Assembly: GCA_003164095.1 (NCBI GenBank)
Contig: PLRX01000065.1
Span: 1 to 64,000 of the forward strand
Direction: 5' to 3'
Length of the DNA: 64,000 nt
From: Acidimicrobiaceae bacterium
Lineage (GTDB): Bacteria > Actinomycetota > Acidimicrobiia > Acidimicrobiales > RAAP-2
In this document: piece by piece, positions 1 to 64,000 of the stretch
How positions within the stretch are numbered: position 1 is the stretch's first letter
How the letters are laid out: every line of letters begins with the position of its first letter
Notes under the pieces: model-generated
The model's input: the letters and a program-made list of their open reading frames with translations, nothing else
What the model was told of the DNA's origin: nothing
The model's database searches: none
Translations under genes and position numbers: made by a program

Positions 1-17
1 CTAGGAGCGTGGGTCAG
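1..17 (+). repeat. Left terminal inverted repeat of the IS
   Basis: The first 17 bases are the exact reverse complement of 1692-1708. They begin with CTAG and include GAGCGTGGGTCAG. This is the end downstream of the transposase gene. Confidence 0.9.
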
Positions 18-155
18 TATCCGCCAATGGGGTGAGGCTGATCCTCACCGTTGGCCCTACGTGTGCCAGGCGTGTTGATGGCCGATATCGGGTTGCGACC
101 GCGAGGTCCAGCCTCCCGTGGCCGGATTCGGCTCCAGCGGAGGGACTGATTGGCC

Positions 156-1625
156 TCAGCAGGCCCCGAGGGGTGCTCCCTGGGTGGCATTGGCCAGCTT
201 GCGGAGGTTGTGGCAGATGACATGCAGCGTCCACTCACACTGGGCTCCGGCCAACCCTCGGAGTCGAAGCTGTCCGGCTGATTGTCGGACCTTCATCTGT
301 CCGAACGCTGGCTCGACGATGGCCTTGCGTCTGGCGTAGTCGATGCGTCCTTGTGTGGTCCGCAGTCGCCTGGCCATGCGTTCGCGTTGGGTGGCGTTCT
401 GTGGGATCCGTCCGCGCGGGGAGTCGGGCACCCGCTCGCCGTTCTTGATCCTCCCGGTGGCCACCAGCACGTTGGACTCGGTCTCGGCGATCCAGGTGAG
501 GTTGGCCTCGGAGCAGTAGCCGGCATCGGCGAGGACCAGGTCGGGGCTGGCGTCGATGTCGGCGGCGTCCAGGTTCCCCTCGGTGACGCCGATCATGGTG
601 ATGAGCGCACCGACATCGGCGGCCTGGTTGGTGACCTCGGCGGCCAGGACCACCTGGGATCCCTCGTCGACCACGGTCTGGGCGTTGTAGGCGTAGTGGA
701 ACCCGTCGGTGGTCTTCATCATCCGGGACTCGGGATCGGTGAAGCTGCGCTGGGCTTTCTTGGACGGCGTGGCCTTGGCTGCCGCCATCTCGGCTGCCTG
801 TTCGGTGGCCGCATCGTCACCGCCGTCTGCTTCGGCCTTCTGTGCCGCCTGAGCTGCCGCCTTCTCTGCGGCCTCGGCCTCGATGGCTTCTTTGGCCGCC
901 CGCATCCTGGCCAGTCGCCCCTCCCGGGTGGCCAGCTCCTTGGGCAGTTCGTCGCCCCGCTTGTCCTCGCCGAACTCTGCGTCCTCGGCCCGGTCGACCG
1001 CTTCGGCCTCGGCCAGCATGGCGGCCACCTGGGCCTTGATCTCGACGATCCTCGGACCGAGGCGCTCGTGACTCATGGCCTTGTGTCTACTCGCCGACGC
1101 CCGCAGCTTCGTCCCGTCGAGGGCCACCCGCCCGAGGCTGACCAGGCCGGAGCTGGCACAGAGGGCCAGGACCTGGATGAACAGGTCGTCCAAGGCGAGG
1201 GCGTGACGGCGCCGGAACCGGGAGATCGACCGGTAGTCGGGGGCAGCATTGGCGGACAGCCAGCGGAAGGCCACGTCCACCTGGCACCGTCGTTCCATCT
1301 CCCGGGACGAGGTCACCCCGGTCGAGTAGGCGAACAAGAGGAGCTTCAGCATCATCGTCGGGTCGTAGGGAGGGGCGCCGGACGCCTCGACGTAGGAGTC
1401 GTAGATCGAGGACAGGTCGAGCATCTCGTCCACCACCTCGGCGATGAACCGGGCGGTGTGCTCCTCGGGCAACCAGTCGTCCAACGAGGGCGGAAGCAGG
1501 AACGACTGGGTCGGGTCGTAGTGGCGGAAGGTCTTCGCCTTCCCGACCGGAACCTTTGCCTCGGTGACGTTTCCGTCCCCTTCCGGGATCTCGAACAGCA
1601 CGTCCTCGGCGGGGTCAGTTGCCAT
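156..1625 (-). CDS. IS1182-family DDE transposase
   Basis: A 489-residue transposase that cuts and joins DNA at the element's ends. The N-terminal part (about residues 30-150) has the IS1182/IS5-type layout with a YDPTMMLKLLLFAYSTG segment and a helix-turn-helix region. The DDE catalytic residues can be placed: first Asp in RVALDGTKLRAS (about 165), second Asp in LVLADAGYCSEAN, and Glu in RRKAIVEPAFGQMKVR near the C terminus. A low-complexity Ala/Glu-rich stretch lies in between (about 230-295). The length is normal for the family and there is no internal stop, so the gene may be active. The ATG at 1625 is the only good start inside the element. Confidence 0.92.
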   Translation of the reverse strand: MATDPAEDVLFEIPEGDGNVTEAKVPVGKAKTFRHYDPTQSFLLPPSLDDWLPEEHTARFIAEVVDEMLDLSSIYDSYVEASGAPPYDPTMMLKLLLFAYSTGVTSSREMERRCQVDVAFRWLSANAAPDYRSISRFRRRHALALDDLFIQVLALCASSGLVSLGRVALDGTKLRASASRHKAMSHERLGPRIVEIKAQVAAMLAEAEAVDRAEDAEFGEDKRGDELPKELATREGRLARMRAAKEAIEAEAAEKAAAQAAQKAEADGGDDAATEQAAEMAAAKATPSKKAQRSFTDPESRMMKTTDGFHYAYNAQTVVDEGSQVVLAAEVTNQAADVGALITMIGVTEGNLDAADIDASPDLVLADAGYCSEANLTWIAETESNVLVATGRIKNGERVPDSPRGRIPQNATQRERMARRLRTTQGRIDYARRKAIVEPAFGQMKVRQSAGQLRLRGLAGAQCEWTLHVICHNLRKLANATQGAPLGAC

Positions 1626-1691
1626 GCCGAGAATTCTTGCCGGTCCGCCGCCGCATCGCGAGTCAGACGACTACCTCGTCAATTGCAGGTT

Positions 1692-1708
1692 CTGACCCAC
1701 GCTCCTAG
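1692..1708 (-). repeat. Right terminal inverted repeat of the IS
   Basis: The sequence CTGACCCACGCTCCTAG is the perfect reverse complement of bases 1-17. It marks the end upstream of the transposase gene. Confidence 0.9.
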
Positions 1709-1907
1709 GTAGCGCCGAAGCGGTCCTGCGCGGGCTGCGGGTCGCAACGGCTTGGTCGGAAACTTCGTGACGACACTCGATGTGCTGGGGGAACAACCGG
1801 ACGCTGCGACCTTCGACGCAGACATCGAGAGCTCCGGCTTCCAGAGTGAGGTCGACCGGATCAATTCCGGCACGGCCGCGCTCCTGCGGGGGCTCCTGTC
1901 GACGTGA
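1709..1907 (+). pseudogene. 3' remnant of an unidentified gene next to the IS
   Basis: Right of the IS a protein-like reading frame ends at TGA 1905-1907. Its last 50 or so codons look like a real C terminus (for example GNFVTTLDVLGEQPD and SGTAALLRGLLST). This frame has a TAG at 1710-1712, while the first 45 bases read better in another frame (SAEAVLRGLRVATA). The remnant therefore seems to carry a frameshift as well as the IS junction. No family is recognised. The rest of the gene would lie left of the window. Confidence 0.45.
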
Positions 1908-2004
1908 AGGGCGCGGGCCATCCACGGGTACGCGAGGAGTCGGTTGCTAACGTCCGATGCGTGGCCCGTGTCGTCCGGACCGGGGTGGGACTACGGGAGG
2001 CGGG

Positions 2005-3669
2005 ATGACGATGGCACCACCGTCACAGCTGGCTGAGGTGTCGAGCCGCGTCGAGGTGAGGTTCGGGACGACGCAGCCACAGCGCCGATGGACCGTGCTG
2101 ATCCGCTTCATCCTGGTGATCCCCCAGTACTTCGTGCTCTTCTTCGTGGGGGTCGGTGCAGTGGTCGTCGCGTTCCTCGGGTGGCTCGCGGCACTGTTCA
2201 CCGGTCGCCTGCCTGCGTCGTTCGCCAAGTTCCTGCTCGGCTACGTCCGTTGGACCACACGGGTCTACGCCTACTCGTTCCTCATGACGGACGTGTACCC
2301 GCCATTCGCTCTCGATCCCGACCCGAGCTATCCGGTGGACCTGACCGTCACCACCGGCCGGCTCAACCGAGCCGCGGTGTTCTTCAGGATCATCCTGGTG
2401 ATCCCGGCCGGGATCGTCTCCAGCGTGATCACGTACGGGATGGAGATCTTCGCCCTCATCACGTGGATCGCCACCCTGGTCACCGGACGCATGCCGGACG
2501 CCTTCTTCGGCGCCACTGCAGCCGCCATCCGCTGGCAGGCCCGCACGCACTCGTACTTCTGGATGCTCACCTCCTATTATCCGAGCGATCTCCTGGGCGA
2601 CAAGGACGCCTGGGGGAAGCGGATGGACGGAACCGTGTCGGGCACGGTGGTGCCGCCGCCGGCCGGTCCCACGCCGATTCCGGCGGTGGCGCCCTTCACT
2701 CAGTACGCACCCTTCGGGGGTCCCACTCCCACTCCGGCATGGGGCGCCGACCAACCGACGGTGGCGGCACCCGTCGCACCGCCGCCGTTCGGAGCGATGC
2801 CCCCACCACCGCCACCACCGCTCGACGCACCTCCGCCGCCCCCACCCGGGGCGCTGCCCCCCGAGCAGCCGAGCGGGGTGCCGTCCCAGGAGGACGCCCA
2901 GAACACGCCAGCGGTCGGGCCCCTCCCCATCGCCCCTCCGCCGCCGATCCCCGGTGCCGTGCCGCCGACCGTGATCCCCGGTGCCGTGCCGCCCCCGCCA
3001 CCTGCTGGGGCCGTGGGGCCCATGCCGGGCACCGGAGTACCGCCCCCCCCGCCCGGGGCCATGCCGCCTCCGCCTCCGCCGTACACGCCGGGTCCCATTC
3101 CTCCGCCTCCACCCCCGGGCCCGTATCCGATGACGGGCTACTCGCCGTCGCCCCAGTCGCTGTGGCCCCTCGCACTGACCAAGGGCGCGCGGGTCCTCTC
3201 GATCATCTTCATCGTGCTCGGAGCGGTCACCTACGTGGGTTTCAACTCACTCGGCAGCTTCGGCTCGGTCGGTCCCTTCAAGGGCATCGAGCAGGCCCTC
3301 GACCGGCTGCAGGTCCAAGCCGCCCATGACAACCTGACCAGTGCGACGGATACGTTCCGGACGGCGACCCAGCAGTGCGAGTCACAGGCTGAACCCATCC
3401 AGTGCCTGGATCAGGCGGCCTCCTCGCTGGCCGGCGCGTTCCAGACCTACGGCAATGCGTTGTCGAGGATCAACTACCCGTCCTCTGCGAATGCGCAGGC
3501 GGGAGCGGCCGAATCCGCGGCGCAGCTGGCCTATTCGGAGATCACGTCGCTCTCCCAAGCGGTCGACATTCAGGCCTACAGCCAGACCGCGCAGAGTCGC
3601 CAATTCGCCAGTTCGCTCCAGGCCGTGGACACCACCTACAACAACCTCTACGGCGCGCTGGGCGGCTGA
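2005..3669 (+). CDS. Membrane protein with two DUF4389 units and a polyproline linker
   Basis: A 554-residue protein of unknown role. Residues about 20-95 and 115-195 are two related units, each with an R-F/I-I-L-V-I-P membrane segment, then a TGR-L/M-P turn, a conserved Arg/Trp stretch and a final M-T-x-x-YP. This matches DUF4389 in tandem. A Pro/Gly/Ala-rich linker (about 205-375) with runs of 4-7 prolines follows, then one membrane helix (about 395-418) and a C-terminal domain of about 130 residues rich in Ala, Ser and Gln that is probably helical. The ATG at 2005 is chosen because GGGAGG lies just upstream (1995-2000); ATG 2011 is possible. It ends 78 bp before the next membrane gene on the same strand. 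The function is not known for any family member. Confidence 0.75.
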   Translation: MTMAPPSQLAEVSSRVEVRFGTTQPQRRWTVLIRFILVIPQYFVLFFVGVGAVVVAFLGWLAALFTGRLPASFAKFLLGYVRWTTRVYAYSFLMTDVYPPFALDPDPSYPVDLTVTTGRLNRAAVFFRIILVIPAGIVSSVITYGMEIFALITWIATLVTGRMPDAFFGATAAAIRWQARTHSYFWMLTSYYPSDLLGDKDAWGKRMDGTVSGTVVPPPAGPTPIPAVAPFTQYAPFGGPTPTPAWGADQPTVAAPVAPPPFGAMPPPPPPPLDAPPPPPPGALPPEQPSGVPSQEDAQNTPAVGPLPIAPPPPIPGAVPPTVIPGAVPPPPPAGAVGPMPGTGVPPPPPGAMPPPPPPYTPGPIPPPPPPGPYPMTGYSPSPQSLWPLALTKGARVLSIIFIVLGAVTYVGFNSLGSFGSVGPFKGIEQALDRLQVQAAHDNLTSATDTFRTATQQCESQAEPIQCLDQAASSLAGAFQTYGNALSRINYPSSANAQAGAAESAAQLAYSEITSLSQAVDIQAYSQTAQSRQFASSLQAVDTTYNNLYGALGG

Positions 3670-3733
3670 CACCACGCCCGGTCGGCGCCGGCTGCGGGGT
3701 GCAGTCGCGCCTCTGACCCGACACCAGGCGACC

Positions 3734-3739
3734 TACGAT
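3734..3739 (+). promoter_or_regulatory. -10 box TACGAT, near-leaderless promoter
   Basis: TACGAT lies 8 nt before the ATG at 3748 with no Shine-Dalgarno in between. Transcription would start at or one to two bases before the start codon. Confidence 0.4.
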
Positions 3740-3747
3740 GTGCGGCC

Positions 3748-4524
3748 ATGGACCTGACCCGGCGCTCGCTCGTCAAGGTGCCCGAGATCACCGCGCTGTT
3801 CTGGCTGACCAAGCTCCTCACGACCGCGATGGGGGAGTCGACGTCGGACTTCGTCGTCAATGCCGTCAGCCCCGTCCTGGCCGTGGTGGTCGGCACGCTC
3901 GTGCTGGTCGGGGTCGTTGCCTTCCAGATCATGCGGGACAGGTACATCCCCTGGGTCTACTGGCTGGCCGTCCTCATGGTGGCGGTCGTCGGCACCATGG
4001 CGGCCGACGTGCTCCACAAGCAGTTTGGGGTGCCGTACGTCGCGTCGTCCGTCTTCTTCGCCGTGGTGCTGGCCGTGGCGTTCTGGGCCTGGCACCGGGT
4101 CGAAGGGACGCTGTCGATCCACAGCGTAGACACCGTCCGACGCGAGCTCTTCTACTGGGTCGCCGTCATGGCCACCTTCGCCATGGGCACCGCCCTGGGT
4201 GACTTCACGGCCTCCACCCTCCACTTCGGCTACCTGGCCTCAGCGTTCTTCTTCGCCGGGCTGATCCTGATCCCGGCCGTCGGCTACCGATGGCTGAAGA
4301 TGAGCGAGGTCCTAGCGTTCTGGTTCGCCTACATCCTGACCCGACCACTCGGTGCATCCATTGCCGACTGGTTGGGCAAGCCCACGAACAGGAGCGGACT
4401 CGGACTCGGCGACGGGCCGGCCAGTCTCGTCTTCGCCGTCCTCATCGTGGCGTGCGTGGCCGTGATGACCCGGGCCTGGAGGCGGTCCCCAGCGGCGACG
4501 GCGCCACCCGTCGGCACGACCTGA
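3748..4524 (+). CDS. COG4705-type integral membrane protein
   Basis: A 258-residue protein with about seven to eight hydrophobic helices, starting near residues 37-58 and ending near 225-243. The N-terminal motif VPEITALFWLTKLLTTAMGE and the later TFAMGTALGDFTA resemble each other, which suggests an internal repeat with a conserved acidic residue after each helix. Both are typical of the uncharacterised COG4705 membrane-anchored family. No enzymatic motif is visible. A TACGAT box sits 8 nt before the ATG, so the mRNA probably has almost no leader. It is convergent with the anti-sigma gene 38 bp downstream. Confidence 0.7.
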   Translation: MDLTRRSLVKVPEITALFWLTKLLTTAMGESTSDFVVNAVSPVLAVVVGTLVLVGVVAFQIMRDRYIPWVYWLAVLMVAVVGTMAADVLHKQFGVPYVASSVFFAVVLAVAFWAWHRVEGTLSIHSVDTVRRELFYWVAVMATFAMGTALGDFTASTLHFGYLASAFFFAGLILIPAVGYRWLKMSEVLAFWFAYILTRPLGASIADWLGKPTNRSGLGLGDGPASLVFAVLIVACVAVMTRAWRRSPAATAPPVGTT

Positions 4525-4562
4525 CCCGAGAACGCGGTCACGGCGGGGGGAGCTGCTGCGGA

Positions 4563-4841
4563 TCAGTCGGGCGCGCCAGGTCCGTCGGCCCGCCATGACC
4601 GGAACAGATCGGTGAACTCCTCGCGGGCCTCCGGCGACAGGTCATCGGGCGTCAGGCGGCCTGCCGTGGCGATGGTCACCCGCATCTGCTCCAGGTAGGC
4701 GGTGCAGTTGGGGCAGGCCCGCAGGTGGCGCTCGAAGCGCTTGCGCTCGGAACGGGGAAGCGCACCCTCGAGGTAGTCGCTCACCAGCTCCACCACCTGC
4801 TGGCAGACCAGGTCGTCACGGCGTCGTAGCAGGACCATCAT
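4563..4841 (-). CDS. Zinc-finger anti-sigma factor (zf-HC2)
   Basis: A 92-residue protein that probably binds and silences the ECF sigma factor encoded just upstream. It has the zinc-binding anti-sigma signature: an upstream Cys and His plus HLRACPNC (H-x3-C-x2-C, about residues 40-47). There is no membrane helix, so it should be a soluble cytoplasmic regulator that could sense redox state through the zinc site. That sensing role is inference. Its ATG overlaps the sigma stop codon by 4 bp (ATGA), which implies translational coupling and fixed stoichiometry. Confidence 0.88.
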   Translation of the reverse strand: MMVLLRRRDDLVCQQVVELVSDYLEGALPRSERKRFERHLRACPNCTAYLEQMRVTIATAGRLTPDDLSPEAREEFTDLFRSWRADGPGAPD

Positions 4842-5434
4842 CGCCCCCTCGTCTGGAGCTCGGACTCGAGCACGGTGCGCAGCCTGCTGCGTCCCCGGTG
4901 GAGCAGCACCCGCTGGTTGCCCTCGGTGATCCCGAGGACCTCGCAGACGTCGTCACTCGGCAGACCCTCGACGTCACGCAGCAGGACGACCTCCCGCTGG
5001 CGTCCCGGGAGCCCGTCGATGGCGGCGCGCAGCGCCGGACCCCAGGAGGCCGCCACGAGGCGGTCGTCGACGTCGGACTCCCAGGGGCTGAGCGGCTCGG
5101 CCCACGCCCCGTTGCCATCGAAGCGGTCCGGGCCGACCGCGGGCTCCGTGGAGTCGATCGACACGTGCCGGTGCTCGCGGACGCCCGAGGTGCGGGCCCG
5201 GTTGACCAGGATGCGGAACAACCACGTCTTGAACGACGACCGGCCCTCGAACCGGTCGACACCCCGGACGACACCCATCCACGTGTCCTGTACGACCTCC
5301 TCGGCGACGGCGTCACTCGGGACGAAGGTGCGCGCCACGCGTAGGAGGGAGCCCTGGTAGCGGCCGACGAGAGTGACGAATGCCTGCTCGTCGCCATCAC
5401 GGAGCCGGGCGAGCAGCTCGACGTCGGACTCCAT
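4838..5434 (-). CDS. ECF RNA polymerase sigma factor
   Basis: A 198-residue sigma-70-family factor with only regions 2 and 4. Region 2 (about residues 15-80) contains AEEVVQDTWMGVVRGVDRFE and FKTWLFRILVNRAR. Region 4 (about 135-190) has LPGRQREVVLLRDVEGLPSD and the helix-turn-helix. About 50 residues link them. The start at 5434 fits the family length. An ATG at 5455 (seven residues longer) has a GAGG upstream and is an alternative. It overlaps the anti-sigma gene by 4 bp. A GTGTAACGC element at 5568-5576, facing this gene, is duplicated in front of the divergent propeller gene and is the obvious candidate for autoregulation. Confidence 0.9.
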   Translation of the reverse strand: MESDVELLARLRDGDEQAFVTLVGRYQGSLLRVARTFVPSDAVAEEVVQDTWMGVVRGVDRFEGRSSFKTWLFRILVNRARTSGVREHRHVSIDSTEPAVGPDRFDGNGAWAEPLSPWESDVDDRLVAASWGPALRAAIDGLPGRQREVVLLRDVEGLPSDDVCEVLGITEGNQRVLLHRGRSRLRTVLESELQTRGR

Positions 5435-5567
5435 GGGTTGCACAGTAGGCCGCATGCCTCGACGCCGGAAGGCACGGGTCGACGCGGCGTGGTCACCGTG
5501 GACGGCAGCGATGGGAGCTCCTGATCTGGCAACTGGACACGGCGCGTAGTCCCGCTCGCATGTGGTC

Positions 5568-5576
5568 GCGTTACAC
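5568..5576 (-). promoter_or_regulatory. Candidate ECF -35 element facing the sigma gene
   Basis: The minus strand reads GTGTAACGC. About 16 bases further on comes GGGACT, a possible -10. AAC in the -35 is usual for ECF sigma factors. The identical 9-mer lies on the other strand at 5643-5651. Confidence 0.5.
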
Positions 5577-5642
5577 CCGGGCATCCGGTGTCAGCAGGTG
5601 AAGCCAACGCGTGGTGGCCCCGGGCGACGCGTCACGGCGGGG

Positions 5643-5651
5643 GTGTAACGC
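5643..5651 (+). promoter_or_regulatory. Candidate ECF -35 element facing the propeller gene
   Basis: GTGTAACGC, the same 9-mer as in front of the sigma gene. After about 16 bases comes GGACGG, similar to the GGGACT at the matching place of the other copy. A start near 5678 would leave a leader of about 50 nt. Confidence 0.5.
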
Positions 5652-5727
5652 CGGGCCGTGGCACCGGACGGAGCAGTGCAGTACCGACGCAGCACTCACC
5701 CTGTCCGACCCACTCCAAGGAGTTCCC

Positions 5728-6903
5728 ATGCGACGTTCCCTGAAATTGACCGCCCTTGCCGGCGCAGCCGTCACGATCGCCAGCCTCTCCCTGCCCGCCG
5801 TGGCCGGAGCCGACGGCTTCGGCACCGGAGGCGGGCCGGGCGGTCAACCTGGTGACGGCTTCATCCACCGGACCACCGTGTACGTGCAGACCAACGACCC
5901 GACGGGAAACCAGATCGTCACCTACGTATCGGATGGCAGCGGCCTGCACCAGGTCGATCGGACCGACTCCGGCGGCCTCGGTGTCGCCATCCCCGGCGCA
6001 GCCGTCGACAAGCTGGCCTCGCAGGGTGGGCTCGCCTCCGATCCGTCCGACGGGCTACTCGTCGGTGTCAACGGCGGGAGCAACACCATCTCGGTCTTCC
6101 ACGCCTTCGGCCCCTTCGTGAGCCGTCCCCATGTCGTCGCCTCCGGCGGGACCATCCCGGTGAGTGTGGCCGTGCGCGGCGACCTCGTCTACGTGCTCAA
6201 CGCCGGTGGGACCGGCTCGATCCAGGGCTTCTACGCCAACTCGCTGACGCCCATCCCGGGTAGCAACCGTTCGCTCGGCCTCACCCCCGGCCTGACGCCC
6301 GCGTTCCTGAACACGCCCGGCCAGATCGGCTTCACCCCCGACGGCCGCCACCTGGTGGTGACCACCAAGGCGAACGGGAGTGACATCGACGTGTTCGATG
6401 TGACCTCGTCGGGCTCGGTGTCCGGCGCACCGGTCGTCAACCCGTCGGCCACCCCCGTCCCGTTCGGATTCACCTTCGACCGGGTCGGACACCTGGTGGT
6501 GACCGAGGCCGCCACCAGCGCGCTCACCACGTACTCGATCGCCGCCAGCGGGACGCTGACCGAGCTGGGATCGACGGCTGACGGACTGGCCGCACTGTGC
6601 TGGGTGACGACGAACGGCACCTACTTCTTCGGTGCCAATGCCGGGAGCGCCACGGTCACGAGTTACACCATCGGGGAAACCGCTGTGCCGACCATCGTCG
6701 GGAACGCCTCGACCGACCCCGGCCCGGTGGACCTGGCCACGTCACCCGACGGCCGCTCGCTGTTCGTGGAGACCGGAGCCGATGACCTGGTCGACTCGTT
6801 CGCCGTCCAGGCGAACGGCACCCTGGTCGCCACCGGCTCGGTGTCCCCCGAGCTTCCCGGCCACAACGGGTTGGAGGGGATCGCCGTCGGCTACTCCTTC
6901 TAG
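5728..6903 (+). CDS. Secreted lactonase-like beta-propeller protein
   Basis: A 391-residue exported protein. Residues 1-28 form a signal peptide (MRRS, hydrophobic core, PAVAGA before the cut) without a lipobox Cys. The rest is a run of about 50-residue blades with YVTN/lactonase-type strands such as GDLVYVLNAG, PDGRHLVVTT and PDGRSLFVETG, matching the seven-bladed 6-phosphogluconolactonase fold. Because it is exported, a cytosolic sugar-lactone role is unlikely and a surface or periplasmic binding role is more plausible. The start at 5728 is fixed by AAGGAG at 5717-5722. The ECF-like motif upstream suggests control by the adjacent sigma factor. Confidence 0.78.
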   Translation: MRRSLKLTALAGAAVTIASLSLPAVAGADGFGTGGGPGGQPGDGFIHRTTVYVQTNDPTGNQIVTYVSDGSGLHQVDRTDSGGLGVAIPGAAVDKLASQGGLASDPSDGLLVGVNGGSNTISVFHAFGPFVSRPHVVASGGTIPVSVAVRGDLVYVLNAGGTGSIQGFYANSLTPIPGSNRSLGLTPGLTPAFLNTPGQIGFTPDGRHLVVTTKANGSDIDVFDVTSSGSVSGAPVVNPSATPVPFGFTFDRVGHLVVTEAATSALTTYSIAASGTLTELGSTADGLAALCWVTTNGTYFFGANAGSATVTSYTIGETAVPTIVGNASTDPGPVDLATSPDGRSLFVETGADDLVDSFAVQANGTLVATGSVSPELPGHNGLEGIAVGYSF

Positions 6904-6956
6904 CCTGACCGGAGGCGGACACACCGGAGTCACCGCCTGCCGACCTCACGCATCTC

Positions 6957-6996
6957 CATCGGGTGGTGCCGGGCCCACGCCCGGTAGCACCCGATG
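6957..6996. terminator. Bidirectional stem-loop between convergent genes
   Basis: Arms 6957-6974 and 6979-6996 pair over 18 positions with two mismatches around the loop CCAC. It lies between the propeller stop (6903) and the FadD-type stop (7013) and can end transcripts from both sides. There is no T-run. Confidence 0.6.
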
Positions 6997-7012
6997 GTCG
7001 CGTGGCGGGACG

Positions 7013-8680
7013 TCAGCGCTCGGCGATCACCCGGTCGAGCTCGTCGATGTCGTCCGCCGTCAACCTCCGGTAGGCGGCGTCCTTGGCCGGCTGCCACCAC
7101 ACGGGCTCCTCGCAGTGCCACGCCTCGTTGCGCAGTACCCGTTTCACGACCTTCGTGGTCGCCGTCTCCGGGAGCTTGTCGGTCACCCGGACGAAGCGCG
7201 GTGCCCACTTGGTGCCGAGGTCCTCCTCGCCCGACAGGAACGCCTCGAACCCCTCGGGGTCGAACGACCGGCCGTCGTGGAGCAGCAGCGTGGCCATGAC
7301 CTGGTCGCCCACCACCGTGTCGGGCACCGCATAGACCGAGGCGAGCACCACGTCGGGATGACGCTGCAGGATGCCCTCGACGGGTGCCGAGGCGAAGTTC
7401 TCGCCGTCCACCCGGAGCCAGTCGTAGTCGCGGCCGCCGAAGTAGAAGAAATCGTCCTCGTCGCGGTAGCCGAGGTCGCCTGTCCAGTACCACCCGTTCT
7501 TCACCCTGGCCTGTTCGGCCTCGGCGTTCCGCCAGTAGCCCTCGAACCCGGTGGCCCCGGTCTGGCTGACCATCTCGCCGATGGCCTCCTCGGCGTTGAG
7601 CAGCCGACCGTTGGCGTCGAACACCGCACGCGGGCACTCCTCGCCCGTCTCGGTGTCGACGATCATCGTGCCGGGCAGGGCCCGTCCCAGGGCACCGCGC
7701 GGGGTGTCGGGTGTGCGCTGGATGGCGGCGCCACCCTCCGTCGAGCCATAGGCGTCCTGCACCGTGCAGCCGAACCGCTCGGCGAACCGGGCGACGTCCG
7801 CCTCGGCGGCCTCGTTGCCGAAGCAGCGCCGCAGGGTGTTGTCGGCGTCGTCGGGGTGCTCCGGCGTGGCCAGGATGTAGGAGAGGGGCTTGCCCACGTA
7901 GTTGAAGTACGTCACCCCGTACCGCCGGACGTCGACGAGGAACTGGCTGGCGCTGAACCGCTCCCTCAACGCAGCGGTGGCGCCGGCGGCGAGTGCCGGC
8001 GCCCAGCCGGCCATCAGCGCGTTCGAATGGAAGAGCGGCATGGCCATGTAGCAGACGTCGTCCGACGTGAGCTCGTACATCTGGGCGACGATGGCGCCGA
8101 TCCGGGCCAGCCGGCCCTGGCTGCACAGGCAGGCCTTGGGGGCGCCCGAGGTCCCGGAGGTGAAGAGGAGGAGGCCGAGGCTGTCCTCGGTCACCCCCAC
8201 CGCCTCCTGGTCGGGCAGGGGGGCGCCGGCCACGTCGGCGAGCAGCGCCGAGTAGTCCGTGCCACCGTCAGGGTCCCGGTCACCGGTCGGGTCGTCGATG
8301 ACCAGGATGCGCTCGGTGGGCAGCGCCGGTCCGAGGTCGTGGCCGTCCACCAGCCTGCGGTAGTCGGTGGTGGTGACGAGCAGCTGGCACTCGGTGTGGG
8401 ACAGGTCGCGGGCGAGCTCGTCGCCCCGGTGGGTGGGGTTGCCGCCGACGACGACAGCCCCGGCCAGGGCGGCGCCACCCATCCAGAAGATGTACTCCGG
8501 CACGTTGTCGAGGAGGAGTGCGACGTGGAACGGCCCGGGCTGCCGCATCGACAGCAGCAGGGCGGCCCGCTCGGTCTGCGCCCGGACGACCTCGGCGTGG
8601 GTCCAGGTGCGGTCGGAGAAGGCGAGGCCGATGCGGTCGTCGTCCTCCCGGTCGCGAATCAGTTGGTCGATGGTCTGCAA
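7013..8680 (-). CDS. FadD17-like acyl-CoA synthetase
   Basis: A 555-residue adenylate-forming ligase that would activate a carboxylate to its CoA thioester with ATP. Core motifs are present: P-loop LLFTSGTSGAPKA (about 170), YGSTEGG (about 330), YWTGDLGY (about 412) and a C-terminal lysine region LPETATTKVVKR (about 505). The sequence resembles the FadD17 branch of mycobacteria, which is tied to steroid catabolism. The start is TTG at 8680, preceded by GGGGGA at the right distance. It diverges from the monooxygenase gene. The shared region holds a KstR-like site and a second palindrome. The exact substrate is not readable from sequence. Confidence 0.82.
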   Translation of the reverse strand: MQTIDQLIRDREDDDRIGLAFSDRTWTHAEVVRAQTERAALLLSMRQPGPFHVALLLDNVPEYIFWMGGAALAGAVVVGGNPTHRGDELARDLSHTECQLLVTTTDYRRLVDGHDLGPALPTERILVIDDPTGDRDPDGGTDYSALLADVAGAPLPDQEAVGVTEDSLGLLLFTSGTSGAPKACLCSQGRLARIGAIVAQMYELTSDDVCYMAMPLFHSNALMAGWAPALAAGATAALRERFSASQFLVDVRRYGVTYFNYVGKPLSYILATPEHPDDADNTLRRCFGNEAAEADVARFAERFGCTVQDAYGSTEGGAAIQRTPDTPRGALGRALPGTMIVDTETGEECPRAVFDANGRLLNAEEAIGEMVSQTGATGFEGYWRNAEAEQARVKNGWYWTGDLGYRDEDDFFYFGGRDYDWLRVDGENFASAPVEGILQRHPDVVLASVYAVPDTVVGDQVMATLLLHDGRSFDPEGFEAFLSGEEDLGTKWAPRFVRVTDKLPETATTKVVKRVLRNEAWHCEEPVWWQPAKDAAYRRLTADDIDELDRVIAER

Positions 8681-8708
8681 CGGTTCCCCCTGGAAGATCG
8701 GCCGAAAG

Positions 8709-8723
8709 CTGACAGTACGTCAG
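8709..8723. promoter_or_regulatory. Palindrome CTGAC-N5-GTCAG
   Basis: A perfect 5-bp inverted repeat with a 5-bp spacer, 29 bp upstream of the FadD17-like start codon. It has the size of a TetR- or GntR-type operator. Its regulator is unknown. Confidence 0.4.
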
Positions 8724-8766
8724 TTGCGGCTCGTCGGTGCTGCCCCGGTCGCTCCAGGCACAAATC

Positions 8767-8780
8767 TGGAACACGTTGCA
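8767..8780. promoter_or_regulatory. KstR-type operator
   Basis: TGGAACACGTTGCA matches the published KstR consensus TnnAACnnGTTnnA at all eight fixed positions. KstR is a TetR-family repressor of cholesterol-degradation genes in mycobacteria and rhodococci. The site lies between the divergent FadD17-like and monooxygenase genes and could control both. Confidence 0.6.
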
Positions 8781-8843
8781 ATTTAGCAGGTCCCCTGTTA
8801 CCGTTCGCGGGACCAGTCAGCGCTGTCAGGAGGAGCCCCAGTC

Positions 8844-10064
8844 ATGGAGTTCGGAGTCTTCATCAATGGGTACCTTCCTGGGCCCGCGTCCCGGGACACG
8901 GATGCCGAGCACCTGATGCTCGAACGCGAGATCGAGATCGCCATCACCGCCGATCGCTACAACTGGAAGTACGCCTGGTTCGGCGAGCACCACGCACTGA
9001 CCGAGTACTCGCACATGTCGGCGCCCGAGCCCGTGATGGGCTGGGTGGCCGCCCGGACCGAGCGGATCCACATCGGCACGGCCATCAACAGCCTGTCGCC
9101 CCGCAAGGAGCACCCCGTCCGCTACGCCGAGCGGGCCGCCATGATGGACCATCTCACCAACAACCGGTTCGAGTGGGGAACCGGACGCGGCGCGGGCAGC
9201 CACGAGATGGCCAGTTTCAACATCCTGGACAAGAACTCGACCAAGCCGGAGTGGAACGAGGTCGTCCAGGAGGTCCCGCGCATGTGGGAGCAGCGCGACT
9301 ACATGTTCGAGGGTGAGCACTTCACCGTCCCGAGCCCCCACAACATCCTCCCTAAGCCGTACGGCAAGGGGCACCCGCCGATCTGGGTGGCCTGCGGCAA
9401 CCCCGGCACGTTCACGACCGCCGGCGAGATGGGCATCGGTGCCATCGCCTTCAACTTCGAACCGGTGTTCTCCCTCAAGGGACGCATCGACGCCTACAAG
9501 GAGGGCGTGGCGGCGTGCACCGACCCGATCGGCCAGTTCAAGAACGACAACGTGATGATCACCAATTCGGTCATCTGCACGTCGGACCGCAAGCACGCCC
9601 GTGAGATCGCCCTCCGCCAGTGCCGGGGCTACCTGTACTCGATGGTGTGCCTCTACCACGACACGATACCGAAGCCGGACTACGCGCCGACGTGGCCGGA
9701 GACGATCTCCGGCGTGGGTGACGAGGAGAGCCTCGACCGCCTGATCGAGGGTGGCTGGCTGCTGTGCGGCGAGCCCGACGAGGTCGCCGAGCAGCTGTCC
9801 CGCTACCAGGAGGTCGGTGCCGACCAGCTGGTCTTCGGCATCCCCTCGGACTCCGTGGCGCACGAGGAGGTCCTCGAGATGCTCGAGGTCTTCGGCACCA
9901 AGGTGATCCCGCAGTTCGACAAGGACCCGGTCCACTCCACCACCCGGTACCGGGCGACGGCCAAGCCGAAGTTCCCCGAGTTCGCGTACCCGGTGCCGGA
10001 CATCGAGGTACCGGCACTGCCGACCAACGCGCTGATCGGGCTGGACGGCACGCGCCACTTCTGA
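8844..10064 (+). CDS. Luciferase-like flavin/F420-dependent oxidoreductase
   Basis: A 406-residue member of the bacterial luciferase superfamily (TIM barrel). The opening MEFGVFINGYLPG, the FGEHHALTEY segment near residue 48 and GTAINSLSPRKEHPVRYAE near 82 are typical of LLM-class enzymes. These oxidise a substrate with O2 using reduced FMN, or use F420; sequence alone does not decide, but cofC elsewhere in the window shows F420 is made. AGGAGG at 8828-8833 fixes the ATG. A KstR-like operator sits 63 bp upstream. The mycobacterial KstR regulon also contains an LLM oxidoreductase, so a steroid-side role is a reasonable inference. Confidence 0.82.
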   Translation: MEFGVFINGYLPGPASRDTDAEHLMLEREIEIAITADRYNWKYAWFGEHHALTEYSHMSAPEPVMGWVAARTERIHIGTAINSLSPRKEHPVRYAERAAMMDHLTNNRFEWGTGRGAGSHEMASFNILDKNSTKPEWNEVVQEVPRMWEQRDYMFEGEHFTVPSPHNILPKPYGKGHPPIWVACGNPGTFTTAGEMGIGAIAFNFEPVFSLKGRIDAYKEGVAACTDPIGQFKNDNVMITNSVICTSDRKHAREIALRQCRGYLYSMVCLYHDTIPKPDYAPTWPETISGVGDEESLDRLIEGGWLLCGEPDEVAEQLSRYQEVGADQLVFGIPSDSVAHEEVLEMLEVFGTKVIPQFDKDPVHSTTRYRATAKPKFPEFAYPVPDIEVPALPTNALIGLDGTRHF

Positions 10065-10146
10065 GGTGCCTCCCGACGTCCGGGTACGTGACGGGCACCA
10101 GGGCGGTCTCCATCGGCACGCGAACTGCGGGCCGGTGCCAGGCGGG

Positions 10147-10779
10147 TCAGACCCCGGTCGTGCCCCAGGCTGCCAGCAGCTCGTCCGTCGTGGTCAGCGT
10201 GGCGATGAGGGGGAACGTATTGTCGAGCACGGCATCCGCGTAGTCCGCGGGGATCCCGGCCACGGTGTCACGGGGCACGACGACCTGGTAGCCGAGGTTG
10301 CAGGCCTCGATGGCCAGGCCGAGGACGCCCAGGTTGACCGACACGCCGGTGGCGACCACCGTCTCCACCCCGAGGCTGCGCAGCCAGGTGTCGAGTGACG
10401 TCCCGCTGAAGGGGGACACGCCGTGCAGACGGGAGCAGACCAGGTCCGAGGGTTCGGGCCCGAGGCCGTCGCATAGCTCGGTCGGAGGCGTGCCCACCAG
10501 GAGGTGGTCGGGGTTGCGCACCATTGCGGCGATGAGCTGGCAGTTGACCGTCGAGCCGGCCCGATCGGCCCGGAACTCGGCGGTGCAGTGGATGACGGGC
10601 ACCCCGAGCGAGCGGGCGGCACGAAGGACCCGCGCGGTGTTCGGCACCACCCCCGCACAATCGGCCGCCTCGGCCAACTGCGGGAAGGCGGTCAGGTCAC
10701 CGACCACCCCCCGCTGGATCTCCATGGTGAGGACCGCGGACCGCGACGGGGCGGCCACGCCGGCCAGGTCGACAGGCAC
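10147..10779 (-). CDS. Isochorismatase-fold protein lacking the catalytic cysteine
   Basis: A 210-residue member of the isochorismatase/cysteine-hydrolase superfamily. The fold is clear: first strand AVLTMEIQRG, the SPFSGTSLDTWLRSLGVETV segment and the final TGVSVNLGVLGLAIEACNLG helix. The usual Asp in the first strand is Glu (TMEIQ). The Cys of the usual TGVATDVCV is Gly (TGVSVNLGV). No lysine is found four residues before SPF. A Cys-based amidase reaction is thus unlikely; vinyl-ether hydrolysis as in true isochorismatases, or a non-catalytic role, remain open. The start is GTG 10779, 15 bp after the FadD19-like stop, so the two are probably one operon. Confidence 0.72.
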   Translation of the reverse strand: MPVDLAGVAAPSRSAVLTMEIQRGVVGDLTAFPQLAEAADCAGVVPNTARVLRAARSLGVPVIHCTAEFRADRAGSTVNCQLIAAMVRNPDHLLVGTPPTELCDGLGPEPSDLVCSRLHGVSPFSGTSLDTWLRSLGVETVVATGVSVNLGVLGLAIEACNLGYQVVVPRDTVAGIPADYADAVLDNTFPLIATLTTTDELLAAWGTTGV

Positions 10780-10794
10780 GTCGGCGACCCGTGC

Positions 10795-12441
10795 TCAGGA
10801 GCCGGCTGCCGTGCGGTCCCCGCCGGCATCGGACTCCTCGGGGGCCTCGATCACGACGTCTGCCGCCCAGCGGTAGTCGGGCTTCCCACTCGGCGAGCGC
10901 TCGATGGTCTCGACCACGTGCAGCTGGCGGGGCACCTTGTACCCGGCGATGTGGCCGCGGCAGTGGACCTGGATCTCGTCGAGCGTGGGGACCCGCTCGC
11001 CCCGGGGCTGGACGATGGCGGCCACCCGTTGGCCCCACCGCTCGTCGGGGGCACCGACCACGATGGCGTCGAGCACGTCCGGGTGTGACCGCACGGCCGA
11101 CTCCACCTCCTCGGGAAAGATCTTCTCGCCGCCCGAGTTGATCGAGACGGAGCCACGACCGAGCAGGGTGATGGTGCCGTTCTCCTCGATGGTGGCGAAG
11201 TCGCCGGGCATCGTGAACCGGGTGCCGTCGACGGTGATGAAGACCTCGGCCGTCTTGACCGGGTCGTTGTAGTAGCCGACGGGGATGTCGCCCGACCGGG
11301 CGATCTTGCCGATGACACCCGAGCCGGGCACCACGGGCTTGAGGTCGTCGTCGAACACCACGGTGTCGCCCAGGACGCGGACGGTCGGGCCGCTCTTCAT
11401 GGCCGTCTCGCCCTTGGTCATGGTTGCCATGCCGTTGTTGCCCGACTCCGAGGATCCGATGGCGTCCACGATGACGAGGTTCGGGAAGTGCCGGAAGAAC
11501 TCGTCCTTGACCGGCGCCGAGAAGAGGGCCGCCGACGACGTGACGGCCAACAGGGAGGAGAGGTCGTAGTCCGCACCAGGCTCGTCGAGGGCCTCGATGA
11601 GCGGCTTGCCCATTGCGTCCCCGGTGATCATCACGGAGTTGGCCTTTTCCGACTCGACCAGGCGCCATACGTCGTGCGGGTCGAACTTCGGTACCAGTAC
11701 CGTCCGGTTGCCCACGAAGCTCTGGCCCATGATGCACCACTGGGTGGCGCCGTGCATCAGGGGGGCGATGGGGAGCAGTGTCAGCTGGCCACCCCGTCCC
11801 TTCTCCACCATCTCCTCGGCTGCCTGCACGCGGGTGTTGGTGGTCGGGTCGACTCCACCGCCGAGGGCGTAGAAGACGTCCTCGTGGCGCCACACGACAC
11901 CCTTCGGCATCCCCGTGGTGCCGCCGGTGTAGAGGATGTAGTAATCGTCACCCGACCGGGGGGCGAAGTCGCGCTCGGGGGAGCCCTGGGCCATGGCGTC
12001 CTCGTAAGGGACGGTGCCCTCGCCGAGGGGTACGCCCGAGTCGTCGTCGATGCCGATCACGAGCTTCAGGTCGGGCAGGTCGGGTAGCAGTGCCGTCACG
12101 TGGGGGGAGTACTCGGCCTGGTGCACCAGGGCGACGAGGTCCGCGTTCTTGAACAGGTAGCGGAGCTCTTCTTCGACGTAGCGGTAGTTGATGTTGATCC
12201 AGATGGCCCGGAGCTTGAAGACGGCCCAGGCGGTCTCGACCCACTCGACGCTGTTGAGGGCGTAGATGCCGACGTGGTCGCCCGGTCCGACGCCGTGTGC
12301 GGCCAGGTAGTGGGCCAGTCGGTTGGCCCGCTCCTCCATCTGGGCGTAGGTCCGGCGCTTGCCGGCGGCCACCAGGTACTCCCGGTCCCCGTAGGCATCC
12401 ACGGAGGCCTCGAACATGTCGGCGAGGTTGAAGGTGCTCAT
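10795..12441 (-). CDS. FadD19-like acyl-CoA synthetase
   Basis: A 548-residue adenylate-forming ligase. Motifs: P-loop ILYTGGTTGMPKGVVW (about 175-190), SSESG (about 345), TMPGDFA (about 435) and SPSGKPDYRW near residue 530 with the catalytic Lys. The RHEDVFYALGGG and YTGGTTGMPKGV context is that of the FadD19 group, which loads the C24/C26 carboxylate of sterol side chains onto CoA in mycobacteria; substrate assignment here is inference. The ATG at 12441 has no Shine-Dalgarno. A TACTAT box lies 7 nt upstream, so the transcript should be leaderless, and a KstR-like palindrome overlaps that box. The isochorismatase-fold gene follows 15 bp downstream. Confidence 0.85.
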   Translation of the reverse strand: MSTFNLADMFEASVDAYGDREYLVAAGKRRTYAQMEERANRLAHYLAAHGVGPGDHVGIYALNSVEWVETAWAVFKLRAIWININYRYVEEELRYLFKNADLVALVHQAEYSPHVTALLPDLPDLKLVIGIDDDSGVPLGEGTVPYEDAMAQGSPERDFAPRSGDDYYILYTGGTTGMPKGVVWRHEDVFYALGGGVDPTTNTRVQAAEEMVEKGRGGQLTLLPIAPLMHGATQWCIMGQSFVGNRTVLVPKFDPHDVWRLVESEKANSVMITGDAMGKPLIEALDEPGADYDLSSLLAVTSSAALFSAPVKDEFFRHFPNLVIVDAIGSSESGNNGMATMTKGETAMKSGPTVRVLGDTVVFDDDLKPVVPGSGVIGKIARSGDIPVGYYNDPVKTAEVFITVDGTRFTMPGDFATIEENGTITLLGRGSVSINSGGEKIFPEEVESAVRSHPDVLDAIVVGAPDERWGQRVAAIVQPRGERVPTLDEIQVHCRGHIAGYKVPRQLHVVETIERSPSGKPDYRWAADVVIEAPEESDAGGDRTAAGS

Positions 12442-12448
12442 CGCGCAG

Positions 12449-12454
12449 ATAGTA
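12449..12454 (-). promoter_or_regulatory. -10 box TACTAT, leaderless promoter
   Basis: On the minus strand TACTAT is followed by 7 nt and the ATG at 12441. Transcription would begin at the A of the start codon. Confidence 0.55.
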
Positions 12455-12466
12455 GAACAGGTTTCT
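12453..12466. promoter_or_regulatory. KstR-like operator over the -10 box
   Basis: TAGAACAGGTTTCT fits TnnAACnnGTTnnA at seven of eight fixed positions (the last base is T). It overlaps the -10 box by two bases, so a bound repressor would block RNA polymerase directly. Confidence 0.45.
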
Positions 12467-12581
12467 GTCCCGGCGACGGGTGGTTTGCCGACGGCGGGTC
12501 TCGAGCGGCACCGGCAACGCTTGAACTGCGGATTCCCGCGGGTCAGCTGCTGCCAGCCCCGGGGAACGCGGTCAGCCGAAC

Positions 12582-14588
12582 CTAGGCCTGGAGGTCCGAG
12601 CCGGGACGCTGCACCGAGCTGCGCAGCTCGGCCGGGTGCTGCAGGTCGGCCAGGCTCTCCCGCACCGAACGCACGACGCCGTCCTCGTCGAGGCCGAGTC
12701 GGGCCAGGATCCGGTCGGGCCGGCCCTGGGCCAGGTACGCACGCGGCACGCCGCGGTGGACGATCGGCGGGCAAGCGCCGATCGGCAGCGAGGCCTTCAG
12801 GGCATCACCCAGGAACATGCCCGCGCCACCCTGGCGCACCCCGTCCTCCAGCGTGAGGACCAGCGCGTGACGCCCGGCGTCGATCAGCATGGCGGGGTCG
12901 GGGTGGGAGACCACCCGTGGGTCCCACACCGTCACGTCGATGCCCTCGGCGTCGAGCCGTTCGGCCGCGGCCATGGCGGCACCCAGCATCTTGCCGACCG
13001 CCAGGATGCAGACCGACCCGTCGCCCTGGCGCACCAGGCGGGCCTCGAGGCCCGTCCCCACGGCGCCCGGGCCGACCGGCGGCGCCGGCGTCTTCGGGAA
13101 GCGGATGACAGCCGGCCCGTCGAGGGTGAGGGCGGTGGCCAGCATGGCCTCGACCTCGGGTGCCGACGAGGGGGCGAACACGGTCATGCCCGGGATCGAG
13201 AGGCAGAGCGCCATGTCGAGCACGCCGTGGTGACTGGGGCCGTCGTCGCCCGTGATGCCGGCACGGTCGAGGACCAGCACGACGGGCAACTTGTGGAGCC
13301 CGACGTCGAGGTTGGCCTGGTCGAAGGCGCGGGAGAAGAACGTCGAGTAGACCGCGACGACGGGCCGCAGGCCGGCCATCGCCATGCCGGCCGCAGACGT
13401 CACCGCGTGCTGCTCGGCGATGCCGACGTCGATGAACCGTTCGGGAAACCGGGCTTCGAACGGGAGGAGGCCCGTGGGGCCGGGCATGGCCGCGGTGATG
13501 GCGACGACCCGGGGGTCGGCCTCGGCGTGGAGCAGCAAGGCCCGCGTGAAGGCATGGGTGTAGGTGGTGACCGGCGCCCCTGCGGCGATGTCCGAGCCGC
13601 CGATCGACAGTGACGCGTTCTGGAGGGCAGGTGTGGTGGAGGTCGTCGCAGCGTCCGGGCCGCCGAGGACGGGGCGCTCGGGCGCCTTCACCTTGACGTC
13701 GTGCAGCCGCTGGACGTCGTCCTCCTCGGCCGGTGCGTAGCCACGCCCCTTCTGCGTGAGCACGTGGACCACGATCGGGCCCTCCCACTCGGCTGCATTG
13801 GCCAGGGCCTGCTCGACGCCTGCGATGTCATGTCCGTCGATCGGGCCGACGTAGCGGATGCCAAGGGCCTCGAAGAAGGTGTGGGGCGTGACCACCTCGC
13901 GCAGGGCGCTGGTGAGGCCGTGGATGCCCGAATAGGCGAGCTCACCCACGCCGGGCAGCTCGCGGAGCAGGTGGCGGAGGCGCTGGCGGGCCTGGACGTA
14001 GGCCGGACTCAGGCGCAGGTGGGTGAGGCTGAGGGAGAGCTGGGAGACGGTCGGCGCATAGGAGCGACCGTTGTCGTTGAGGACGATGACGACCCGCTTG
14101 CCGGAGTGTCCGAGGTTGTTGAGCGCCTCGTAGGCCATGCCCCCGGTGAGCGCCCCGTCGCCGATGACGGCCACGACCCGCCGGTCCTTGCCCTGCAGCT
14201 CGAAGGCGGTGGCCATGCCGTGGGCGTAGCTGAGGATCGTCGAGGCGTGGCTGTTCTCGACCCAGTCGTGCTCGGACTCGGTGCGGTTCGGATAGCCCGA
14301 GAGACCGTCCTCCTGACGGAGGTGGGTGAAGGCGTCGCGCCGGCCGGTCACGAGCTTGTGGACGTAGGCCTGGTGGCCGGTGTCCCATAGGAGCAGGTCA
14401 CGGGGGGAGTCGAACGTGCGGTGCAGGGCGAGGGTCAGCTCGACGACACCGAGGTTGGAGCCGAGGTGGCCACCCGTGTGGGTGACGGCGTCCACGATGA
14501 ATTCACGGATCTCCTGGGAGAGCACGTCGAGTTCGTCGGGGGTCAGTGCCCGGAGGTCCGCCGGACTGTCGATGTGTTCGAGGATCAT
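12582..14588 (-). CDS. dxs: 1-Deoxy-D-xylulose-5-phosphate synthase
   Basis: A 668-residue thiamine-diphosphate enzyme that condenses pyruvate and glyceraldehyde 3-phosphate, the first step of the MEP isoprenoid pathway. Visible parts: the N-terminal GHLGSNLGVVELTLALH with the family His (about 42), the ThDP site GDGALTGGMAYEALNN (about 140-155) with NDNGRSYAP, and the pyrimidine domain with GIAEQHAVT (about 385) and DRAGITGDDGPSHHG (about 435). Length and order are normal. A TAGCCT box lies 22 nt before the ATG with GAAGG in the leader. No other MEP gene is nearby. Confidence 0.95.
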   Translation of the reverse strand: MILEHIDSPADLRALTPDELDVLSQEIREFIVDAVTHTGGHLGSNLGVVELTLALHRTFDSPRDLLLWDTGHQAYVHKLVTGRRDAFTHLRQEDGLSGYPNRTESEHDWVENSHASTILSYAHGMATAFELQGKDRRVVAVIGDGALTGGMAYEALNNLGHSGKRVVIVLNDNGRSYAPTVSQLSLSLTHLRLSPAYVQARQRLRHLLRELPGVGELAYSGIHGLTSALREVVTPHTFFEALGIRYVGPIDGHDIAGVEQALANAAEWEGPIVVHVLTQKGRGYAPAEEDDVQRLHDVKVKAPERPVLGGPDAATTSTTPALQNASLSIGGSDIAAGAPVTTYTHAFTRALLLHAEADPRVVAITAAMPGPTGLLPFEARFPERFIDVGIAEQHAVTSAAGMAMAGLRPVVAVYSTFFSRAFDQANLDVGLHKLPVVLVLDRAGITGDDGPSHHGVLDMALCLSIPGMTVFAPSSAPEVEAMLATALTLDGPAVIRFPKTPAPPVGPGAVGTGLEARLVRQGDGSVCILAVGKMLGAAMAAAERLDAEGIDVTVWDPRVVSHPDPAMLIDAGRHALVLTLEDGVRQGGAGMFLGDALKASLPIGACPPIVHRGVPRAYLAQGRPDRILARLGLDEDGVVRSVRESLADLQHPAELRSSVQRPGSDLQA

Positions 14589-14757
14589 GTTGGGAGTTGC
14601 CTTCGTGCTCAGGCTACCAGCGCCGTCGGTGTGGCAAGGTCCCAGGTCGGGCGCCTATGAGCCACCTGGGGATGGCCTCACGATGCCCCGCGGGCGCCGG
14701 TTCGAACATCCTGGTCACCCCAGCGCGGACGGCCCGACCAGCCGTCCGGCGGCTCTG

Positions 14758-15135
14758 TCAGCGGACGTTGCCGAGGAAGGTCGCTCGGTCCACGACCACG
14801 CGGACGAGCTTGCCGGCCCCGACGAGCCCGCCGTTTTCGGACACCGAGAGGGTGAAGACCAGTCGGCGGCCCTCGATGCGGTCGAGGGTGGCCTCCGCCC
14901 AGACCTTGCGGCCGACGCCGACGGGCACGAGGTGGTCGAACTGGACCCGCTTGGCCACCGACGTCCCGCCCTCGGGGAGGTGACCGTCGATGGCCTGACA
15001 GCTGGCCTCCTCGCACAGGGCGACCAGCCGTGGGGTGGCGAGCACGGGCACGGTGCCCGACCGGAAGGCCTCGGCGGTGTCCGCCTCGGTCACCTCGAGC
15101 TCGATACGGGCGGACAGACCGGTGCGGGGGGCCAC
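14758..15135 (-). CDS. FlK-like hot-dog thioesterase
   Basis: A 125-residue single hot-dog-fold protein. The stretch TPRLVALCEEASCQAI with the conserved Glu, then VAKRVQFDHLVPVGVGRKV and VSENGGLVGAGKLVRVVV, match the fluoroacetyl-CoA thioesterase-like group of small acyl-CoA thioesterases. The GTG at 15135 is chosen because TATCGT lies 6 nt upstream with no Shine-Dalgarno; an open frame continues further up but is shared with the opposite tldD gene. The physiological substrate is unknown. It diverges from tldD and lies 169 bp beyond the dxs start. Confidence 0.72.
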   Translation of the reverse strand: MAPRTGLSARIELEVTEADTAEAFRSGTVPVLATPRLVALCEEASCQAIDGHLPEGGTSVAKRVQFDHLVPVGVGRKVWAEATLDRIEGRRLVFTLSVSENGGLVGAGKLVRVVVDRATFLGNVR

Positions 15136-15141
15136 ACCGGT

Positions 15142-15147
15142 ACGATA
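15142..15147 (-). promoter_or_regulatory. -10 box TATCGT, leaderless promoter
   Basis: On the minus strand TATCGT, then 6 nt, then the GTG at 15135 of the thioesterase gene. No Shine-Dalgarno is present. Confidence 0.5.
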
Positions 15148-15204
15148 CGCGACGGATACTGACGTCGGCCAACGGGCGCCGGGCAGTGGAGCGAGGAGGC
15201 CGTT

Positions 15205-16599
15205 GTGATCGATACCCCCGTGCTGGAGCGGGTGCTGGCGGAGGCACTGCGCAACGGCGGCGACTTCGCCGAGGTCTTCGCCGAGGACCGCTCCAATTCG
15301 TCGGCCATGCTCGACGACGGGCGGGTCGAGGAACTGTCGTCCGGGCGTGAGCGCGGCGCCGGGATCCGGGTCGTCACCGGCGACACGACCGGGTTCGCGC
15401 ACACCGCCGACCTCAGCGAGCGCGGCCTGCTGCGGGCGGCCGAGGCGGCCTCGGCGGTCGCCCGCAGTGGCGGGGGCTCCCGATCGGCCGACGTGGGGCA
15501 GCTGTCCGGCAGCGGGGTCCCCGGCGACCGGGGTGACCGGCCGGCACCGACCACCGGGACCAAGGCGGACGCGCTCGAGCTGCTCCAGCGTGCCGACGAG
15601 GCCGCCCGTGGCTCGGGCGGCGCCATCAGCCAGGTCCAGGCCGGGTTCGGCACCTCGCGCCGTCGGGTCCTCATCGCCAACTCGGACGGGCTGCTGGCCG
15701 GCGACGAGCAGTCCCGTACCCGTTTCTCGGTGTCGTGCGTGGCCCTGGCCGACACCGGCATGCAGACCGGGTACGAGACGGCGGCCCGCACCCTCGGCTT
15801 CGAACTGTTCAACGAGGTGTCGGTGGAGGAGCTGGCTCGCACGGCGGCCGCCCAGGCCCTCGCCAAGTTGTCGGCCCGCCCGGCGCCGTCGGGCGAGCTT
15901 CCCGTCGTCCTGGCCGGGGGGAGCGGCGGCATCCTCTTCCACGAGGCGTGCGGCCACGGCCTCGAGGCCGACCACATCGTCAAGGACGCATCGGTCTACA
16001 CGGGCAAGGTCGGCCAACTCGTGGCCAGTCCCCTGGTGACCCTGGTGGACGACGGAACCGTGGGCTCCGAATGGGGCACCTTCCAGGTCGACGACGAGGG
16101 TCGCCCCGCCCAGCGCAACGTCCTGATCGAGGACGGCGTCCTGACCGACTACCTGTGGGACTACCTGCGGGCGAGGAAGGAAGGTCGGGTCTCGTCGGGC
16201 AACGGGCGCCGCCAGTCCTACCGGGACCTGCCGATGGTGCGGATGACCAACACCTTCCTCCTGCCGGGTAAGGACGATGCCGAGGAGATCGTGGCCCAGA
16301 CACCTCGGGGCGTCTACGTGGCCAAGCTCGGTGGCGGACAGGTCAACACGACCACCGGTGACTTCGTGTTCGGTACGACGATGGCCTACCTCATCGAGGA
16401 TGGCAAGATCACCGAGCCCCTGCGTGACGCCAACCTCATCGGCAACGGGCCCGAGATCCTCAAGCGCATCGACGCCGTGGGCACCGACTTCTCGATGACG
16501 CCGGGCACCTGCGGCAAGGACGGCCAGAGCGTGCCCGTCGGTTGTGGCCAGGCGACCATGCGCCTGACGGGCGTGACGATCGGAGGGACGGCCGAATGA
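15205..16599 (+). CDS. tldD: TldD metalloprotease subunit
   Basis: A 464-residue peptidase of the TldD/PmbA family. The zinc motif HEACGH (H-E-x3-H, about residues 250-255) in FHEACGHGLEADHIVK marks it as the catalytic subunit. Downstream, GGGQVNTTTGDFVFGTTMAYLIE (split by a short turn) is the conserved C-terminal block. TldD pairs with TldE to degrade unfolded or modified peptides in the cytoplasm and, in some bacteria, to process peptide natural products. The GTG at 15205 has GAGGAGG at 15193-15199. Its stop overlaps the tldE start by 4 bp, as expected for a heterodimer. Confidence 0.93.
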   Translation: MIDTPVLERVLAEALRNGGDFAEVFAEDRSNSSAMLDDGRVEELSSGRERGAGIRVVTGDTTGFAHTADLSERGLLRAAEAASAVARSGGGSRSADVGQLSGSGVPGDRGDRPAPTTGTKADALELLQRADEAARGSGGAISQVQAGFGTSRRRVLIANSDGLLAGDEQSRTRFSVSCVALADTGMQTGYETAARTLGFELFNEVSVEELARTAAAQALAKLSARPAPSGELPVVLAGGSGGILFHEACGHGLEADHIVKDASVYTGKVGQLVASPLVTLVDDGTVGSEWGTFQVDDEGRPAQRNVLIEDGVLTDYLWDYLRARKEGRVSSGNGRRQSYRDLPMVRMTNTFLLPGKDDAEEIVAQTPRGVYVAKLGGGQVNTTTGDFVFGTTMAYLIEDGKITEPLRDANLIGNGPEILKRIDAVGTDFSMTPGTCGKDGQSVPVGCGQATMRLTGVTIGGTAE

Positions 16600-17978
16600 G
16601 CATCGCCACGGAGCGGACGGACGGCGTCACGGAGGACCTGCTGGCCCTGGCCGAGCGGGTGGCTGGGTGGGCGGATGCGGGCGAGGAGGTCGAGGTCTAC
16701 GTGGCCCGCGGCACCGAGACGGAGGTCCGCGCCTACGACGGCCAGGTCGAGTCACTGACCTCGGCCACGTCGGCGGGCATCGGGATCCGGGTGGTCGTCG
16801 ACCACCGGCTGGGCTTCGCCTGGGCCGGGTCGCTCGACGAGTCGGTCCTGGGCGAGACCCTGGCCGAGGCGCGGGACAACGCACGCTTCGTCACCGCCGA
16901 CGAGCACGTGCAGCTGGCCGTGCCCGACGGCGTGGAGGCGGTGCCGGTCGACCTGTGGGACGAGGGCCTGGCCTCGGTGCCGACGGCTCGGAAGGTGGAG
17001 CTGGCCTTGGCGCTCGAGGCCCAGGCCCGTACCGCAGATCCGAGGATCCGCCAGGTGGACGCGGCCGACTACGGCGACGTGGCATTGGAGTCGGCACTGG
17101 TCTCGACGACCGGCATCCGGTCGTCGTCACGCAAGACGTCGGGCTACCTGTCCGTCGGCGTCATCGCCGGCGAGGGCGAAGCCAGCCAGACCGGCGGCGG
17201 CTACAGCGTCGGCCGTGGATTCGACGGCCTCGACCCGGCCCGGGCGTGTGACGACGCCGTCACGCGGGCGGTCCGACTCCTGGGGGCCATCAAGGGCCCG
17301 TCGGGGCGCTCCACCGTGGTCTTCGACCGTCGGATGGCCACCACACTGCTGTCCATCGTGTCCTCGGCGCTCTCGGGCGAGGCCGTGGCCAAGGGCCGTT
17401 CGTTCTTTGCCGGGCGCATCGGCGAGCAGGTCGGGCATCCGGGCCTGACGCTCGTCGATGATCCCACCGACCCCCGGGCGTATGGCGCCGCGGCCTACGA
17501 CGCAGAAGGCCTGGCGTGCCGTCGTAACGTCCTGATCGACTCCGGCGTCCTGCAGGGGTACCTCTACGACACGGTGTCCGGCTCGCGCGCCGGCGTGGCG
17601 TCGACCGGGTCGGCGGTCCGGGGTGGCTTCGCCGGTACGCCCGGTCCCGGCTGTCGGGCCCTCACGCTCGCGCCCGGGCCCGAGGGCTACGACGAGGACG
17701 GCGTGCTGGCGGCCGTGGGGGAGGGGCTCTTCGTCCAGTCCATGACCGGCGTCCACTCGGGGGTGAACCCCATCAGTGGCGACTTCTCGGTCGGGGCCGA
17801 GGGCCTGATGATCCGCGACGGCAAGCTGGCCGAGCCGGTCCGGGAGATCACCGTGGCCTCCACGCTCCAGCGCATGCTGCTCTCACTGGTGGCGGTCGGT
17901 GCCGACGTCGAGTGGCTGCCCAGCGTCGCCGCCGGCCAGACCTTGGCCATCGGCGATATGCAGATCAGCGGTGCCTGA
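16596..17978 (+). CDS. tldE: TldE/PmbA peptidase partner subunit
   Basis: A 460-residue partner of TldD with the same fold but no HExxxH zinc motif, which fits the non-metal-binding subunit. The conserved N-terminal EVRAYDGQVESLTSATSAG and the C-terminal GVNPISGDFSVGAEGLMI blocks are present. The ATG at 16596 overlaps the tldD stop (ATGA), so translation is coupled. It converges on pilO with only 35 bp between the stops. No precursor peptide gene is seen nearby, so there is no direct evidence for a peptide-modification role here. Confidence 0.92.
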   Translation: MSIATERTDGVTEDLLALAERVAGWADAGEEVEVYVARGTETEVRAYDGQVESLTSATSAGIGIRVVVDHRLGFAWAGSLDESVLGETLAEARDNARFVTADEHVQLAVPDGVEAVPVDLWDEGLASVPTARKVELALALEAQARTADPRIRQVDAADYGDVALESALVSTTGIRSSSRKTSGYLSVGVIAGEGEASQTGGGYSVGRGFDGLDPARACDDAVTRAVRLLGAIKGPSGRSTVVFDRRMATTLLSIVSSALSGEAVAKGRSFFAGRIGEQVGHPGLTLVDDPTDPRAYGAAAYDAEGLACRRNVLIDSGVLQGYLYDTVSGSRAGVASTGSAVRGGFAGTPGPGCRALTLAPGPEGYDEDGVLAAVGEGLFVQSMTGVHSGVNPISGDFSVGAEGLMIRDGKLAEPVREITVASTLQRMLLSLVAVGADVEWLPSVAAGQTLAIGDMQISGA

Positions 17979-18013
17979 CGGTCCGGCAGGCCTGAACCTC
18001 GACTGGCCGATCC

Positions 18014-18799
18014 CTACTTGGCGGTGGACTGGGCGGCCGTCGCCTTGGTGCAGGCGGACAGGGCGTTCGGTGTCGACGTGTAGTAGATCGAGCCGGTGAT
18101 CTGGAGGTTGTAGGGCCCGGCCGACGCTGCGGTCGGCGTGCCGCCGACCCACAGCGGGGTGCCTGTCGTGATAGCGGAGCCTGACGAACCCGAGGACGAG
18201 CTGGATGCCGTGGCCGCAGTGCTCGTGCCGGAGGTCGACGCCTGGCCGAAGCTGAGGACGAACTTCTGGATCACGAACAGGCGGGGAAAGCTGTCCAGGC
18301 CGTTGGTGAAGGACGTGATCTGGCCGTAGGTTCCCTGGACGGTCAGCGTCGTGGGCACCGCCGTGACGCCAGGTGTGGAGGCCCCTGCGGCGGAGGGCGT
18401 TGCAGGAGCGGCGACGGATCCGGTGGCGGTTGCTCCGGCCGGGCTGAATCCGCTGAACTGCGCCAGGGAGACACCCGAGCTCCCGGCGAGGCTGTTGAAC
18501 TGGCTCTCGAAGCTCGACTCCTCGGCGTCGACATCGGTCGGCGTCTGCACCGAGGGGATCTGGGTGCTGATCCGGACCAGGTCGGCACAGTTGGACGACA
18601 GCTTCTGCCCCTCGGACTCGAGGGAGGTCAGCTTCGCCTGGAGGGCCGACTCCTGGCCCTGGAGCTGCGTGCTCTGCGTCTGGAGTGACGAGAGCTTTGA
18701 GTTCTGCGGCGAGATCAGCGCGAGCCACAGGATGATGACGACGACCAGTGCGCCAGCGGCGATGATGAGCGGATTGCGGTACTCGCGGAGCTGAATCAT
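18014..18799 (-). CDS. pilO: PilO-like type IV pilus alignment protein
   Basis: A 261-residue inner-membrane protein. One membrane helix (about residues 12-32, PLIIAAGALVVVIILWLALI) follows a short cytoplasmic tail, then a coiled coil rich in Leu/Gln/Ser (about 36-75) and an extracytoplasmic domain. The block from TLTVQGTYGQITSFTNGLDS to FVIQKFVLSFG is the typical PilO ferredoxin-like fold. A Ser/Ala/Thr-rich loop sits near residues 215-235. Its ATG overlaps the PilM-PilN stop by 4 bp. PilO normally pairs with PilN to align the platform. Confidence 0.8.
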   Translation of the reverse strand: MIQLREYRNPLIIAAGALVVVIILWLALISPQNSKLSSLQTQSTQLQGQESALQAKLTSLESEGQKLSSNCADLVRISTQIPSVQTPTDVDAEESSFESQFNSLAGSSGVSLAQFSGFSPAGATATGSVAAPATPSAAGASTPGVTAVPTTLTVQGTYGQITSFTNGLDSFPRLFVIQKFVLSFGQASTSGTSTAATASSSSSGSSGSAITTGTPLWVGGTPTAASAGPYNLQITGSIYYTSTPNALSACTKATAAQSTAK

Positions 18800-20523
18800 T
18801 TGAGGCTCGCATTCTTGCTGAGGCTGGCGGCCGGGGTGACCGAGATGGTGAAGGGGAAGGAGATCGAACCGTCTGCCTCGACGGTCGTCGCTCCCTGCAG
18901 CGGGTTGGCGAAGAGCTGGGACATCGAGATGGCGTTGATCCACGCCTCGGAGATCGAGAGGCTGGGGCCGGGGCCGTTGACCGCCAGGTCGATGGTCCCG
19001 ATGGCCGCCGACTGGGTGCCCGAGGCCGCACCCGCGACAGCGGTGCCTGTGCCGGTCGTGCCCGTGGCCGTGAGCTCGCTCCCGCTGAACGTCAGCACCG
19101 ATGCCTTTGCCGGCGTGATGGTGATGAGGTTGTTCAGCGCCAGCGGCCAGTCGACGGCAGCGTTGAGCACCGAGGCCCTGCGGGCCAGGCCTTTGGTGTA
19201 GGCATCATTGGCCGCAACCACCAGGCTGTACTTCGGAACCTGGGCGTTGAGTGAGGCGATGTTGCTCTGGAGCTGATTCACATTGTTCTGCTCGTTGTGC
19301 ACCTGGAGGAACTTCCAGCCGCCGAACAGCACCAGGAGGACGATGACGGCGACGGAGGCGAGCAGCGTGCGTTCCTGGATCCGCTTGATCCGGGCCTTCT
19401 GCGCGACCTCAGGAGGGAGGAGGTTGAACTTCTTGACTGCCCTGTCGGGCTCCGGCAGGGCGAGGCCGATGGGGGAAGCCAGCACCGGGATCACCAGAGC
19501 GGCCTGCTCCGGGTCCAGGTCGAGTTTGGAGGTGTCGAGTCGATCGAAGGACGATCCGAACGACACGGGGATCCGGACCTTGGCCTCCAGCATCTCGAGC
19601 AGGCCGGTGAGCTCGGAACCCCCGCCCGTCAGGACGATCCGGGAGACGGGCAGCCGGTCGGGCAGCGAGGCGAAGTACTGGATCGAGTTGCGGATCTCCT
19701 CGGTCAGCTCGAGCATGCTCGGCTGGGCGACGCGCTCCGCCGCCGCGATCTGGGCGTTGCCCTCGCCGAAGCGGTACTTCAGCGTCTCGGCGTCGACGAT
19801 CGGGATGTCGAGCGCGGCCGAGATTGCGGCCGTCGTGGCGTTGCCGCCGGACCCGATGGTGCGGACGAACTGCGGGCGGCCCCCCTGGTGCACCACGACG
19901 ACGGTCAGGCCGGCACCGATGGAGACGATCGCCTCCGGCTGTTCGGCAGGTGCGGTCGGTGAGGCCGTATCGGCGGCTGCGGCGGCTGCGGAGCTGGAGC
20001 CGCCGAGGGCCCGGACCAGCGCCGACGAGATGAGGTCGACGCCCTCGACCACGAGGCCGGCACGCTCGACGACGTCGATCACGCCGTTGACGAGGTCGAC
20101 GTGGGCGGCGGCCACGAGCACACGGCGCATGCGGCTGCCTTCGTCATTGGTGTAGTCGGCGAGCACCTGCGAGGACAGCAGGGTCTGCTCCGGCGGGAAG
20201 GGGATGACCTCTTCGGACTGGAATCGGACGGCGCTGTCGATCTCGTCGTCGGGGACGTAGGGGAGGTCGATCTCGCGGGTGATGGCGCGGAGGCCGGCGA
20301 TCCCGACGATCACCGACGACCCGGAGAACTGTCCGTTCTTCCAGAGCTTCTGGATGGCTTCGGTCACCGAGGTGGCATCCCGGATCTCGCCGTCGACCAG
20401 TGAGCCGGGGGGCAGGCCCACCTGGCCATAGGTGAGCAGGACGGGGGTGGACTTGGAGACATCGATCTCGGCGGCGCGGACACCGCTCGTGCCGATGTCG
20501 AGTCCGACGGTCAGGCGTGCCAT
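18796..20523 (-). CDS. PilM-PilN fusion, type IV pilus inner-membrane platform
   Basis: A 575-residue natural fusion. Residues 1 to about 355 are PilM, an actin-like ATPase: GLDIGTSGVRAAEI (phosphate 1), EAIVSIGAGLTVVVV (phosphate 2) and VLTGGGSELTGL (adenosine) are visible. Residues about 360-575 are PilN: the KKFNLLPPEV motif equals the INLLP anchor that PilN uses to dock on PilM, then a membrane helix (about 384-404), a short coiled coil and a periplasmic domain. An Ala/Ser-rich insert lies near 175-195. In most bacteria these are two proteins. The ATG at 20523 has CAGGAG upstream. Confidence 0.88.
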   Translation of the reverse strand: MARLTVGLDIGTSGVRAAEIDVSKSTPVLLTYGQVGLPPGSLVDGEIRDATSVTEAIQKLWKNGQFSGSSVIVGIAGLRAITREIDLPYVPDDEIDSAVRFQSEEVIPFPPEQTLLSSQVLADYTNDEGSRMRRVLVAAAHVDLVNGVIDVVERAGLVVEGVDLISSALVRALGGSSSAAAAAADTASPTAPAEQPEAIVSIGAGLTVVVVHQGGRPQFVRTIGSGGNATTAAISAALDIPIVDAETLKYRFGEGNAQIAAAERVAQPSMLELTEEIRNSIQYFASLPDRLPVSRIVLTGGGSELTGLLEMLEAKVRIPVSFGSSFDRLDTSKLDLDPEQAALVIPVLASPIGLALPEPDRAVKKFNLLPPEVAQKARIKRIQERTLLASVAVIVLLVLFGGWKFLQVHNEQNNVNQLQSNIASLNAQVPKYSLVVAANDAYTKGLARRASVLNAAVDWPLALNNLITITPAKASVLTFSGSELTATGTTGTGTAVAGAASGTQSAAIGTIDLAVNGPGPSLSISEAWINAISMSQLFANPLQGATTVEADGSISFPFTISVTPAASLSKNASLK

Positions 20524-20771
20524 CCAGTTGCTCCTGTCATCTCGTCTCCCAACGGCCGGAGGTCAGTCGATCCGGTGACCGCTTCTGCGGAACGGCGACA
20601 AGGGCAGGTGCACCCGCCGTGTGCCGTCGTGATCGCTCGGTTCATCGGCTCGCTCCGGTCCCTGGTGATACATCAGTGCATTTCATGGCCACGTGGGCCG
20701 TACTGGCACTATCGGAAGGGGGAGGTGCGACCTTGAGCGATCGGTTGCGGGAAGGTTGCCGGCGTACCCGG
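20524..20771. other. Spacer between the pilM-pilN start and the first pilT stop
   Basis: No gene is seen. It must carry the promoter for pilMN-pilO and the end of the pilT transcript. No clear TANNNT box close to the pilM start was found. Confidence 0.3.
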
Positions 20772-21884
20772 TCAGCCGAGCTGGGTGGCGAACGAGCCGG
20801 TCTGCAGGATGCCCTGCCGCTCGAGCATGACCTTGAGGTCGTGGGGGTTGGTGGCCGTCGTCATGGCCTCGGCCAGTGTGATCCGGCCCGTGGAGAGGAG
20901 CGCGGCGAGGGACTGGTCGAAGGTGACCATTCCGTAATAGGCCCCTTCGGCCACGATGCTGTCGATGTCACCCGTCAGCAGCGGGTCGATGATGGCCTGC
21001 TGGATGCGCCCGTTCATGACGAGCACCTCGAGCGCGGGTACACGGCCTTCGCCGTCGGCTGTCGGGATGAGCCGCTGGCAGACGATGCCCTTCAGGGAAC
21101 CGGCGAGGGTGATCCGGATCTGGGTCTGCTGGTGGGGCGGGAAGAAGTCGACGATCCGGTTGATCGTCTCGGTGGCGTTGATGGTGTGGAGTGTGGAGAA
21201 CACGAGGTGGCCGGTCTCGGCCGCGCTGAGGGCTGCGGCCACGGTCTCCTGATCGCGCATCTCGCCGACCAGGATCACATCGGGGTCCTGGCGGAGGACG
21301 ACGCGCATCGCCGAGGAGAACGAGTCGGTGTCGAACCCGACCTCGCGCTGGTCGATGGCGGCCAGGTCGTCCTTGTGCAGTACCTCGACGGGGTCCTCGA
21401 TGGTGACGATGTGACACGCCCGCAGATGGTTGATGTGGTCGATCATGGCGGCCAGCGACGTGGTCTTGCCCGAGCCGGTGGGGCCGGTGACCAGCACCAG
21501 GCCACGCATCTCCTGGGCCAGCTCAGTGACGACCGGTGGGAGGCCGAGCTCCTGGGCCGTCGCGGGGGAGGCCCGGACGCGGCGGATGGCGAGGGCGGTC
21601 GACGACCGCTGGTAATAGGCGTTGACCCTGAAACGCCCCGTGCCCTGGACGCTGTAGGCGTAGTCGGCCTCGTGCTTGGTGCGGAACGTCTCGCGGACCG
21701 TCTCGGTCATCATCGCCTCGGCGATGCGCCGGGTGTCGTCGGAGGTGAAGGCCGGCTCGTCCTCCAGCGTTCGCAGTGCGCCGGCGACGCGTATCCGCGG
21801 GGGTGCGCCGGCCTTGATGTGGAGGTCGGAGCCGTCGAACTCCTCGAGCATCGTCAGCAGCCGATCGAGATCCGCGATGTCCAT
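20772..21884 (-). CDS. PilT-type pilus retraction ATPase, first copy
   Basis: A 370-residue hexameric ATPase of the PilT/GspE family. Walker A GPTGSGKTTS (about 127-136), Asp box HIVTIEDPVEVLH, Walker B DPDVILVGEMRD and the His box LVFSTLHT are intact, so it should hydrolyse ATP. The C-terminal retraction motif of PilT (AIRNLIRE) is replaced by GRIQQAIIDP, which sets it apart from the second copy at 29611-31233 and recalls PilU-like accessory motors. The ATG at 21884 has a TACAGT box 6 nt upstream and no Shine-Dalgarno; a longer frame begins further up but lacks support. Confidence 0.88.
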   Translation of the reverse strand: MDIADLDRLLTMLEEFDGSDLHIKAGAPPRIRVAGALRTLEDEPAFTSDDTRRIAEAMMTETVRETFRTKHEADYAYSVQGTGRFRVNAYYQRSSTALAIRRVRASPATAQELGLPPVVTELAQEMRGLVLVTGPTGSGKTTSLAAMIDHINHLRACHIVTIEDPVEVLHKDDLAAIDQREVGFDTDSFSSAMRVVLRQDPDVILVGEMRDQETVAAALSAAETGHLVFSTLHTINATETINRIVDFFPPHQQTQIRITLAGSLKGIVCQRLIPTADGEGRVPALEVLVMNGRIQQAIIDPLLTGDIDSIVAEGAYYGMVTFDQSLAALLSTGRITLAEAMTTATNPHDLKVMLERQGILQTGSFATQLG

Positions 21885-21890
21885 GGCTCT

Positions 21891-21896
21891 ACTGTA
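21891..21896 (-). promoter_or_regulatory. -10 box TACAGT, leaderless promoter
   Basis: On the minus strand TACAGT, then 6 nt, then the ATG at 21884 of the first pilT. Confidence 0.5.
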
Positions 21897-22025
21897 CAGG
21901 CACCACTCTGTGCGGAACAGGGACCGCGGAGAGTGCTCGCCGCTCCGCTGCACCCGTAGATGCCAGCATGCTCATGCCGTCCACTCCACCTGCGTCCGGC
22001 AGTTGGGCCAGGACGCGCGACTCGC

Positions 22026-22391
22026 TCAGGTCGTCGAGGTCGCGGCCTTGGCCGGCTTGTCCTTCTTCGTCGGCTTGTCGCTCGATCCGGACGACGAGGA
22101 CGAGGAGTCGGAGGACGGCGTCGACGCAGCGGGTGTCGACGAGTCGGACGACGAACCGCCGCCGTCGCCCGATGCCGCCGGGCTGGACTCGGCCGGCCTC
22201 GAGGCGGATCCGCCCGAGCGGCTGTCCGTCTTGTAGAACCCGCTGCCCTTGAACACGATCCCCACGCTGCCGAACACCTTCTTGACCGGCTCACCACAGG
22301 TCGGGCACGCGGTCAGCGGCTCATCATGGAACGACTGGACGATGTCGAAGTTCTTCGCACAGTTGTCACAGCGGTATTCGTAGGTGGGCAC
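22026..22391 (-). CDS. FmdB-type zinc-ribbon protein with Ser-rich tail
   Basis: A 121-residue small protein. Residues 1-45 are an FmdB/CxxC_CXXC_SSSS zinc ribbon: PTYEYRCDNCAKNFDI with C-x2-C and TACPTCGEPVKKVFG with a second C-x2-C. The remainder is a low-complexity tail rich in Ser, Gly and Asp ending in a Lys-rich stretch, typical of actinobacterial members. The role is unknown; a nucleic-acid or regulatory function is often supposed. The GTG at 22391 is set by AAGGAG upstream and by the family's fixed PTYEYRC opening. Confidence 0.8.
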   Translation of the reverse strand: MPTYEYRCDNCAKNFDIVQSFHDEPLTACPTCGEPVKKVFGSVGIVFKGSGFYKTDSRSGGSASRPAESSPAASGDGGGSSSDSSTPAASTPSSDSSSSSSGSSDKPTKKDKPAKAATSTT

Positions 22392-22482
22392 GCGACGTGC
22401 TCCTTCCGGGTCCGGGCCGTCTCTCCAGGCTGGCAGTCTACCCGAGTGAGTGCCAATGCCGACCCCGTCAGACCTGCTCCCG

Positions 22483-22488
22483 TACACT
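22483..22488 (+). promoter_or_regulatory. -10 box TACACT for moaC
   Basis: TACACT lies so that transcription would start near 22495-22497, leaving a leader of about 20 nt that contains the GGGAG Shine-Dalgarno (22505-22509) of moaC. Confidence 0.4.
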
Positions 22489-22515
22489 GGGCGCCGTGAG
22501 AGACGGGAGCGGACA

Positions 22516-23001
22516 GTGACGGACCGGAGCTTGAGCCACCTGGACCCGTTCGGCGGGGCCCGCATGTCGGACGTCTCGCCCAAGGAGGCCACCCTCAGAC
22601 GGGCGCTCGCCCGCTGTCGCGTGGCGATGAAGCCCGAGACCACCGCGCAGGTCGCCAACAACGCCATCACCAAGGGCGACGTGCTCGCCGCGGCACGGGT
22701 GGCCGGTATCCAGGCGGCCAAGCGGACCGCCGACCTGATTCCCATGTGCCACCCGCTGCTGGTGGGCTCCGTCCAGGTCGACTTCACCATCGGCGACGAC
22801 TACGTCGAGGTCGAGGCGAAGGTCGAGACCGTCGACCGGACGGGCGTCGAAATGGAGGCGATGACCGCCTGCGCCATCGCAGCGCTGACCGTCTACGACA
22901 TGTGCAAGACCGCCGACCGCACCATGAGCATCGGACAGCTCATGCTGTGGGAGAAGACCGGCGGCAGCTCGGGTCAGTGGAAGCGGGAGCTCGAGCTGTA
23001 G
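22516..23001 (+). CDS. moaC: Cyclic pyranopterin monophosphate synthase
   Basis: A 161-residue molybdenum-cofactor enzyme that, after MoaA, turns the GTP-derived cyclohydro intermediate into cyclic pyranopterin monophosphate. The family blocks ANNAITKGDVLAAARVAGIQ, RTADLIPMCHPL and YDMCKTADRTM (with the catalytic Asp and Lys) are all present, and the length is normal. The GTG at 22516 is preferred for its GGGAG and for the usual MSHxDPxGxxRMxDVS opening (here LSHLDPFGGARMSDVS). No other moa gene is adjacent. Confidence 0.95.
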   Translation: MTDRSLSHLDPFGGARMSDVSPKEATLRRALARCRVAMKPETTAQVANNAITKGDVLAAARVAGIQAAKRTADLIPMCHPLLVGSVQVDFTIGDDYVEVEAKVETVDRTGVEMEAMTACAIAALTVYDMCKTADRTMSIGQLMLWEKTGGSSGQWKRELEL

Positions 23002-23086
23002 CAGGTCACTGTCGACGACCGACGGTGGTCACACCCGGGACGTCGCCATCCGTGGGCGCGCGACGCACCCCGTCAGGACAGCCGGA

Positions 23087-23383
23087 TCAGCCGCGTACTG
23101 CTGAACGGAGGTCGTGCAACGACAACTCCGAGGTGGCCTCGCCACCGCACTGGGCGCAGTGCTCGACGTGTCGCCAGCTGCGCAGCAGTCGGGTGCCCTC
23201 CGGGTTGAGCAGTACCACGAACGACTCCGAGAGCGGATCGATCTCGATGCCGTAGCAGGGCTGCCACTCGGTGGCCACGGGAGCGCTCGTGCGATGGGCC
23301 GACTTCACGATGCGGCGGAAGCGCGAGTTGTCCCGATCGATGATCCACGTGCTGTGACACGATTCGATGACGATGTCTTCCAC
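23087..23383 (-). CDS. Small conserved-looking hypothetical protein
   Basis: A 98-residue protein that I do not recognise. It begins MEDIVIESCHSTWIID, has a predicted all-beta first half, and contains CAQCGG (C-x2-C) near residue 76, with further Cys at 9 and 43. The GTG at 23383 follows GATACT by 6 nt, close to the leaderless pattern seen elsewhere in the window. Codon use matches its neighbours. It converges on moaC. Confidence 0.5.
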   Translation of the reverse strand: MEDIVIESCHSTWIIDRDNSRFRRIVKSAHRTSAPVATEWQPCYGIEIDPLSESFVVLLNPEGTRLLRSWRHVEHCAQCGGEATSELSLHDLRSAVRG

Positions 23384-23582
23384 GCCGCCAGTATCCCACG
23401 CCGCGATCGCGATGCCGACACGTTTTGATGTCGGTTAGGTGACAGTTGCGGGGTCCTGGAGGACGCAATTCCGGCAGGTGCACACGTGTTGGCAGTCCGC
23501 TGACCAGCGGGAACACGTAGCGCGCCCTGAGTGACGCCGTGACTGCGACAGGTGGTGCGGGCCAGTCTCGGGGGACGCCGTG

Positions 23583-25220
23583 TCAGCATCCGTTCGGACG
23601 TGCGACAGGCACCCTGGCGTCCACGGTCGTGCCCCGGCCGATCTTGGACGTGACGCGCAGCCGTCCTCCGACGAGGCGGGCCCGCTCACTCATCCCGGGT
23701 AGGCCCAGCGACTGGTTGTCCCCCCAGAACTGACGTTGCGGATCGAAGCCGGCCCCGTCGTCGGTGACGGACAGGCCGAGCCACCCGTCGCCGAACCGCA
23801 GTGCGACATCCACGCGGTGCGCCGATGCGTGGCGCTCGGCGTTGGTGACGGCCTCCTGGGCGATCCGGAACACGGCGAGCTCCATGGCAGGGGGCAGGCG
23901 GGTGACGGTCCCGTCGATGGTGAACGAGCTCTCGAACCCCTGTCGCTCGGTGGCTTCGGACACGACCTGGTTGATCGACGCAACGAGGCCGAGGTCGTCG
24001 AGCACGGAGGGACGGAGCCCGCGGGCGATCGACCGGAGCTCGGCCACCGTGTCCTCGACCGACGACCGCATCGCTGCCAGCCGCTCGGTGTCGCGGACGC
24101 CGGCAGGGTCTGGACCGGACGGAGGACCGTCGAGCGCGTCGATCTGGCGGCACAGGTGGATGAGCGCCTGCAGCGGGCCGTCGTGGAGCTCCTGGGCGAT
24201 GTGTCGGCGCTCCTCCTCCTGACCGAGGACGACCTGGCCGGCGTAGGCCTTCATCAGATCGTGCCGCCGCGTCTCGGCGGTCACGTCCTCGAAGATGACC
24301 TGCATCCGTCGGTCGGTGCCCGGGGCGCCGACGAGCGTCGAGGTCGGCCGGTAGAGGACCCGCTCACCATCCACCTCGAAGGTGAGCGGGCGCTCCCGTT
24401 CGTCGTCGACCTGGCCCCCGGCAACGTGCACGGCCTCGTCGGCGGAGTCGTCCGGTGTGGATCCAGCGGGACCCGGAGGGACCTCGTGGGGGTCGTCGTC
24501 GAGCAGACGGGTGAGTACCCGTGCCGCGGCTTCGGGCCCGACGACGTCGACCAGGCGACGCTCGACCCCTGACGCGCTTCGTCCACCTGGACCGGGGCCG
24601 ATGGCCGCTGTGCTGAAGACCCGGTCCGCGGCGGCGTTGGACCCGACGACCCGGCCCTCCCCGTCGACGATGAGGATGGGGGAGCGGTTCGACTCGAACA
24701 TGTCCTGGTAGAGGAGCTCGGCGCGCAGACGGGCTGTCTGGGCCGCATCGGCCTGATCCCGGAAGCGTGTCTCCGCCGTCACTCGACTGCCGACGACGAG
24801 CGCGAGGGCCAACAGCACGACGAGCTGGAGCACCTCGCTCCAGAGGGCCGGCATGCGCCCGTGGTCCGCCGCCTCGACCATCCGGGGGATGTCGAGGATC
24901 GCGACCCACCCGACGGTCGCGAGGCCGCCGGCCACGCCGTAGTCGAGTGCGGTGGCGACCACCGGCACGACGAAGATGACGATGGTCGAGACCTCGAGTA
25001 GGACATCGCCGGGGTCGAGGCCGTAGGCGACGGTCACCGCCAGCCTGACGAGAGCGAACGCCAGCACTGCGAGCTCGAGGAGCCAGAAGCGCGAGTCCGA
25101 CCACGGCGTCCTGGCCGACGAGATCCCACGCCGGCGCCGGTCGCGTCCGGTGCCCGCAGGCAAGGGCGTCGTGTTGCGGACCTCCGCTGTGGTCGTGCTC
25201 GCACCCCCGGGAGTCGTCAC
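23583..25220 (-). CDS. NarL-type sensor histidine kinase with PAS domain
   Basis: A 545-residue membrane sensor kinase. Residues about 45-145 form four hydrophobic helices. A PAS-like domain follows (about 165-300, starting LYQDMFESNRSPILIVDGEG). The HisKA_3 dimerisation helix carries the phospho-acceptor His in RRHIAQELHDGPLQALI (about 335), and the HATPase domain has IAQEAVTNAERHASA (N box, about 460) and DDGAGFD (G1). It autophosphorylates and passes phosphate to the response regulator encoded just upstream. The GTG start overlaps that gene's stop (GTGA). The signal sensed is unknown. It lies inside the pilus locus. Confidence 0.9.
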   Translation of the reverse strand: MTTPGGASTTTAEVRNTTPLPAGTGRDRRRRGISSARTPWSDSRFWLLELAVLAFALVRLAVTVAYGLDPGDVLLEVSTIVIFVVPVVATALDYGVAGGLATVGWVAILDIPRMVEAADHGRMPALWSEVLQLVVLLALALVVGSRVTAETRFRDQADAAQTARLRAELLYQDMFESNRSPILIVDGEGRVVGSNAAADRVFSTAAIGPGPGGRSASGVERRLVDVVGPEAAARVLTRLLDDDPHEVPPGPAGSTPDDSADEAVHVAGGQVDDERERPLTFEVDGERVLYRPTSTLVGAPGTDRRMQVIFEDVTAETRRHDLMKAYAGQVVLGQEEERRHIAQELHDGPLQALIHLCRQIDALDGPPSGPDPAGVRDTERLAAMRSSVEDTVAELRSIARGLRPSVLDDLGLVASINQVVSEATERQGFESSFTIDGTVTRLPPAMELAVFRIAQEAVTNAERHASAHRVDVALRFGDGWLGLSVTDDGAGFDPQRQFWGDNQSLGLPGMSERARLVGGRLRVTSKIGRGTTVDARVPVARPNGC

Positions 25221-25936
25221 GGCCCGTCACCAGCCTCCACCGCGATGTCGCCGGCGTCCGGGTCGCGGACGAAGAGCCGGCTCGCAAGTGCGAAGTGGAC
25301 GAGCTCGGTCCGCGACAGGATGTCGAGCTTGTCGAACACGTGGTTGAGGTGTCCCTCGACTGTCCGAGGACTGATGCCCAGCTGGTGAGCGATCGCCTTG
25401 TTCGACATGCCGCGGGCGACGAGCTGCACGACCTCTGACTCCCGGGCCGTGAGGCGCTCGTCAGCCGTCGGTCCACGGTCGACGAGGTCCTTCTCTCCCT
25501 GACCCCGGGGCAGGGCACCCCGGGAGAGGGCACCGGAGCAGGCGTCGCGCAGCGCGGCAACGAGGTCATGGCTCGGCAGGGTCTTGAGCAGGTAGCCCGA
25601 TACACCGGCCGCCATGGCGGCGCGCACGTAGTGCTCGTCGTCGTAGGCGCTCAGGATCACCACCAGCAGGCCGGGATGGTCGTCCACCAGCCGCCCGGCC
25701 AGGTCGATGCCGTTCGATGTCGGCATGCGGATGTCGGTGATGACGAGGTCCGGCTCGGTCGCGGTCACCACGTCACAGGCTTCGTCCGCGTCCGCCGCCT
25801 CACCGACGACCCTGAACCCGTCTGCCTCCTCGAGGATTCCCCGGGTGCCGGCCCGGAGCAATTCGTGGTCGTCGACGATGACCGTCCGGAGCACGGGCCC
25901 CGGCGACAGGGGATCGCTCGGCGCGACGCGGTCCAT
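25217..25936 (-). CDS. NarL/LuxR-family response regulator
   Basis: A 239-residue two-domain regulator. The receiver domain (about 15-135) has the acidic pair DD at 22-23, the phospho-acceptor D68 in LVITDIRMP and the Lys in YLLKTLPS. The C-terminal LuxR helix-turn-helix (about 160-220) reads LTARESEVVQLVARGMSNKA. It should bind DNA as a phospho-dimer. It is first in an operon with the kinase and has a leaderless-type TACCAT box 6 nt before its ATG. Its position among pilus genes suggests, but does not prove, a link to pilus expression. Confidence 0.92.
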   Translation of the reverse strand: MDRVAPSDPLSPGPVLRTVIVDDHELLRAGTRGILEEADGFRVVGEAADADEACDVVTATEPDLVITDIRMPTSNGIDLAGRLVDDHPGLLVVILSAYDDEHYVRAAMAAGVSGYLLKTLPSHDLVAALRDACSGALSRGALPRGQGEKDLVDRGPTADERLTARESEVVQLVARGMSNKAIAHQLGISPRTVEGHLNHVFDKLDILSRTELVHFALASRLFVRDPDAGDIAVEAGDGP

Positions 25937-25942
25937 CAGCCC

Positions 25943-25948
25943 ATGGTA
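25943..25948 (-). promoter_or_regulatory. -10 box TACCAT, leaderless promoter
   Basis: On the minus strand TACCAT, then 6 nt, then the ATG at 25936 of the response regulator. Confidence 0.5.
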
Positions 25949-25954
25949 GGTGGG

Positions 25955-26791
25955 TCAGCCTGCGACCACGAGGGACACGACCATGGCGACGACCATCCCG
26001 GTGACCATCGGGGCAGACGCCACGGGAAGCATCGGCACGGGGGGAGCAGCGGTGTCGGGCCCCGGGGCACCTGCACCGACGCGTCGGCGTCCGACTGCCC
26101 AGAGCACGACGAGGCAGGCGAATGCGGTCAGCATCCACGCCGCACCACCCGCGAGCACCGCCGCACCTGATGACGCACCGATCCCACCCAGCCAGCAGCC
26201 GGTCGCAGGCAACAGCGCCCGACCGTGCCACCGGGGGTCACGGCAGCCCGGGTCCAGCGTTCGCAGCAGCCCGAAGGCAGCGACTCCCACGATGAGTCCG
26301 ACCGATGCCCACGCGGCGACCGGGTCGAGCCTGATCCACAGCGCTGCCACCGCGACGAGCACCGTGCCGATGCCAGCGCCGACCGCCCCCACCGCCAGCG
26401 GCGTCCTGCTCCCTCCGTACTCGATGAGCGCGGCGGCGATCGCCGTGGCGGCCAGGATGCAGTAGCCGGCGGTGAGCGCATTGCCGTGCCATGCCCAGGC
26501 CACCAGGGCGAACGCCACGCCGGTCGCCAGCTCGACGAGCGGGTAGCGGGCCGAGATGGGCTCGTGGCACGTGTGGCACCGTCCGCGCAGGGCCATCCAC
26601 GACACCACGGGCACGTTCTCCCACCAGGACAGTGTCCGGTCGCAGGTGGGACAGAAGGAGCGGGGCGTCGACACCGAGAGTCCCAACGGTGCCCGGTAGA
26701 TGACGACATTGAGGAAGGAGCCGACGAGGAGCCCGAAGATCGCCGCGACCACGATCACGAGTACCTCCACGGCGGACGACGGATCGCTCAT
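25955..26791 (-). CDS. Prepilin-peptidase-like protein without catalytic aspartates
   Basis: A 278-residue integral membrane protein homologous to PilD. The N-terminal half is intact: GLLVGSFLNVVIYRAP (19-35), two zinc C-x2-C pairs (Cys 47/50 and 72/75), NVPVVSWMALRGRC and RYPLVELATG. PilD cuts prepilins with two aspartates. The first, in the usual ID-x6-P, is Glu here (IEYGGSRTP, about 124). The second, in GxGDxK, is Gly (WHGRALLPATGCWLGG, about 188-203; the flanking LL-x-A-x-G-x-WLG still aligns). Cleavage by this protein is therefore doubtful, while the region linked to N-methylation and zinc binding is kept. A true peptidase should exist elsewhere. The ATG 26791 is chosen for the family start. 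Confidence 0.8.
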   Translation of the reverse strand: MSDPSSAVEVLVIVVAAIFGLLVGSFLNVVIYRAPLGLSVSTPRSFCPTCDRTLSWWENVPVVSWMALRGRCHTCHEPISARYPLVELATGVAFALVAWAWHGNALTAGYCILAATAIAAALIEYGGSRTPLAVGAVGAGIGTVLVAVAALWIRLDPVAAWASVGLIVGVAAFGLLRTLDPGCRDPRWHGRALLPATGCWLGGIGASSGAAVLAGGAAWMLTAFACLVVLWAVGRRRVGAGAPGPDTAAPPVPMLPVASAPMVTGMVVAMVVSLVVAG

Positions 26792-27253
26792 GGGGCAGGC
26801 GCTCCGTGTGGGAACGCGGCCGGAAGCGTCTCGTCGGCGGGATGGGTGATGGTGTGTCCCGCCTGGACCCACATGGTGGAACCTCGTCAGCTCGCCGGAT
26901 CAGGTGGGTCACCTTACCGCCGCACCTGGGACGGACCGGATGACCGCAGCCTCGGACGAGCGACACGCAGATCGTTGGGAGGAGCCAACCGCAGTCCATC
27001 GGACCGACGCCGGTCGTTGCGTTCGCACCAGTTCTGCACCCGTGTGGCAACGGGAAACGCGCGTACCCGACCGTACGATTGCATGAAAGGACGTGGGGCC
27101 ACCCATGACCGGCAGGGGTGGGGCGGTTCCTGACCGGATGTGTGTCCGTGGCCGGCGGACCAGGTCGCCCGCTCGGGGCGCCCGATGGGTCAGCTCACCG
27201 TCCGTCGCAGAATCCCGTTCAATCTCTGCCCCGAGTGTGCCGATGGGAGTTCC
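26792..27253. promoter_or_regulatory. Divergent spacer upstream of pilB
   Basis: These 462 bases lie between the PilD-like and pilB start codons. No gene is convincing; the open frames here are short and compositionally odd. A TACGAT box at 27074-27079 could be a -10 for the pilB-pilT-pilC transcript, leaving a leader of about 170 nt. GGGAG at 27245-27249 is the pilB Shine-Dalgarno. Confidence 0.35.
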
Positions 27254-29614
27254 ATGAGCGACGTGGAGGCCACGAGGTACATGGCGAGCGAGCGCGAGAT
27301 CGAGTTCGTCGACCTCGACACCTACGGTGTCGACCCGACCGCGGCAGCCATCCTGCCGGTCGGGATCTCGCGCCGTCACCGCGTCGTGGCCGTGAAGCGG
27401 AAGTTCGGGACTCCGGTCATCGCCACGGCCGATCCTGACGACCTGTTGGCGGTGGACTCCATCCTGGCCTGCCTGGGCAGGGACTTCATCTCGGTGGTGG
27501 CCTCGCCCGAGCAGATCGACCACTACATCGACCTCGCTTTCCGGGAGGGTGGTCCCGTAGCGGCGAGCCCGACATCATTGGGCGACCTCGCCGTCGAGAT
27601 CGGTGAGTCGGACGATGCCTTCGACCAGGCGATCGCCACCGTTGAACATTCAGCGGCAGCCGGCGCCCCGCTGCCCACGCTCGACCTCCCGCCGCCGTCT
27701 GTCGCGACGGTGCCACCGATCGACCCGTCACTGGCAGGACCGATCGTCCCTGGTCCTGCGGGTGACGACCAACTCGCCGATCTGGCACGGGCGCTCGAAC
27801 GGGACGGCGACGGACCTAGTGCCGACGCCACGCCCGACCACGACGCCGCCGATCTGGTAGCCGAGGCCGTGGCCAACTACCAGACCCAGCACCCCACCAC
27901 CGGTCCGACCGATGGTGAGTTGCTGGCCGGGTTCCCCCCGCTGGCGAAGGCGCTCGTGGAAGGTGGCCGCGTGCAGGTGGAGGCCATGAGCCTGGCGCTC
28001 GAGGAGCATCGCCTCACCGGACAGAGCATCGCCCGCATCCTGACCAACCAGAAGCTGGTCACCGAAGCCGACCTCATGTGGGGCATGGCCCAGGAGATGG
28101 GCCTCCAGTTCGTCGACCTCGACACCGTGGGTGTCGACCTGTCGACGGCGAGCACCATCCCCGAGACGACGGCCCGCCACCACAACGTCATCGTCATCGC
28201 CATGGACAACGGCGTCCCCGTAGTGGCGGCCTCCAATCCGACCGACGTGTTCGCCATGGACGACCTGCGGACCATCATCGGCAGCAATTTCATCGTGGTC
28301 GTGGCGACCAGGACGCAGATCACCGCCTACATCAACCGGGTGTTCTCGAGCGGTGATGCAGCCGACATGGCCATGGAGGCCTCGCTCGGCATGGACGGAA
28401 CGATGGCCGAGCCCGGCGTCGACGACATCCAGACCGCCACCGAGACGGCCCCGATCGTGCGGTATGTCAATCTCCTGATCCTCCAGGCCCTGAACGAGCG
28501 CGCCTCGGACATCCACATCGAGCCGACCGCCATGGACCTGCGGATCCGGTACCGGATCGACGGTGTGCTCCATGACGTGTCGACCGGCCCGAAAGCCATC
28601 GCTGCGGCGGTCACCACACGCCTCAAGGTCATGGCCGACATGAACATCGCGGAGCACCGTGTCCCCCAGGACGGCCGCATCTCACTCAACGTCGGGGCCA
28701 AGGGCATCGACCTCCGCATGGCCACACTTCCCACCATCTACGGCGAGAAGATCGTGATGCGGGTGCTCGACAAATCGAGCGTGGTGCTCGGGTTCGCGGA
28801 GCTGGGATTCGACTCCGAGATGCTGAGCAACTACGAGACGCTCTACACGAAGCCATACGGCACGATCCTCGTCAGCGGCCCGACCGGCTCCGGCAAGTCG
28901 ACCACGCTCTACACGACCCTGACCGCGCTGAACTCGCCCGAGAAGAACATCATCACGGTTGAGGACCCGGTCGAGGTCCCGCTGAAGGGCGTCAACCAGG
29001 TCCAGCTCAACGTCAAGGCCGGCCTGAACTTCGCCAGTGCCTTGCGCGCCATCCTGCGCTCCGACCCCGACATCGTCCTGGTGGGCGAGATCCGGGACAA
29101 GGAGACCGCACAGATCGCCATCGAGGCCGCACTGACCGGCCACATGGTCCTCGCCACCCTCCACACCAACAGTGCCGCGGCCACGCCGATGCGCCTTATC
29201 GAGATGGGCATCGAGCCCTTCCTCGTGACCTCGGCGTTGTCCGGCGTGGTGGCCCAGCGCCTCGCCCGGCGGCTGTGCATGCACTGCAAGGTGCCCTACA
29301 CCCCCACGGAAGCGGACATCGCCGCCGCCGGCTGGACCCTCGACGAGGTCGAGGCCGTCGGCGCCCTGGGTCAGGTGCACCGCTCCGTCGGTTGCTCGGC
29401 GTGCTCCCAGACGGGCTACCGGGGACGACTCGCTCTTGCCGAACTGATGCCTATGACCGAGGAGGTCGAGCGCATGATCATCGAAGGAGGCTCGGTGGAG
29501 GACATCCACCGGCTCGCCGTCACCCAGGGCATGGTCGCCCTCCGCCAGGCCGGGCTCCGCAAGGCCATCGACGGGGAGACCACACTCGAGGAAGTCCTGC
29601 GGGTGGTCGCATGA
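27254..29614 (+). CDS. pilB: PilB pilus-extension ATPase
   Basis: A 786-residue ATPase that drives pilus assembly. Two GspE/MshE N-terminal-type domains come first: residues about 10-95 (EIEFVDLDTYGVDPTAAAIL) and 215-360 (MGLQFVDLDTVGVDLSTAST). The first copy lacks the leading helical subdomain. The catalytic part has Walker A GPTGSGKSTTLYTTL (about 541-555), Asp box ITVEDPVEVPLKGVNQVQ, Walker B DIVLVGEIRDKET, a His box LATLHTN and a zinc site with CMHC and CSAC (about 675-717). The ATG 27254 is fixed by GGGAG five bases upstream. It overlaps the following pilT by 4 bp. Confidence 0.93.
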   Translation: MSDVEATRYMASEREIEFVDLDTYGVDPTAAAILPVGISRRHRVVAVKRKFGTPVIATADPDDLLAVDSILACLGRDFISVVASPEQIDHYIDLAFREGGPVAASPTSLGDLAVEIGESDDAFDQAIATVEHSAAAGAPLPTLDLPPPSVATVPPIDPSLAGPIVPGPAGDDQLADLARALERDGDGPSADATPDHDAADLVAEAVANYQTQHPTTGPTDGELLAGFPPLAKALVEGGRVQVEAMSLALEEHRLTGQSIARILTNQKLVTEADLMWGMAQEMGLQFVDLDTVGVDLSTASTIPETTARHHNVIVIAMDNGVPVVAASNPTDVFAMDDLRTIIGSNFIVVVATRTQITAYINRVFSSGDAADMAMEASLGMDGTMAEPGVDDIQTATETAPIVRYVNLLILQALNERASDIHIEPTAMDLRIRYRIDGVLHDVSTGPKAIAAAVTTRLKVMADMNIAEHRVPQDGRISLNVGAKGIDLRMATLPTIYGEKIVMRVLDKSSVVLGFAELGFDSEMLSNYETLYTKPYGTILVSGPTGSGKSTTLYTTLTALNSPEKNIITVEDPVEVPLKGVNQVQLNVKAGLNFASALRAILRSDPDIVLVGEIRDKETAQIAIEAALTGHMVLATLHTNSAAATPMRLIEMGIEPFLVTSALSGVVAQRLARRLCMHCKVPYTPTEADIAAAGWTLDEVEAVGALGQVHRSVGCSACSQTGYRGRLALAELMPMTEEVERMIIEGGSVEDIHRLAVTQGMVALRQAGLRKAIDGETTLEEVLRVVA

Positions 29615-31233
29615 CATCGGTCACGTCGAGCACGCGAAATCAGTGGAACACCCGCCTGGCCGAAGCCCTCGTCGAGGCCGGATACGAGACGGCCGCGGGC
29701 CTGCAGCCCGTGGTCGACCAGGCGACGATGTCGAACCAGTCGCTCGGCTACCTCCTGGTCAGCAGCGGCCGAGCCCTCCCGAGCGTCGTGGTCGGCACGT
29801 TGGCTCAGCTGGCACAGCTGCCAGCGGTCGACCTGTCGGACTTCACCCCGCAGCCCGACGCGACCGCGGCGATGCCCGCCGGGGTCGCGGCCGAGTACGG
29901 CGCCATGGCCCTGCAGATCGACGGTCACGCCCTGGTGGTGGCATTTGCCGAGCCCCCGGAACCCGTGGAAGTCGACGAACTGGCCGGGGTCGTCGGGCAC
30001 CGGATCCACCCGGTCCTGGCCGATCCCGCGGTCATCGCGCGCCACATCGGAACCGATGGATCCACACCACAACCCGCCCCGGAAGGTCCGGCCGAACCGC
30101 GTGACCGTACCGAGGTGCTGGAGGAACTCCTGGAGAAGGGGATCGTGGCCGGTCGCTCGGACGACTCGGTGCCGCTCCACGTCGACGACCTGCTCCGCTA
30201 CGCCGTGTCGGTCGGTGCATCGGATCTGCACCTGACGGCGGCCATGCCGGGCACCATCCGCCTGAACGGAGCGCTGCGCCCGATCGAGGGCTGCCCGCCG
30301 CTCGACAACGAGACCATCCGGGACATGATCTTCGGGATCCTGCCCGGGTCGCAGCGTGAACGGTTCGAGGACGAGAAGGAACTCGACACCTCGCACACCA
30401 TTCCGGGCGTCGGCCGCTTCCGTTTGAACGTCGCGCTCCAGCGGGGGACGATCACCGCGGCCCTCCGGCCGATCCCCCACGAGATGCCGGTCTTCTCGAG
30501 TCTCGGGCTGCCCGACTCGATCCGTGCGTTCACCGACCTGCGGCGCGGCCTGGTACTCGTGACCGGGCCCACCGGTTCCGGCAAGTCGACGACGCTCGCG
30601 TCGCTCATCGACATCATCAACCGGACCAAGCCGCTCCACATCGTCACCGTTGAGGATCCCATCGAGTTCCTGCACGACCACAAGCGGTCGATCATCACCC
30701 AGCGCGAGATCGGCGAGGACACCGACTCGTTCGCCGAGGCCCTCCGCCGGGTGCTGCGCCAGGACCCCGACGTCATCCTGGTCGGCGAGCTCCGCGACCT
30801 CGAGACGATCTCGATGGCCTTGACCGCCGCCGAGACGGGTCACCTGGTCTTCGGCACTCTGCACACCCAGGACGCCCCGCAGACCGTCGACCGGATCATC
30901 GACGTGTTCCCGACCCAGCAGCAGGAGCAGATCCGCGTGATGCTCGCCTCGACACTCGAGGGCGTCGTGACCCAGCAGCTCGTGCCCACTGCCGACGGCA
31001 GCGGCCGTGCGCCCTGTGCCGAGGTGCTCGTCTGCACGTCCGCCGTGCGCAATCTCGTCCGCCAGGCCAAGACCCACCAGATCTATTCGCTGATGCAGGT
31101 GGGCGGCTCGTTCGGGATGCAGACGATGGACCAGGGCCTGGCCGGGATGGTCAAGGCCGGGATCATCTCCGAGTCCATCGCCTACGACAGGTCGTCCAAC
31201 GAGGAAGACCTCCGCAACCACCTGCACCACTGA
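29611..31233 (+). CDS. pilT: PilT retraction ATPase with extra N-terminal domain
   Basis: A 540-residue PilT. Residues 1 to about 150 are an added domain that resembles the MshE/GspE N-terminal fold (VEAGYETAAGLQPVVDQATM, then LAQLPAVDLSDF and a VAFAEPPEPVEVDELAGVVG region). The normal PilT core follows, from about residue 180. Walker A GPTGSGKSTTLASLID (about 320), IVTVEDPIEFLH, Walker B DPDVILVGELRD and LVFGTLHT are intact. The retraction motif AVRNLVRQ is present near residue 480, followed by HQIYSLMQVGG, so this copy looks like the classical retraction motor. ATGA overlap with pilB. PilT is usually about 350-370 residues, so the extension is unusual. Confidence 0.92.
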   Translation: MTSVTSSTRNQWNTRLAEALVEAGYETAAGLQPVVDQATMSNQSLGYLLVSSGRALPSVVVGTLAQLAQLPAVDLSDFTPQPDATAAMPAGVAAEYGAMALQIDGHALVVAFAEPPEPVEVDELAGVVGHRIHPVLADPAVIARHIGTDGSTPQPAPEGPAEPRDRTEVLEELLEKGIVAGRSDDSVPLHVDDLLRYAVSVGASDLHLTAAMPGTIRLNGALRPIEGCPPLDNETIRDMIFGILPGSQRERFEDEKELDTSHTIPGVGRFRLNVALQRGTITAALRPIPHEMPVFSSLGLPDSIRAFTDLRRGLVLVTGPTGSGKSTTLASLIDIINRTKPLHIVTVEDPIEFLHDHKRSIITQREIGEDTDSFAEALRRVLRQDPDVILVGELRDLETISMALTAAETGHLVFGTLHTQDAPQTVDRIIDVFPTQQQEQIRVMLASTLEGVVTQQLVPTADGSGRAPCAEVLVCTSAVRNLVRQAKTHQIYSLMQVGGSFGMQTMDQGLAGMVKAGIISESIAYDRSSNEEDLRNHLHH

Positions 31234-31273
31234 TGGGATCCGTGCGATCCACTGACCGAGGAATCGGGGAACC

Positions 31274-32503
31274 GTGTCACTGACATTCGACTACAAGGTC
31301 CGGGACAAGTCCGGCGATCTCGTCGAGGGGCAGCTCGACGGCGACAGCATGGCCCTCGTGGTCCGGCGTCTGCGCGAGATGGGGTACATGCCCATCTCCG
31401 TGACCCCGAAGTCGGCGGTGAGCCTGAAGACGGAGATCAAGATCCCGGGTGTCACGAACCGGATCAAGTTGCGCGAGATCGCAGTGATGACCCGGCAGTT
31501 GTCGACCATGGTCGATTCGGGACTGTCGGTCGTCCGCTCGCTCGGCATCCTGGCCGCACAGATCGAGAACCCTGAACTCGCCCGCATCCTCAACGACGTC
31601 CGGACCGACCTCGAGCACGGGTCGTCGTTGTCCGTCGCGTGTGCCAAGCACCCGAAGGCCTTCTCCAAGCTCTACTGCACCCTCATCCAGGCCGGTGAGG
31701 TCGGCGGAAACCTGGACGAGGTGCTGACCGGTCTCTCCGACACGATCGAGAAGCAGGCCAACCTCAACAAGACGATCAAGTCGGCGATGACCTACCCGTC
31801 CGTGGTGCTCGGCGTCATGGTGGTGATCTTCTCGGCGATGATCATCTTCATCGTCCCGGTGTTCCAGGGCCTCTTCAAGAGCCTCGGCGGGAAGCTTCCG
31901 CTGCCGACGCAGATCCTCATCGACGTCTCGAACATCATGACGAGCGTCTGGGTCTTCGCTGTCATCGCCGCGGTCGTCGCGATCATCATCGGGATCCGGA
32001 AGTGGATCTCCACCGAGAACGGCCGCAGGATCTGGGACAAGGCCATGCTGAAGCCCCCGATCTTCGGGCAGTTGTTCCACAAGGTGGCGCTGGCCCGGGT
32101 CACGAACACCCTGGGCTCATTGATCAACTCGGGTGTCCCGATCCTCGAGGCCCTCGACATCAGTGCGGAGACCGCAGGGAACGTCACCATCGGCAACGTC
32201 CTGCGAGAGGCCAAGGTCGGCGTGCGCGAAGGGCGGCCGCTGGCGGACCCGTTGCGTGAGCACGAGGACGTCATCCCGGGCCTCATGGTGCAGATGATCG
32301 AGGTCGGCGAGCAGACCGGTGAACTCGACGGCATGCTGAAGAAGGTCGCGTCCTTCTACGACCAGGAGGTCGAGGTGACGGTCAACAACCTGACCGCACT
32401 GCTCGAGCCGCTCCTGACCGTCGTGATGGGCGTCGGTGTCGGCATGATGGTCATCTCGCTGTACCTGCCGATGTTCGACTACATCAAGCTCGTGCACAAC
32501 TGA
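31274..32503 (+). CDS. pilC: PilC pilus platform protein
   Basis: A 409-residue inner-membrane protein that links the ATPases to the growing pilus. It has the duplicated T2SS-F domain: the first with TRQLSTMVDSGLSVVRSLGI (about 75-95) and the second with VTNTLGSLINSGVPILEALD (about 275-295). Three long hydrophobic segments lie near residues 175-198, 220-240 and 375-398. The N-terminal FDYKVRDKSGDLVEGQLDGD is typical. GTG start with GGGGA upstream, 40 bp after pilT on the same strand and probably in the same transcript. Confidence 0.94.
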   Translation: MSLTFDYKVRDKSGDLVEGQLDGDSMALVVRRLREMGYMPISVTPKSAVSLKTEIKIPGVTNRIKLREIAVMTRQLSTMVDSGLSVVRSLGILAAQIENPELARILNDVRTDLEHGSSLSVACAKHPKAFSKLYCTLIQAGEVGGNLDEVLTGLSDTIEKQANLNKTIKSAMTYPSVVLGVMVVIFSAMIIFIVPVFQGLFKSLGGKLPLPTQILIDVSNIMTSVWVFAVIAAVVAIIIGIRKWISTENGRRIWDKAMLKPPIFGQLFHKVALARVTNTLGSLINSGVPILEALDISAETAGNVTIGNVLREAKVGVREGRPLADPLREHEDVIPGLMVQMIEVGEQTGELDGMLKKVASFYDQEVEVTVNNLTALLEPLLTVVMGVGVGMMVISLYLPMFDYIKLVHN

Positions 32504-32781
32504 CCGACCGAAGCCGATGGGGTTGCCCACCTCGATCACCGGCTCTGCATGCCGGTCGGGGTGCAGTCGTGAACCTCAGTCCCGTCACTCAAGTTGGCAT
32601 CACGTCATGTCGATTGAAGCGGCATGAGTTCTGTCAGAAGGGTGGTCGCCGATGGGCCGGCGGGGGAGTGTGCGTCACCTTGGGATGACGTCGAATCGGA
32701 TCGATCCACTCGTCCTCGCGTGCTTGCGTGGTCCGGCCCAGGTGGTTGGCGGGATTCGCCTCCTCTCCTCGTCCCGCGGGT
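32504..32781. promoter_or_regulatory. Spacer between pilC and the broken pilin
   Basis: No gene is seen in 278 bases. It contains CACTCAAGTTG at 32586-32596, an 11-mer repeated at 33683-33693 upstream of pilA, which may be a pilin promoter element. Confidence 0.35.
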
Positions 32782-33431
32782 GATGCATCGAGACGTCGAT
32801 ACCGATGGAGGCTTCTCGCTGATCGAGCTGATGGCGGCACTCCTCGTGTGGGCATCCTGATGGCCATTGCCGTACCCACCTTTCCTGGGACGACGGGCGC
32901 AGCGGACGACCGGTCGTCCCAATCCGACCTCGTCACGGCCATCACCGAGGTGAAGGTTCAGTTCCAGAGTGACGGGCAGACCTTTGACGTCAAGGGTCAG
33001 TCCAATGCCGGATTGCTCGCGACGGCACTCGAGGGTGCCCAGATCGATCTGGCGTCCAAAGCCGGCTCACTCGGGCAGTCGATCGCCCTCGGAAGCCCAG
33101 GTTCCGCATCGGATATCTCGGTGTCCGTGTCGTCCGACGGAAGCGGCGTGGTCCTTGCCGCATTCTCGGTACCTGGCAACTGTTTCTATGTCGTGGACAA
33201 TGCCGTGGTGCTGAGACCCGCAGTAGCGGCCACGAATCCGTACGTCGGATCCAGTCGGTCACGACGACGAGCCAGTCGATGTCGGGGGCCATCGGACTAC
33301 CGACGAGGGCCGGCACGTCCTACGTGACGGTGGCCGGCGACGTCGACAAGTCCGATTGCAATGCCTTCGAGCCTAAGGCATCCGGGGCAGGTGTGACCGC
33401 CTCCTCTCAGACCGCAGGATTTGCGTCCTGA
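32782..33431 (+). pseudogene. Frameshifted type IV pilin
   Basis: A pilin gene broken in two places. The class III-type start is clear: a short leader, then GG before FSLIELMAALLV with Glu5. The frame then hits TGA at 32858. One extra base near 32848 would restore LLV-x-GILMAIAVP and join the next frame, which runs as a pilin body (VKVQFQSDGQTFDVKGQ, NCFYVVDNAVV) to about 33250. A second shift there leads into a good C terminus (AGTSYVTVAGDVDKSDCNAF) ending at TGA 33429-33431. The two Cys and their context parallel the intact pilA, so this is a decayed paralogue, or a gene with sequencing errors. The start ATG at 32782 is tentative. Confidence 0.72.
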
Positions 33432-33778
33432 ATCCGTAACCGGTGCTCGTCACATCGGGTTGTAGGTCACTCACATGACGTGAGAATGATTTTTTCGCCA
33501 ATCGAACTGCTCCTATTTTGCAACTGAAACCCCCTATTCATGGGTGTTGCACAGCGTCAATACTTGATGCAGAGGGGATGCCCAAGTCGGACCGTGCCTG
33601 GCAGGGCGCACGAAGTTCCTGGCTCATGCGGCAATCAACGCCGGGATGTCTCCTCGAGTGCCGATTCTGCAATACGAGGTTCCACTCAAGTTGCACTGGG
33701 ATCGGGACGAAGCAATAACCGGGCGTCAATCACGGCGACCGTTCATAGATGCAACACATATCGAAAGAGGAGAACACC
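33432..33778. promoter_or_regulatory. Lower-GC leader region of pilA
   Basis: These 347 bases hold no gene and are clearly poorer in G+C than their surroundings. Seen in order: a small terminator-like hairpin with six Ts (33470-33495), an imperfect hairpin GCGTCAA-tac-TTGATGC (33554-33570), CACTCAAGTTG (33683-33693, shared with the broken pilin), a possible -35 TTGCAC just after it, and a strong AGAGGAG Shine-Dalgarno at about 33766-33772 before the pilA ATG. Confidence 0.4.
33470..33495 (+). terminator. Hairpin plus T-run after the broken pilin
   Basis: CTCAC (33470-33474) pairs with GTGAG (33480-33484) around a 5-nt loop, followed by six Ts at 33490-33495. The stem is short. Confidence 0.45.
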
Positions 33779-34414
33779 ATGCTTTCATCCGTTATGCAGC
33801 GCCTGAATGACAGGCGTGACGGAGCGGCTGACCTGGGCGAGGATGCGGGTTTCACCCTCATCGAGCTCATGGTCGTGCTGCTCATCCTGGCCATCCTGCT
33901 CGCCATCGCCATCCCCACCTTCCTCGGTGTGACCGGCGGTGCCAACGACCGGGCTGCCCAGTCCAACCTGAACACCGCGCTCACCACGGCCAAGGCCGCG
34001 GCTGCGAACAACAACCAGTCCTACAGTGGCATCGGGGTCACCGGAGCTGCACCTTCGCTCGCGGCCAACGAGCCCAGCATTAGCTGGGTGGCCGGCTCCG
34101 TGAGCACGCAGGGCCCCGTGTCCGCGTACATCGCGTCAGCCGGTGCTGGCATCGTGCTGGCCACGTGGTCGAAGAATAACGGCGGCACGTGCTTCTTCGC
34201 TGTCGACAACCAGGCCACCGTGGTGCCTGGCACGTCTCCGCTCGACCTCGCGTGGCAGACGACCGGAACCCCCCCGAACTCGGCCCCGTTGACCGCTGGC
34301 ACGGTCTACGGCGAGTCCCAGGGTCACACCTCCTGCAACGCCGCCGCCGCCATTCCGGCGATCGACACCGCCGAGACAGGTGGTTGGGTGCAGCAGACCA
34401 GCGCTCTGAAGTAG
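33779..34414 (+). CDS. pilA: Major type IV pilin
   Basis: A 211-residue prepilin. A 24-residue charged leader ends in AG, followed by mature FTLIELMVVLLILAILLAIA with the essential Glu at mature position 5 and a hydrophobic spine. The globular part (mature length about 187) has a Cys pair (GGTCFFAVDN and HTSCNAAAA) likely to form a disulfide loop. The ATG at 33779 is set by AGAGGAG; an upstream in-frame ATG at 33749 lacks one. A strong hairpin follows at 34471-34501, so pilA can be a single-gene transcript made at high level. Peptidase cleavage is expected after Gly24. Confidence 0.95.
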   Translation: MLSSVMQRLNDRRDGAADLGEDAGFTLIELMVVLLILAILLAIAIPTFLGVTGGANDRAAQSNLNTALTTAKAAAANNNQSYSGIGVTGAAPSLAANEPSISWVAGSVSTQGPVSAYIASAGAGIVLATWSKNNGGTCFFAVDNQATVVPGTSPLDLAWQTTGTPPNSAPLTAGTVYGESQGHTSCNAAAAIPAIDTAETGGWVQQTSALK

Positions 34415-34470
34415 TCGGAGCCCACTGACAGCACGATCGACAGTCGATCGCGCTGACGGTACAACGTCGA

Positions 34471-34501
34471 CGGTGCCCCCTCTCCTTGTGAGGGGGCACC
34501 G
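34471..34501 (+). terminator. Strong hairpin downstream of pilA
   Basis: A perfect 12-bp stem (34471-34482 with 34490-34501) closes a 7-nt loop. There is no T-run, which is common for actinobacterial terminators. Confidence 0.7.
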
Positions 34502-34609
34502 TCGCGCCCGTGTCCGGTGCATCCCGTGACCTGAGAACTCCACGCGGCGCATCGGGGGAGAGGTCGGCGATGGGTGGCGACCCGACCCCGCCCCCCGGCC
34601 GGACCGCCG

Positions 34610-35962
34610 CTACATCGGCCCGATGGTGTGCTTCCTGCCCGGCAGCACTTCCCGGCGGGTCGACAGCACGTCGAGCGCCTCCGACACGACGACACGGGTG
34701 TCGGCGGGGTCGATGACGGCGTCGACGAAGCCCCGCTCGGCCGCCTGGTACGGCGTGAGGAACCGCTCGGAGTAGTCCGCCTGCAGCCCGGCCCGCTCCT
34801 CCGGCTCGGCCCGCCGGTACAGGATCTGGACTGCCCCCTCGGCCCCCATGACGGCTATTTCGGCACCGGGCCAGGCGAAGCACAGGTCGTTGCCCAGGCC
34901 CTTCGAGTCCATGACGATGTAGGCCCCACCGAAGGACTTGCGCAGGATGACGCAGATCCGGGGCACGGTGGCCTCGGCGTAGGCGAAGGCCAACTCGGCG
35001 CCGTGGCGGATCATGCCCCGCCACTCCAGGTCCTTGCCGGGCAGGAAGCCCGGCGTGTCGACCAGCGTGACGAGCGGCACGTTGAACGCGTCGCAGAACC
35101 GGACGAACCGGGCACCCTTCTGGCTGGCGGCGATGTCGAGCGTGCCGGCCAGGGCCTGTGACTGGTTGGCCACGAACCCGACCGTCCTGCCGTCGATCCG
35201 GGCCAGTGCGGTCACGAGCTGAGGCGACCAGCGGGGCCACAGCTCGGTCACGTCGGCGTCGTCGGCCAGGGCGGCGGCCACCTTGCGCACGTCGTAGGAG
35301 CTGGTCGCCCGGTCCGGGATGACCGAGCGCAACGCCTCGCCGGGCAACGCCTCGCCGGACGCCGCCCGGGGTGGGAGCTCGTCGGTGTGTGCGGGCAGGA
35401 GGCTGAGCAGGTGGGCGACGTGTTCCATGGCCTGCTCGGTCGAGGTCGCCTCGATGGCGCACAGACCACTGGACCGGGCGTGGATGGCACTCCCGCCCAG
35501 CTGGTGCACGCCGATCTTGATACCTGTGAAGTCGGCGACCATGGCGGGCCCCGACACGAACGCGTAGGCATCCCCCGTCATGACCACGACGTCCGCCAGA
35601 CCGAGCAGCAGCGCCGGACCGGACAGCGCGGGTCCGGTGACCACGACGATGACCGGTACGACACCGGAGCAGGCCGACACGGCGCGGGCGGCGCGACCCC
35701 AGCCGTGGAGGGAGGCGACCCCACCGGACACGTCTGCCCCACTGGAGGACAGCACGAGCACGAACGGGATCCGCAGTGCCGAGGCCACCGATGCGGCCTG
35801 GGCCATGGTCTCGCCGTCGTCGGGGGACAGTGCGCCCCGGCGCACGTCGGACACCGACCGGACCACCATGGCCGGCCGACCCCCGAGGTCCTCGACCCCG
35901 GCGGCGATGTTCCCGGCTACGAGCCGCCGAAGTGTCGGTGCGGTCGGGGCGTCCAGGGTCAT
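34610..35962 (-). CDS. Acyl-CoA carboxylase carboxyltransferase (AccD/PccB type), short form
   Basis: A 450-residue carboxyltransferase beta subunit that would move carboxyl from biotin to an acyl-CoA such as acetyl- or propionyl-CoA. The C-terminal half is well kept: RFCDAFNVPLVTLVDTPGFLPG, GAELAFAYAEATVPRICVIL, RKSFGGAYIVM and AWPGAEIAVMGAEGAVQILY. The N-terminal half is divergent. The usual first 70-90 residues, including RIxxLLDxGSFxE, are absent and no upstream frame supplies them. Its ATG 35962 follows a TACCAT box by 6 nt, so the short start is supported. No biotin-carrier gene is adjacent. Confidence 0.82.
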   Translation of the reverse strand: MTLDAPTAPTLRRLVAGNIAAGVEDLGGRPAMVVRSVSDVRRGALSPDDGETMAQAASVASALRIPFVLVLSSSGADVSGGVASLHGWGRAARAVSACSGVVPVIVVVTGPALSGPALLLGLADVVVMTGDAYAFVSGPAMVADFTGIKIGVHQLGGSAIHARSSGLCAIEATSTEQAMEHVAHLLSLLPAHTDELPPRAASGEALPGEALRSVIPDRATSSYDVRKVAAALADDADVTELWPRWSPQLVTALARIDGRTVGFVANQSQALAGTLDIAASQKGARFVRFCDAFNVPLVTLVDTPGFLPGKDLEWRGMIRHGAELAFAYAEATVPRICVILRKSFGGAYIVMDSKGLGNDLCFAWPGAEIAVMGAEGAVQILYRRAEPEERAGLQADYSERFLTPYQAAERGFVDAVIDPADTRVVVSEALDVLSTRREVLPGRKHTIGPM

Positions 35963-35968
35963 CTACCC

Positions 35969-35974
35969 ATGGTA
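35969..35974 (-). promoter_or_regulatory. -10 box TACCAT, leaderless promoter
   Basis: On the minus strand TACCAT, then 6 nt, then the ATG at 35962 of the carboxyltransferase gene. Confidence 0.5.
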
Positions 35975-36049
35975 GGGACCCGGTGCCCGGCGCAGGCGCA
36001 CCTGAGCACCTGTGCGGGCCACGTCGACACCGGGTGCGGTGGAAGGTCG

Positions 36050-37024
36050 TCAGCCCGGTCCCGGGCCACCGTCGTGCCCCTGGTCGACGTCTCCCGGCGG
36101 GGTACCCGGCTGGCCGGTGGCCGGGGTGTCGCCGGGGTCGCCGGTGCCGGGTGGCGGTGGAACCGGCTCGGCGATCGCCATGCCCCGGCGGTCGAGCCGC
36201 TCGAAGTGCCGCTCGACGTCGGCCCACACCAACGGGTCCTCGGGTCCCAGGTCGTCGTCCGAGTCGGGCGCATTGGCCAGTTGCACGCCGGCCACGGACA
36301 GCAGCACGAAGAGGAAGGACAGCTTCGACACGAACCCGGCCACCTGCTGGTCGTTGAGCGGTCGGAGCCGGATCACCTCCACGGAGTGGGCGAACGCAGG
36401 GTAGAGGGGCTCGGGGTCGAGGATGAAGACGAACGAGAGGAAGACCGGCACGATCGCCTGGGCGACCAGGTAGGCGGCGCGGATCATGGGCCGCGGCCGG
36501 GCGATCCCCGGGATGCGCCCCATGATCGGCAGCCACAGGATGATGCCCGCCACCAGGACGACCAGGGCGAGGCCCGCTCGTGCCGCGGCCGACGAGGCCT
36601 GGGCGGCCACCAGGGACGGGGCCATGGTCCCCACGAGCAGCACGGTCACCGTGATCACGGCGACGGGTGGGCGCAGCACCCGGACCAGCACCGCGTCGAC
36701 GGCGGCGGGCCGGGTCAGTCGACGGATCAGGTCGTCCGACAGGCCGGCCAGGATCAGCGGGGCCACGGCGAGGACGAGCAGGCAGCGCTGGAAGACGAGA
36801 GCGGTCGCCGCCCAGCGGGCGGCCAGGTCGCCCAGCGGCCACCCCATGCAGACGCCGATGAGGACGAGGCCTGCGGCGAACCGGACCGCACGGCGCCTCG
36901 GCCACGTGACCGGATGGGGGGACGTGCGCACCAGGCGACGGTGGGCCAGTGCCACGAGCAGGCCGAGGGCGGCCAGCACTCCCCAGAGCAGGAGGTGCGG
37001 GTGCCAGTCCCAGGCGCCGGTCAC
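36050..37024 (-). CDS. CtaG-like cytochrome oxidase assembly protein
   Basis: A 324-residue membrane protein of the caa3-type CtaG family, linked to copper delivery and assembly of cytochrome c oxidase. Eight to nine hydrophobic helices cover residues about 8-255. WDWHPHLLLWGVLAAL at the N terminus and GWPLGDLAARW near 62 are conserved family segments, and IMGRIPGIARPRP lies in the middle. The last 70 residues are a soluble acidic and Pro/Gly-rich tail. The GTG at 37024 has ACAGGAG upstream. No oxidase subunit is in the window. Confidence 0.8.
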   Translation of the reverse strand: MTGAWDWHPHLLLWGVLAALGLLVALAHRRLVRTSPHPVTWPRRRAVRFAAGLVLIGVCMGWPLGDLAARWAATALVFQRCLLVLAVAPLILAGLSDDLIRRLTRPAAVDAVLVRVLRPPVAVITVTVLLVGTMAPSLVAAQASSAAARAGLALVVLVAGIILWLPIMGRIPGIARPRPMIRAAYLVAQAIVPVFLSFVFILDPEPLYPAFAHSVEVIRLRPLNDQQVAGFVSKLSFLFVLLSVAGVQLANAPDSDDDLGPEDPLVWADVERHFERLDRRGMAIAEPVPPPPGTGDPGDTPATGQPGTPPGDVDQGHDGGPGPG

Positions 37025-37049
37025 GGTGCGGACTCCTGTCCGCGGGCCG

Positions 37050-37055
37050 TAGATT
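37050..37055 (+). promoter_or_regulatory. -10 box TAGATT, leaderless promoter
   Basis: TAGATT, then 7 nt, then the ATG at 37063 of the first WYL gene. It lies in the 38-bp gap between divergent start codons. Confidence 0.5.
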
Positions 37056-37062
37056 GGCGGGG

Positions 37063-38025
37063 ATGGCCCAACCCGACCGCCTCGAACGAGTCACCGACCT
37101 GTTGCTGGTCCTGCTGGACGCCAGCCGGCCGCTCAGCCTGCGGGAGATCGGCGACCGCGTGCCCGGCTACCCGGCCGGCCACGACGCCCGTCGGCAGGCC
37201 TTCGAGCGTGACAAGCGCCTCCTGCGCGATGAGGGGGTGCCGGTCCTGGCCGAGTCCATCGAGGCCGAGGAGCAGATCGGTTACCGGGTGGACCCCGACG
37301 CGTACTACCTTCCCGATCTCGGCCTGGAACCCGACGAGCAGGCGGCCCTGAACCTTGCGGTGGCCGGCGTCCACGTCGGCGAGCCTATCGGGAGGGAGGC
37401 CCTCTCCAAGCTGGGGATGGGCGGCAGCTGGCCCCGGCGCGCCGCGGCGCTGCCCCTTGTCGACCTGCCCCTGGTCGACGGCCTGCCGGCGCTGCCGCTG
37501 CTGTTCGACGCCGTCCGGACCGGTGCCGTGGTGACCTTCTCCTACCGGGGTGGGCCTCGCTCGGTGGACGTGGCCGGGATCCGCTTCCGGGGCGGCCACT
37601 GGTACGTCGTCGGGCGTGACCGCGACAAGGGGGAGGCCCGGACGTTCCGGGTCGACCGCATCGACGGCCTGCCGGAGGTCGGTGCGCCCGGGTCGGCGGA
37701 GCTTCCCGACGGATTCGACGCCGACGGGGAGTTCGCACGGGACCCGTGGCACTTCGGTCCGGGCGAGGCGGTCGAGGTCGACGTGGCCGTCGACCCGGCC
37801 GAGGCCGGTCGCGTGGTGACCGAGCTCGGGCCCGACTCGGTGGTCGAGCGCACGGACGACGGCGGCGTCGTGGTGCGACTGGTGGTGACCGACGTCGAGG
37901 CACTGGTGTCCTGGGCGCTCGACCTGCTCGACCACGCGGAGGTCCTCCGGCCCGACGAGGTGCGCGCCGCTGTCGTGGCACGACTCGAGGCGTTCGTCGG
38001 CACCGGCACCGAGGCGGTCCGATGA
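37063..38025 (+). CDS. pafB: PafB-like WYL-domain transcription regulator
   Basis: A 320-residue regulator. An N-terminal winged helix (about 1-75, ERVTDLLLVLLDASRPLSLREIG) is followed by a WYL domain (about 145-225) with VVTFSYRG and GGHWYVVGRDRDKGEARTF, and a WCX domain to the end. In mycobacteria PafB and PafC form a heterodimer that activates LexA-independent DNA-damage genes. The ATG overlaps nothing upstream and is preceded by a leaderless-type box. Its stop overlaps the pafC start by 4 bp. Unlike the usual order, the Pup ligase gene pafA is not adjacent. Confidence 0.85.
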   Translation: MAQPDRLERVTDLLLVLLDASRPLSLREIGDRVPGYPAGHDARRQAFERDKRLLRDEGVPVLAESIEAEEQIGYRVDPDAYYLPDLGLEPDEQAALNLAVAGVHVGEPIGREALSKLGMGGSWPRRAAALPLVDLPLVDGLPALPLLFDAVRTGAVVTFSYRGGPRSVDVAGIRFRGGHWYVVGRDRDKGEARTFRVDRIDGLPEVGAPGSAELPDGFDADGEFARDPWHFGPGEAVEVDVAVDPAEAGRVVTELGPDSVVERTDDGGVVVRLVVTDVEALVSWALDLLDHAEVLRPDEVRAAVVARLEAFVGTGTEAVR

Positions 38026-39005
38026 GCCCGGCCGCCGACACCGCCACCCGCCTCCGACGCCTGTTGGCCATCCTGACGTGGCTGGCCCAGGAGGGGGAGG
38101 CACCCATCGACGAGGTCGCCGCCCGGTTCGACCTCACGCCGACCGCCCTGGTGGCCGAGCTGGAGATGGCTGCGTGCTGTGGCGTCCCGCCGTACACCCC
38201 CGACCAGCTGCTGGAGATCGTGGTCACCGAGGACACGGTGTCGACCCGGGTGGGCACGGTGCTGGCCCGGCCCCGGCGCCTCAGCCCGCGCGAGGGCCTC
38301 GCCCTGGCCGCATCGGCCCGGGCCCTGCTCGCCGTCCCCGGGAGCGACGAGGACGGTGCGCTGTCCCGGGCACTGGCCAAGCTCGACCGGGCCATCGGGC
38401 AGACGGGCGTCGAGGTCGAGCTCGATGCCCCGGACCTGCTCGAGACCGTTCGGTCCGCCCTCGACGCCCATCAGCGGTTGACCATCACCTACTACTCGGC
38501 CTCCACCGACCAGACCGCCGAGCGGACCATCACGCCCCGGCGCCTGTTCGCCTCGGAGGGCCACTGGTACGTGGACGCGTGGTGCGAGGTGGCCGGCGGC
38601 GTGCGCCGGTTCCGGGTGGACCGGATCGCGACGGCAGAGCCGGCCGGGCCTGCAGCCGACGAGGTGCTGGCGGACGCCTTGCCCGACGTGGCGGCCCGAG
38701 ACGAGGTATCGGGGTCGACCGGTCCGCTCGGGGCGTTCGTTCCCGGGCCCGACAGCCGGCGTGTCCGAATCGCCACCGACCCCGCCAAGGCGTGGCTGTT
38801 CGAGGCCATCCCCTCCGTCGTCGAGGGGGAGGAGGGCGGTCGTCCGGTGTGGGAGGTCTTCGTGGGTGGCGATGCCTGGCTCGAGCGCCTGCTGCTCCGG
38901 CTCGGTCCCGATGCCGACGTGCTCGAGCCGGCGGAGGACCGGGACCTGGCTCCCGAGGCGGCCCGTCGGATCCTGGCCCGGTACGGGAACACGACAGGAG
39001 CCTGA
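38022..39005 (+). CDS. pafC: PafC-like WYL-domain transcription regulator
   Basis: A 327-residue partner of PafB. Winged helix about residues 5-80 (LLAILTWLAQEGEAPIDEVA), WYL domain about 145-215 with LTITYYSASTDQTAERTI and EGHWYVDAWCEVAGGVRRFR, then a WCX domain. ATGA overlap with pafB means coupled translation, as suits a heterodimer. Tat genes, which often follow pafC in other actinobacteria, are missing; a small membrane gene follows instead. Confidence 0.85.
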   Translation: MSPAADTATRLRRLLAILTWLAQEGEAPIDEVAARFDLTPTALVAELEMAACCGVPPYTPDQLLEIVVTEDTVSTRVGTVLARPRRLSPREGLALAASARALLAVPGSDEDGALSRALAKLDRAIGQTGVEVELDAPDLLETVRSALDAHQRLTITYYSASTDQTAERTITPRRLFASEGHWYVDAWCEVAGGVRRFRVDRIATAEPAGPAADEVLADALPDVAARDEVSGSTGPLGAFVPGPDSRRVRIATDPAKAWLFEAIPSVVEGEEGGRPVWEVFVGGDAWLERLLLRLGPDADVLEPAEDRDLAPEAARRILARYGNTTGA

Positions 39006-39075
39006 CCACCTCGGGGCCAGTCGCCCCGTGGGGCTCGACGAATCGGGGATTTCGCCCCTGGTCCTGGTCGATGTG

Positions 39076-39564
39076 ATGTCGGATGCTGGGACCGTGGTCC
39101 ACGACGTGCTCCAGGAGGCTGAACCAGAACCCGCGACGTCGCCGCGATGGACACTCCTGGTCGCCGCGGTCATCGGCGTGCTGGTCATCGCTACGGTCGG
39201 GATCTTCGTTGCCAACGAGACCTCGTCACTCGGGACCTCGACGACCCGACAGGTGGCGTCCATCCGTGAAGGCTGCGATTCGTGGTCGACGACCATCGGG
39301 GCCAATGGGGCCGTCCAGTGCTCGGACATGGCCGACTGGATGGGCCAGCAGGTGTCCGAGGGCCACGTCACCGGTCACATGATGTGGGGTGATGCCGGAG
39401 CCATGGTCGGTTCCTGCACCCAATGGGCGGACACGTTGCCCTCGGACTCCGTCGACGGGACCACCCCGTCCGTCTGGTGCGATCGGATGGCATCGTGGAT
39501 GGAAGGCCATGCCGGCGCCTGGAGCAGTGTGATGGCACAAGGCGGCATGATGGGCGGGTCGTAG
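39076..39564 (+). CDS. Single-pass membrane protein with Cys/Met/Trp-rich outer domain
   Basis: A 162-residue protein that I do not recognise. A 24-residue cytoplasmic part precedes one membrane helix (about 25-47), then an outside domain of about 115 residues. That domain has four Cys (in GCDSW, QCSDMADWM, SCTQWAD and VWCDRMASWM), which would pair as disulfides, plus many Met, Trp and His (GHMMWGDAGAMVG and a final GGMMGG). A C-x-x-M/W-A-x-W-M pattern seems to repeat about three times. Metal binding is possible but unproven. It follows pafC by 70 bp on the same strand. Confidence 0.6.
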   Translation: MSDAGTVVHDVLQEAEPEPATSPRWTLLVAAVIGVLVIATVGIFVANETSSLGTSTTRQVASIREGCDSWSTTIGANGAVQCSDMADWMGQQVSEGHVTGHMMWGDAGAMVGSCTQWADTLPSDSVDGTTPSVWCDRMASWMEGHAGAWSSVMAQGGMMGGS

Positions 39565-39788
39565 CACCGGCGACGAGCGATCCACCGGTCCGACACAGGC
39601 CGTTCGTCATGGCGCGGTCCGGTCGCATCGGGTCCGTTGCGCCTCTCACCTCGACTGCTCATCGGGCAGGACTCCGGCAAGGTCGGTGGCAGGTCGCCGT
39701 GGGATGACTCCACGGTGAACACCACGAGTGGCCCGGTCCGTTCCCGACCGGAGCTGGACGATGGGGGAGAGGCCACGCCTGTGGCGCC

Positions 39789-41114
39789 GTGCTGAGACTG
39801 CACGTGGTGCGGGCAGAGGGTGTCGGATACTACCTGTCCGACCTCGTCCCCGGTCGGGCCGAGGGGTCCGGCGTGGCCGGTGAGTCGCCCGGAGAGTGGG
39901 CGGGTCGGGGGAGTGCGGCACTCGGACTGCAGGGGACCGTGGACGCGCCGGACCTGGCAGGCGTACTGGCCGGCCGGGACCCCTCAGGCGGTGGGACGTT
40001 GCGCCAGGCGCGTGGCACCCGGCCGGTGTGCGGGTTCGACCTCGTGTTCGCCGCCCCGAAGGCGGTCAGCATCCTCCACCTGCTGGCACCCCGCGAGCTC
40101 GGCGCGGCCGCCGGCTCGGCCCATGTGGCGGCGGTGGGCGACGCCGTCGGTTATCTGGAGGGCGCGGGACTCGGAGTCCGGCGGACCCGGGACGGCGACG
40201 TGCGCCACCTCGCGACGACCGGTGCCGTGGCCGCCGGGTTCGTGCACCGGACGAGCCGCGCCCTGGACCCCCACCTCCACACCCACGTGGTGGCGGCCAA
40301 CGTTGCCCAGGGGACCGACGGGCGGTGGTCGGCACTCGACAGCCGGCGCCTCTTCCTCCACCGTCGCGCCGCCCGGGCCGTCTACGACGCCTCGCTCCGC
40401 CACCACCTCGGCCGGTCCGCCGGAGTGGCATGGCGGCGGGTGCCCTCCGGCACGTGGGAGGTGTCGGGCGTCGACCCCGTCCTGTGCCGGCTCTTCTCGA
40501 GACGGGCGGCCTCGATCGACGAGTCGTCCTACCGGACCGCCGGGGGACACGGTTCGCAGGGCGTGCGACGGGTGGCCTTCTTCGCCGACCGGCCCGACAA
40601 GGACCGGGAGGTGTCCGTCGAGGAGTTGCGGTCCGGGTGGGCGCGCCAGGCGGCGTCGATGGGCATCGACACCTCCGAGCTCGTGCAGGTCGTGGTCCGT
40701 GCCCCGCCATCCGACCCCGGCGAGCGGATCAGCGGACACGCCGTGGCCGAGGGGCTCGACCGGTTGACCACGACCCGGACGCACCTGGCCACCCGGGACC
40801 TCGTGACGGCGGTGGCGGACGCCGCACAGCACGGTCTGGACGGTCGGGAAGTGGTGCGTGTGGCCGGTGCGCTGGAGGCAGCCGTCGGTACCGGCCGGCG
40901 TCACGACGGACGCCACCCGGGTCTGACGGTCTCGGATGCGGTCGACCGCGCACTCGGTGCCGATCCGACGCTGGTGGAACGGGCGCTGGCGGGTCGTCCG
41001 ACGCGCCCCGTGTCGCGGGAGGGGCCGTCCGTCGAGGCGCTGCGGCGATCGGGCCGGGCCGTCGGTGACGGGCTCGCAGCCCGGGCCGGGCCGTCGACCG
41101 GGCTCGGACGGTGA
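39789..41114 (+). CDS. MobF-family (TrwC-like) relaxase without helicase domain
   Basis: A 441-residue protein with a TrwC relaxase domain (about residues 1-290). The opening has a tyrosine pair in VGYYLSDL (14-15), the likely nicking residues. GRGSAALGLQGTV and GFDLVFAAPKAVSILHLL are family blocks. The metal-binding three-His motif is present as DPHLHTHVVAAN (about 160-170). Relaxases nick one strand at oriT and stay bound to it for transfer. MobF proteins normally continue into a large RecD-like helicase; here only about 150 Ala/Arg-rich residues follow. The GTG start lacks a clear Shine-Dalgarno. It converges on the coupling-protein gene. Confidence 0.85.
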   Translation: MLRLHVVRAEGVGYYLSDLVPGRAEGSGVAGESPGEWAGRGSAALGLQGTVDAPDLAGVLAGRDPSGGGTLRQARGTRPVCGFDLVFAAPKAVSILHLLAPRELGAAAGSAHVAAVGDAVGYLEGAGLGVRRTRDGDVRHLATTGAVAAGFVHRTSRALDPHLHTHVVAANVAQGTDGRWSALDSRRLFLHRRAARAVYDASLRHHLGRSAGVAWRRVPSGTWEVSGVDPVLCRLFSRRAASIDESSYRTAGGHGSQGVRRVAFFADRPDKDREVSVEELRSGWARQAASMGIDTSELVQVVVRAPPSDPGERISGHAVAEGLDRLTTTRTHLATRDLVTAVADAAQHGLDGREVVRVAGALEAAVGTGRRHDGRHPGLTVSDAVDRALGADPTLVERALAGRPTRPVSREGPSVEALRRSGRAVGDGLAARAGPSTGLGR

Positions 41115-41186
41115 GGCACACGTTGGTCCGACGATCGATCGCTCAGCGGGCCTTCTGTCAGCGGTGTTCGCTCACTGCGCCATCCG

Positions 41187-42662
41187 TCAGCGGCCGATCC
41201 CGTCCCTGCCCTCGTGACCACGCGTCCGGGCCCCGGGGGCGGGTCCGTCGAGGGCCCGGTCGGCCGAGCGCAGGCTGCGCCACGGCTCGGCCACGTGGGC
41301 CGGGGCCAAGGGGAACCACGCCGGCTGGTTGCGTGCGCCGAACGCCAGGGCGTGACCGGGCCGACCGCGGGTGATGTCGTCAGGGGCGAGGCGCCGGCGC
41401 CACTGTGACCCGAACTGCTCACCCGTCTGTGTCGGGCCGCCTGCGAGGAGGTCGGTGAGTGGTCGGTTCGACGGCGCTCGCCCACGGGACACCGACCGCA
41501 CCAGGAGCTCGTGGTCGCCGGACAGCACCGACAGTGCCTCGAGCGTGCGCACGTCGCCGATGCCGGGGAGCACCACGGTGGTGCCGAACAGGGAAGGGAA
41601 CCCGTCGGCCTGCCCGGGCCACCGGTGACGTGCCTGCGACAGGTCCTGGAAGCAGGCGAGTGTCACCAGTCCCTGGCCTCCGCCCTCGCTCACCATCGAG
41701 GGGAGTTCGGGCAGCGGGGCGATGTTGGCCAGCTCGTCGAGCGCCAGGAGCACCGGTGGGTCGGCCGCACCCTGTGCGTCACCCGCGCGCTCGTAGGTGG
41801 CCCGGCGGACGTCGTCGAGCAGGCCCACGACCAGCGGGGCGACGAGTGCCTGATGGTGCGCCGGGGCGGCGATGTACACGGTGTCACCCGAGGCGACGAA
41901 GGCCGCGGGGTCGAAATCGGGGTGGCACGTGGCGGCCAGCGCCTGTTCCGAGCGGAAGCCGCCCAGCGCTCCCGACGCCGTCGACCAGATGCCGCTCAGC
42001 TCGCGCTCGTCGGTGGTGACGATGCCGTCGAGCAGGTCCCGGGCGATGGCCGCGTCACCACCGGCGCCGCTGGTCAGGGCCTGCTGGGCAGGCAGGGCCT
42101 GGCGGCGGTCCACCCAGGTCAGGACGGTGCGCATGTCGGCCCCTTCGATCGCTGCGGCATGGAGCAGGGGCGCGAGCAGTGCCTGGGCCCGTTCGGTCCA
42201 GTGGGACGCCTCGGCCTGCACGGCACCGGGTCCGGTCGAGCCCACCACGACGAGCGAGCGCGCTGTCGTCAGGGCGGTCCGCCACGAGGTGCACGCCGGC
42301 AACGGCGACCACCGCAGCCGGTGCACGCCTGGGCGGTCGACCACCGACCCCGACGGGTCGAAGAGGTGGCACGTACCGAGCGTCGAACGCGTGGCCATGG
42401 TGGCGTCGAGCACGTCGGGTTTCGTCGAGGTGGTGACCACTGCGCCGGCGGCGGACAACACGTTGGGGATGAGCAGCGCGGACGTCTTGCCCGAGCGTGG
42501 TGGACCGAGCACCAGCACCGAGTGCTGTCCGTCCGCGTAGTGCCAACCGCGTGCGTCATGGCCGAGGTAGAGACCGTGACGCGCCTGCACGTTCGCGTCG
42601 CGCACGACGCGCGACGCGTCGATCGTGCGCGATCGGTGCACGTGTGAGAAAAAAGTTTTCAC
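41187..42662 (-). CDS. VirD4/TraG-type coupling ATPase
   Basis: A 491-residue T4SS coupling-protein homologue. Walker A VLGPPRSGKTSALLIPNVL starts near residue 51, with VVTTSTKPDVL just after it (family block). Walker B and the following motif are VLLALDELANIAPLPELPSM and SEGGGQGLVTLACFQDLSQ (about 300-335). The N-terminal membrane helices of classical VirD4 are missing, so the protein should be soluble or recruited by a partner. It would bring relaxase-bound DNA to a channel, but no channel genes are in the window. GTG start at 42662 with GAAGGA upstream. Its stop lies 72 bp from the relaxase stop. Confidence 0.85.
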   Translation of the reverse strand: MKTFFSHVHRSRTIDASRVVRDANVQARHGLYLGHDARGWHYADGQHSVLVLGPPRSGKTSALLIPNVLSAAGAVVTTSTKPDVLDATMATRSTLGTCHLFDPSGSVVDRPGVHRLRWSPLPACTSWRTALTTARSLVVVGSTGPGAVQAEASHWTERAQALLAPLLHAAAIEGADMRTVLTWVDRRQALPAQQALTSGAGGDAAIARDLLDGIVTTDERELSGIWSTASGALGGFRSEQALAATCHPDFDPAAFVASGDTVYIAAPAHHQALVAPLVVGLLDDVRRATYERAGDAQGAADPPVLLALDELANIAPLPELPSMVSEGGGQGLVTLACFQDLSQARHRWPGQADGFPSLFGTTVVLPGIGDVRTLEALSVLSGDHELLVRSVSRGRAPSNRPLTDLLAGGPTQTGEQFGSQWRRRLAPDDITRGRPGHALAFGARNQPAWFPLAPAHVAEPWRSLRSADRALDGPAPGARTRGHEGRDGIGR

Positions 42663-42952
42663 GGTCGTCCTTCGCGTCTGCGTCGCTCGCGCGGCGCGTG
42701 AGTTGCGGCGGACCCGGACGTCCGCGAAGGAGGTGTACCCGAGAGTAGGCCGAAAAACCGTTGTGAATACAGGGAAATTTCACATCGGTCGCGAAGTGCG
42801 TGCATGAGGAGCGGTACAGGATGTCGCGCGCGTCGACGTCGATCGTCGATCGAGCGCGGAGCGAACGCGCCCGCGCGCGCGTCGTAGTGCTTGACCTGCA
42901 CCGAAAAAGCCATTTGGCTAGTAGTTGGTTACGTATCGCTGAGGAGATCAAC
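42663..42952. promoter_or_regulatory. Control region between coupling ATPase and HU genes
   Basis: These 290 bases separate divergent genes. The stretch 42820-42885 is dense in CG dinucleotides, with runs like CGCGCGCG, while 42765-42785 and 42895-42935 are AT-richer. A palindrome AGCCA-TT-TGGCT lies at 42908-42919 and GAGGAG, the HU Shine-Dalgarno, at 42941-42946. No gene is convincing. Confidence 0.4.
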
Positions 42953-43483
42953 GTGAACAGGTCTCAGCTCGTCCATGCGGTGACCGAGTCGACACGATCG
43001 ACCCGGCGCACCGTGGAAGACGTGGTGGAGCAGCTGTTCGGGACGATCATCACGGAGGTTCGATCCGGGCGGAAAGTGACGGTTGTCGGATTCGGGACGT
43101 TCACCCCGACCCGGCGGGCCGCCCGCACGGGTAGGAATCCCCGGACAGGTGCAGCGGTACGCATCCCAGCGTCGAGAGGTGTCCGGTTCGCCACCGGTTC
43201 GGCGTTCAAGTCGGCGTTGACCCCTAAGGAGGGAGTGTCCATGGCAGTAAAGAAGGCAGCAGCCAAGAAGGCCCCGGCCCGTAAGGCCCCGGCCAGGAAG
43301 ACGGCAGCCAAGAAGACCACCGCGAAGAAGACCGCGGCCAAGAAGACGGCTGCGAAGAAGGCGGTGAAGAAGGCACCGGCTCAGAAGGCTCCGGCACGCA
43401 AGACGGCAGCCAAGAAGGCTCCGGCCCGCAAGACGGCCGCCAGGAAGACCACCGCGCGCAAGACGGCAGCCCGCAAGCGGTAG
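42953..43483 (+). CDS. HU-type nucleoid protein with Lys/Ala/Pro repeat tail
   Basis: A 176-residue HupB-like protein. Residues 1-93 are an HU domain: [33 protein letters not shown] and [20 protein letters not shown] (the DNA-binding beta arm with its Pro tip). The tail (about 98-176) is built of repeats such as [10 protein letters not shown] and PAKKA, like the histone-H1-like tail of actinobacterial HupB. It should bind and compact DNA. The GTG at 42953 is set by GAGGAG. A strong hairpin follows at 43521-43544. It stands beside the coupling ATPase gene and diverges from it. Confidence 0.9.
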
Positions 43484-43520
43484 CACCACGGCGCGGCGAC
43501 ACTGTCGCCGACCGGTGTTC

Positions 43521-43544
43521 GACGGGGGCCTCCGGGCCCCCGTC
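43521..43544 (+). terminator. Hairpin downstream of the HU gene
   Basis: A perfect 10-bp stem GACGGGGGCC / GGCCCCCGTC around a 4-nt loop, 38 bp after the HU stop. No T-run. Confidence 0.7.
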
Positions 43545-43597
43545 GTCGCGCCCGGCTGGCGCCTACCGGTTCCACCCGGCAGATGACTGTTGTGCCG

Positions 43598-44431
43598 TCA
43601 GAGCTGGTCGATCAGGTGGAACGCCTCACCTGCATCGAGGCCGGCCACCGCACCGTGCTGTGCGAGCTGCCAGGCGATGCGGGTCGCAAACGCCTCGGCC
43701 CCCGACGCGGAACCGGAGGACGTGTCGGACACACCCATGGTGCTCTCGTGCTGGCTGTGGTGGCAGAGCAGCGCTGCGACCTTGGCCGCTGCCGCGTCGG
43801 CGGGACAGCGCTCGACGTGGTTGGCCAGGTCGGCCTCCCACAGCAGCAGGGCTGCGGGACGGTGGGGCGCGAGCCCGAGCTCCGGCAGGAAGTGCGGGTC
43901 GCGCGCCGCCACCAGCGCGTCGAGTGTGAGGAACCCGGCAGCCCGGTGGTCGGGGTGGAGGCGGTAGCGGCGCCAGGGGTCGTGGCCGAGCAGCACGTCG
44001 GGCCGCACCATCCTGATGGCCCGGGCCACCTCGCGCCGTTGGGCGATGCCGTTCGCGAGCTCGCCGTCGACCTCGCCGAGGACCTGCACGCGCTCGGCTG
44101 CCGCCGTGTCGCCCCCGGACAGGCGCACCGCGGCGTCACGGCATTCCTGGCCCCGCGCGGCGACGAGTGCCCCGAGGTCGGCGTCGGGGTCCCAACTGCC
44201 CTTGGAGCCGTCGGTGAGCACCAGGTGGTGGACCCGGCAGCCGTCGGCCGCCCAGCGGGCCAGGGTGGCCCCGGCGCCGAACTCGATGTCGTCGGGATGG
44301 GCGCCGACGGCCAGGGCCACCGACGGCGTCGGCAGGTCGACCGTGACGGTCACCGTGTCGAGCAGGTCGCCGGTCGGAAGGCCCGACGTGAGCCTGACGG
44401 GCGTCGCGGCGTGGTGCGCCTCGTCCGTCAC
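43598..44431 (-). CDS. LmbE/PIG-L family deacetylase
   Basis: A 277-residue zinc deacetylase of the GlcNAc-PI/LmbE family. The metal site is visible as AHPDDIEFGAGATL (about 43-56) and HPDHRAAGFLTLDAL (about 155) with the third His. Actinobacterial members act on N-acetylglucosaminyl conjugates, including mycothiol precursors and conjugates; which one applies here is not known. The GTG start overlaps the cofC stop (GTGA), so the two are translationally coupled. Confidence 0.85.
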   Translation of the reverse strand: MTDEAHHAATPVRLTSGLPTGDLLDTVTVTVDLPTPSVALAVGAHPDDIEFGAGATLARWAADGCRVHHLVLTDGSKGSWDPDADLGALVAARGQECRDAAVRLSGGDTAAAERVQVLGEVDGELANGIAQRREVARAIRMVRPDVLLGHDPWRRYRLHPDHRAAGFLTLDALVAARDPHFLPELGLAPHRPAALLLWEADLANHVERCPADAAAAKVAALLCHHSQHESTMGVSDTSSGSASGAEAFATRIAWQLAQHGAVAGLDAGEAFHLIDQL

Positions 44432-45048
44432 GGGGTCGATGTGCCGCGCACGGCCACCGGGACCAGGTCCGCCGGTTCGTCGACGTCCCAGGCCAGGTCG
44501 GGAAGGTCGAGGATGCGCACGGGCAGGCCGAGCCGCTCGGCCTCGGCACGGTGCCGGGCGAACGAGCCCGGACCGTAGGAGAACCGGAAGCCGGCATCGC
44601 TCGGGAGGGCGATCACGTTCGTGCCGTTCCCGTACCTGTCGGGCACCAGTGTGATGCCTGCGCCGAGGCCGACCGTCGCCAGCCCACTCGCCATCGGCAG
44701 GTCCGCATGGGAGACGGTCACCTGGACGACCCCGCCCGCCCGCAGGTGGTCGACGCCAGCCTCGACGGCGCCGTTGAGTCCGCGACCGGGCTCCCACACC
44801 ACGAGCGCCCCCCGGACCCGCGCCCAGTCGGCCACGTCGTTGTCGTCGCACACCACGGCGACGGGCAGCGGCGCCGCGGCCTCGAGTACCCGGGACGCCA
44901 TCGACCGGGCAAGGTCGGCGCGCTCCGGCCCGGTCAGCGCGCGGTCGAGGCGTCCTTTGGCTTCGTGGAAGGCCTTGATCGGCACCAGGACGGCCCGGGT
45001 GCCCAGGCCGAGGTCGGGGCTCGGCTGGTGCTCTCCGGGGTGGGCCAC
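44428..45048 (-). CDS. cofC: CofC/FbiD-type guanylyltransferase of F420 synthesis
   Basis: A 206-residue nucleotidyltransferase. It joins GMP to 2-phospho-L-lactate or, in actinobacteria, phosphoenolpyruvate, to start the F420 side chain. Seen: VLVPIKAFHEAKGRLDRALTG (read as two short blocks, P-I-K-x-F and K-x-R-L, about 22-40), VVCDDNDVADWA (about 65), GLNGAVEAGVDHL (about 90) and VTVSHADLPMA (about 110) with the metal Asp, then DRYGNGTNVIALP. The GTG start has a leaderless TACACT box 6 nt upstream. The gene shows that the organism makes F420. Confidence 0.88.
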   Translation of the reverse strand: MAHPGEHQPSPDLGLGTRAVLVPIKAFHEAKGRLDRALTGPERADLARSMASRVLEAAAPLPVAVVCDDNDVADWARVRGALVVWEPGRGLNGAVEAGVDHLRAGGVVQVTVSHADLPMASGLATVGLGAGITLVPDRYGNGTNVIALPSDAGFRFSYGPGSFARHRAEAERLGLPVRILDLPDLAWDVDEPADLVPVAVRGTSTP

Positions 45049-45054
45049 ACGGCC

Positions 45055-45060
45055 AGTGTA
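45055..45060 (-). promoter_or_regulatory. -10 box TACACT, leaderless promoter
   Basis: On the minus strand TACACT, then 6 nt, then the GTG at 45048 of cofC. A second, outward box for the cyclase gene lies 40 bp away. Confidence 0.55.
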
Positions 45061-45099
45061 GGCACCCGTCGATCACACGCCACGGGGGGCGCCGCGGCC

Positions 45100-45105
45100 T
45101 AGGGT
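45100..45105 (+). promoter_or_regulatory. -10 box TAGGGT, leaderless promoter
   Basis: TAGGGT, then 6 nt, then GTG at 45112. This spacing favours 45112 over the GTG at 45106 as the real start of the cyclase gene. Confidence 0.5.
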
Positions 45106-45111
45106 GTGACC

Positions 45112-46389
45112 GTGCCTTCCGACCTGCCGACGCCCGTGGACCACGAGGACCCGGACATCGACCGGGTCGAGGCGCTCGCACGGGTCCGCTACCTGCTGTT
45201 GGAGCTCGGCTGCAACGACGAGGAGATCGACCGGGCCGTCGAGGACGACGTGCTCGACCTCCTGGTCGTGGACCACCTGCTGGTGCCGTCGGGTCACAAG
45301 CTGACCCAGTCCGAGGTGGCCGGCCGGACCGACATCCCCGTCGACGTCGTCAAGCGGTTCTGGCGGGCGCTCGGTTTCCTCGACGTGGACGAGGACGAGC
45401 CCGCCTTCACCGACATGGACATCGAGGCCGTCCAGCTCTTCCAGTCACTGACCGCCCTCGGCATCGTCGACCTGGACTCGGCCGTGCAGATGGCCCGGGT
45501 GATCGGCTCGTCGATGGCACGCATCGCCGAGGCCGAGACGTCCCCGGGCACCACGCCGATCCTCATGGGGTCCGGCGACAGCGTCCTCGACGCCGACGAG
45601 TTCGCCCGGCAGGCCGAGGCGTCGATCCCGGCCATGACCCGCCTGCTCGAGTACGTCTGGCGTCGCCACCTGCAGGCCGCCACCCGCCGGGCCATGCTGC
45701 ACCGGACCCGCGGCGTCGAGGAGGGCGTGCGGCCGGTCATGGCCGTCGGGTTCGCCGACATGGTCGGGTTCACCGTGCTCAGCCAGCACCTCGGCGACGA
45801 GGAGCTGGCTGCGGTCGTCGCCCGATTCGAGGAGCTGGCGCACGACACGGTGGTCGCCCTCGGCGGCCGCGTGGTCAAGATGATCGGCGACGAGGTGATG
45901 TTCGTCGTCCAGTCGACGACGGGCGCCGCCCAGATCGGCCTCAGCCTCGCTGAGGCCTATGCCAGCGACGACCTGCTGTCCGACGTCCGGGTGGCACTGG
46001 CCGTCGGCCCGGTACTGGTCAAGGACGGCGACTTCTACGGTCCGGTCGTCAACCTGGCCAGCCGCCTCGTCAATGTCGCCCGCCCGGGCACCGTGCTGAT
46101 CTCCGACGAGTTCAAGGAGGCCCTCGAGTCAGAGGGTGCCGATGACATCGACACCCGTCCGCTGCGCACGAGGAGCCTGAAGGACCTGGGTCGTGTCCAG
46201 ATGTGGAAGCTCATCCGGGCCGGCTCCGAGCCCGGTGCCGACAACCGGCGCACCATGCGGTGGGAGCGCCTGGGCGAGGTGCTGCGTGAGCTGGACGAGC
46301 TGCGCGAGCGCGGCGAGTCCGTCGCCGTCCGCCAGAGCGGTGGCTCAGCGCCCGTCGAGCCGGGCGGTGGCGATCCCGTGGGGTCGTAG
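45112..46389 (+). CDS. Class III adenylate cyclase with helical N-terminal domain
   Basis: A 425-residue soluble cyclase. Residues about 15-175 are an all-helical domain like the regulatory half of mycobacterial Rv1264, with an MFS-like VAGRTDIPVDVVKRFWRALG motif. The catalytic domain (about 200-375) has metal Asp in GFADMVGFTVLS and in KMIGDEVMFV. The Lys of VVKMIGDE and the Asp of GDFYGPVVN mark ATP as substrate, and VNLASRLVNVARPG holds the transition-state Asn and Arg. cAMP is thus the expected product. GTG 45112 is chosen from the leaderless box. The 3' end overlaps the opposite mannosidase gene by 45 bp. Confidence 0.85.
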   Translation: MPSDLPTPVDHEDPDIDRVEALARVRYLLLELGCNDEEIDRAVEDDVLDLLVVDHLLVPSGHKLTQSEVAGRTDIPVDVVKRFWRALGFLDVDEDEPAFTDMDIEAVQLFQSLTALGIVDLDSAVQMARVIGSSMARIAEAETSPGTTPILMGSGDSVLDADEFARQAEASIPAMTRLLEYVWRRHLQAATRRAMLHRTRGVEEGVRPVMAVGFADMVGFTVLSQHLGDEELAAVVARFEELAHDTVVALGGRVVKMIGDEVMFVVQSTTGAAQIGLSLAEAYASDDLLSDVRVALAVGPVLVKDGDFYGPVVNLASRLVNVARPGTVLISDEFKEALESEGADDIDTRPLRTRSLKDLGRVQMWKLIRAGSEPGADNRRTMRWERLGEVLRELDELRERGESVAVRQSGGSAPVEPGGGDPVGS

Positions 46390-49053
46390 CGGGAACGAGT
46401 CCTCGAGGGGAGCGACGGGCCGACCGCGCAGGTCGACGAGCCACCCCGAGCACCCCGGCAGCGTCACGATCGTTTCGTCCTCCGTCGGATTGAAGACCCG
46501 CACCTCGAGGAGACCCGCCTGGCGCCGGACCGAGGAGACCCGGGCGCCCTCGACGGTCAGCTCGGTGCCACCGTCGCCCCGGTCACCACCTCCGAACGAG
46601 CCGGTCACCTGCAGCGGCACCAGGAGGTCGTCGGCCAGGTCCCACGCGTCGCGGTCGCCGACCGCCAGGGCATAGGTCACATCGACCGGCCCGAGCATCT
46701 GGGGTCCGTCGAGTGCGTCCATCGGTCCGGCGGGCAGCGGACGGAGCGCCATGCCGAGCCGGGACAGCATGCCGGTCGCCCGCAGCAGCGTCAGTGCGAG
46801 TGCGCGGGCCCGGGGTCCGTCACCGTCGTCATCGGTGGTGTCGACGAGCTCGTACTCGAGGAGCCCTTCGTGGACCACGGTGAGCCCTCCGGCCTGCACG
46901 AACCGGCGCGACGGGAACGTGGGCAGGCCGAACTCCTCGGACCTCCCCTCGGCCGTGAGCCCCCGCTCGACCACGGTGAAGGCGCATTCGGCCCGGGACG
47001 TGGCAGCGGGCTCCGGCAGTGGCAGGTGGACGCGCAGGCGGTGATCGCGTGACGGGTTGGTGAACCGGGTCCGGACATGCAGCAGCGGCTCGTCGGCCCG
47101 GACCTCGAGCGTCGTCGTGACGGTCACCTCACGTGTGCCGGCACGTGCGTGGGTCGACCCGTCGACGTACTCCGGCCAGGTGTAGGTGGTGACGATGTCG
47201 GCCGTGGCCCGGACGGGGCCCTCCTCACCGGGCGTCACCACGACGGACGTCGGCACGTCGACCACGGTGTCGTTGGTGGGGGGCGAGTAGTTGTAGGTGT
47301 CCCCGTGGTCGCCGCCGTCGACCAGGCGTCCGTAGCCGGGCACCCCGTCGAGGGAATAGGTGCCGTCCGTCGGGTCGACGACCACCTCGAGGAGTCCGTT
47401 GGCGATGGTCACTCCGCCGTCGGGGTGGGCGGTGCGCCCGGCCGGGTGGGCCAGGGATGCGGGTGCGAAGCGGGCCCAGCCGAACCCGGGCACCGGCGCC
47501 TGTCGGGCGATCACCCGGCGGACCGCCGGCTGGTCGATGAACAGACGTACCTCGACGTCGGGTCGTGCCGTGAGCCGGCTGAACAGCTCACGTTTCACCT
47601 CCTCGATGGGCACGCCGTCGCGCAGCTCGGGCCCGATCACCACGGTGACGTCGAGGCCCGTGTCGTCCTCGCTCATGCTCACGTCGGTCACGTAGGCCTG
47701 GTCGTCGAGCCGGGCACCCTGCAGCAGCCCGAGCATCGTGCGCACCGTCTCGCCGTCGAGGGTGACCGATCCCGGCAGGCCGGCCCGCTCGGACAGGACC
47801 TGCACGTGGGGACCCGGGTCGCCGACCGCCGGCACGGTGACGTCGACCAGGCCGGACCGCTCCCGGGCGGTCGGATTGACCACGACCGGCCCGGCGGCCG
47901 CCATCGACCGACCGACCGACCGGAGCGCCTGCGCGGTCAGGCCGTCGCCGATCTGGCGGGCCTCCGCGTACCGGTGCACGACGGCGTCGACGACCTCGTC
48001 GGCGGAACAGGCGCAGATCGAGTCGTGGGCCGAATTCCGGATCAGCAGGGTCCAGGCCAGATCGAGGAAGGCGGCGGGCCACCGCTCGGACGGCAGGAAC
48101 AGGGCCGACAGGGGCTCGGCCAGCCGCTCGACCGACCGCTCGGCGCGCGATGCCGCCTGCTTGACGTCGACGCGGTTGGAGCCGACCCCCATGAGCATGT
48201 TGGAGCGGTACCCGGACCGCAGCTCGCCGGTCCATTCGACCAGGCCGTCGGTACCGGTCCCGGCCAGGTACTCGGGAAGCGACGTGACCGCCAGGGCGAA
48301 CGCATCCTGGAGTTGGTTGGCCTCGGCCACGACGCGGCCCAACCACGGCTGCGGGCGCAGGTGGTCGGAGCCGTTCATGACCAGCATCGGGGCGCCGTCG
48401 GGCAGGAACGAGGCGAACTCCTCCTCCCAGGCCGTCAACCGCCGGACGAGTTGCTTGGCGTCCTCCGGCAGCCCGGCACCGTTGCCGTAGCCGGCGACGA
48501 GGTACTCGGCACGGACGCTGGAGCCGTCCGGGGCGGTCCACACGAAGGCGGTGGTGTCGACGACGGACGGCACGCCGCGCCACACCACGGCATGGGCCAG
48601 ACCGGCCTCGGCCAGGAGCTGGGGCATCTGTGCGACGTGGCCGAACATGTCGGGCAGGTAGCCGACCTCCATCACGGCGCCGAACGCGCTGCCGCGCAGG
48701 ATGCCCTTCTGCAGGTTCCGCACGATGGTCTCGCCGGACACCAGGAACTCGTCCATGAGGATGTACCAGGGCCCGACGGTGATCCGGCCGGCGGCGGCCA
48801 GGGCGCGCAGGCGCCCCTCGTTCTGGGGGCGGATCTCCAGGTAGTCGTCGATCACGGCCAGCTGGCCGTCCAGCAGGAAGTGGCCGTAGGAGCTGTCCTG
48901 CTCCATCAGGTCCAGCAGGTCGTCGATGAGGCGGACGAGCTTCAGCCGGAAGGACTGGAACGGGTCGTACCACTCCCGGTCCCAGTGGGTGTGGGGCACG
49001 ACGGCAACCCGTCGGCGGGAGCCCGTCGTCGGGCCGTCGGCCCCCGCGGTCAC
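46345..49053 (-). CDS. GH38 alpha-mannosidase
   Basis: A 902-residue glycoside hydrolase family 38 enzyme. The zinc site HTHWDREW (about 20-27), the nucleophile block LPDMFGHVAQMPQLL (about 130-145) and the second zinc part NSAHDSICACSADEVV (about 340) are intact. C-terminal beta-sandwich domains with LEVVVDPTDGTYSL and TRFTNPSRDHRLRVHLPLP complete the fold. It would remove alpha-mannose from glycans or glycolipids in the cytoplasm; no signal peptide is seen. The GTG start overlaps the stop of the 84-residue gene upstream (GTGA). The stop lies inside the 3' end of the convergent cyclase gene. Confidence 0.88.
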   Translation of the reverse strand: MTAGADGPTTGSRRRVAVVPHTHWDREWYDPFQSFRLKLVRLIDDLLDLMEQDSSYGHFLLDGQLAVIDDYLEIRPQNEGRLRALAAAGRITVGPWYILMDEFLVSGETIVRNLQKGILRGSAFGAVMEVGYLPDMFGHVAQMPQLLAEAGLAHAVVWRGVPSVVDTTAFVWTAPDGSSVRAEYLVAGYGNGAGLPEDAKQLVRRLTAWEEEFASFLPDGAPMLVMNGSDHLRPQPWLGRVVAEANQLQDAFALAVTSLPEYLAGTGTDGLVEWTGELRSGYRSNMLMGVGSNRVDVKQAASRAERSVERLAEPLSALFLPSERWPAAFLDLAWTLLIRNSAHDSICACSADEVVDAVVHRYAEARQIGDGLTAQALRSVGRSMAAAGPVVVNPTARERSGLVDVTVPAVGDPGPHVQVLSERAGLPGSVTLDGETVRTMLGLLQGARLDDQAYVTDVSMSEDDTGLDVTVVIGPELRDGVPIEEVKRELFSRLTARPDVEVRLFIDQPAVRRVIARQAPVPGFGWARFAPASLAHPAGRTAHPDGGVTIANGLLEVVVDPTDGTYSLDGVPGYGRLVDGGDHGDTYNYSPPTNDTVVDVPTSVVVTPGEEGPVRATADIVTTYTWPEYVDGSTHARAGTREVTVTTTLEVRADEPLLHVRTRFTNPSRDHRLRVHLPLPEPAATSRAECAFTVVERGLTAEGRSEEFGLPTFPSRRFVQAGGLTVVHEGLLEYELVDTTDDDGDGPRARALALTLLRATGMLSRLGMALRPLPAGPMDALDGPQMLGPVDVTYALAVGDRDAWDLADDLLVPLQVTGSFGGGDRGDGGTELTVEGARVSSVRRQAGLLEVRVFNPTEDETIVTLPGCSGWLVDLRGRPVAPLEDSFPLRPHGIATARLDGR

Positions 49054-49304
49054 TGCTCGAGGGTCCCGTACTCGGCCTCGTAGGCCTGCAGGTCGGTCAC
49101 GAGCCGTTCGACGTCGGCAGCGGTGGCGTCGGTGCCACGTCCGACCCGTTCGGCGTAGAGGGCGGCCCCGAGGTCGTGGAGCAGGCCGTCGGCCTTGTGC
49201 TTGGCGGTGACCTGGTCCAGCTTCTCCTGGCCCGCCTTGGTGGCCTCGTTCGCCTTGGCCAGTCCGATCTCGGCCTGTGCCTTCACCTTGTCCATGAGTC
49301 CCAT
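49050..49304 (-). CDS. Small charged helical protein of unknown function
   Basis: An 84-residue protein, highly helical and rich in Lys, Ala, Glu and Gln (MGLMDKVKAQAEIGLAKANE), with no Cys and no membrane helix. Similar short proteins are common in actinobacteria without assigned function; this is from general recall, not a search. AGGAGG precedes the ATG. It is coupled to the mannosidase by a 4-bp overlap. Confidence 0.65.
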   Translation of the reverse strand: MGLMDKVKAQAEIGLAKANEATKAGQEKLDQVTAKHKADGLLHDLGAALYAERVGRGTDATAADVERLVTDLQAYEAEYGTLEQ

Positions 49305-49409
49305 GATGCCTCCTGCGCTCTCGTCGATGACGGTGGGCTAAGACTAGGACGCGGGCAGCCACGGGGGACGGCTGCCCTCCCGACCGCCGCCCGTGACGAG
49401 GAGCCCACC

Positions 49410-50924
49410 GTGCGCCCCTGGCGTGACCATCTGGAAGCGGACGACCCGCTCGTCGCAGACGGTCGTGTGGGCGCGCCCGACCTCGTCGCCGCAGGCACCC
49501 TGCTGCGCCGCTGGGCGGATCGCTGGGGGGACGACCCCACGGCCAGGCTGTGGAAGGAGGGCGGGCGGTGGTGGACGGCCGGCGAGTTCGAGGCCACCAC
49601 CCGGCGGGCCGCCGGGCGGTGGCGGACGGCGGGCCTGGAGCCGGGCCAGCGGGTGGTGTGGTCCACCGGGTCCTCCGTCGCCGCCCTGGCCGCGCACGTG
49701 GGGGCGCTCCGGGCCGGACTGGTGGTGGTGCCGGCGAACCCCGCGTACTCGGAGCGCGAGCTCGCCCACATCGTCACCGACGTCCGGGCCTCGGCCGCCG
49801 TGGTGGGCCGGCCCGACCAGGCACAGTGGGTCCGCGACGCCACTCCTGGTCCCGTCGTCGTGTGCGGCCCGGACCTCGACCTGCCGGACGGTGACCCGGG
49901 CGTGCTCGACGCGGCCGGTCCGGACGACCCGGCGCTGATCTGCTTCACCTCGGGGACCACCGGTGCGCCCAAGGGGGCGGTGCTCCGCCACCGGAACCTG
50001 CTGGCCGGCGTGGAGTCGGTGACCCGGGCCTGGCGGATGTCCCCCGACGACCTGCTGGTGCACAGCCTGCCCGTCTTCCACGCCCACGGACTGGTGGTGG
50101 GGGCCTACGGGACCATGACGGCCGGCGGGTCGGCGGTGCTGCTGCCTGCGTTCGATCCCGACGCGGTGGCGGACACCGTGCGAGCGGAGGCGGCCACCCT
50201 GTTCTTCGGCGTGCCCACGATGTACCACCGGCTGGTGGCCGGGGGCCGTGCGCCGGACCTGGCGCGCCTGCGCCTGTGTGTGTCGGGCTCGGCGCCACTG
50301 CCGGTCGAGTTGCATACCGCCGTGTCCGCCGCCGTCGGCAGCCCCGTCCTCGAGCGCTACGGGATGACGGAGACACTGATGAACACCTCGAACCCCTATG
50401 ACGGTGCCCGCAGAGCCGGCACGGTCGGCTTCCCGCTGCCCGGCGTCGAGGTGACCCTCACGCAGGGGGGTGAGGTGCTGGTGCGGGGGCCAAACGTCTT
50501 CGACGGCTACTTCGAGCGCGACGCCGCCAACGCCGATGCCTTCAGCGACCTCGGTGACGGCGGTGGCCAGTGGTTCGTCACCGGCGACCTCGGAGCCGAC
50601 GAGGACGGCTACCTGGTGCTGCGCGGCCGGTCGAAAGAGCTCATCATCTCGGGTGGGTTCAACGTCTATCCGACCGAGGTCGAGGACGTGCTGGCCCGGT
50701 GCCCGGGTGTGGCCGAGGTGGCCGTCACCGGTACCCCGTCGGACGAGTGGGGCGAGGAGGTGACGGCCTGGGTCGTCCCGGACGGCACGCCACCCACGCT
50801 CGACGAGCTGCGGGCGCACTGTGCGGGCGCGTTGGCCCCGTTCAAGCAGCCCCGCCTCGTCCGGGTGGTCGACGCCCTGCCCAGGAACGCGCTGGGCAAG
50901 GTGGTCCGCAGCCGTCTCGGTTGA
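49410..50924 (+). CDS. Malonyl-CoA-synthetase-like (MatB) ligase
   Basis: A 504-residue adenylate-forming ligase. P-loop CFTSGTTGAPKGAVL (about 180), then ERYGMTETLMNTSNPYDG (about 322-339), which is the MatB signature for malonate/methylmalonate recognition, WFVTGDLGADEDGYL (about 390) and the final Lys in LPRNALGKVVR (about 493). It should form malonyl- or methylmalonyl-CoA from the free acid, ATP and CoA; the preferred acid is not decided by sequence. The GTG at 49410 has GAGGAG upstream. No malonate decarboxylase or transporter is adjacent. Confidence 0.83.
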   Translation: MRPWRDHLEADDPLVADGRVGAPDLVAAGTLLRRWADRWGDDPTARLWKEGGRWWTAGEFEATTRRAAGRWRTAGLEPGQRVVWSTGSSVAALAAHVGALRAGLVVVPANPAYSERELAHIVTDVRASAAVVGRPDQAQWVRDATPGPVVVCGPDLDLPDGDPGVLDAAGPDDPALICFTSGTTGAPKGAVLRHRNLLAGVESVTRAWRMSPDDLLVHSLPVFHAHGLVVGAYGTMTAGGSAVLLPAFDPDAVADTVRAEAATLFFGVPTMYHRLVAGGRAPDLARLRLCVSGSAPLPVELHTAVSAAVGSPVLERYGMTETLMNTSNPYDGARRAGTVGFPLPGVEVTLTQGGEVLVRGPNVFDGYFERDAANADAFSDLGDGGGQWFVTGDLGADEDGYLVLRGRSKELIISGGFNVYPTEVEDVLARCPGVAEVAVTGTPSDEWGEEVTAWVVPDGTPPTLDELRAHCAGALAPFKQPRLVRVVDALPRNALGKVVRSRLG

Positions 50925-50950
50925 TGCCCTGGCGCCGGGGCCCTCGGGAG

Positions 50951-50956
50951 TAGGTT
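50951..50956 (+). promoter_or_regulatory. -10 box TAGGTT, leaderless promoter
   Basis: TAGGTT, then 6 nt, then the ATG at 50963 of rnhB. Confidence 0.5.
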
Positions 50957-50962
50957 GCGGCG

Positions 50963-51610
50963 ATGGTGACGCCGACGCTGCGGCTCGAACGCGGGCTCCT
51001 CCGCTCCGGCACCCGACGGCTCGGGGCGATGGACGAGGTCGGCCGGGGGTCGCCGGCCGGACCCGTGTACGTGGGACTGGTGGTCGTGGACGCCTCGACG
51101 GGACGGCCGCCGACCGGCATACGCGACTCCAAGCTGCTGGCGCCGGCGGCGCGCGAGTCCCTGGTGCCCCGCATCCGGGCCTGGGCAGCCGGGTGGGCAC
51201 TCGGGTCGGCCGACCCGGCCGAGGTCGACGAGCTCGGGTTGAACGGGGCCCTCGGGCTGGCCGGCATCCGCGCGCTGGCCGCACTCGACGATCCACCCGA
51301 CCTCCTGGTCGTCGACGGCAACCACGACTGGCTGACGCCTGCATCCGCGGGAGGTGGCACCGTGGTGCCTCGGGTCCGGACCCGGGTGCGTGCCGATCTG
51401 ACCTGCACGTCGGTGGCGGCCGCCAGCATCCTGGCCAAGGTGGCACGGGACGCCCTCATGGTGCAGCTGGCGGGCGAGTTCCCGGCGTACGGGTGGGAGG
51501 CCAACAAGGGCTATGGCACGGTCGACCACCTCGACGCCTTCCGGCGGCTCGGCCCCTCACCCCACCACCGGATCTCCTGGAGGTTGCCCGGGGAGGTGGG
51601 ACAGGCGTGA
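50963..51610 (+). CDS. rnhB: Ribonuclease HII
   Basis: A 215-residue type 2 RNase H that cuts RNA in RNA/DNA hybrids and removes single ribonucleotides from DNA. The catalytic Asp-Glu lie in GAMDEVGRGSPAGPV (about 22-36), RDSKLL is present, the third Asp is in LLVVDGNHDW, and SVAAASILAKVARD holds the fourth. It ends with NKGYGTVDHLDAFRRLGPSPHHR, split across the conserved GYGT and SPxHR motifs. Length is normal. The ATG follows a leaderless-type box. The stop is 61 bp from the convergent acyl-CoA dehydrogenase stop. Confidence 0.93.
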   Translation: MVTPTLRLERGLLRSGTRRLGAMDEVGRGSPAGPVYVGLVVVDASTGRPPTGIRDSKLLAPAARESLVPRIRAWAAGWALGSADPAEVDELGLNGALGLAGIRALAALDDPPDLLVVDGNHDWLTPASAGGGTVVPRVRTRVRADLTCTSVAAASILAKVARDALMVQLAGEFPAYGWEANKGYGTVDHLDAFRRLGPSPHHRISWRLPGEVGQA

Positions 51611-51671
51611 GAGTGATCGGAACGATCGGACCGTCCGGTCGCCGCGCTGCCGGTCCACCGGTGTCGCCGTG

Positions 51672-52922
51672 CTACTTCGGCGCCGGCTCCTTCGGCAGGC
51701 CGAGGACCCGCTCACCGATGATGTTGCGCATGACCTCGTCGGACCCGCCGGCGATCCGCATGCCGGGCACCCCGAGCAGGTACTGGGTCCATGCGAAGGT
51801 GCCCCAGGCGCCGGTGTCGGCCACCAGGGCCGGCCCGAAGATCGACGACACGGCCTCGTAGGTCCGCACCATGTTGGCGGTCAGCGACAGCTTGCCCAGC
51901 GACATCTCCGGCCCGGGCAGCTGGCCGGCGGCGATCTTGGCCATGGCCCGTCGGTTGGTGTAGCCGGCCACCCGTTCGTTGATCACGATCTCGGCCAGCT
52001 GCTGGCGCACGAGCGGATCGCCCGCCTTGCCCGCCGATCGGGCGGCCTCGATCAGCCGGGTGGACTGCGGCAGGCTGAGGCCGCCGCCACCCCCCCCGAT
52101 GGCCGCCCGCTCGTTCATGAGCGTGGTGAGGGCCACCGTCCATCCCCCGTTGACGTCGCCGAGCAGGTGGGAGTCCGGGACCCGCACGTCGGTGAAGAAG
52201 ACCTCGTTGAACGATGCGCCACCCGTCATCTGGCGCAGCGGCCGCACCTCCACACCGGGGGCGTGCATGTCCACGACGAAGCCCGTGAGCCCGCGGTGCT
52301 TGGGCAGGTCGGGGTCCGTGCGGCAGATGATCTCGCCGATGTCCGACACCTGGGCACCCGACGTCCACACCTTCTGGCCGTTCAGCACCCACTCGTCGCC
52401 GTCCTTGACCGCACGGGTCTGGAGCGAGGCCAGGTCGGACCCGGACGACGGCTCGCTGAAGAGCTGACAACCCACGATGTCGCCCCGCCACATCCTGCGT
52501 AGGTAGGCCTCCTTCACCTCGTCGGTGGCGTGGGCCAGGATCGTCGGAGCCACCATCCCCAGGCCGATGCCGTAGATGGACATGGACGGCGTGCGGTAGT
52601 CGGCGGCCACCCGGGCCCAGATCCGCTGGTGGTCGCTCGACAGGCCCCGGCCGCCGTACTCGGTGGGACCCGTGATCCAACCGAATCCGGCGTCGAAGAC
52701 CGTCTGGGCCCAGGCCCGGGAGACGGCCAGGTCGGCCACCTCCTGCTCGTGCGTCTTCTCGGGGAACAGGCTGACGTCGTCCGAGCCCTGGCCCCAGACG
52801 AAGGTCTCCTCGGGGCGCTTCTCGGCGTTGGCGTCGAGGAAGGCGCGGGCGTCGGCCTCGAAGTCCTCCAGCGTCGGGGCGCCCGCGGCGCTACTCGATC
52901 GGGCCTGCTCGGTGACGCTCAT
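51672..52922 (-). CDS. Acyl-CoA dehydrogenase (FadE type)
   Basis: A 416-residue FAD enzyme that introduces the alpha,beta double bond into an acyl-CoA. The FAD site blocks CQLFSEPSSGSDLASLQT (about 155-172) and WVLNGQKVWTSGA (about 185) are present, as is the C-terminal GGSDEVMRNIIGERVLGLP. N-terminal helices and the mid beta-domain are of normal size. AGGGGAG lies before the ATG at 52922, which sets the start against a longer open frame. Chain or ring specificity cannot be read off. The other catabolic genes at 7-12 kb suggest possible use in lipid or steroid breakdown. Confidence 0.88.
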   Translation of the reverse strand: MSVTEQARSSSAAGAPTLEDFEADARAFLDANAEKRPEETFVWGQGSDDVSLFPEKTHEQEVADLAVSRAWAQTVFDAGFGWITGPTEYGGRGLSSDHQRIWARVAADYRTPSMSIYGIGLGMVAPTILAHATDEVKEAYLRRMWRGDIVGCQLFSEPSSGSDLASLQTRAVKDGDEWVLNGQKVWTSGAQVSDIGEIICRTDPDLPKHRGLTGFVVDMHAPGVEVRPLRQMTGGASFNEVFFTDVRVPDSHLLGDVNGGWTVALTTLMNERAAIGGGGGGLSLPQSTRLIEAARSAGKAGDPLVRQQLAEIVINERVAGYTNRRAMAKIAAGQLPGPEMSLGKLSLTANMVRTYEAVSSIFGPALVADTGAWGTFAWTQYLLGVPGMRIAGGSDEVMRNIIGERVLGLPKEPAPK

Positions 52923-53025
52923 GTGCTGCTCCCCTTCGTTCGGTCCCCGTCTCCCGCGGGCTCGGGCCAGCGTATCCGGGCGGGCACGTGGGGGTCGGTG
53001 CCGGTGGCTGCGGTAGACACTGGGT

Positions 53026-53952
53026 GTGGCGTACCTCCTGGCCGTCCTTGCCGCCCTGGCCAACGCCCTGAGCGCGATCTTCCAGCGGATCGGCGTGCAG
53101 AGCGCCCCCCCCGACACGGTGATGAGCCTGAAGCTGGTCCGCCACGCCCTTTCCAACGCCATCTGGTTCCTGGGCCTGGCCATGATCGCCGTCGGGTTCC
53201 TGCTCCAGGCCGGCGCCCTGCACTTCGGAGAGCTGAGCTCCGTCCAGCCCATCGTGGCGTCCGAGCTCCTGCTCCTCGTGCTGATCCTCGGCGCCTGGTT
53301 CCGCTACCACCTGGGGTGGCGGGAGTGGGGCGGCTCGGCTGCGGCAGCCGGTGGGCTGGCCACGTTCCTGGTCGTCGCCGATCCGGGCGGTGGCGACGTC
53401 AGCCCGGCGCGCCGCGCCTGGATCGTGGTGTTCGTGGTCATCGGCGCCGTCTCGGCCGGCTGCGCGGCGCTCGGGTTCACCGGGCCGCGCTGGTTCCGGG
53501 CCGCCATGTTCGGCAGCGCCGGTGCGGTGCTGTTCGCACTGTCGGCCGCTCTCACGAAGCAGTTCACGACGCTGCTGTCCGTCAGCTGGGGCCACGCGTT
53601 CACCGACTGGGTGCCCTACGCCCTGGTGGCGACGGGAGTGACCGGACTGTTCCTCATCCAGAGCGCCTTCCACGCCGGCCCGATCACGTCGTCGCAGGCC
53701 GCCATCACGATCATCGACCCCATCGTCAGCGTGGTGATCGGGATCTACCTGTTCCACGACCACCTGCATACGGCGGACTGGCGCCTGCCCGTCGAGGTCG
53801 TGGCCATCGTCACGGTCGTCGTGGGGCTGCTGCTGCTCTCGACGTCGCCGCTGGTGGCCGGGGCCAAGGACGAGTCCGGGGCGGGCGACAAGCTGGTCCG
53901 CCAGCCGAAGCGACGGCGCCCCGACCCCGTCCAGGGGTCACCCGCGGGCTAG
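53026..53952 (+). CDS. DMT/EamA-like membrane transporter
   Basis: A 308-residue membrane protein with about nine to ten hydrophobic helices. The first, LAVLAALANALSAIFQR, and the late pair SSQAAITIIDPIVSVVIGIY and VVAIVTVVVGLLLL have the look of the drug/metabolite transporter fold. The last 35 residues are a charged tail (KLVRQPKRRRPD). No substrate can be proposed. The start GTG 53026 is tentative. The stop overlaps the convergent epimerase stop by 4 bp. Confidence 0.72.
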   Translation: MAYLLAVLAALANALSAIFQRIGVQSAPPDTVMSLKLVRHALSNAIWFLGLAMIAVGFLLQAGALHFGELSSVQPIVASELLLLVLILGAWFRYHLGWREWGGSAAAAGGLATFLVVADPGGGDVSPARRAWIVVFVVIGAVSAGCAALGFTGPRWFRAAMFGSAGAVLFALSAALTKQFTTLLSVSWGHAFTDWVPYALVATGVTGLFLIQSAFHAGPITSSQAAITIIDPIVSVVIGIYLFHDHLHTADWRLPVEVVAIVTVVVGLLLLSTSPLVAGAKDESGAGDKLVRQPKRRRPDPVQGSPAG

Positions 53953-54884
53953 ACGCCGGCCAGGACCGAGCGGACCGCCTCGTCGAGATCGGTGTGCCGG
54001 AAGGTGAATCCCGCGCCGGTCAGACGGGACGGGAGCGCCCGCTGGCTGGCCAGCACCATGTCCGACGCCATTTCCGGCCCGAGCGCCAGTTTGAGCGCGG
54101 CGGCCGGCACGGCCAGGACGGCGGGCCGGTGCAGCGCCGCCCCGATCGCCTTGGCGAGTTGGGCGTCGGTGGCCGGCGACGGAGCCGTGGAGTTCACGGC
54201 CCCGGACAGGCTGCTGTCGTCCAGGCAGTGGAGGATCGCGCCGACCTCGTCGTCGAGGGTGATCCAGCTCCGGTACTGGTGGCCGGACCCGATCTTCCCG
54301 CCGACCCCCAGCCGGAACAGCGGGAGCTGCTTGGCGAGGACACCACCCGACGGGCTCAGCACGATGCCGGTGCGGAGGTGGACCGTCCGGATGCCGACCT
54401 CCTCGGCCGGGGCGGTGGCCGCCTCCCAGGCAATGCAGACCCCGGCCAGGAACCCGGGGCCCGCCGGCTCGGACTCGATGAGCACGTCGTCGCCGCGGTC
54501 GCCGTACCAGCCGACGGCCGACGCACTCACCAGCACGCGGGGGAGCGGGTCGAGTCCGGCGACTGTCCGGGCGACCAGGTCGGTCCCCCGGGTGCGGCTC
54601 TCCATGATCACCCGCTTGCGCGTCGGGCTCCAGCGCTTGTCGCCCACGCCGGCACCGGCCAGGTGGACCACGCCGTCGACGGGGCCGGCGGCCGCCAGCG
54701 CATCGAGGTCGACGTGCCCGGCGTCCGGGTCCCACGACACGTCGGTGATGCCTGTCGGCCGTGGCCCGTCGCCCGGTGCCGACGACCGCCGCACGAGTCG
54801 GGTGACGGTGTCGCCCCGGGCCACCGTGGCGTCGACCAGCGCGGTGCCGATGAGCCCGGAGGATCCGGTGACGAGGACGTGCAT
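53949..54884 (-). CDS. TIGR01777-family sugar-epimerase-like protein
   Basis: A 311-residue short-chain dehydrogenase-fold protein. The NAD(P)-binding GSSGLIGTAL (about 7-16) opens the protein. VVHLAGAGVGDKRW (about 72) and SASAVGWYGDRGDD (about 119) match the extended-SDR TIGR01777/YfcH group, with RSWITLDDEVGAI (about 205) and a C-terminal DUF1731-like segment. The usual YxxxK appears altered. The reaction is unknown for the family. It lies 9 bp downstream of the hydrolase gene on the same strand, so the two are probably co-transcribed. Confidence 0.85.
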   Translation of the reverse strand: MHVLVTGSSGLIGTALVDATVARGDTVTRLVRRSSAPGDGPRPTGITDVSWDPDAGHVDLDALAAAGPVDGVVHLAGAGVGDKRWSPTRKRVIMESRTRGTDLVARTVAGLDPLPRVLVSASAVGWYGDRGDDVLIESEPAGPGFLAGVCIAWEAATAPAEEVGIRTVHLRTGIVLSPSGGVLAKQLPLFRLGVGGKIGSGHQYRSWITLDDEVGAILHCLDDSSLSGAVNSTAPSPATDAQLAKAIGAALHRPAVLAVPAAALKLALGPEMASDMVLASQRALPSRLTGAGFTFRHTDLDEAVRSVLAGV

Positions 54885-54893
54885 GCCCCCGGT

Positions 54894-55694
54894 CTACCGG
54901 GAGCCGCCCCGGGTCCGGGCCACGGCGGCCCGGACGAACCCGGCGAAGGCGTCGGGATGGGTCAGGTGCGCCCCGTGGGCCGCTCCCTCGATCTCGATCA
55001 GTTCGGCGTCCGGCGTGTGCTCCATCAGCCAGTCGGCCGAGGCCCGATGGTGGGGGACGGACTCGCTCCCACGGCCGAAGACTGCCGGCACGGTCAGCCG
55101 TGTCACGTCGAACGGTGCGACGGAGGTGCGGATGGCCGCCAGCTCGCCGGCCAGAGCCGGCCCGTCGGCCCGCCGCGCCTCGCGTGTCGCCTCGGGCAGG
55201 CGCTCCCATGCCGAGTCGCCGACCATGCGTCGGAAGAAGCGTTCGGCCGCGAGTGCCGGGTCGTCGCCCTCGGGTCGTGCCCCGCTGTCGGGGCGGGCGC
55301 GGGGACGCGTGGCCCACGTCCCGAGCCACGGCATGGGCGGCTCATAGGCAGCTATGGCCAGGATCGACCCCGGGCCACCGGGTCGGAGCGCGGCCCCCAG
55401 GGCGATGTCGCCGCCGTAGCTGTGGCCGACGACGACGCTTGGTCGGCCGCCGATGACCGCCAGCAGGTCGTCGACGTGACCGTCGAGCGTGTCGTGCACC
55501 GGGGTCACGTGGCGCGAGCGGTGGTAGCCGCGGCGGTCGTAGGCGACGGTGTGCAGATCGTCGAGCCGGCGGATGATCCGGGCGAAACTGCCCGCCCGGT
55601 CGAGCGATCCGTGGACCAGGACGACGAGTGGCGTCCCGTCCGCCGGGGGGTCCGGCACGTGCTCGGTCAGCGAGAGGCGGTGCTCGGGGGTCAT
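54894..55694 (-). CDS. Alpha/beta-hydrolase
   Basis: A 266-residue hydrolase. VVLVHGSLDRAGSF (oxyanion region, about 25-38), the nucleophile elbow VVGHSYGGDIAL with Ser at about 92, an Asp near PDAELIEIEGAAHGAH and the final His of that block form a full catalytic triad. It is probably a cytoplasmic esterase or lipase-like enzyme without a secretion signal. The substrate is unknown. First gene of a pair with the epimerase-like protein. Confidence 0.83.
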   Translation of the reverse strand: MTPEHRLSLTEHVPDPPADGTPLVVLVHGSLDRAGSFARIIRRLDDLHTVAYDRRGYHRSRHVTPVHDTLDGHVDDLLAVIGGRPSVVVGHSYGGDIALGAALRPGGPGSILAIAAYEPPMPWLGTWATRPRARPDSGARPEGDDPALAAERFFRRMVGDSAWERLPEATREARRADGPALAGELAAIRTSVAPFDVTRLTVPAVFGRGSESVPHHRASADWLMEHTPDAELIEIEGAAHGAHLTHPDAFAGFVRAAVARTRGGSR

Positions 55695-55844
55695 CGGGGC
55701 CAGCCTGTCAGCACCCGGCGCGCCCCGGCCATTCCGGGTGTGAGGGGCGGGAACCGCCCAGTTCAGGGCTTCGTGGCCTGAAATGCGCGCATCGCGCCCC
55801 TGGATCGTGCATTGTTAGGGCTTCCATTTGACCAAGGAGAAACT

Positions 55845-56159
55845 GTGCCCCTTACCAAGACCGATCTCATCGCCGCCGTCGCTGCCCACACCGGGACGAC
55901 CTCCAAGGACGTCGCCACGGTGCTCGGCGGCCTCGAGGACGTCATCACCGCCAACGTGGCGAAGGGCGAGAAGGTCGTCATCACCGGATTCCTGACCTTC
56001 GACCGGGCCCAGCGCGCCGCTCGAACGGGTCGCAACCCGCAGACGGGCGAGGCCATCAAGATCAAGGCCTCGAAGAGCCCCAAGGTGTCCGCCGGCGCCT
56101 CGTTCAAGAAGGTCGTGAACGGACAGGCCCCGGCCCCGAAGATCACCAAAGCCAAGTAG
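55845..56159 (+). CDS. HU-family DNA-binding protein
   Basis: A 104-residue HU/IHF-type nucleoid protein: LTKTDLIAAVAAHTG, GEKVVITGFLTFDRAQRAAR and GRNPQTGEAIKIKASKSPKV (the DNA-binding arm). Only a short basic tail (PAPKITKAK) follows, in contrast to the long-tailed HU at 42953-43483. The usual VGFGTF is TGFLTF here. The GTG at 55845 follows AAGGAG (55834-55839). A double hairpin at 56171-56203 ends the unit. Confidence 0.92.
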   Translation: MPLTKTDLIAAVAAHTGTTSKDVATVLGGLEDVITANVAKGEKVVITGFLTFDRAQRAARTGRNPQTGEAIKIKASKSPKVSAGASFKKVVNGQAPAPKITKAK

Positions 56160-56170
56160 TCCCGACGTCG

Positions 56171-56203
56171 GGGGCGGTCCGGGACCTGGTCCCTGGCCGC
56201 CCC
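56171..56203 (+). terminator. Nested hairpin after the HU gene
   Basis: GGGGCGG (56171-56177) pairs with CCGCCCC (56197-56203), and GGGAC/GTCCC pair inside. It sits 12 bp after the HU stop, without a T-run. Confidence 0.6.
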
Positions 56204-56241
56204 TTCGTCGCGTCCGGGGACGTGGAGCGCCCCGCGGCCGA

Positions 56242-57084
56242 CTAGAGCTGACCGATGGCCTTGTGGGTCTGGGGCACCACCCGCACCCGGCGGTGGATGC
56301 GCAGCGCCCGCTCGTGGAGCTCGAGCACCTGGTCCGGTGTCGGCGCCGCCGCCGCCCCGCCGAACGGGGTGAGCGGCTGGAGGAAGACCTCGACCGGCGC
56401 GTCGTGCCCTGCGGCCGCGGCGGCCACCATGGCGATGCCGGCGTCGAACTCGTCGGGATCGGTGTCCGGTCCGATCACCACCTTGACCCACGTGGTGGCT
56501 CCCGAGGCGAGCGAGGCGGCGAGGAACCCCGCCTGCGTGGTGGGCGCCACGAGCTCACCGTCCACACTGGGCAGCTTCAGGTCCATGCTCACGTAGGCGA
56601 GGTCCGGTCCGATCCGGCGCAGCGGGGGGAGCAGTGTCCCGTTGGTCTCCAACATGACCGGCCACCCGTGGGAGGCGAACCGCTCCACCAGCCGCTCCAC
56701 ACGACTGCCCTGCAGCAGCGGCTCGCCCCCGGTCAGGCTGATCGAGTGGTGGGGGACCTGATCCCAGAGCACCGCGACCGCCTCCACCACCCGGTCGAGT
56801 GCGAGCGGACTCGCGACCACCGACCAGTCGCGTCGGCCGGCCGTCCGCTCGATGCGACACGGTCCCGCCACCCGCTCCAGCGCCTCGGGCTGGTCGCAGT
56901 AGGTGCAGCGGATGTTGCAGCCCGTCAGGCGGACGAAGACCTGGCGTTCGCCGACGAGAGCCGCCTCACCCTGGATCGCGCTGAACACCTCCGACACCAG
57001 GATGTCCCTCGGACCGCCACCCGGGCCGCCCGGGGCGCCCACTGGTGCCGGGGCGGGAGCGGGAGCGGACGGCGTCCCGCTCAC
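56242..57084 (-). CDS. queE: 7-Carboxy-7-deazaguanine synthase
   Basis: A 280-residue radical-SAM enzyme that contracts 6-carboxytetrahydropterin to 7-carboxy-7-deazaguanine on the way to preQ0. The cluster motif is GCNIRCTYCDQ (C-x3-C-x2-C, about 60-70). VSEVFSAIQGEAALVGERQVF precedes it as two short blocks (SEVFxSIQGE type), and SLTGGEPLLQ (about 118) and VMLETNGTLLP are present. An N-terminal Ala/Pro/Gly-rich extension of about 28 residues is odd. GTG 57084 overlaps the queC stop (GTGA). Last gene of queD-queC-queE. Confidence 0.92.
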   Translation of the reverse strand: MSGTPSAPAPAPAPVGAPGGPGGGPRDILVSEVFSAIQGEAALVGERQVFVRLTGCNIRCTYCDQPEALERVAGPCRIERTAGRRDWSVVASPLALDRVVEAVAVLWDQVPHHSISLTGGEPLLQGSRVERLVERFASHGWPVMLETNGTLLPPLRRIGPDLAYVSMDLKLPSVDGELVAPTTQAGFLAASLASGATTWVKVVIGPDTDPDEFDAGIAMVAAAAAGHDAPVEVFLQPLTPFGGAAAAPTPDQVLELHERALRIHRRVRVVPQTHKAIGQL

Positions 57085-57743
57085 GTGAGTGACGGGTCCT
57101 CGATGGCGGCTGCGGCGAACCCCGCGGCCCGCAGCCTGCAGGCGTCGCACGCCCCGCAGGGCCGGTCGCCCCCGAGGTAGCAGGACCACGTCAGGTGGAG
57201 GGGTGCGTCGAGCTCGGTGCCGAGCCGCACGATCTCCTCCTTCGTGCGATCGATCAGCGGCGTGCGGATGGCGATGGGGTCGCCCTCGACGCCACGTCGC
57301 TGGCCGGTGGCGGCCACGCCCCGGAACGCCTCGATGAACTCGGGGCGGCAGTCGGGGTAGCCCGAGTAGTCGATGGCGTTCACCCCGATCCACACCGCGT
57401 CGAGTTCCCGGGCCTCGGCGACACCGAGCGCGACGGCCAGGAAGATGCTGTTGCGAGCGGGCACGTAGGTCACCGGGATCCCGTCGCCGACGCCACCCGT
57501 CGGCACGTCGAGCGCGTCGTCGGTGAGCGCCGAGCCGCCCCACGCCGAGGTGTCGAGGTGCACCACGAGGTGCTCGGCCCGGTAGTGGCCGGCCACCCCG
57601 GCGGCCCGGTCGAGCTCGACCCGGTGTCGCTGGCCGTAGTCGAAGGAGAGCGCCAGGGGCGCACCGTCCGACCCGGCGGCCGCCAGGGCCATGCACACGG
57701 TCGAGTCGAGGCCACCCGACAGCACCACGAGGTCCCGCCCCAC
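57081..57743 (-). CDS. queC: 7-Cyano-7-deazaguanine (preQ0) synthase
   Basis: A 220-residue ATP-dependent enzyme that converts carboxy-deazaguanine to preQ0. The PP-loop VVLSGGLDSTV (about 6-16), DYGQRH (about 40), VPARNSIFLAVALG (about 110) and the zinc site C-x8-C-x2-C-x2-C (CYLGGDRPCGACDAC, about 190-204) are intact. GTG 57743 starts 2 bp after the queD stop and the 3' end overlaps queE by 4 bp. Confidence 0.94.
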   Translation of the reverse strand: MGRDLVVLSGGLDSTVCMALAAAGSDGAPLALSFDYGQRHRVELDRAAGVAGHYRAEHLVVHLDTSAWGGSALTDDALDVPTGGVGDGIPVTYVPARNSIFLAVALGVAEARELDAVWIGVNAIDYSGYPDCRPEFIEAFRGVAATGQRRGVEGDPIAIRTPLIDRTKEEIVRLGTELDAPLHLTWSCYLGGDRPCGACDACRLRAAGFAAAAIEDPSLT

Positions 57744-57745
57744 GC

Positions 57746-58114
57746 TCAGGCCCCCGGCTCCCGTTCGAGGTCGACCCACGAATCCGTCGTCTCCCACAAC
57801 CGGAGGGCGGCGAGGTCCAGCCCGGCCGCCGTCAACAACTCCCAGGCCCGGTGGGCCAGCAGCTCGGCCGTCGGGTTGTCGAGCACCTCGTTGAGGTCCC
57901 GGTGGTCCCACACGTCGACCACCTCGGCACGAACGACGTCCTGCAGGGTGTCGAAGTCGAGGACGACGCCGTTGCCGTCGAGCGGCCCCTCGATCGTCAC
58001 GTCGAGCCGGTACGAGTGCCCGTGCAGGTTGCGGCACCTGCCCGGGTGCCAGGCCAGCCGGTGGGCGGCCTCGAAGGTGAACGTGCACGTGACCCGGGTG
58101 CGCGGCGCAGGCAT
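57746..58114 (-). CDS. queD: 6-Carboxy-5,6,7,8-tetrahydropterin synthase
   Basis: A 122-residue T-fold enzyme. The zinc histidines are in FEAAHRL (about 17) and NLHGHSYRLDV (about 30-36), FDTLQDVV is the conserved Asp block, DHRDLN (about 72) follows, and the C-terminal Glu in LWETTDSW binds the pterin. First gene of the preQ0 operon. Its ATG has a TAGCGT box 7 nt upstream, so the operon mRNA should be leaderless. No folE or tgt lies nearby. Confidence 0.93.
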   Translation of the reverse strand: MPAPRTRVTCTFTFEAAHRLAWHPGRCRNLHGHSYRLDVTIEGPLDGNGVVLDFDTLQDVVRAEVVDVWDHRDLNEVLDNPTAELLAHRAWELLTAAGLDLAALRLWETTDSWVDLEREPGA

Positions 58115-58121
58115 TGTCGCG

Positions 58122-58127
58122 ACGCTA
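58122..58127 (-). promoter_or_regulatory. -10 box TAGCGT, leaderless promoter of queDCE
   Basis: On the minus strand TAGCGT, then 7 nt, then the ATG at 58114 of queD. Confidence 0.5.
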
Positions 58128-58189
58128 CTCGGCGTCCCGCCGGCCGCCGACGCTGCCGACACGGCGACAGCCGCCCGGTGGCCTCCCGG

Positions 58190-58195
58190 TAGGCT
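58190..58195 (+). promoter_or_regulatory. -10 box TAGGCT upstream of kgd
   Basis: TAGGCT lies 9 nt before the ATG at 58205, giving at most a two- to three-base leader. A GAGGG in the gap is too close to act as a normal Shine-Dalgarno. Confidence 0.4.
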
Positions 58196-58204
58196 CGAGG
58201 GTAA

Positions 58205-61200
58205 ATGGACAGCCCCGAGGGAGACGCGTCGATGCAGGGTCAGGGCCAGGACGGACGGCCGATCGCTGGCACTGGGGCGTTCGGCCCCAACGCCTGGCTG
58301 GTCGAGGACATGTACGAGCGGTACCAGACGGACCCCTCCTCGGTGTCGGCGTCGTGGCGGGAGTTCTTCGCCGACTACCGGCCCACCGGGAGCGTGCCCG
58401 TGGTGTCGGCCGCACCGGCGCCGACCCCACCGACACAGGCCGCCCCGACGACCCCTCCGGCGCCCGCACCTGGCGCCGGGGCGCCCCCCACCCCGGTCGC
58501 CGGGGCCACACCGCTGCGGGGTGCCGCCGGACGGATCGTGTCGAACATGGAGGCGTCGCTCGGCGTCCCCACGGCGACAAGCGTCCGGGTGGTGCCGGCC
58601 AAGCTGCTCGAGGTCAACCGCACCATCGTCAACAACCAGCTCCAGCGCACGACCGGCGGCAAGGTCAGCTTCACGCACCTCATCGGCTACGCCGTTGTGA
58701 AGGCCCTCGTGGCCGTGCCGGCCATGAACGCGGCATTCGTCGAGGACGTCGACGGCAAGGGGACCCCGGGGGTGCTCCGCCACGACCACGTGGGACTCGG
58801 CCTGGCCGTCGACGTGGAGAAGGGCTCCGGTCGCACCCTGCTGGTGCCGTGCATCGCCGATGCCGACACCCGCGACTTCCAGGGCTTCGTGGCCGCCTAT
58901 GAGGACCTCGTCCGCAAGATCCACAACAACAAGATCGCTCCCGACGACTTTGCGGGCACCACGGTCACCCTCACCAATCCCGGCACGCTCGGGACGGTGC
59001 AGTCGGTGCCCCGCCTCATGCCCGGCCAGGGTGTCATCGTGGGCGTCGGCGCCCTCGGAGTGCCACCGGGCTTCGAGGCGACCGACCCCCGCATGCTGGC
59101 CGAGCTCGGCGTCGGCAAGACGGTGACGGTCACGTCGACGTACGACCACCGCATCATCCAGGGCGCCGAGTCCGGCCTGTTCCTGGCCCGCGTTTCCGAG
59201 TGCCTCATGGGCAAGCACGGCTTCTACGAGGAGGTGTTCGGGTCCCTCGGCATCCCTTACGAACCCGTCACCTGGCAGCGCGACACGTCAGCCGCCGATG
59301 ACGACGGTGGCCACGAGCGGCTCATCAAGCAGAACCGCGTGCAGACCCTCATCAACATGTACCGGGTCCGCGGCCACCTCATCGCCCACCTCGACCCGCT
59401 CGACGCCGAGCCGGTCGACCTGCACCCCGAGCTCGACCCGCTCCACTACGGCCTGACCATCTGGGACCTGCCCCGGACCTTCGTGGCCGACGGCCTGGCC
59501 GGCAAGCAGCTGGCCACCCTCGACGAGATCCTGTCGGTCCTGCGCGACGCCTACTGCCGCACCCTCGGCGTCGAGTACATGCACATCCAGGACCCCGAGC
59601 AGAAGCGGTGGATCCAGCAGCACGTCGAGGGCGTGTCCTCGGTGACGGTGCCCGACGAGCAGCGCCACATCCTCGACCGGCTCAACGCCGCCGAGGTCTT
59701 CGAACGCTTCCTCCACACCCGCTACGTGGGCCAGAAGCGGTTCGGACTGGAGGGTGCCGAGTCGGCCATCGTCATCCTCGACGCCCTCCTCGACGAGGCC
59801 GTGGTCGAGGGCGTGCACGAGTCGGTCATGGGCATGTCCCACCGTGGCCGCCTCAACGTGCTGGCCAACATCGTCGGCAAGTCCTACGGCGAGATCTTCG
59901 AGGAGTTCGAGGGGAACCTCGATCCCGAGTCGGTCCAGGGGTCCGGCGACGTGAAGTACCACAAGGGCGCCACCGGCAACTTCGTCGGCCGCTCGGGTGG
60001 TGCCATCCCCATCACCATGGCCTCCAACCCGTCCCATCTCGAGGCGGTGGACCCGGTCGTGGTCGGCATGGCCCGCGCCCGCCAGGATGCCCTCGGGGGC
60101 GAGCGGGGGAGCGGCAAGCACCTGGTCGACGGCACCGGTGCGCCGTTCCCGGTCCTGCCGATCCTGCTCCACGGCGACGCGGCCTTTGCCGGGCAGGGCG
60201 TGGTGGCCGAGACCCTCAACCTGTCCCAGCTCGCCGGTTACCGCACCGGCGGCACCGTCCACGTGGTCATCAACAACCAGCTGGGTTTCACCACGGCCCC
60301 GGACGCGGCGCGCAGCTCGGTGTACCCGACCGACGTGGCCAAGATGGTCCAGGCGCCCATCTTCCACGTCAACGGTGACGACCCCGAGGCCTGCGCCCGG
60401 GCGGCCCGCCTGGCCTTCGGCTTCCGCCAGGCCTTTCACAAGGACGTCGTCATCGACATGGTCTGCTACCGCAAGCACGGCCACAACGAGGGCGACGACC
60501 CGAGCTACACCCAGCCGCTGATGTACGGCCTGATCGACGCCAAGCGCTCGGTGCGCAAGCTCTACACCGAGGCACTGGTGCGCCGGGGCGACATCTCGCT
60601 GGAGGAGGCCGAGCAGGCACTCGACGACTTCTCGGCCCGGCTGCAGGCCGCGCTCGACGAGACGCGCGCCGAGGCCGAGGGCGCCCCGGCCGCCCCGCTC
60701 ACGCTGCCGGAGTACATCCAGCCCGACCTGACGATCCCCCGGATCGACACCGGCATCGACCCCGAGACGGTGTCCCGCCTGTCCACCGTGGTGCGGTCGG
60801 TGCCCGACGGCTTCGTCCTCCACCCGAAGCTGGCCCGCCAGTTCGAGCAGCGCGACAAGGTGGTGGCCGACGGCGAGATCGACTGGGCCCTGGGCGAGGC
60901 GCTGGCCTTCGGCTCGCTGCTGCTCGAGGGCAGGAACGTCCGGGTCACCGGCCAGGACACCCGTCGCGGGACCTTCTCCCATCGTCACGCCGTGCTGGTC
61001 GACTACGAGACGGGTTCGGAGCACGTCCCGCTCGAGGGACTCGAGGGCGGCCGCTTCACCATCCGCGACTCGCTCCTGTCGGAGTACGCATGCGTGGGCT
61101 TCGAGTACGGCTACTCGGTCGAGGCCCCCGATGGCCTGGTGGCCTGGGAGGCCCAGTTCGGCGACTTCTGGAACGGCGCAGAGATCATCGTCGACAACTT

Positions 61201-61915
61201 CCTGGTGGCCGCCGAGGACAAGTGGGGCCAGAAGTCCGGACTCGCGCTCCTGTTGCCCCACGGCTACGAGGGCCAGGGACCCGAGCACTCCTCGGCCCGC
61301 ATCGAGCGGTTCCTGACGCTGTGCGCGCGGGGCAACCTGCGGGTGGCCGAGCCGACCACCGCCGCCCAGTACTTCCACCTGCTGCGGGCCCAGGTCCACC
61401 TCCCGGACCGCAAGCCGCTCATCGTGTTCACGCCGAAGTCACTGCTGCGCGCCCGTCAGGCCCGGTCACCGATCTCGGCCTTCACGTCGGGGTCCTTCGC
61501 CGAGGTGCTGGACGACCCGGCGGCCGACACCGACGGGTTCGACCGCTCCCGGGTCGACCGGGTGGTGCTGTGTGCCGGCAAGGTCGCCTTCGACGCACTG
61601 GCGCGTCGCGACGAGCTGGGCGACGCAGCGGCCAACGTGGCCGTCGTGCGCGTGGAACAGCTCTACCCCTGGCCCAAGGACACGCTGACCGAGGTGCTTG
61701 CGGGCTACCCGCAGGCCGAGGAGGTCGTGTGGCTGCAGGAGGAGCCCGAGAACATGGGGGCGTGGAACTTCGTCCACAGCCGGCTCCACCGCCTGCTCCG
61801 CAAGAGCCACATCCTGCGCCACGTCAGCCGGGCCGAGTCGGCCAGTCCGGCATCGGGCAGCGCCGCCCTGCACCGCCTCGAGCTCGAGGACCTGCTGGTC
61901 CGGGCGGTGGGCTGA
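58205..61915 (+). CDS. kgd: Multifunctional 2-oxoglutarate decarboxylase/dehydrogenase (Kgd)
   Basis: A 1236-residue fusion that decarboxylates 2-oxoglutarate with ThDP and also carries an E2-like succinyltransferase domain, the actinobacterial form of the TCA-cycle step. The N-terminal FGPNAWLVEDMYERYQ docking stretch, an Ala/Pro linker (about 60-105), then the E2 catalytic domain (about 115-355, with TSTYDHRIIQGAESG). The E1 part follows: SHRGRLNVLANIVGK (about 540), GDAAFAGQGVV and INNQLGF for ThDP, CYRKHGHNEGDDP, and LPHGYEGQGPEHSSARIERF near residue 1020. No lipoyl domain, as known for this group. ATG 58205 is preferred; ATG 58232 would remove nine residues. Confidence 0.95.
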   Translation: MDSPEGDASMQGQGQDGRPIAGTGAFGPNAWLVEDMYERYQTDPSSVSASWREFFADYRPTGSVPVVSAAPAPTPPTQAAPTTPPAPAPGAGAPPTPVAGATPLRGAAGRIVSNMEASLGVPTATSVRVVPAKLLEVNRTIVNNQLQRTTGGKVSFTHLIGYAVVKALVAVPAMNAAFVEDVDGKGTPGVLRHDHVGLGLAVDVEKGSGRTLLVPCIADADTRDFQGFVAAYEDLVRKIHNNKIAPDDFAGTTVTLTNPGTLGTVQSVPRLMPGQGVIVGVGALGVPPGFEATDPRMLAELGVGKTVTVTSTYDHRIIQGAESGLFLARVSECLMGKHGFYEEVFGSLGIPYEPVTWQRDTSAADDDGGHERLIKQNRVQTLINMYRVRGHLIAHLDPLDAEPVDLHPELDPLHYGLTIWDLPRTFVADGLAGKQLATLDEILSVLRDAYCRTLGVEYMHIQDPEQKRWIQQHVEGVSSVTVPDEQRHILDRLNAAEVFERFLHTRYVGQKRFGLEGAESAIVILDALLDEAVVEGVHESVMGMSHRGRLNVLANIVGKSYGEIFEEFEGNLDPESVQGSGDVKYHKGATGNFVGRSGGAIPITMASNPSHLEAVDPVVVGMARARQDALGGERGSGKHLVDGTGAPFPVLPILLHGDAAFAGQGVVAETLNLSQLAGYRTGGTVHVVINNQLGFTTAPDAARSSVYPTDVAKMVQAPIFHVNGDDPEACARAARLAFGFRQAFHKDVVIDMVCYRKHGHNEGDDPSYTQPLMYGLIDAKRSVRKLYTEALVRRGDISLEEAEQALDDFSARLQAALDETRAEAEGAPAAPLTLPEYIQPDLTIPRIDTGIDPETVSRLSTVVRSVPDGFVLHPKLARQFEQRDKVVADGEIDWALGEALAFGSLLLEGRNVRVTGQDTRRGTFSHRHAVLVDYETGSEHVPLEGLEGGRFTIRDSLLSEYACVGFEYGYSVEAPDGLVAWEAQFGDFWNGAEIIVDNFLVAAEDKWGQKSGLALLLPHGYEGQGPEHSSARIERFLTLCARGNLRVAEPTTAAQYFHLLRAQVHLPDRKPLIVFTPKSLLRARQARSPISAFTSGSFAEVLDDPAADTDGFDRSRVDRVVLCAGKVAFDALARRDELGDAAANVAVVRVEQLYPWPKDTLTEVLAGYPQAEEVVWLQEEPENMGAWNFVHSRLHRLLRKSHILRHVSRAESASPASGSAALHRLELEDLLVRAVG

Positions 61916-61965
61916 CCGCCTCCCACCCCCTTGGCGACGCGCCGGGTCCCGGCCGCCACCTGGGG

Positions 61966-63312
61966 TCAGCCCAGGAAGTCGTGGGCCAGGGCCATCCACA
62001 TCTCGTTGGACAGCCGCAGCGACTCGACGTCGACCCGCTCGTCGATGCCGTGGAACATCGCCCCGTACTGCTCGAACCCGATGGCCGTGCTGTGCAGCCC
62101 GAAGCCGTAGGAGGTCGCGCCGAGGGTCCGGGTGTAGCGGGCGTCGGTCGCCCCGACGGTCAGGAACGGCACGTTCGTGGAGCCCGGGTAGAAGACGCGG
62201 CTGACCCGCTGCAGCGCGTCCCACAGCGGCGTGTCGATGGGGGAGGAGGAGGCGGGCTCCTCGGCCCGGAAGTCGATCTCCACGCTGTCGGACAGGTCGC
62301 CGAGCACGTCGTCGAGCATGGCCCGTACCTCGCCGGTGTCCCAGCCCGGCAGGGCCCGGATGTCGACCGTCAGCTCGACCCTGTCGGGGATCACGTTGAC
62401 CTTGGTGCCGCCGTGGAGGATGGTAGGGGCCATGGTCGTGTGGGTGCACGCGTGGGCCTGGCGGGCCAGGCCCAGCAGCGGCAGTTCGTCGCAGAAGTCG
62501 TCGATACGGTCGGGGTCCAGCAGCGGCTCGCTCAGCTCGGGAGGGAAGCCGAGGCCCTCGATGAAGCGGACCCAGGCCTCGTGCAACTCGGCCCTCGGCC
62601 GGTACTCGTCGATGCGCCGCACCACCTCGGCCGCCTTGACCAGGGCGTTGTCGGTGCGCAACGGCTGGCTGGCGTGCCCCGGGGTGCCCGTGACGGTCAG
62701 CACGCACCAGAACACGCCCTTCTCGCCGACGATGACCGGCAGCCTCGGCAGCCCGTCGGCGCCGTTCATGGGAAAGCCCCCCGACTCGGTGATCACGTAG
62801 TCGCTGCGGACCTCGTCGGCGTGGTTGGCACACAGCCACCGTGCACCGAAGGTCGACAGTGCCTCCTCGTCGGCCACGGCGATGTAGGTCAGGTCGCCCC
62901 TCGGCCGGAACCCGTCGAGGGCCAGGTGGCGGAAGGCGGTGGCCATCGTGGTGGTGAGGTTCAGCATGTCGATGGCGCCGCGGCCCCAGATCTCGCCGTC
63001 GATGAGCTCGCCGCCGTAGGGGTCATGGGTCCAGTCCGACGGCGTGGCCGGCACGACGTCGGTGTGGCCGAGCAGCGTCAGCGACGGCGCCGTCGGGTCG
63101 GTGCCGGGCAGCCTGGCAACCAGGCTCTTGCGCCCTGGGGAGGGCTCGTAGGTCTCCATCAGCGCGCCGGTGCCCTCGAGGTAGCCCTGCAGGAGCTCGG
63201 CGCTGCGCGCCTCGTGGCCCGAGGCCGGTGTGCCGTCGTTGACGCAGGCGTTCCGGATCAGGTGCTGGAGGAGATCGGTGGCTTCGTCGGCCCGTTGGAT
63301 GTCAGTGGTCAC
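61966..63312 (-). CDS. M20-family metallopeptidase
   Basis: A 448-residue zinc peptidase or amidohydrolase of the M20/M25/M40 clan. Metal and catalytic residues are in LTLLGHTDVVPA (His and Asp, about 80), EIWGRGAIDMLN (about 108-119) and VADEEALSTFGA (Glu pair, about 145). The lid domain has GTPGHASQPL (about 210) and GGTKVNVIPDRVEL (about 303). It cleaves a small peptide or N-acyl amino acid; the substrate is unknown. GTG 63312 is taken as start because TAGGAT lies 7 nt upstream; the frame stays open further up without other support. Confidence 0.88.
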   Translation of the reverse strand: MTTDIQRADEATDLLQHLIRNACVNDGTPASGHEARSAELLQGYLEGTGALMETYEPSPGRKSLVARLPGTDPTAPSLTLLGHTDVVPATPSDWTHDPYGGELIDGEIWGRGAIDMLNLTTTMATAFRHLALDGFRPRGDLTYIAVADEEALSTFGARWLCANHADEVRSDYVITESGGFPMNGADGLPRLPVIVGEKGVFWCVLTVTGTPGHASQPLRTDNALVKAAEVVRRIDEYRPRAELHEAWVRFIEGLGFPPELSEPLLDPDRIDDFCDELPLLGLARQAHACTHTTMAPTILHGGTKVNVIPDRVELTVDIRALPGWDTGEVRAMLDDVLGDLSDSVEIDFRAEEPASSSPIDTPLWDALQRVSRVFYPGSTNVPFLTVGATDARYTRTLGATSYGFGLHSTAIGFEQYGAMFHGIDERVDVESLRLSNEMWMALAHDFLG

Positions 63313-63319
63313 CCGGTCG

Positions 63320-63325
63320 ATCCTA
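63320..63325 (-). promoter_or_regulatory. -10 box TAGGAT, leaderless promoter
   Basis: On the minus strand TAGGAT, then 7 nt, then the GTG at 63312 of the M20 peptidase. Confidence 0.5.
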
Positions 63326-63453
63326 CGACCCCGGCGCTCGCGCGTCCCGGGTCCCCGCCGGGTGCCGACGGGATGCGGGACGGGCGCTCCCAAGGGCCTG
63401 AACAGGGGGCATGGCCGGAGGTCGGTCGGGCAGGTGGTTGACTGTGAGCACCT

Positions 63454-64000
63454 ATGGAATCTGAATCACTGGCCCGCCGGCGCATCGTCGTCGACGGGTC
63501 CAACCTCGCAACCGAGGGTCGCACCCTGCCGAGCCTCGCACAGCTGAACGAGGCGATCGAGACCTTCCTCGAGGAGTTCAAGGGGTTCACGGCCGAGGAC
63601 GTGACGGTGGTCGTCGACGCCTCGTTCGGGCATCGGATCGATCCCGCCGAGGTCAGGCAGTTCGAGGAGGCCATCGAGCACGGCGAACTGGTGACGCCCC
63701 CCGCCGGTGCCGTCGGCCGGGGGGATGGCTTCATCCTCCGGATCGCCGAGAAGTCGGGCGCACTCGTACTCTCCAACGACTCGTTCCAGGAGTTCCATGC
63801 CGAGCGGCCGTGGCTGTTCGAGCCAGGGCGTCTGATCGGCGGCAAGCCGGTGCCCGGTGTCGGGTGGGTGTTCACCCCCCGGACCCCGGTGCGTGGCCCC
63901 CGCAGCCGGTCGGTGACGGCCCAGTCCAAGCGGGAGGCCAAGGCCGCCGCCGGTGGCGCACCGGTCCTCGAGGACGACGCCGTCGCGACGGACGACGGGA
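63454..64000 (+). CDS. NYN/Zc3h12a-like ribonuclease domain protein, cut by the window end
   Basis: The first 182 residues of a protein that runs beyond the window. Residues about 8-125 are a NYN/PIN-type nuclease fold: IVVDGSNLATEG (first Asp), VTVVVDASFGHRI, GRGDGFILRIAEKSGALVLS and SNDSFQEF with further acidic residues, all as in Zc3h12a-like RNases. A basic linker (PRSRSVTAQSKREAKA) and an acidic region follow before the cut. It would be an endoribonuclease acting on structured RNA. The start ATG 63454 lacks a strong Shine-Dalgarno. Confidence 0.75.
   Translation, partial: MESESLARRRIVVDGSNLATEGRTLPSLAQLNEAIETFLEEFKGFTAEDVTVVVDASFGHRIDPAEVRQFEEAIEHGELVTPPAGAVGRGDGFILRIAEKSGALVLSNDSFQEFHAERPWLFEPGRLIGGKPVPGVGWVFTPRTPVRGPRSRSVTAQSKREAKAAAGGAPVLEDDAVATDDG

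Follow-up and report, generated by a model that had tools for sequence, protein, structure and literature searches.

In model species, a single enzyme both trims and methylates the subunits of the pilus, so only point mutants separate cleavage from methylation. We know of no mapping of the SAM site of PilD. In P. aeruginosa PilD, pilin methylation depends on Cys-bound zinc, whereas cleavage does not; a Gly and a basic residue preceding the third cysteine (Cys3) also contribute to methylation (PMC3584216). Some prepilin peptidases, such as TadV, FppA, and PibD, have no methylase domain (PMC10191384, PMC3244431), and gene fission has been described for TadB/TadC of type IVc pili (PMC6668835). 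In the non-subscription literature, no earlier report was found of a stand-alone PF06750/DiS_P_DiS protein paired with a separate peptidase, nor any earlier description of inactive prepilin peptidases or of aroC-linked peptidases.

The window analysed here is a stretch of 64,000 nucleotides, with a PilD homologue of 278 aa (from ATG; open reading frame check) encoded at 25955-26791 on the minus strand. This protein, called dead PilD below, is a proposed pilin N-methyltransferase that carries PF06750 without PF01478 and is kept in 25 genomes of its family. Like PilD, GspO, and ComC, which combine PF06750 with PF01478, it has the N-terminal helix, a zinc loop (CXXC-X21-CXXC, Gly-basic-Cys), a C-terminal half homologous to A24, and a gene placed among pilus genes. 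Unlike them, it lacks the catalytic Asp pair and GxGD, and the peptidase function apparently lies on another gene. On one side, the gene is flanked by a LuxR-type response regulator and the histidine kinase paired with it; on the other lies pilB, transcribed divergently and placed likewise in relatives. The encoded PilB-type assembly ATPase (27140..29614, plus strand) contains the Pfam domains T2SSE and MshEN. The locus holds two PilT-like ATPases (one at 29635..31233, plus strand), PilM, and a PilC platform protein (31274..32503, plus strand), which matches the NCBIfam PilC models below their curated cut-offs and was used as the pilus marker. It also holds a prepilin (33779..34414, plus strand; PF07963 32.4 bits; TIGR02532), whose N_methyl motif reads EDAG/FTLIE across the cleavage site (Gly-1, Phe+1, Glu+5). 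This is the presumed substrate: a pilin of the same genome, with the motif and the Phe+1 on which a methylase half would act.

The zinc/methylase domain is complete. Pfam places A24_N_bact (PF06750; E 3.2e-36, 123.7 bits) at residues 18-100, including membrane helix 1 (26492..26740, minus strand), and the AF2 model gives this region pLDDT >90. The four cysteines at 47, 50, 72, and 75 form CXXC-X21-CXXC with the spacing of P. aeruginosa PilD, and G70-R71 supply the Gly and basic residue before C72 (26567..26653, minus strand; sequence and alignment), the positions with a role in methylation (PMC3584216). WMALRGRC and RYPLVELATG are both intact, which bears out the sequence-only reading that the N-terminal half of PilD is preserved. 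That reading also suggested that the copy might be confined to methylating or binding prepilins, which the presence of all known methylase features of PilD supports. The four Cys and Gly-Arg would be necessary, perhaps insufficient, for the predicted methylation.

The C-terminal half (26087..26491, minus strand) keeps its predicted helices and has lost the catalytic motifs. A bifunctional PilD would match PF01478 above the cut-off; here Pfam gave no such match, even with E allowed up to 1. Profile-profile comparison (hhalign) aligns the half with A24 over 95 columns (prob 97.3, E 2.4e-11), covering the region of the first catalytic Asp (Asp1) and stopping before GxGD, a match that marks the C half as genuinely derived from A24. 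As proposed earlier, Asp1 is replaced by Glu: IEYGG (I123-E124; E124 codon at 26420..26422, minus strand) falls opposite the ID that contains the first catalytic Asp. At the second site, ...RWHGRALLPATG takes the place of the GxGD loop, which reads WHGRALL, with HGR (residues 189-191; 26219..26227, minus strand) at the motif position and G-R conserved in the window's subclade. The earlier statement that the second Asp is lost stands, as no Asp occupies the GxGD site, but its replacement by Gly (G190) depends on gap placement, MAFFT giving R191. E124 and HGR thus stand where an A24 peptidase has its two catalytic Asp, the second in GxGD. Alignment with A24 members and relatives finds both sites altered and the same changes in close relatives, so sequencing error does not account for them. 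Loss of GxGD is universal across all dead homologues; the Asp1 position varies: the window's subclade has E, g5 and several further genera have D, and others have A, S, or E. As a hidden second Asp, D180 and D185 were weighed and rejected, neither being conserved across all dead homologues. In the AF2 model, the helices following the zinc domain are kept at lower confidence; Foldseek against the PDB gave a best E no better than 0.3 with this model, whose C half is low-confidence. Solved structures searched by sequence gave chance matches only for dead PilD and none for the partner described next, and NCBIfam has no name for either protein.

The genome contains exactly one PF06750, in dead PilD, and exactly one PF01478, on a separate gene. 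The latter is an A24 peptidase (L001; C42:16255-16590) encoded directly upstream of aroC. It carries both catalytic Asp, in FTDLSHRLVP and GMGFGDVR, and lacks the zinc cysteines and CXXC, as is typical of A24 peptidases without a methylase domain; it scores 45 bits with Peptidase_A24 and matches the profile of intact A24 proteins with prob 100 and E 6e-50. The PilD-like first helix is retained, and a charged low-complexity linker replaces the zinc loop. Both Asp without a zinc loop is also the arrangement of TadV, FppA, and PibD. Unlike these, the partner keeps the first helix of PilD, coexists with a separate PF06750 protein, and has its genomic linkage with aroC, not with a Tad or archaeal locus; in a tree with a weak backbone, the TadV-like proteins of the same genomes (L072, L082, L101, L102) fall on another branch. 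The assembly yields no further A24 peptidase, although at 3.72 Mb, 95.5% completeness, and 163 contigs it could be missing one. The sequence-only reading had predicted that a separate enzyme cuts PilA, and the genome search offers exactly one candidate: by elimination and by its motifs, L001 would be the protein that cleaves the window's prepilin.

The pairing of the two proteins recurs across relatives. In a survey of 60 relatives and the window's own genome, a dead PilD in the pilus locus occurs in 26 genomes, 25 of the same family (12 genera) and one (G044) of another; in three of them (G005, G006, G011), it was counted from fragments at contig edges only. All 26 encode an A24 protein with both Asp; the zinc cysteines are absent from it except in G044, where the zinc loop is in the course of erosion. 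In 24 of the 26, this peptidase lies beside aroC, directly upstream; of the other two, one is near a contig end (G032) and one has no aroC within the 14 kb examined (G029). Conversely, a Cys-less aroC-linked peptidase was found in none of 16 relatives with an intact PilD. Fisher's test for the association gives 6e-12, a value that ignores kinship and shared ancestry between genomes and is therefore descriptive only. The within-family genomes with intact PilD that were tested have a different type of pilus (PilC 30-35% identical). Fairer controls are G045 and G050, from other families, which have the same kind of pilus (PilC 48-51% identical) and an intact PilD inside the pilus locus. G021 and G025 were considered as pilus loci without PilD and set aside: their contigs begin inside or just before pilB, so pilD may be cut off.

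Outside the family, the separation takes several forms. G039 and G091 encode proteins of roughly 95 aa that end right after PF06750 (97 aa and 125 bits for PF06750 in G039), each accompanied by a Cys-less aroC-linked peptidase. In G106, the protein encoded next to pilB is an N-only form that has diverged, its cysteines reading CxC...CC, and an aroC-linked peptidase is again present. G044 and G116 are intermediates, in which a dead PilD in the pilus locus is found together with a peptidase whose zinc loop is half-eroded. In G038 and G191, a complete PilD adjoins aroC, and the aroC-linked copy may have resembled these full PilDs before its loss. Elsewhere PF06750 is nearly always fused to PF01478, both in a class sample of 198 genomes and in a phylum sample of 119 genomes, where a count made by eye from tables gave fusion at 95/96 places, with the window's genome as the sole exception. 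In the peptidase tree, the aroC-linked proteins of the window's family form one group (SH-aLRT 94) with G044 next, and those of G039 and of G091/G106 are placed elsewhere; the backbone is weak. Most of the 26 dead-PilD cases probably descend from one event, and the number of independent splits is uncertain because support in single-domain trees is weak. Full-length PilD genes that directly adjoin aroC (L094 in G038, L116, and L205 in G191) also indicate that the linkage of prepilin peptidase and chorismate synthase genes is old in these lineages. A small PF06750-like subfamily, comprising L190 (G191:C81), L185 (G209), and L209 (G106:C35), has CxC...CC for CXXC...CXXC together with RGRARCCGA, and in G191 such a protein (L190) coexists with the full PilD beside aroC.

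Purifying selection clearly constrains both halves of dead PilD. A codon model of eight sequences of the genus gives omega ~0.05 for the zinc (N) part and ~0.07 for the C half, exact values being rough since silent sites are near saturation, and fixing omega at 1 costs ~158 and ~170 log-likelihood units, respectively. Among the homologues, 30 positions are invariant, almost all of them within the zinc domain. The C half has acquired new conserved features (HGR for GxGD), so mere decay does not describe it. Sequencing error and a pseudogene were rejected, given conservation in 12 genera and omega far below 1.

Complementary domain loss, its recurrence, synteny, and purifying selection are thus direct observations in the split pair. 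The reading that we favour, with a probability of about 0.7, is that PilD has been split and that the window gene represents its methylation half: two paralogues lost complementary halves, yielding a dedicated peptidase and a dedicated N-methyltransferase. The starting point would be two full PilDs, encoded in the pilus locus and beside aroC, respectively, an ancestral pair suggested by the full aroC-linked PilDs and the intermediates of other families. The pilus-locus copy would have lost its GxGD/Asp peptidase site and kept the zinc/methylase domain, and the aroC-linked copy would have kept both Asp and lost its zinc loop. The aroC-linked enzyme would then cleave the pilin leader between Gly and Phe, and dead PilD would methylate the newly exposed Phe1; by analogy, this predicted N-methylation draws on the residues known in P. 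aeruginosa PilD and on the persistence of the domain alone. As in the TadB/TadC fission, a two-domain pilus protein gives way to two single-domain proteins; there, however, one gene was cut in two, whereas here two paralogues apparently lost complementary halves. A wider claim, that reciprocal loss in two PilD paralogues split cleavage from N-methylation several times in one actinobacterial class and that the window protein is, within the literature searched, the first recognised stand-alone pilin N-methyltransferase, is plausible and leans towards being right.

Retention of the C half with conserved new residues (HGR, E124, W219) at omega ~0.07, in a gene that adjoins pilB, would also suit a pseudoenzyme adaptor, that is, a protein without catalytic activity whose helices and zinc domain would bind prepilins and hand them on, either to the aroC-linked peptidase or to PilB/PilC. 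We regard this as unlikely: every residue known as needed for methylation is conserved, which an adaptor would not require, and the N-domain-only forms of ~95 aa (G039, G091) are entirely without a C half. Another possibility is that the aroC-linked A24 protein serves a different class of substrate, the pilin being cut by an enzyme missing from the assembly. The aroC-linked gene does lie outside the pilus locus, and G009 has such a gene with no PilC detected in an assembly that may be incomplete; yet the protein is the sole A24 peptidase found in the window's genome, and it accompanies dead PilD in 26/26 genomes, which makes this reading very improbable. No more credible is a window protein that still acts as a peptidase through different acidic residues, such as E124 paired with D180 of a conserved L-D-P. 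Members of the window's subclade commonly have an acidic residue at 124 and Asp at 180, but D180 precedes the GxGD position by about ten residues and is missing from many dead homologues outside that subclade, the Gly residues of GxGD are lost as well, and a separate complete A24 peptidase is encoded in every dead-PilD genome. Finally, despite the vanished catalytic motifs and the odd low-complexity tails of some relatives, a decaying relic retained by chance beside pilB can be dismissed as next to impossible in view of the strong purifying selection on both halves, the 30 invariant positions concentrated in the zinc domain, the place beside pilB kept across genera, and intact reading frames in 12 genera.

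If the two steps are indeed divided between two genes, the methylation step, long unexplained, could be tested by itself in this lineage with a clean deletion. The split pair would also provide a small natural methylase domain for structural work, and the zinc domain would appear as an independent evolutionary unit. For annotation, the locus is a warning that a pilD gene in a pilus locus is not necessarily the peptidase.

The option that dead PilD acts as a regulator, also raised by the sequence-only reading, found no specific support. The regulatory genes nearby are those of the LuxR-type response regulator (25217..25936, minus strand) and the histidine kinase paired with it (23583-25220, minus strand); the pair (23583-25936) lies directly downstream of dead pilD, adjoins it in many relatives, and may regulate the pilus. 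In the dead PilD homologues L014, L015, L018, and L013 (genera g3, g21, and g20), the C-terminal tails contain Cys/Gly-rich repeats, such as (CGTGT)n, that fall between the last two predicted helices. A second prepilin copy, possibly a pseudogene, a case of recoding, or an assembly error, lies immediately upstream of the intact pilin, at about 32830-33330 of the window (plus strand). It is frameshifted: the leader, GGFSLIELMAALLV, and the continuation, GILMAIAVPTFPGTTGAADDRSSQ..., are in different frames.
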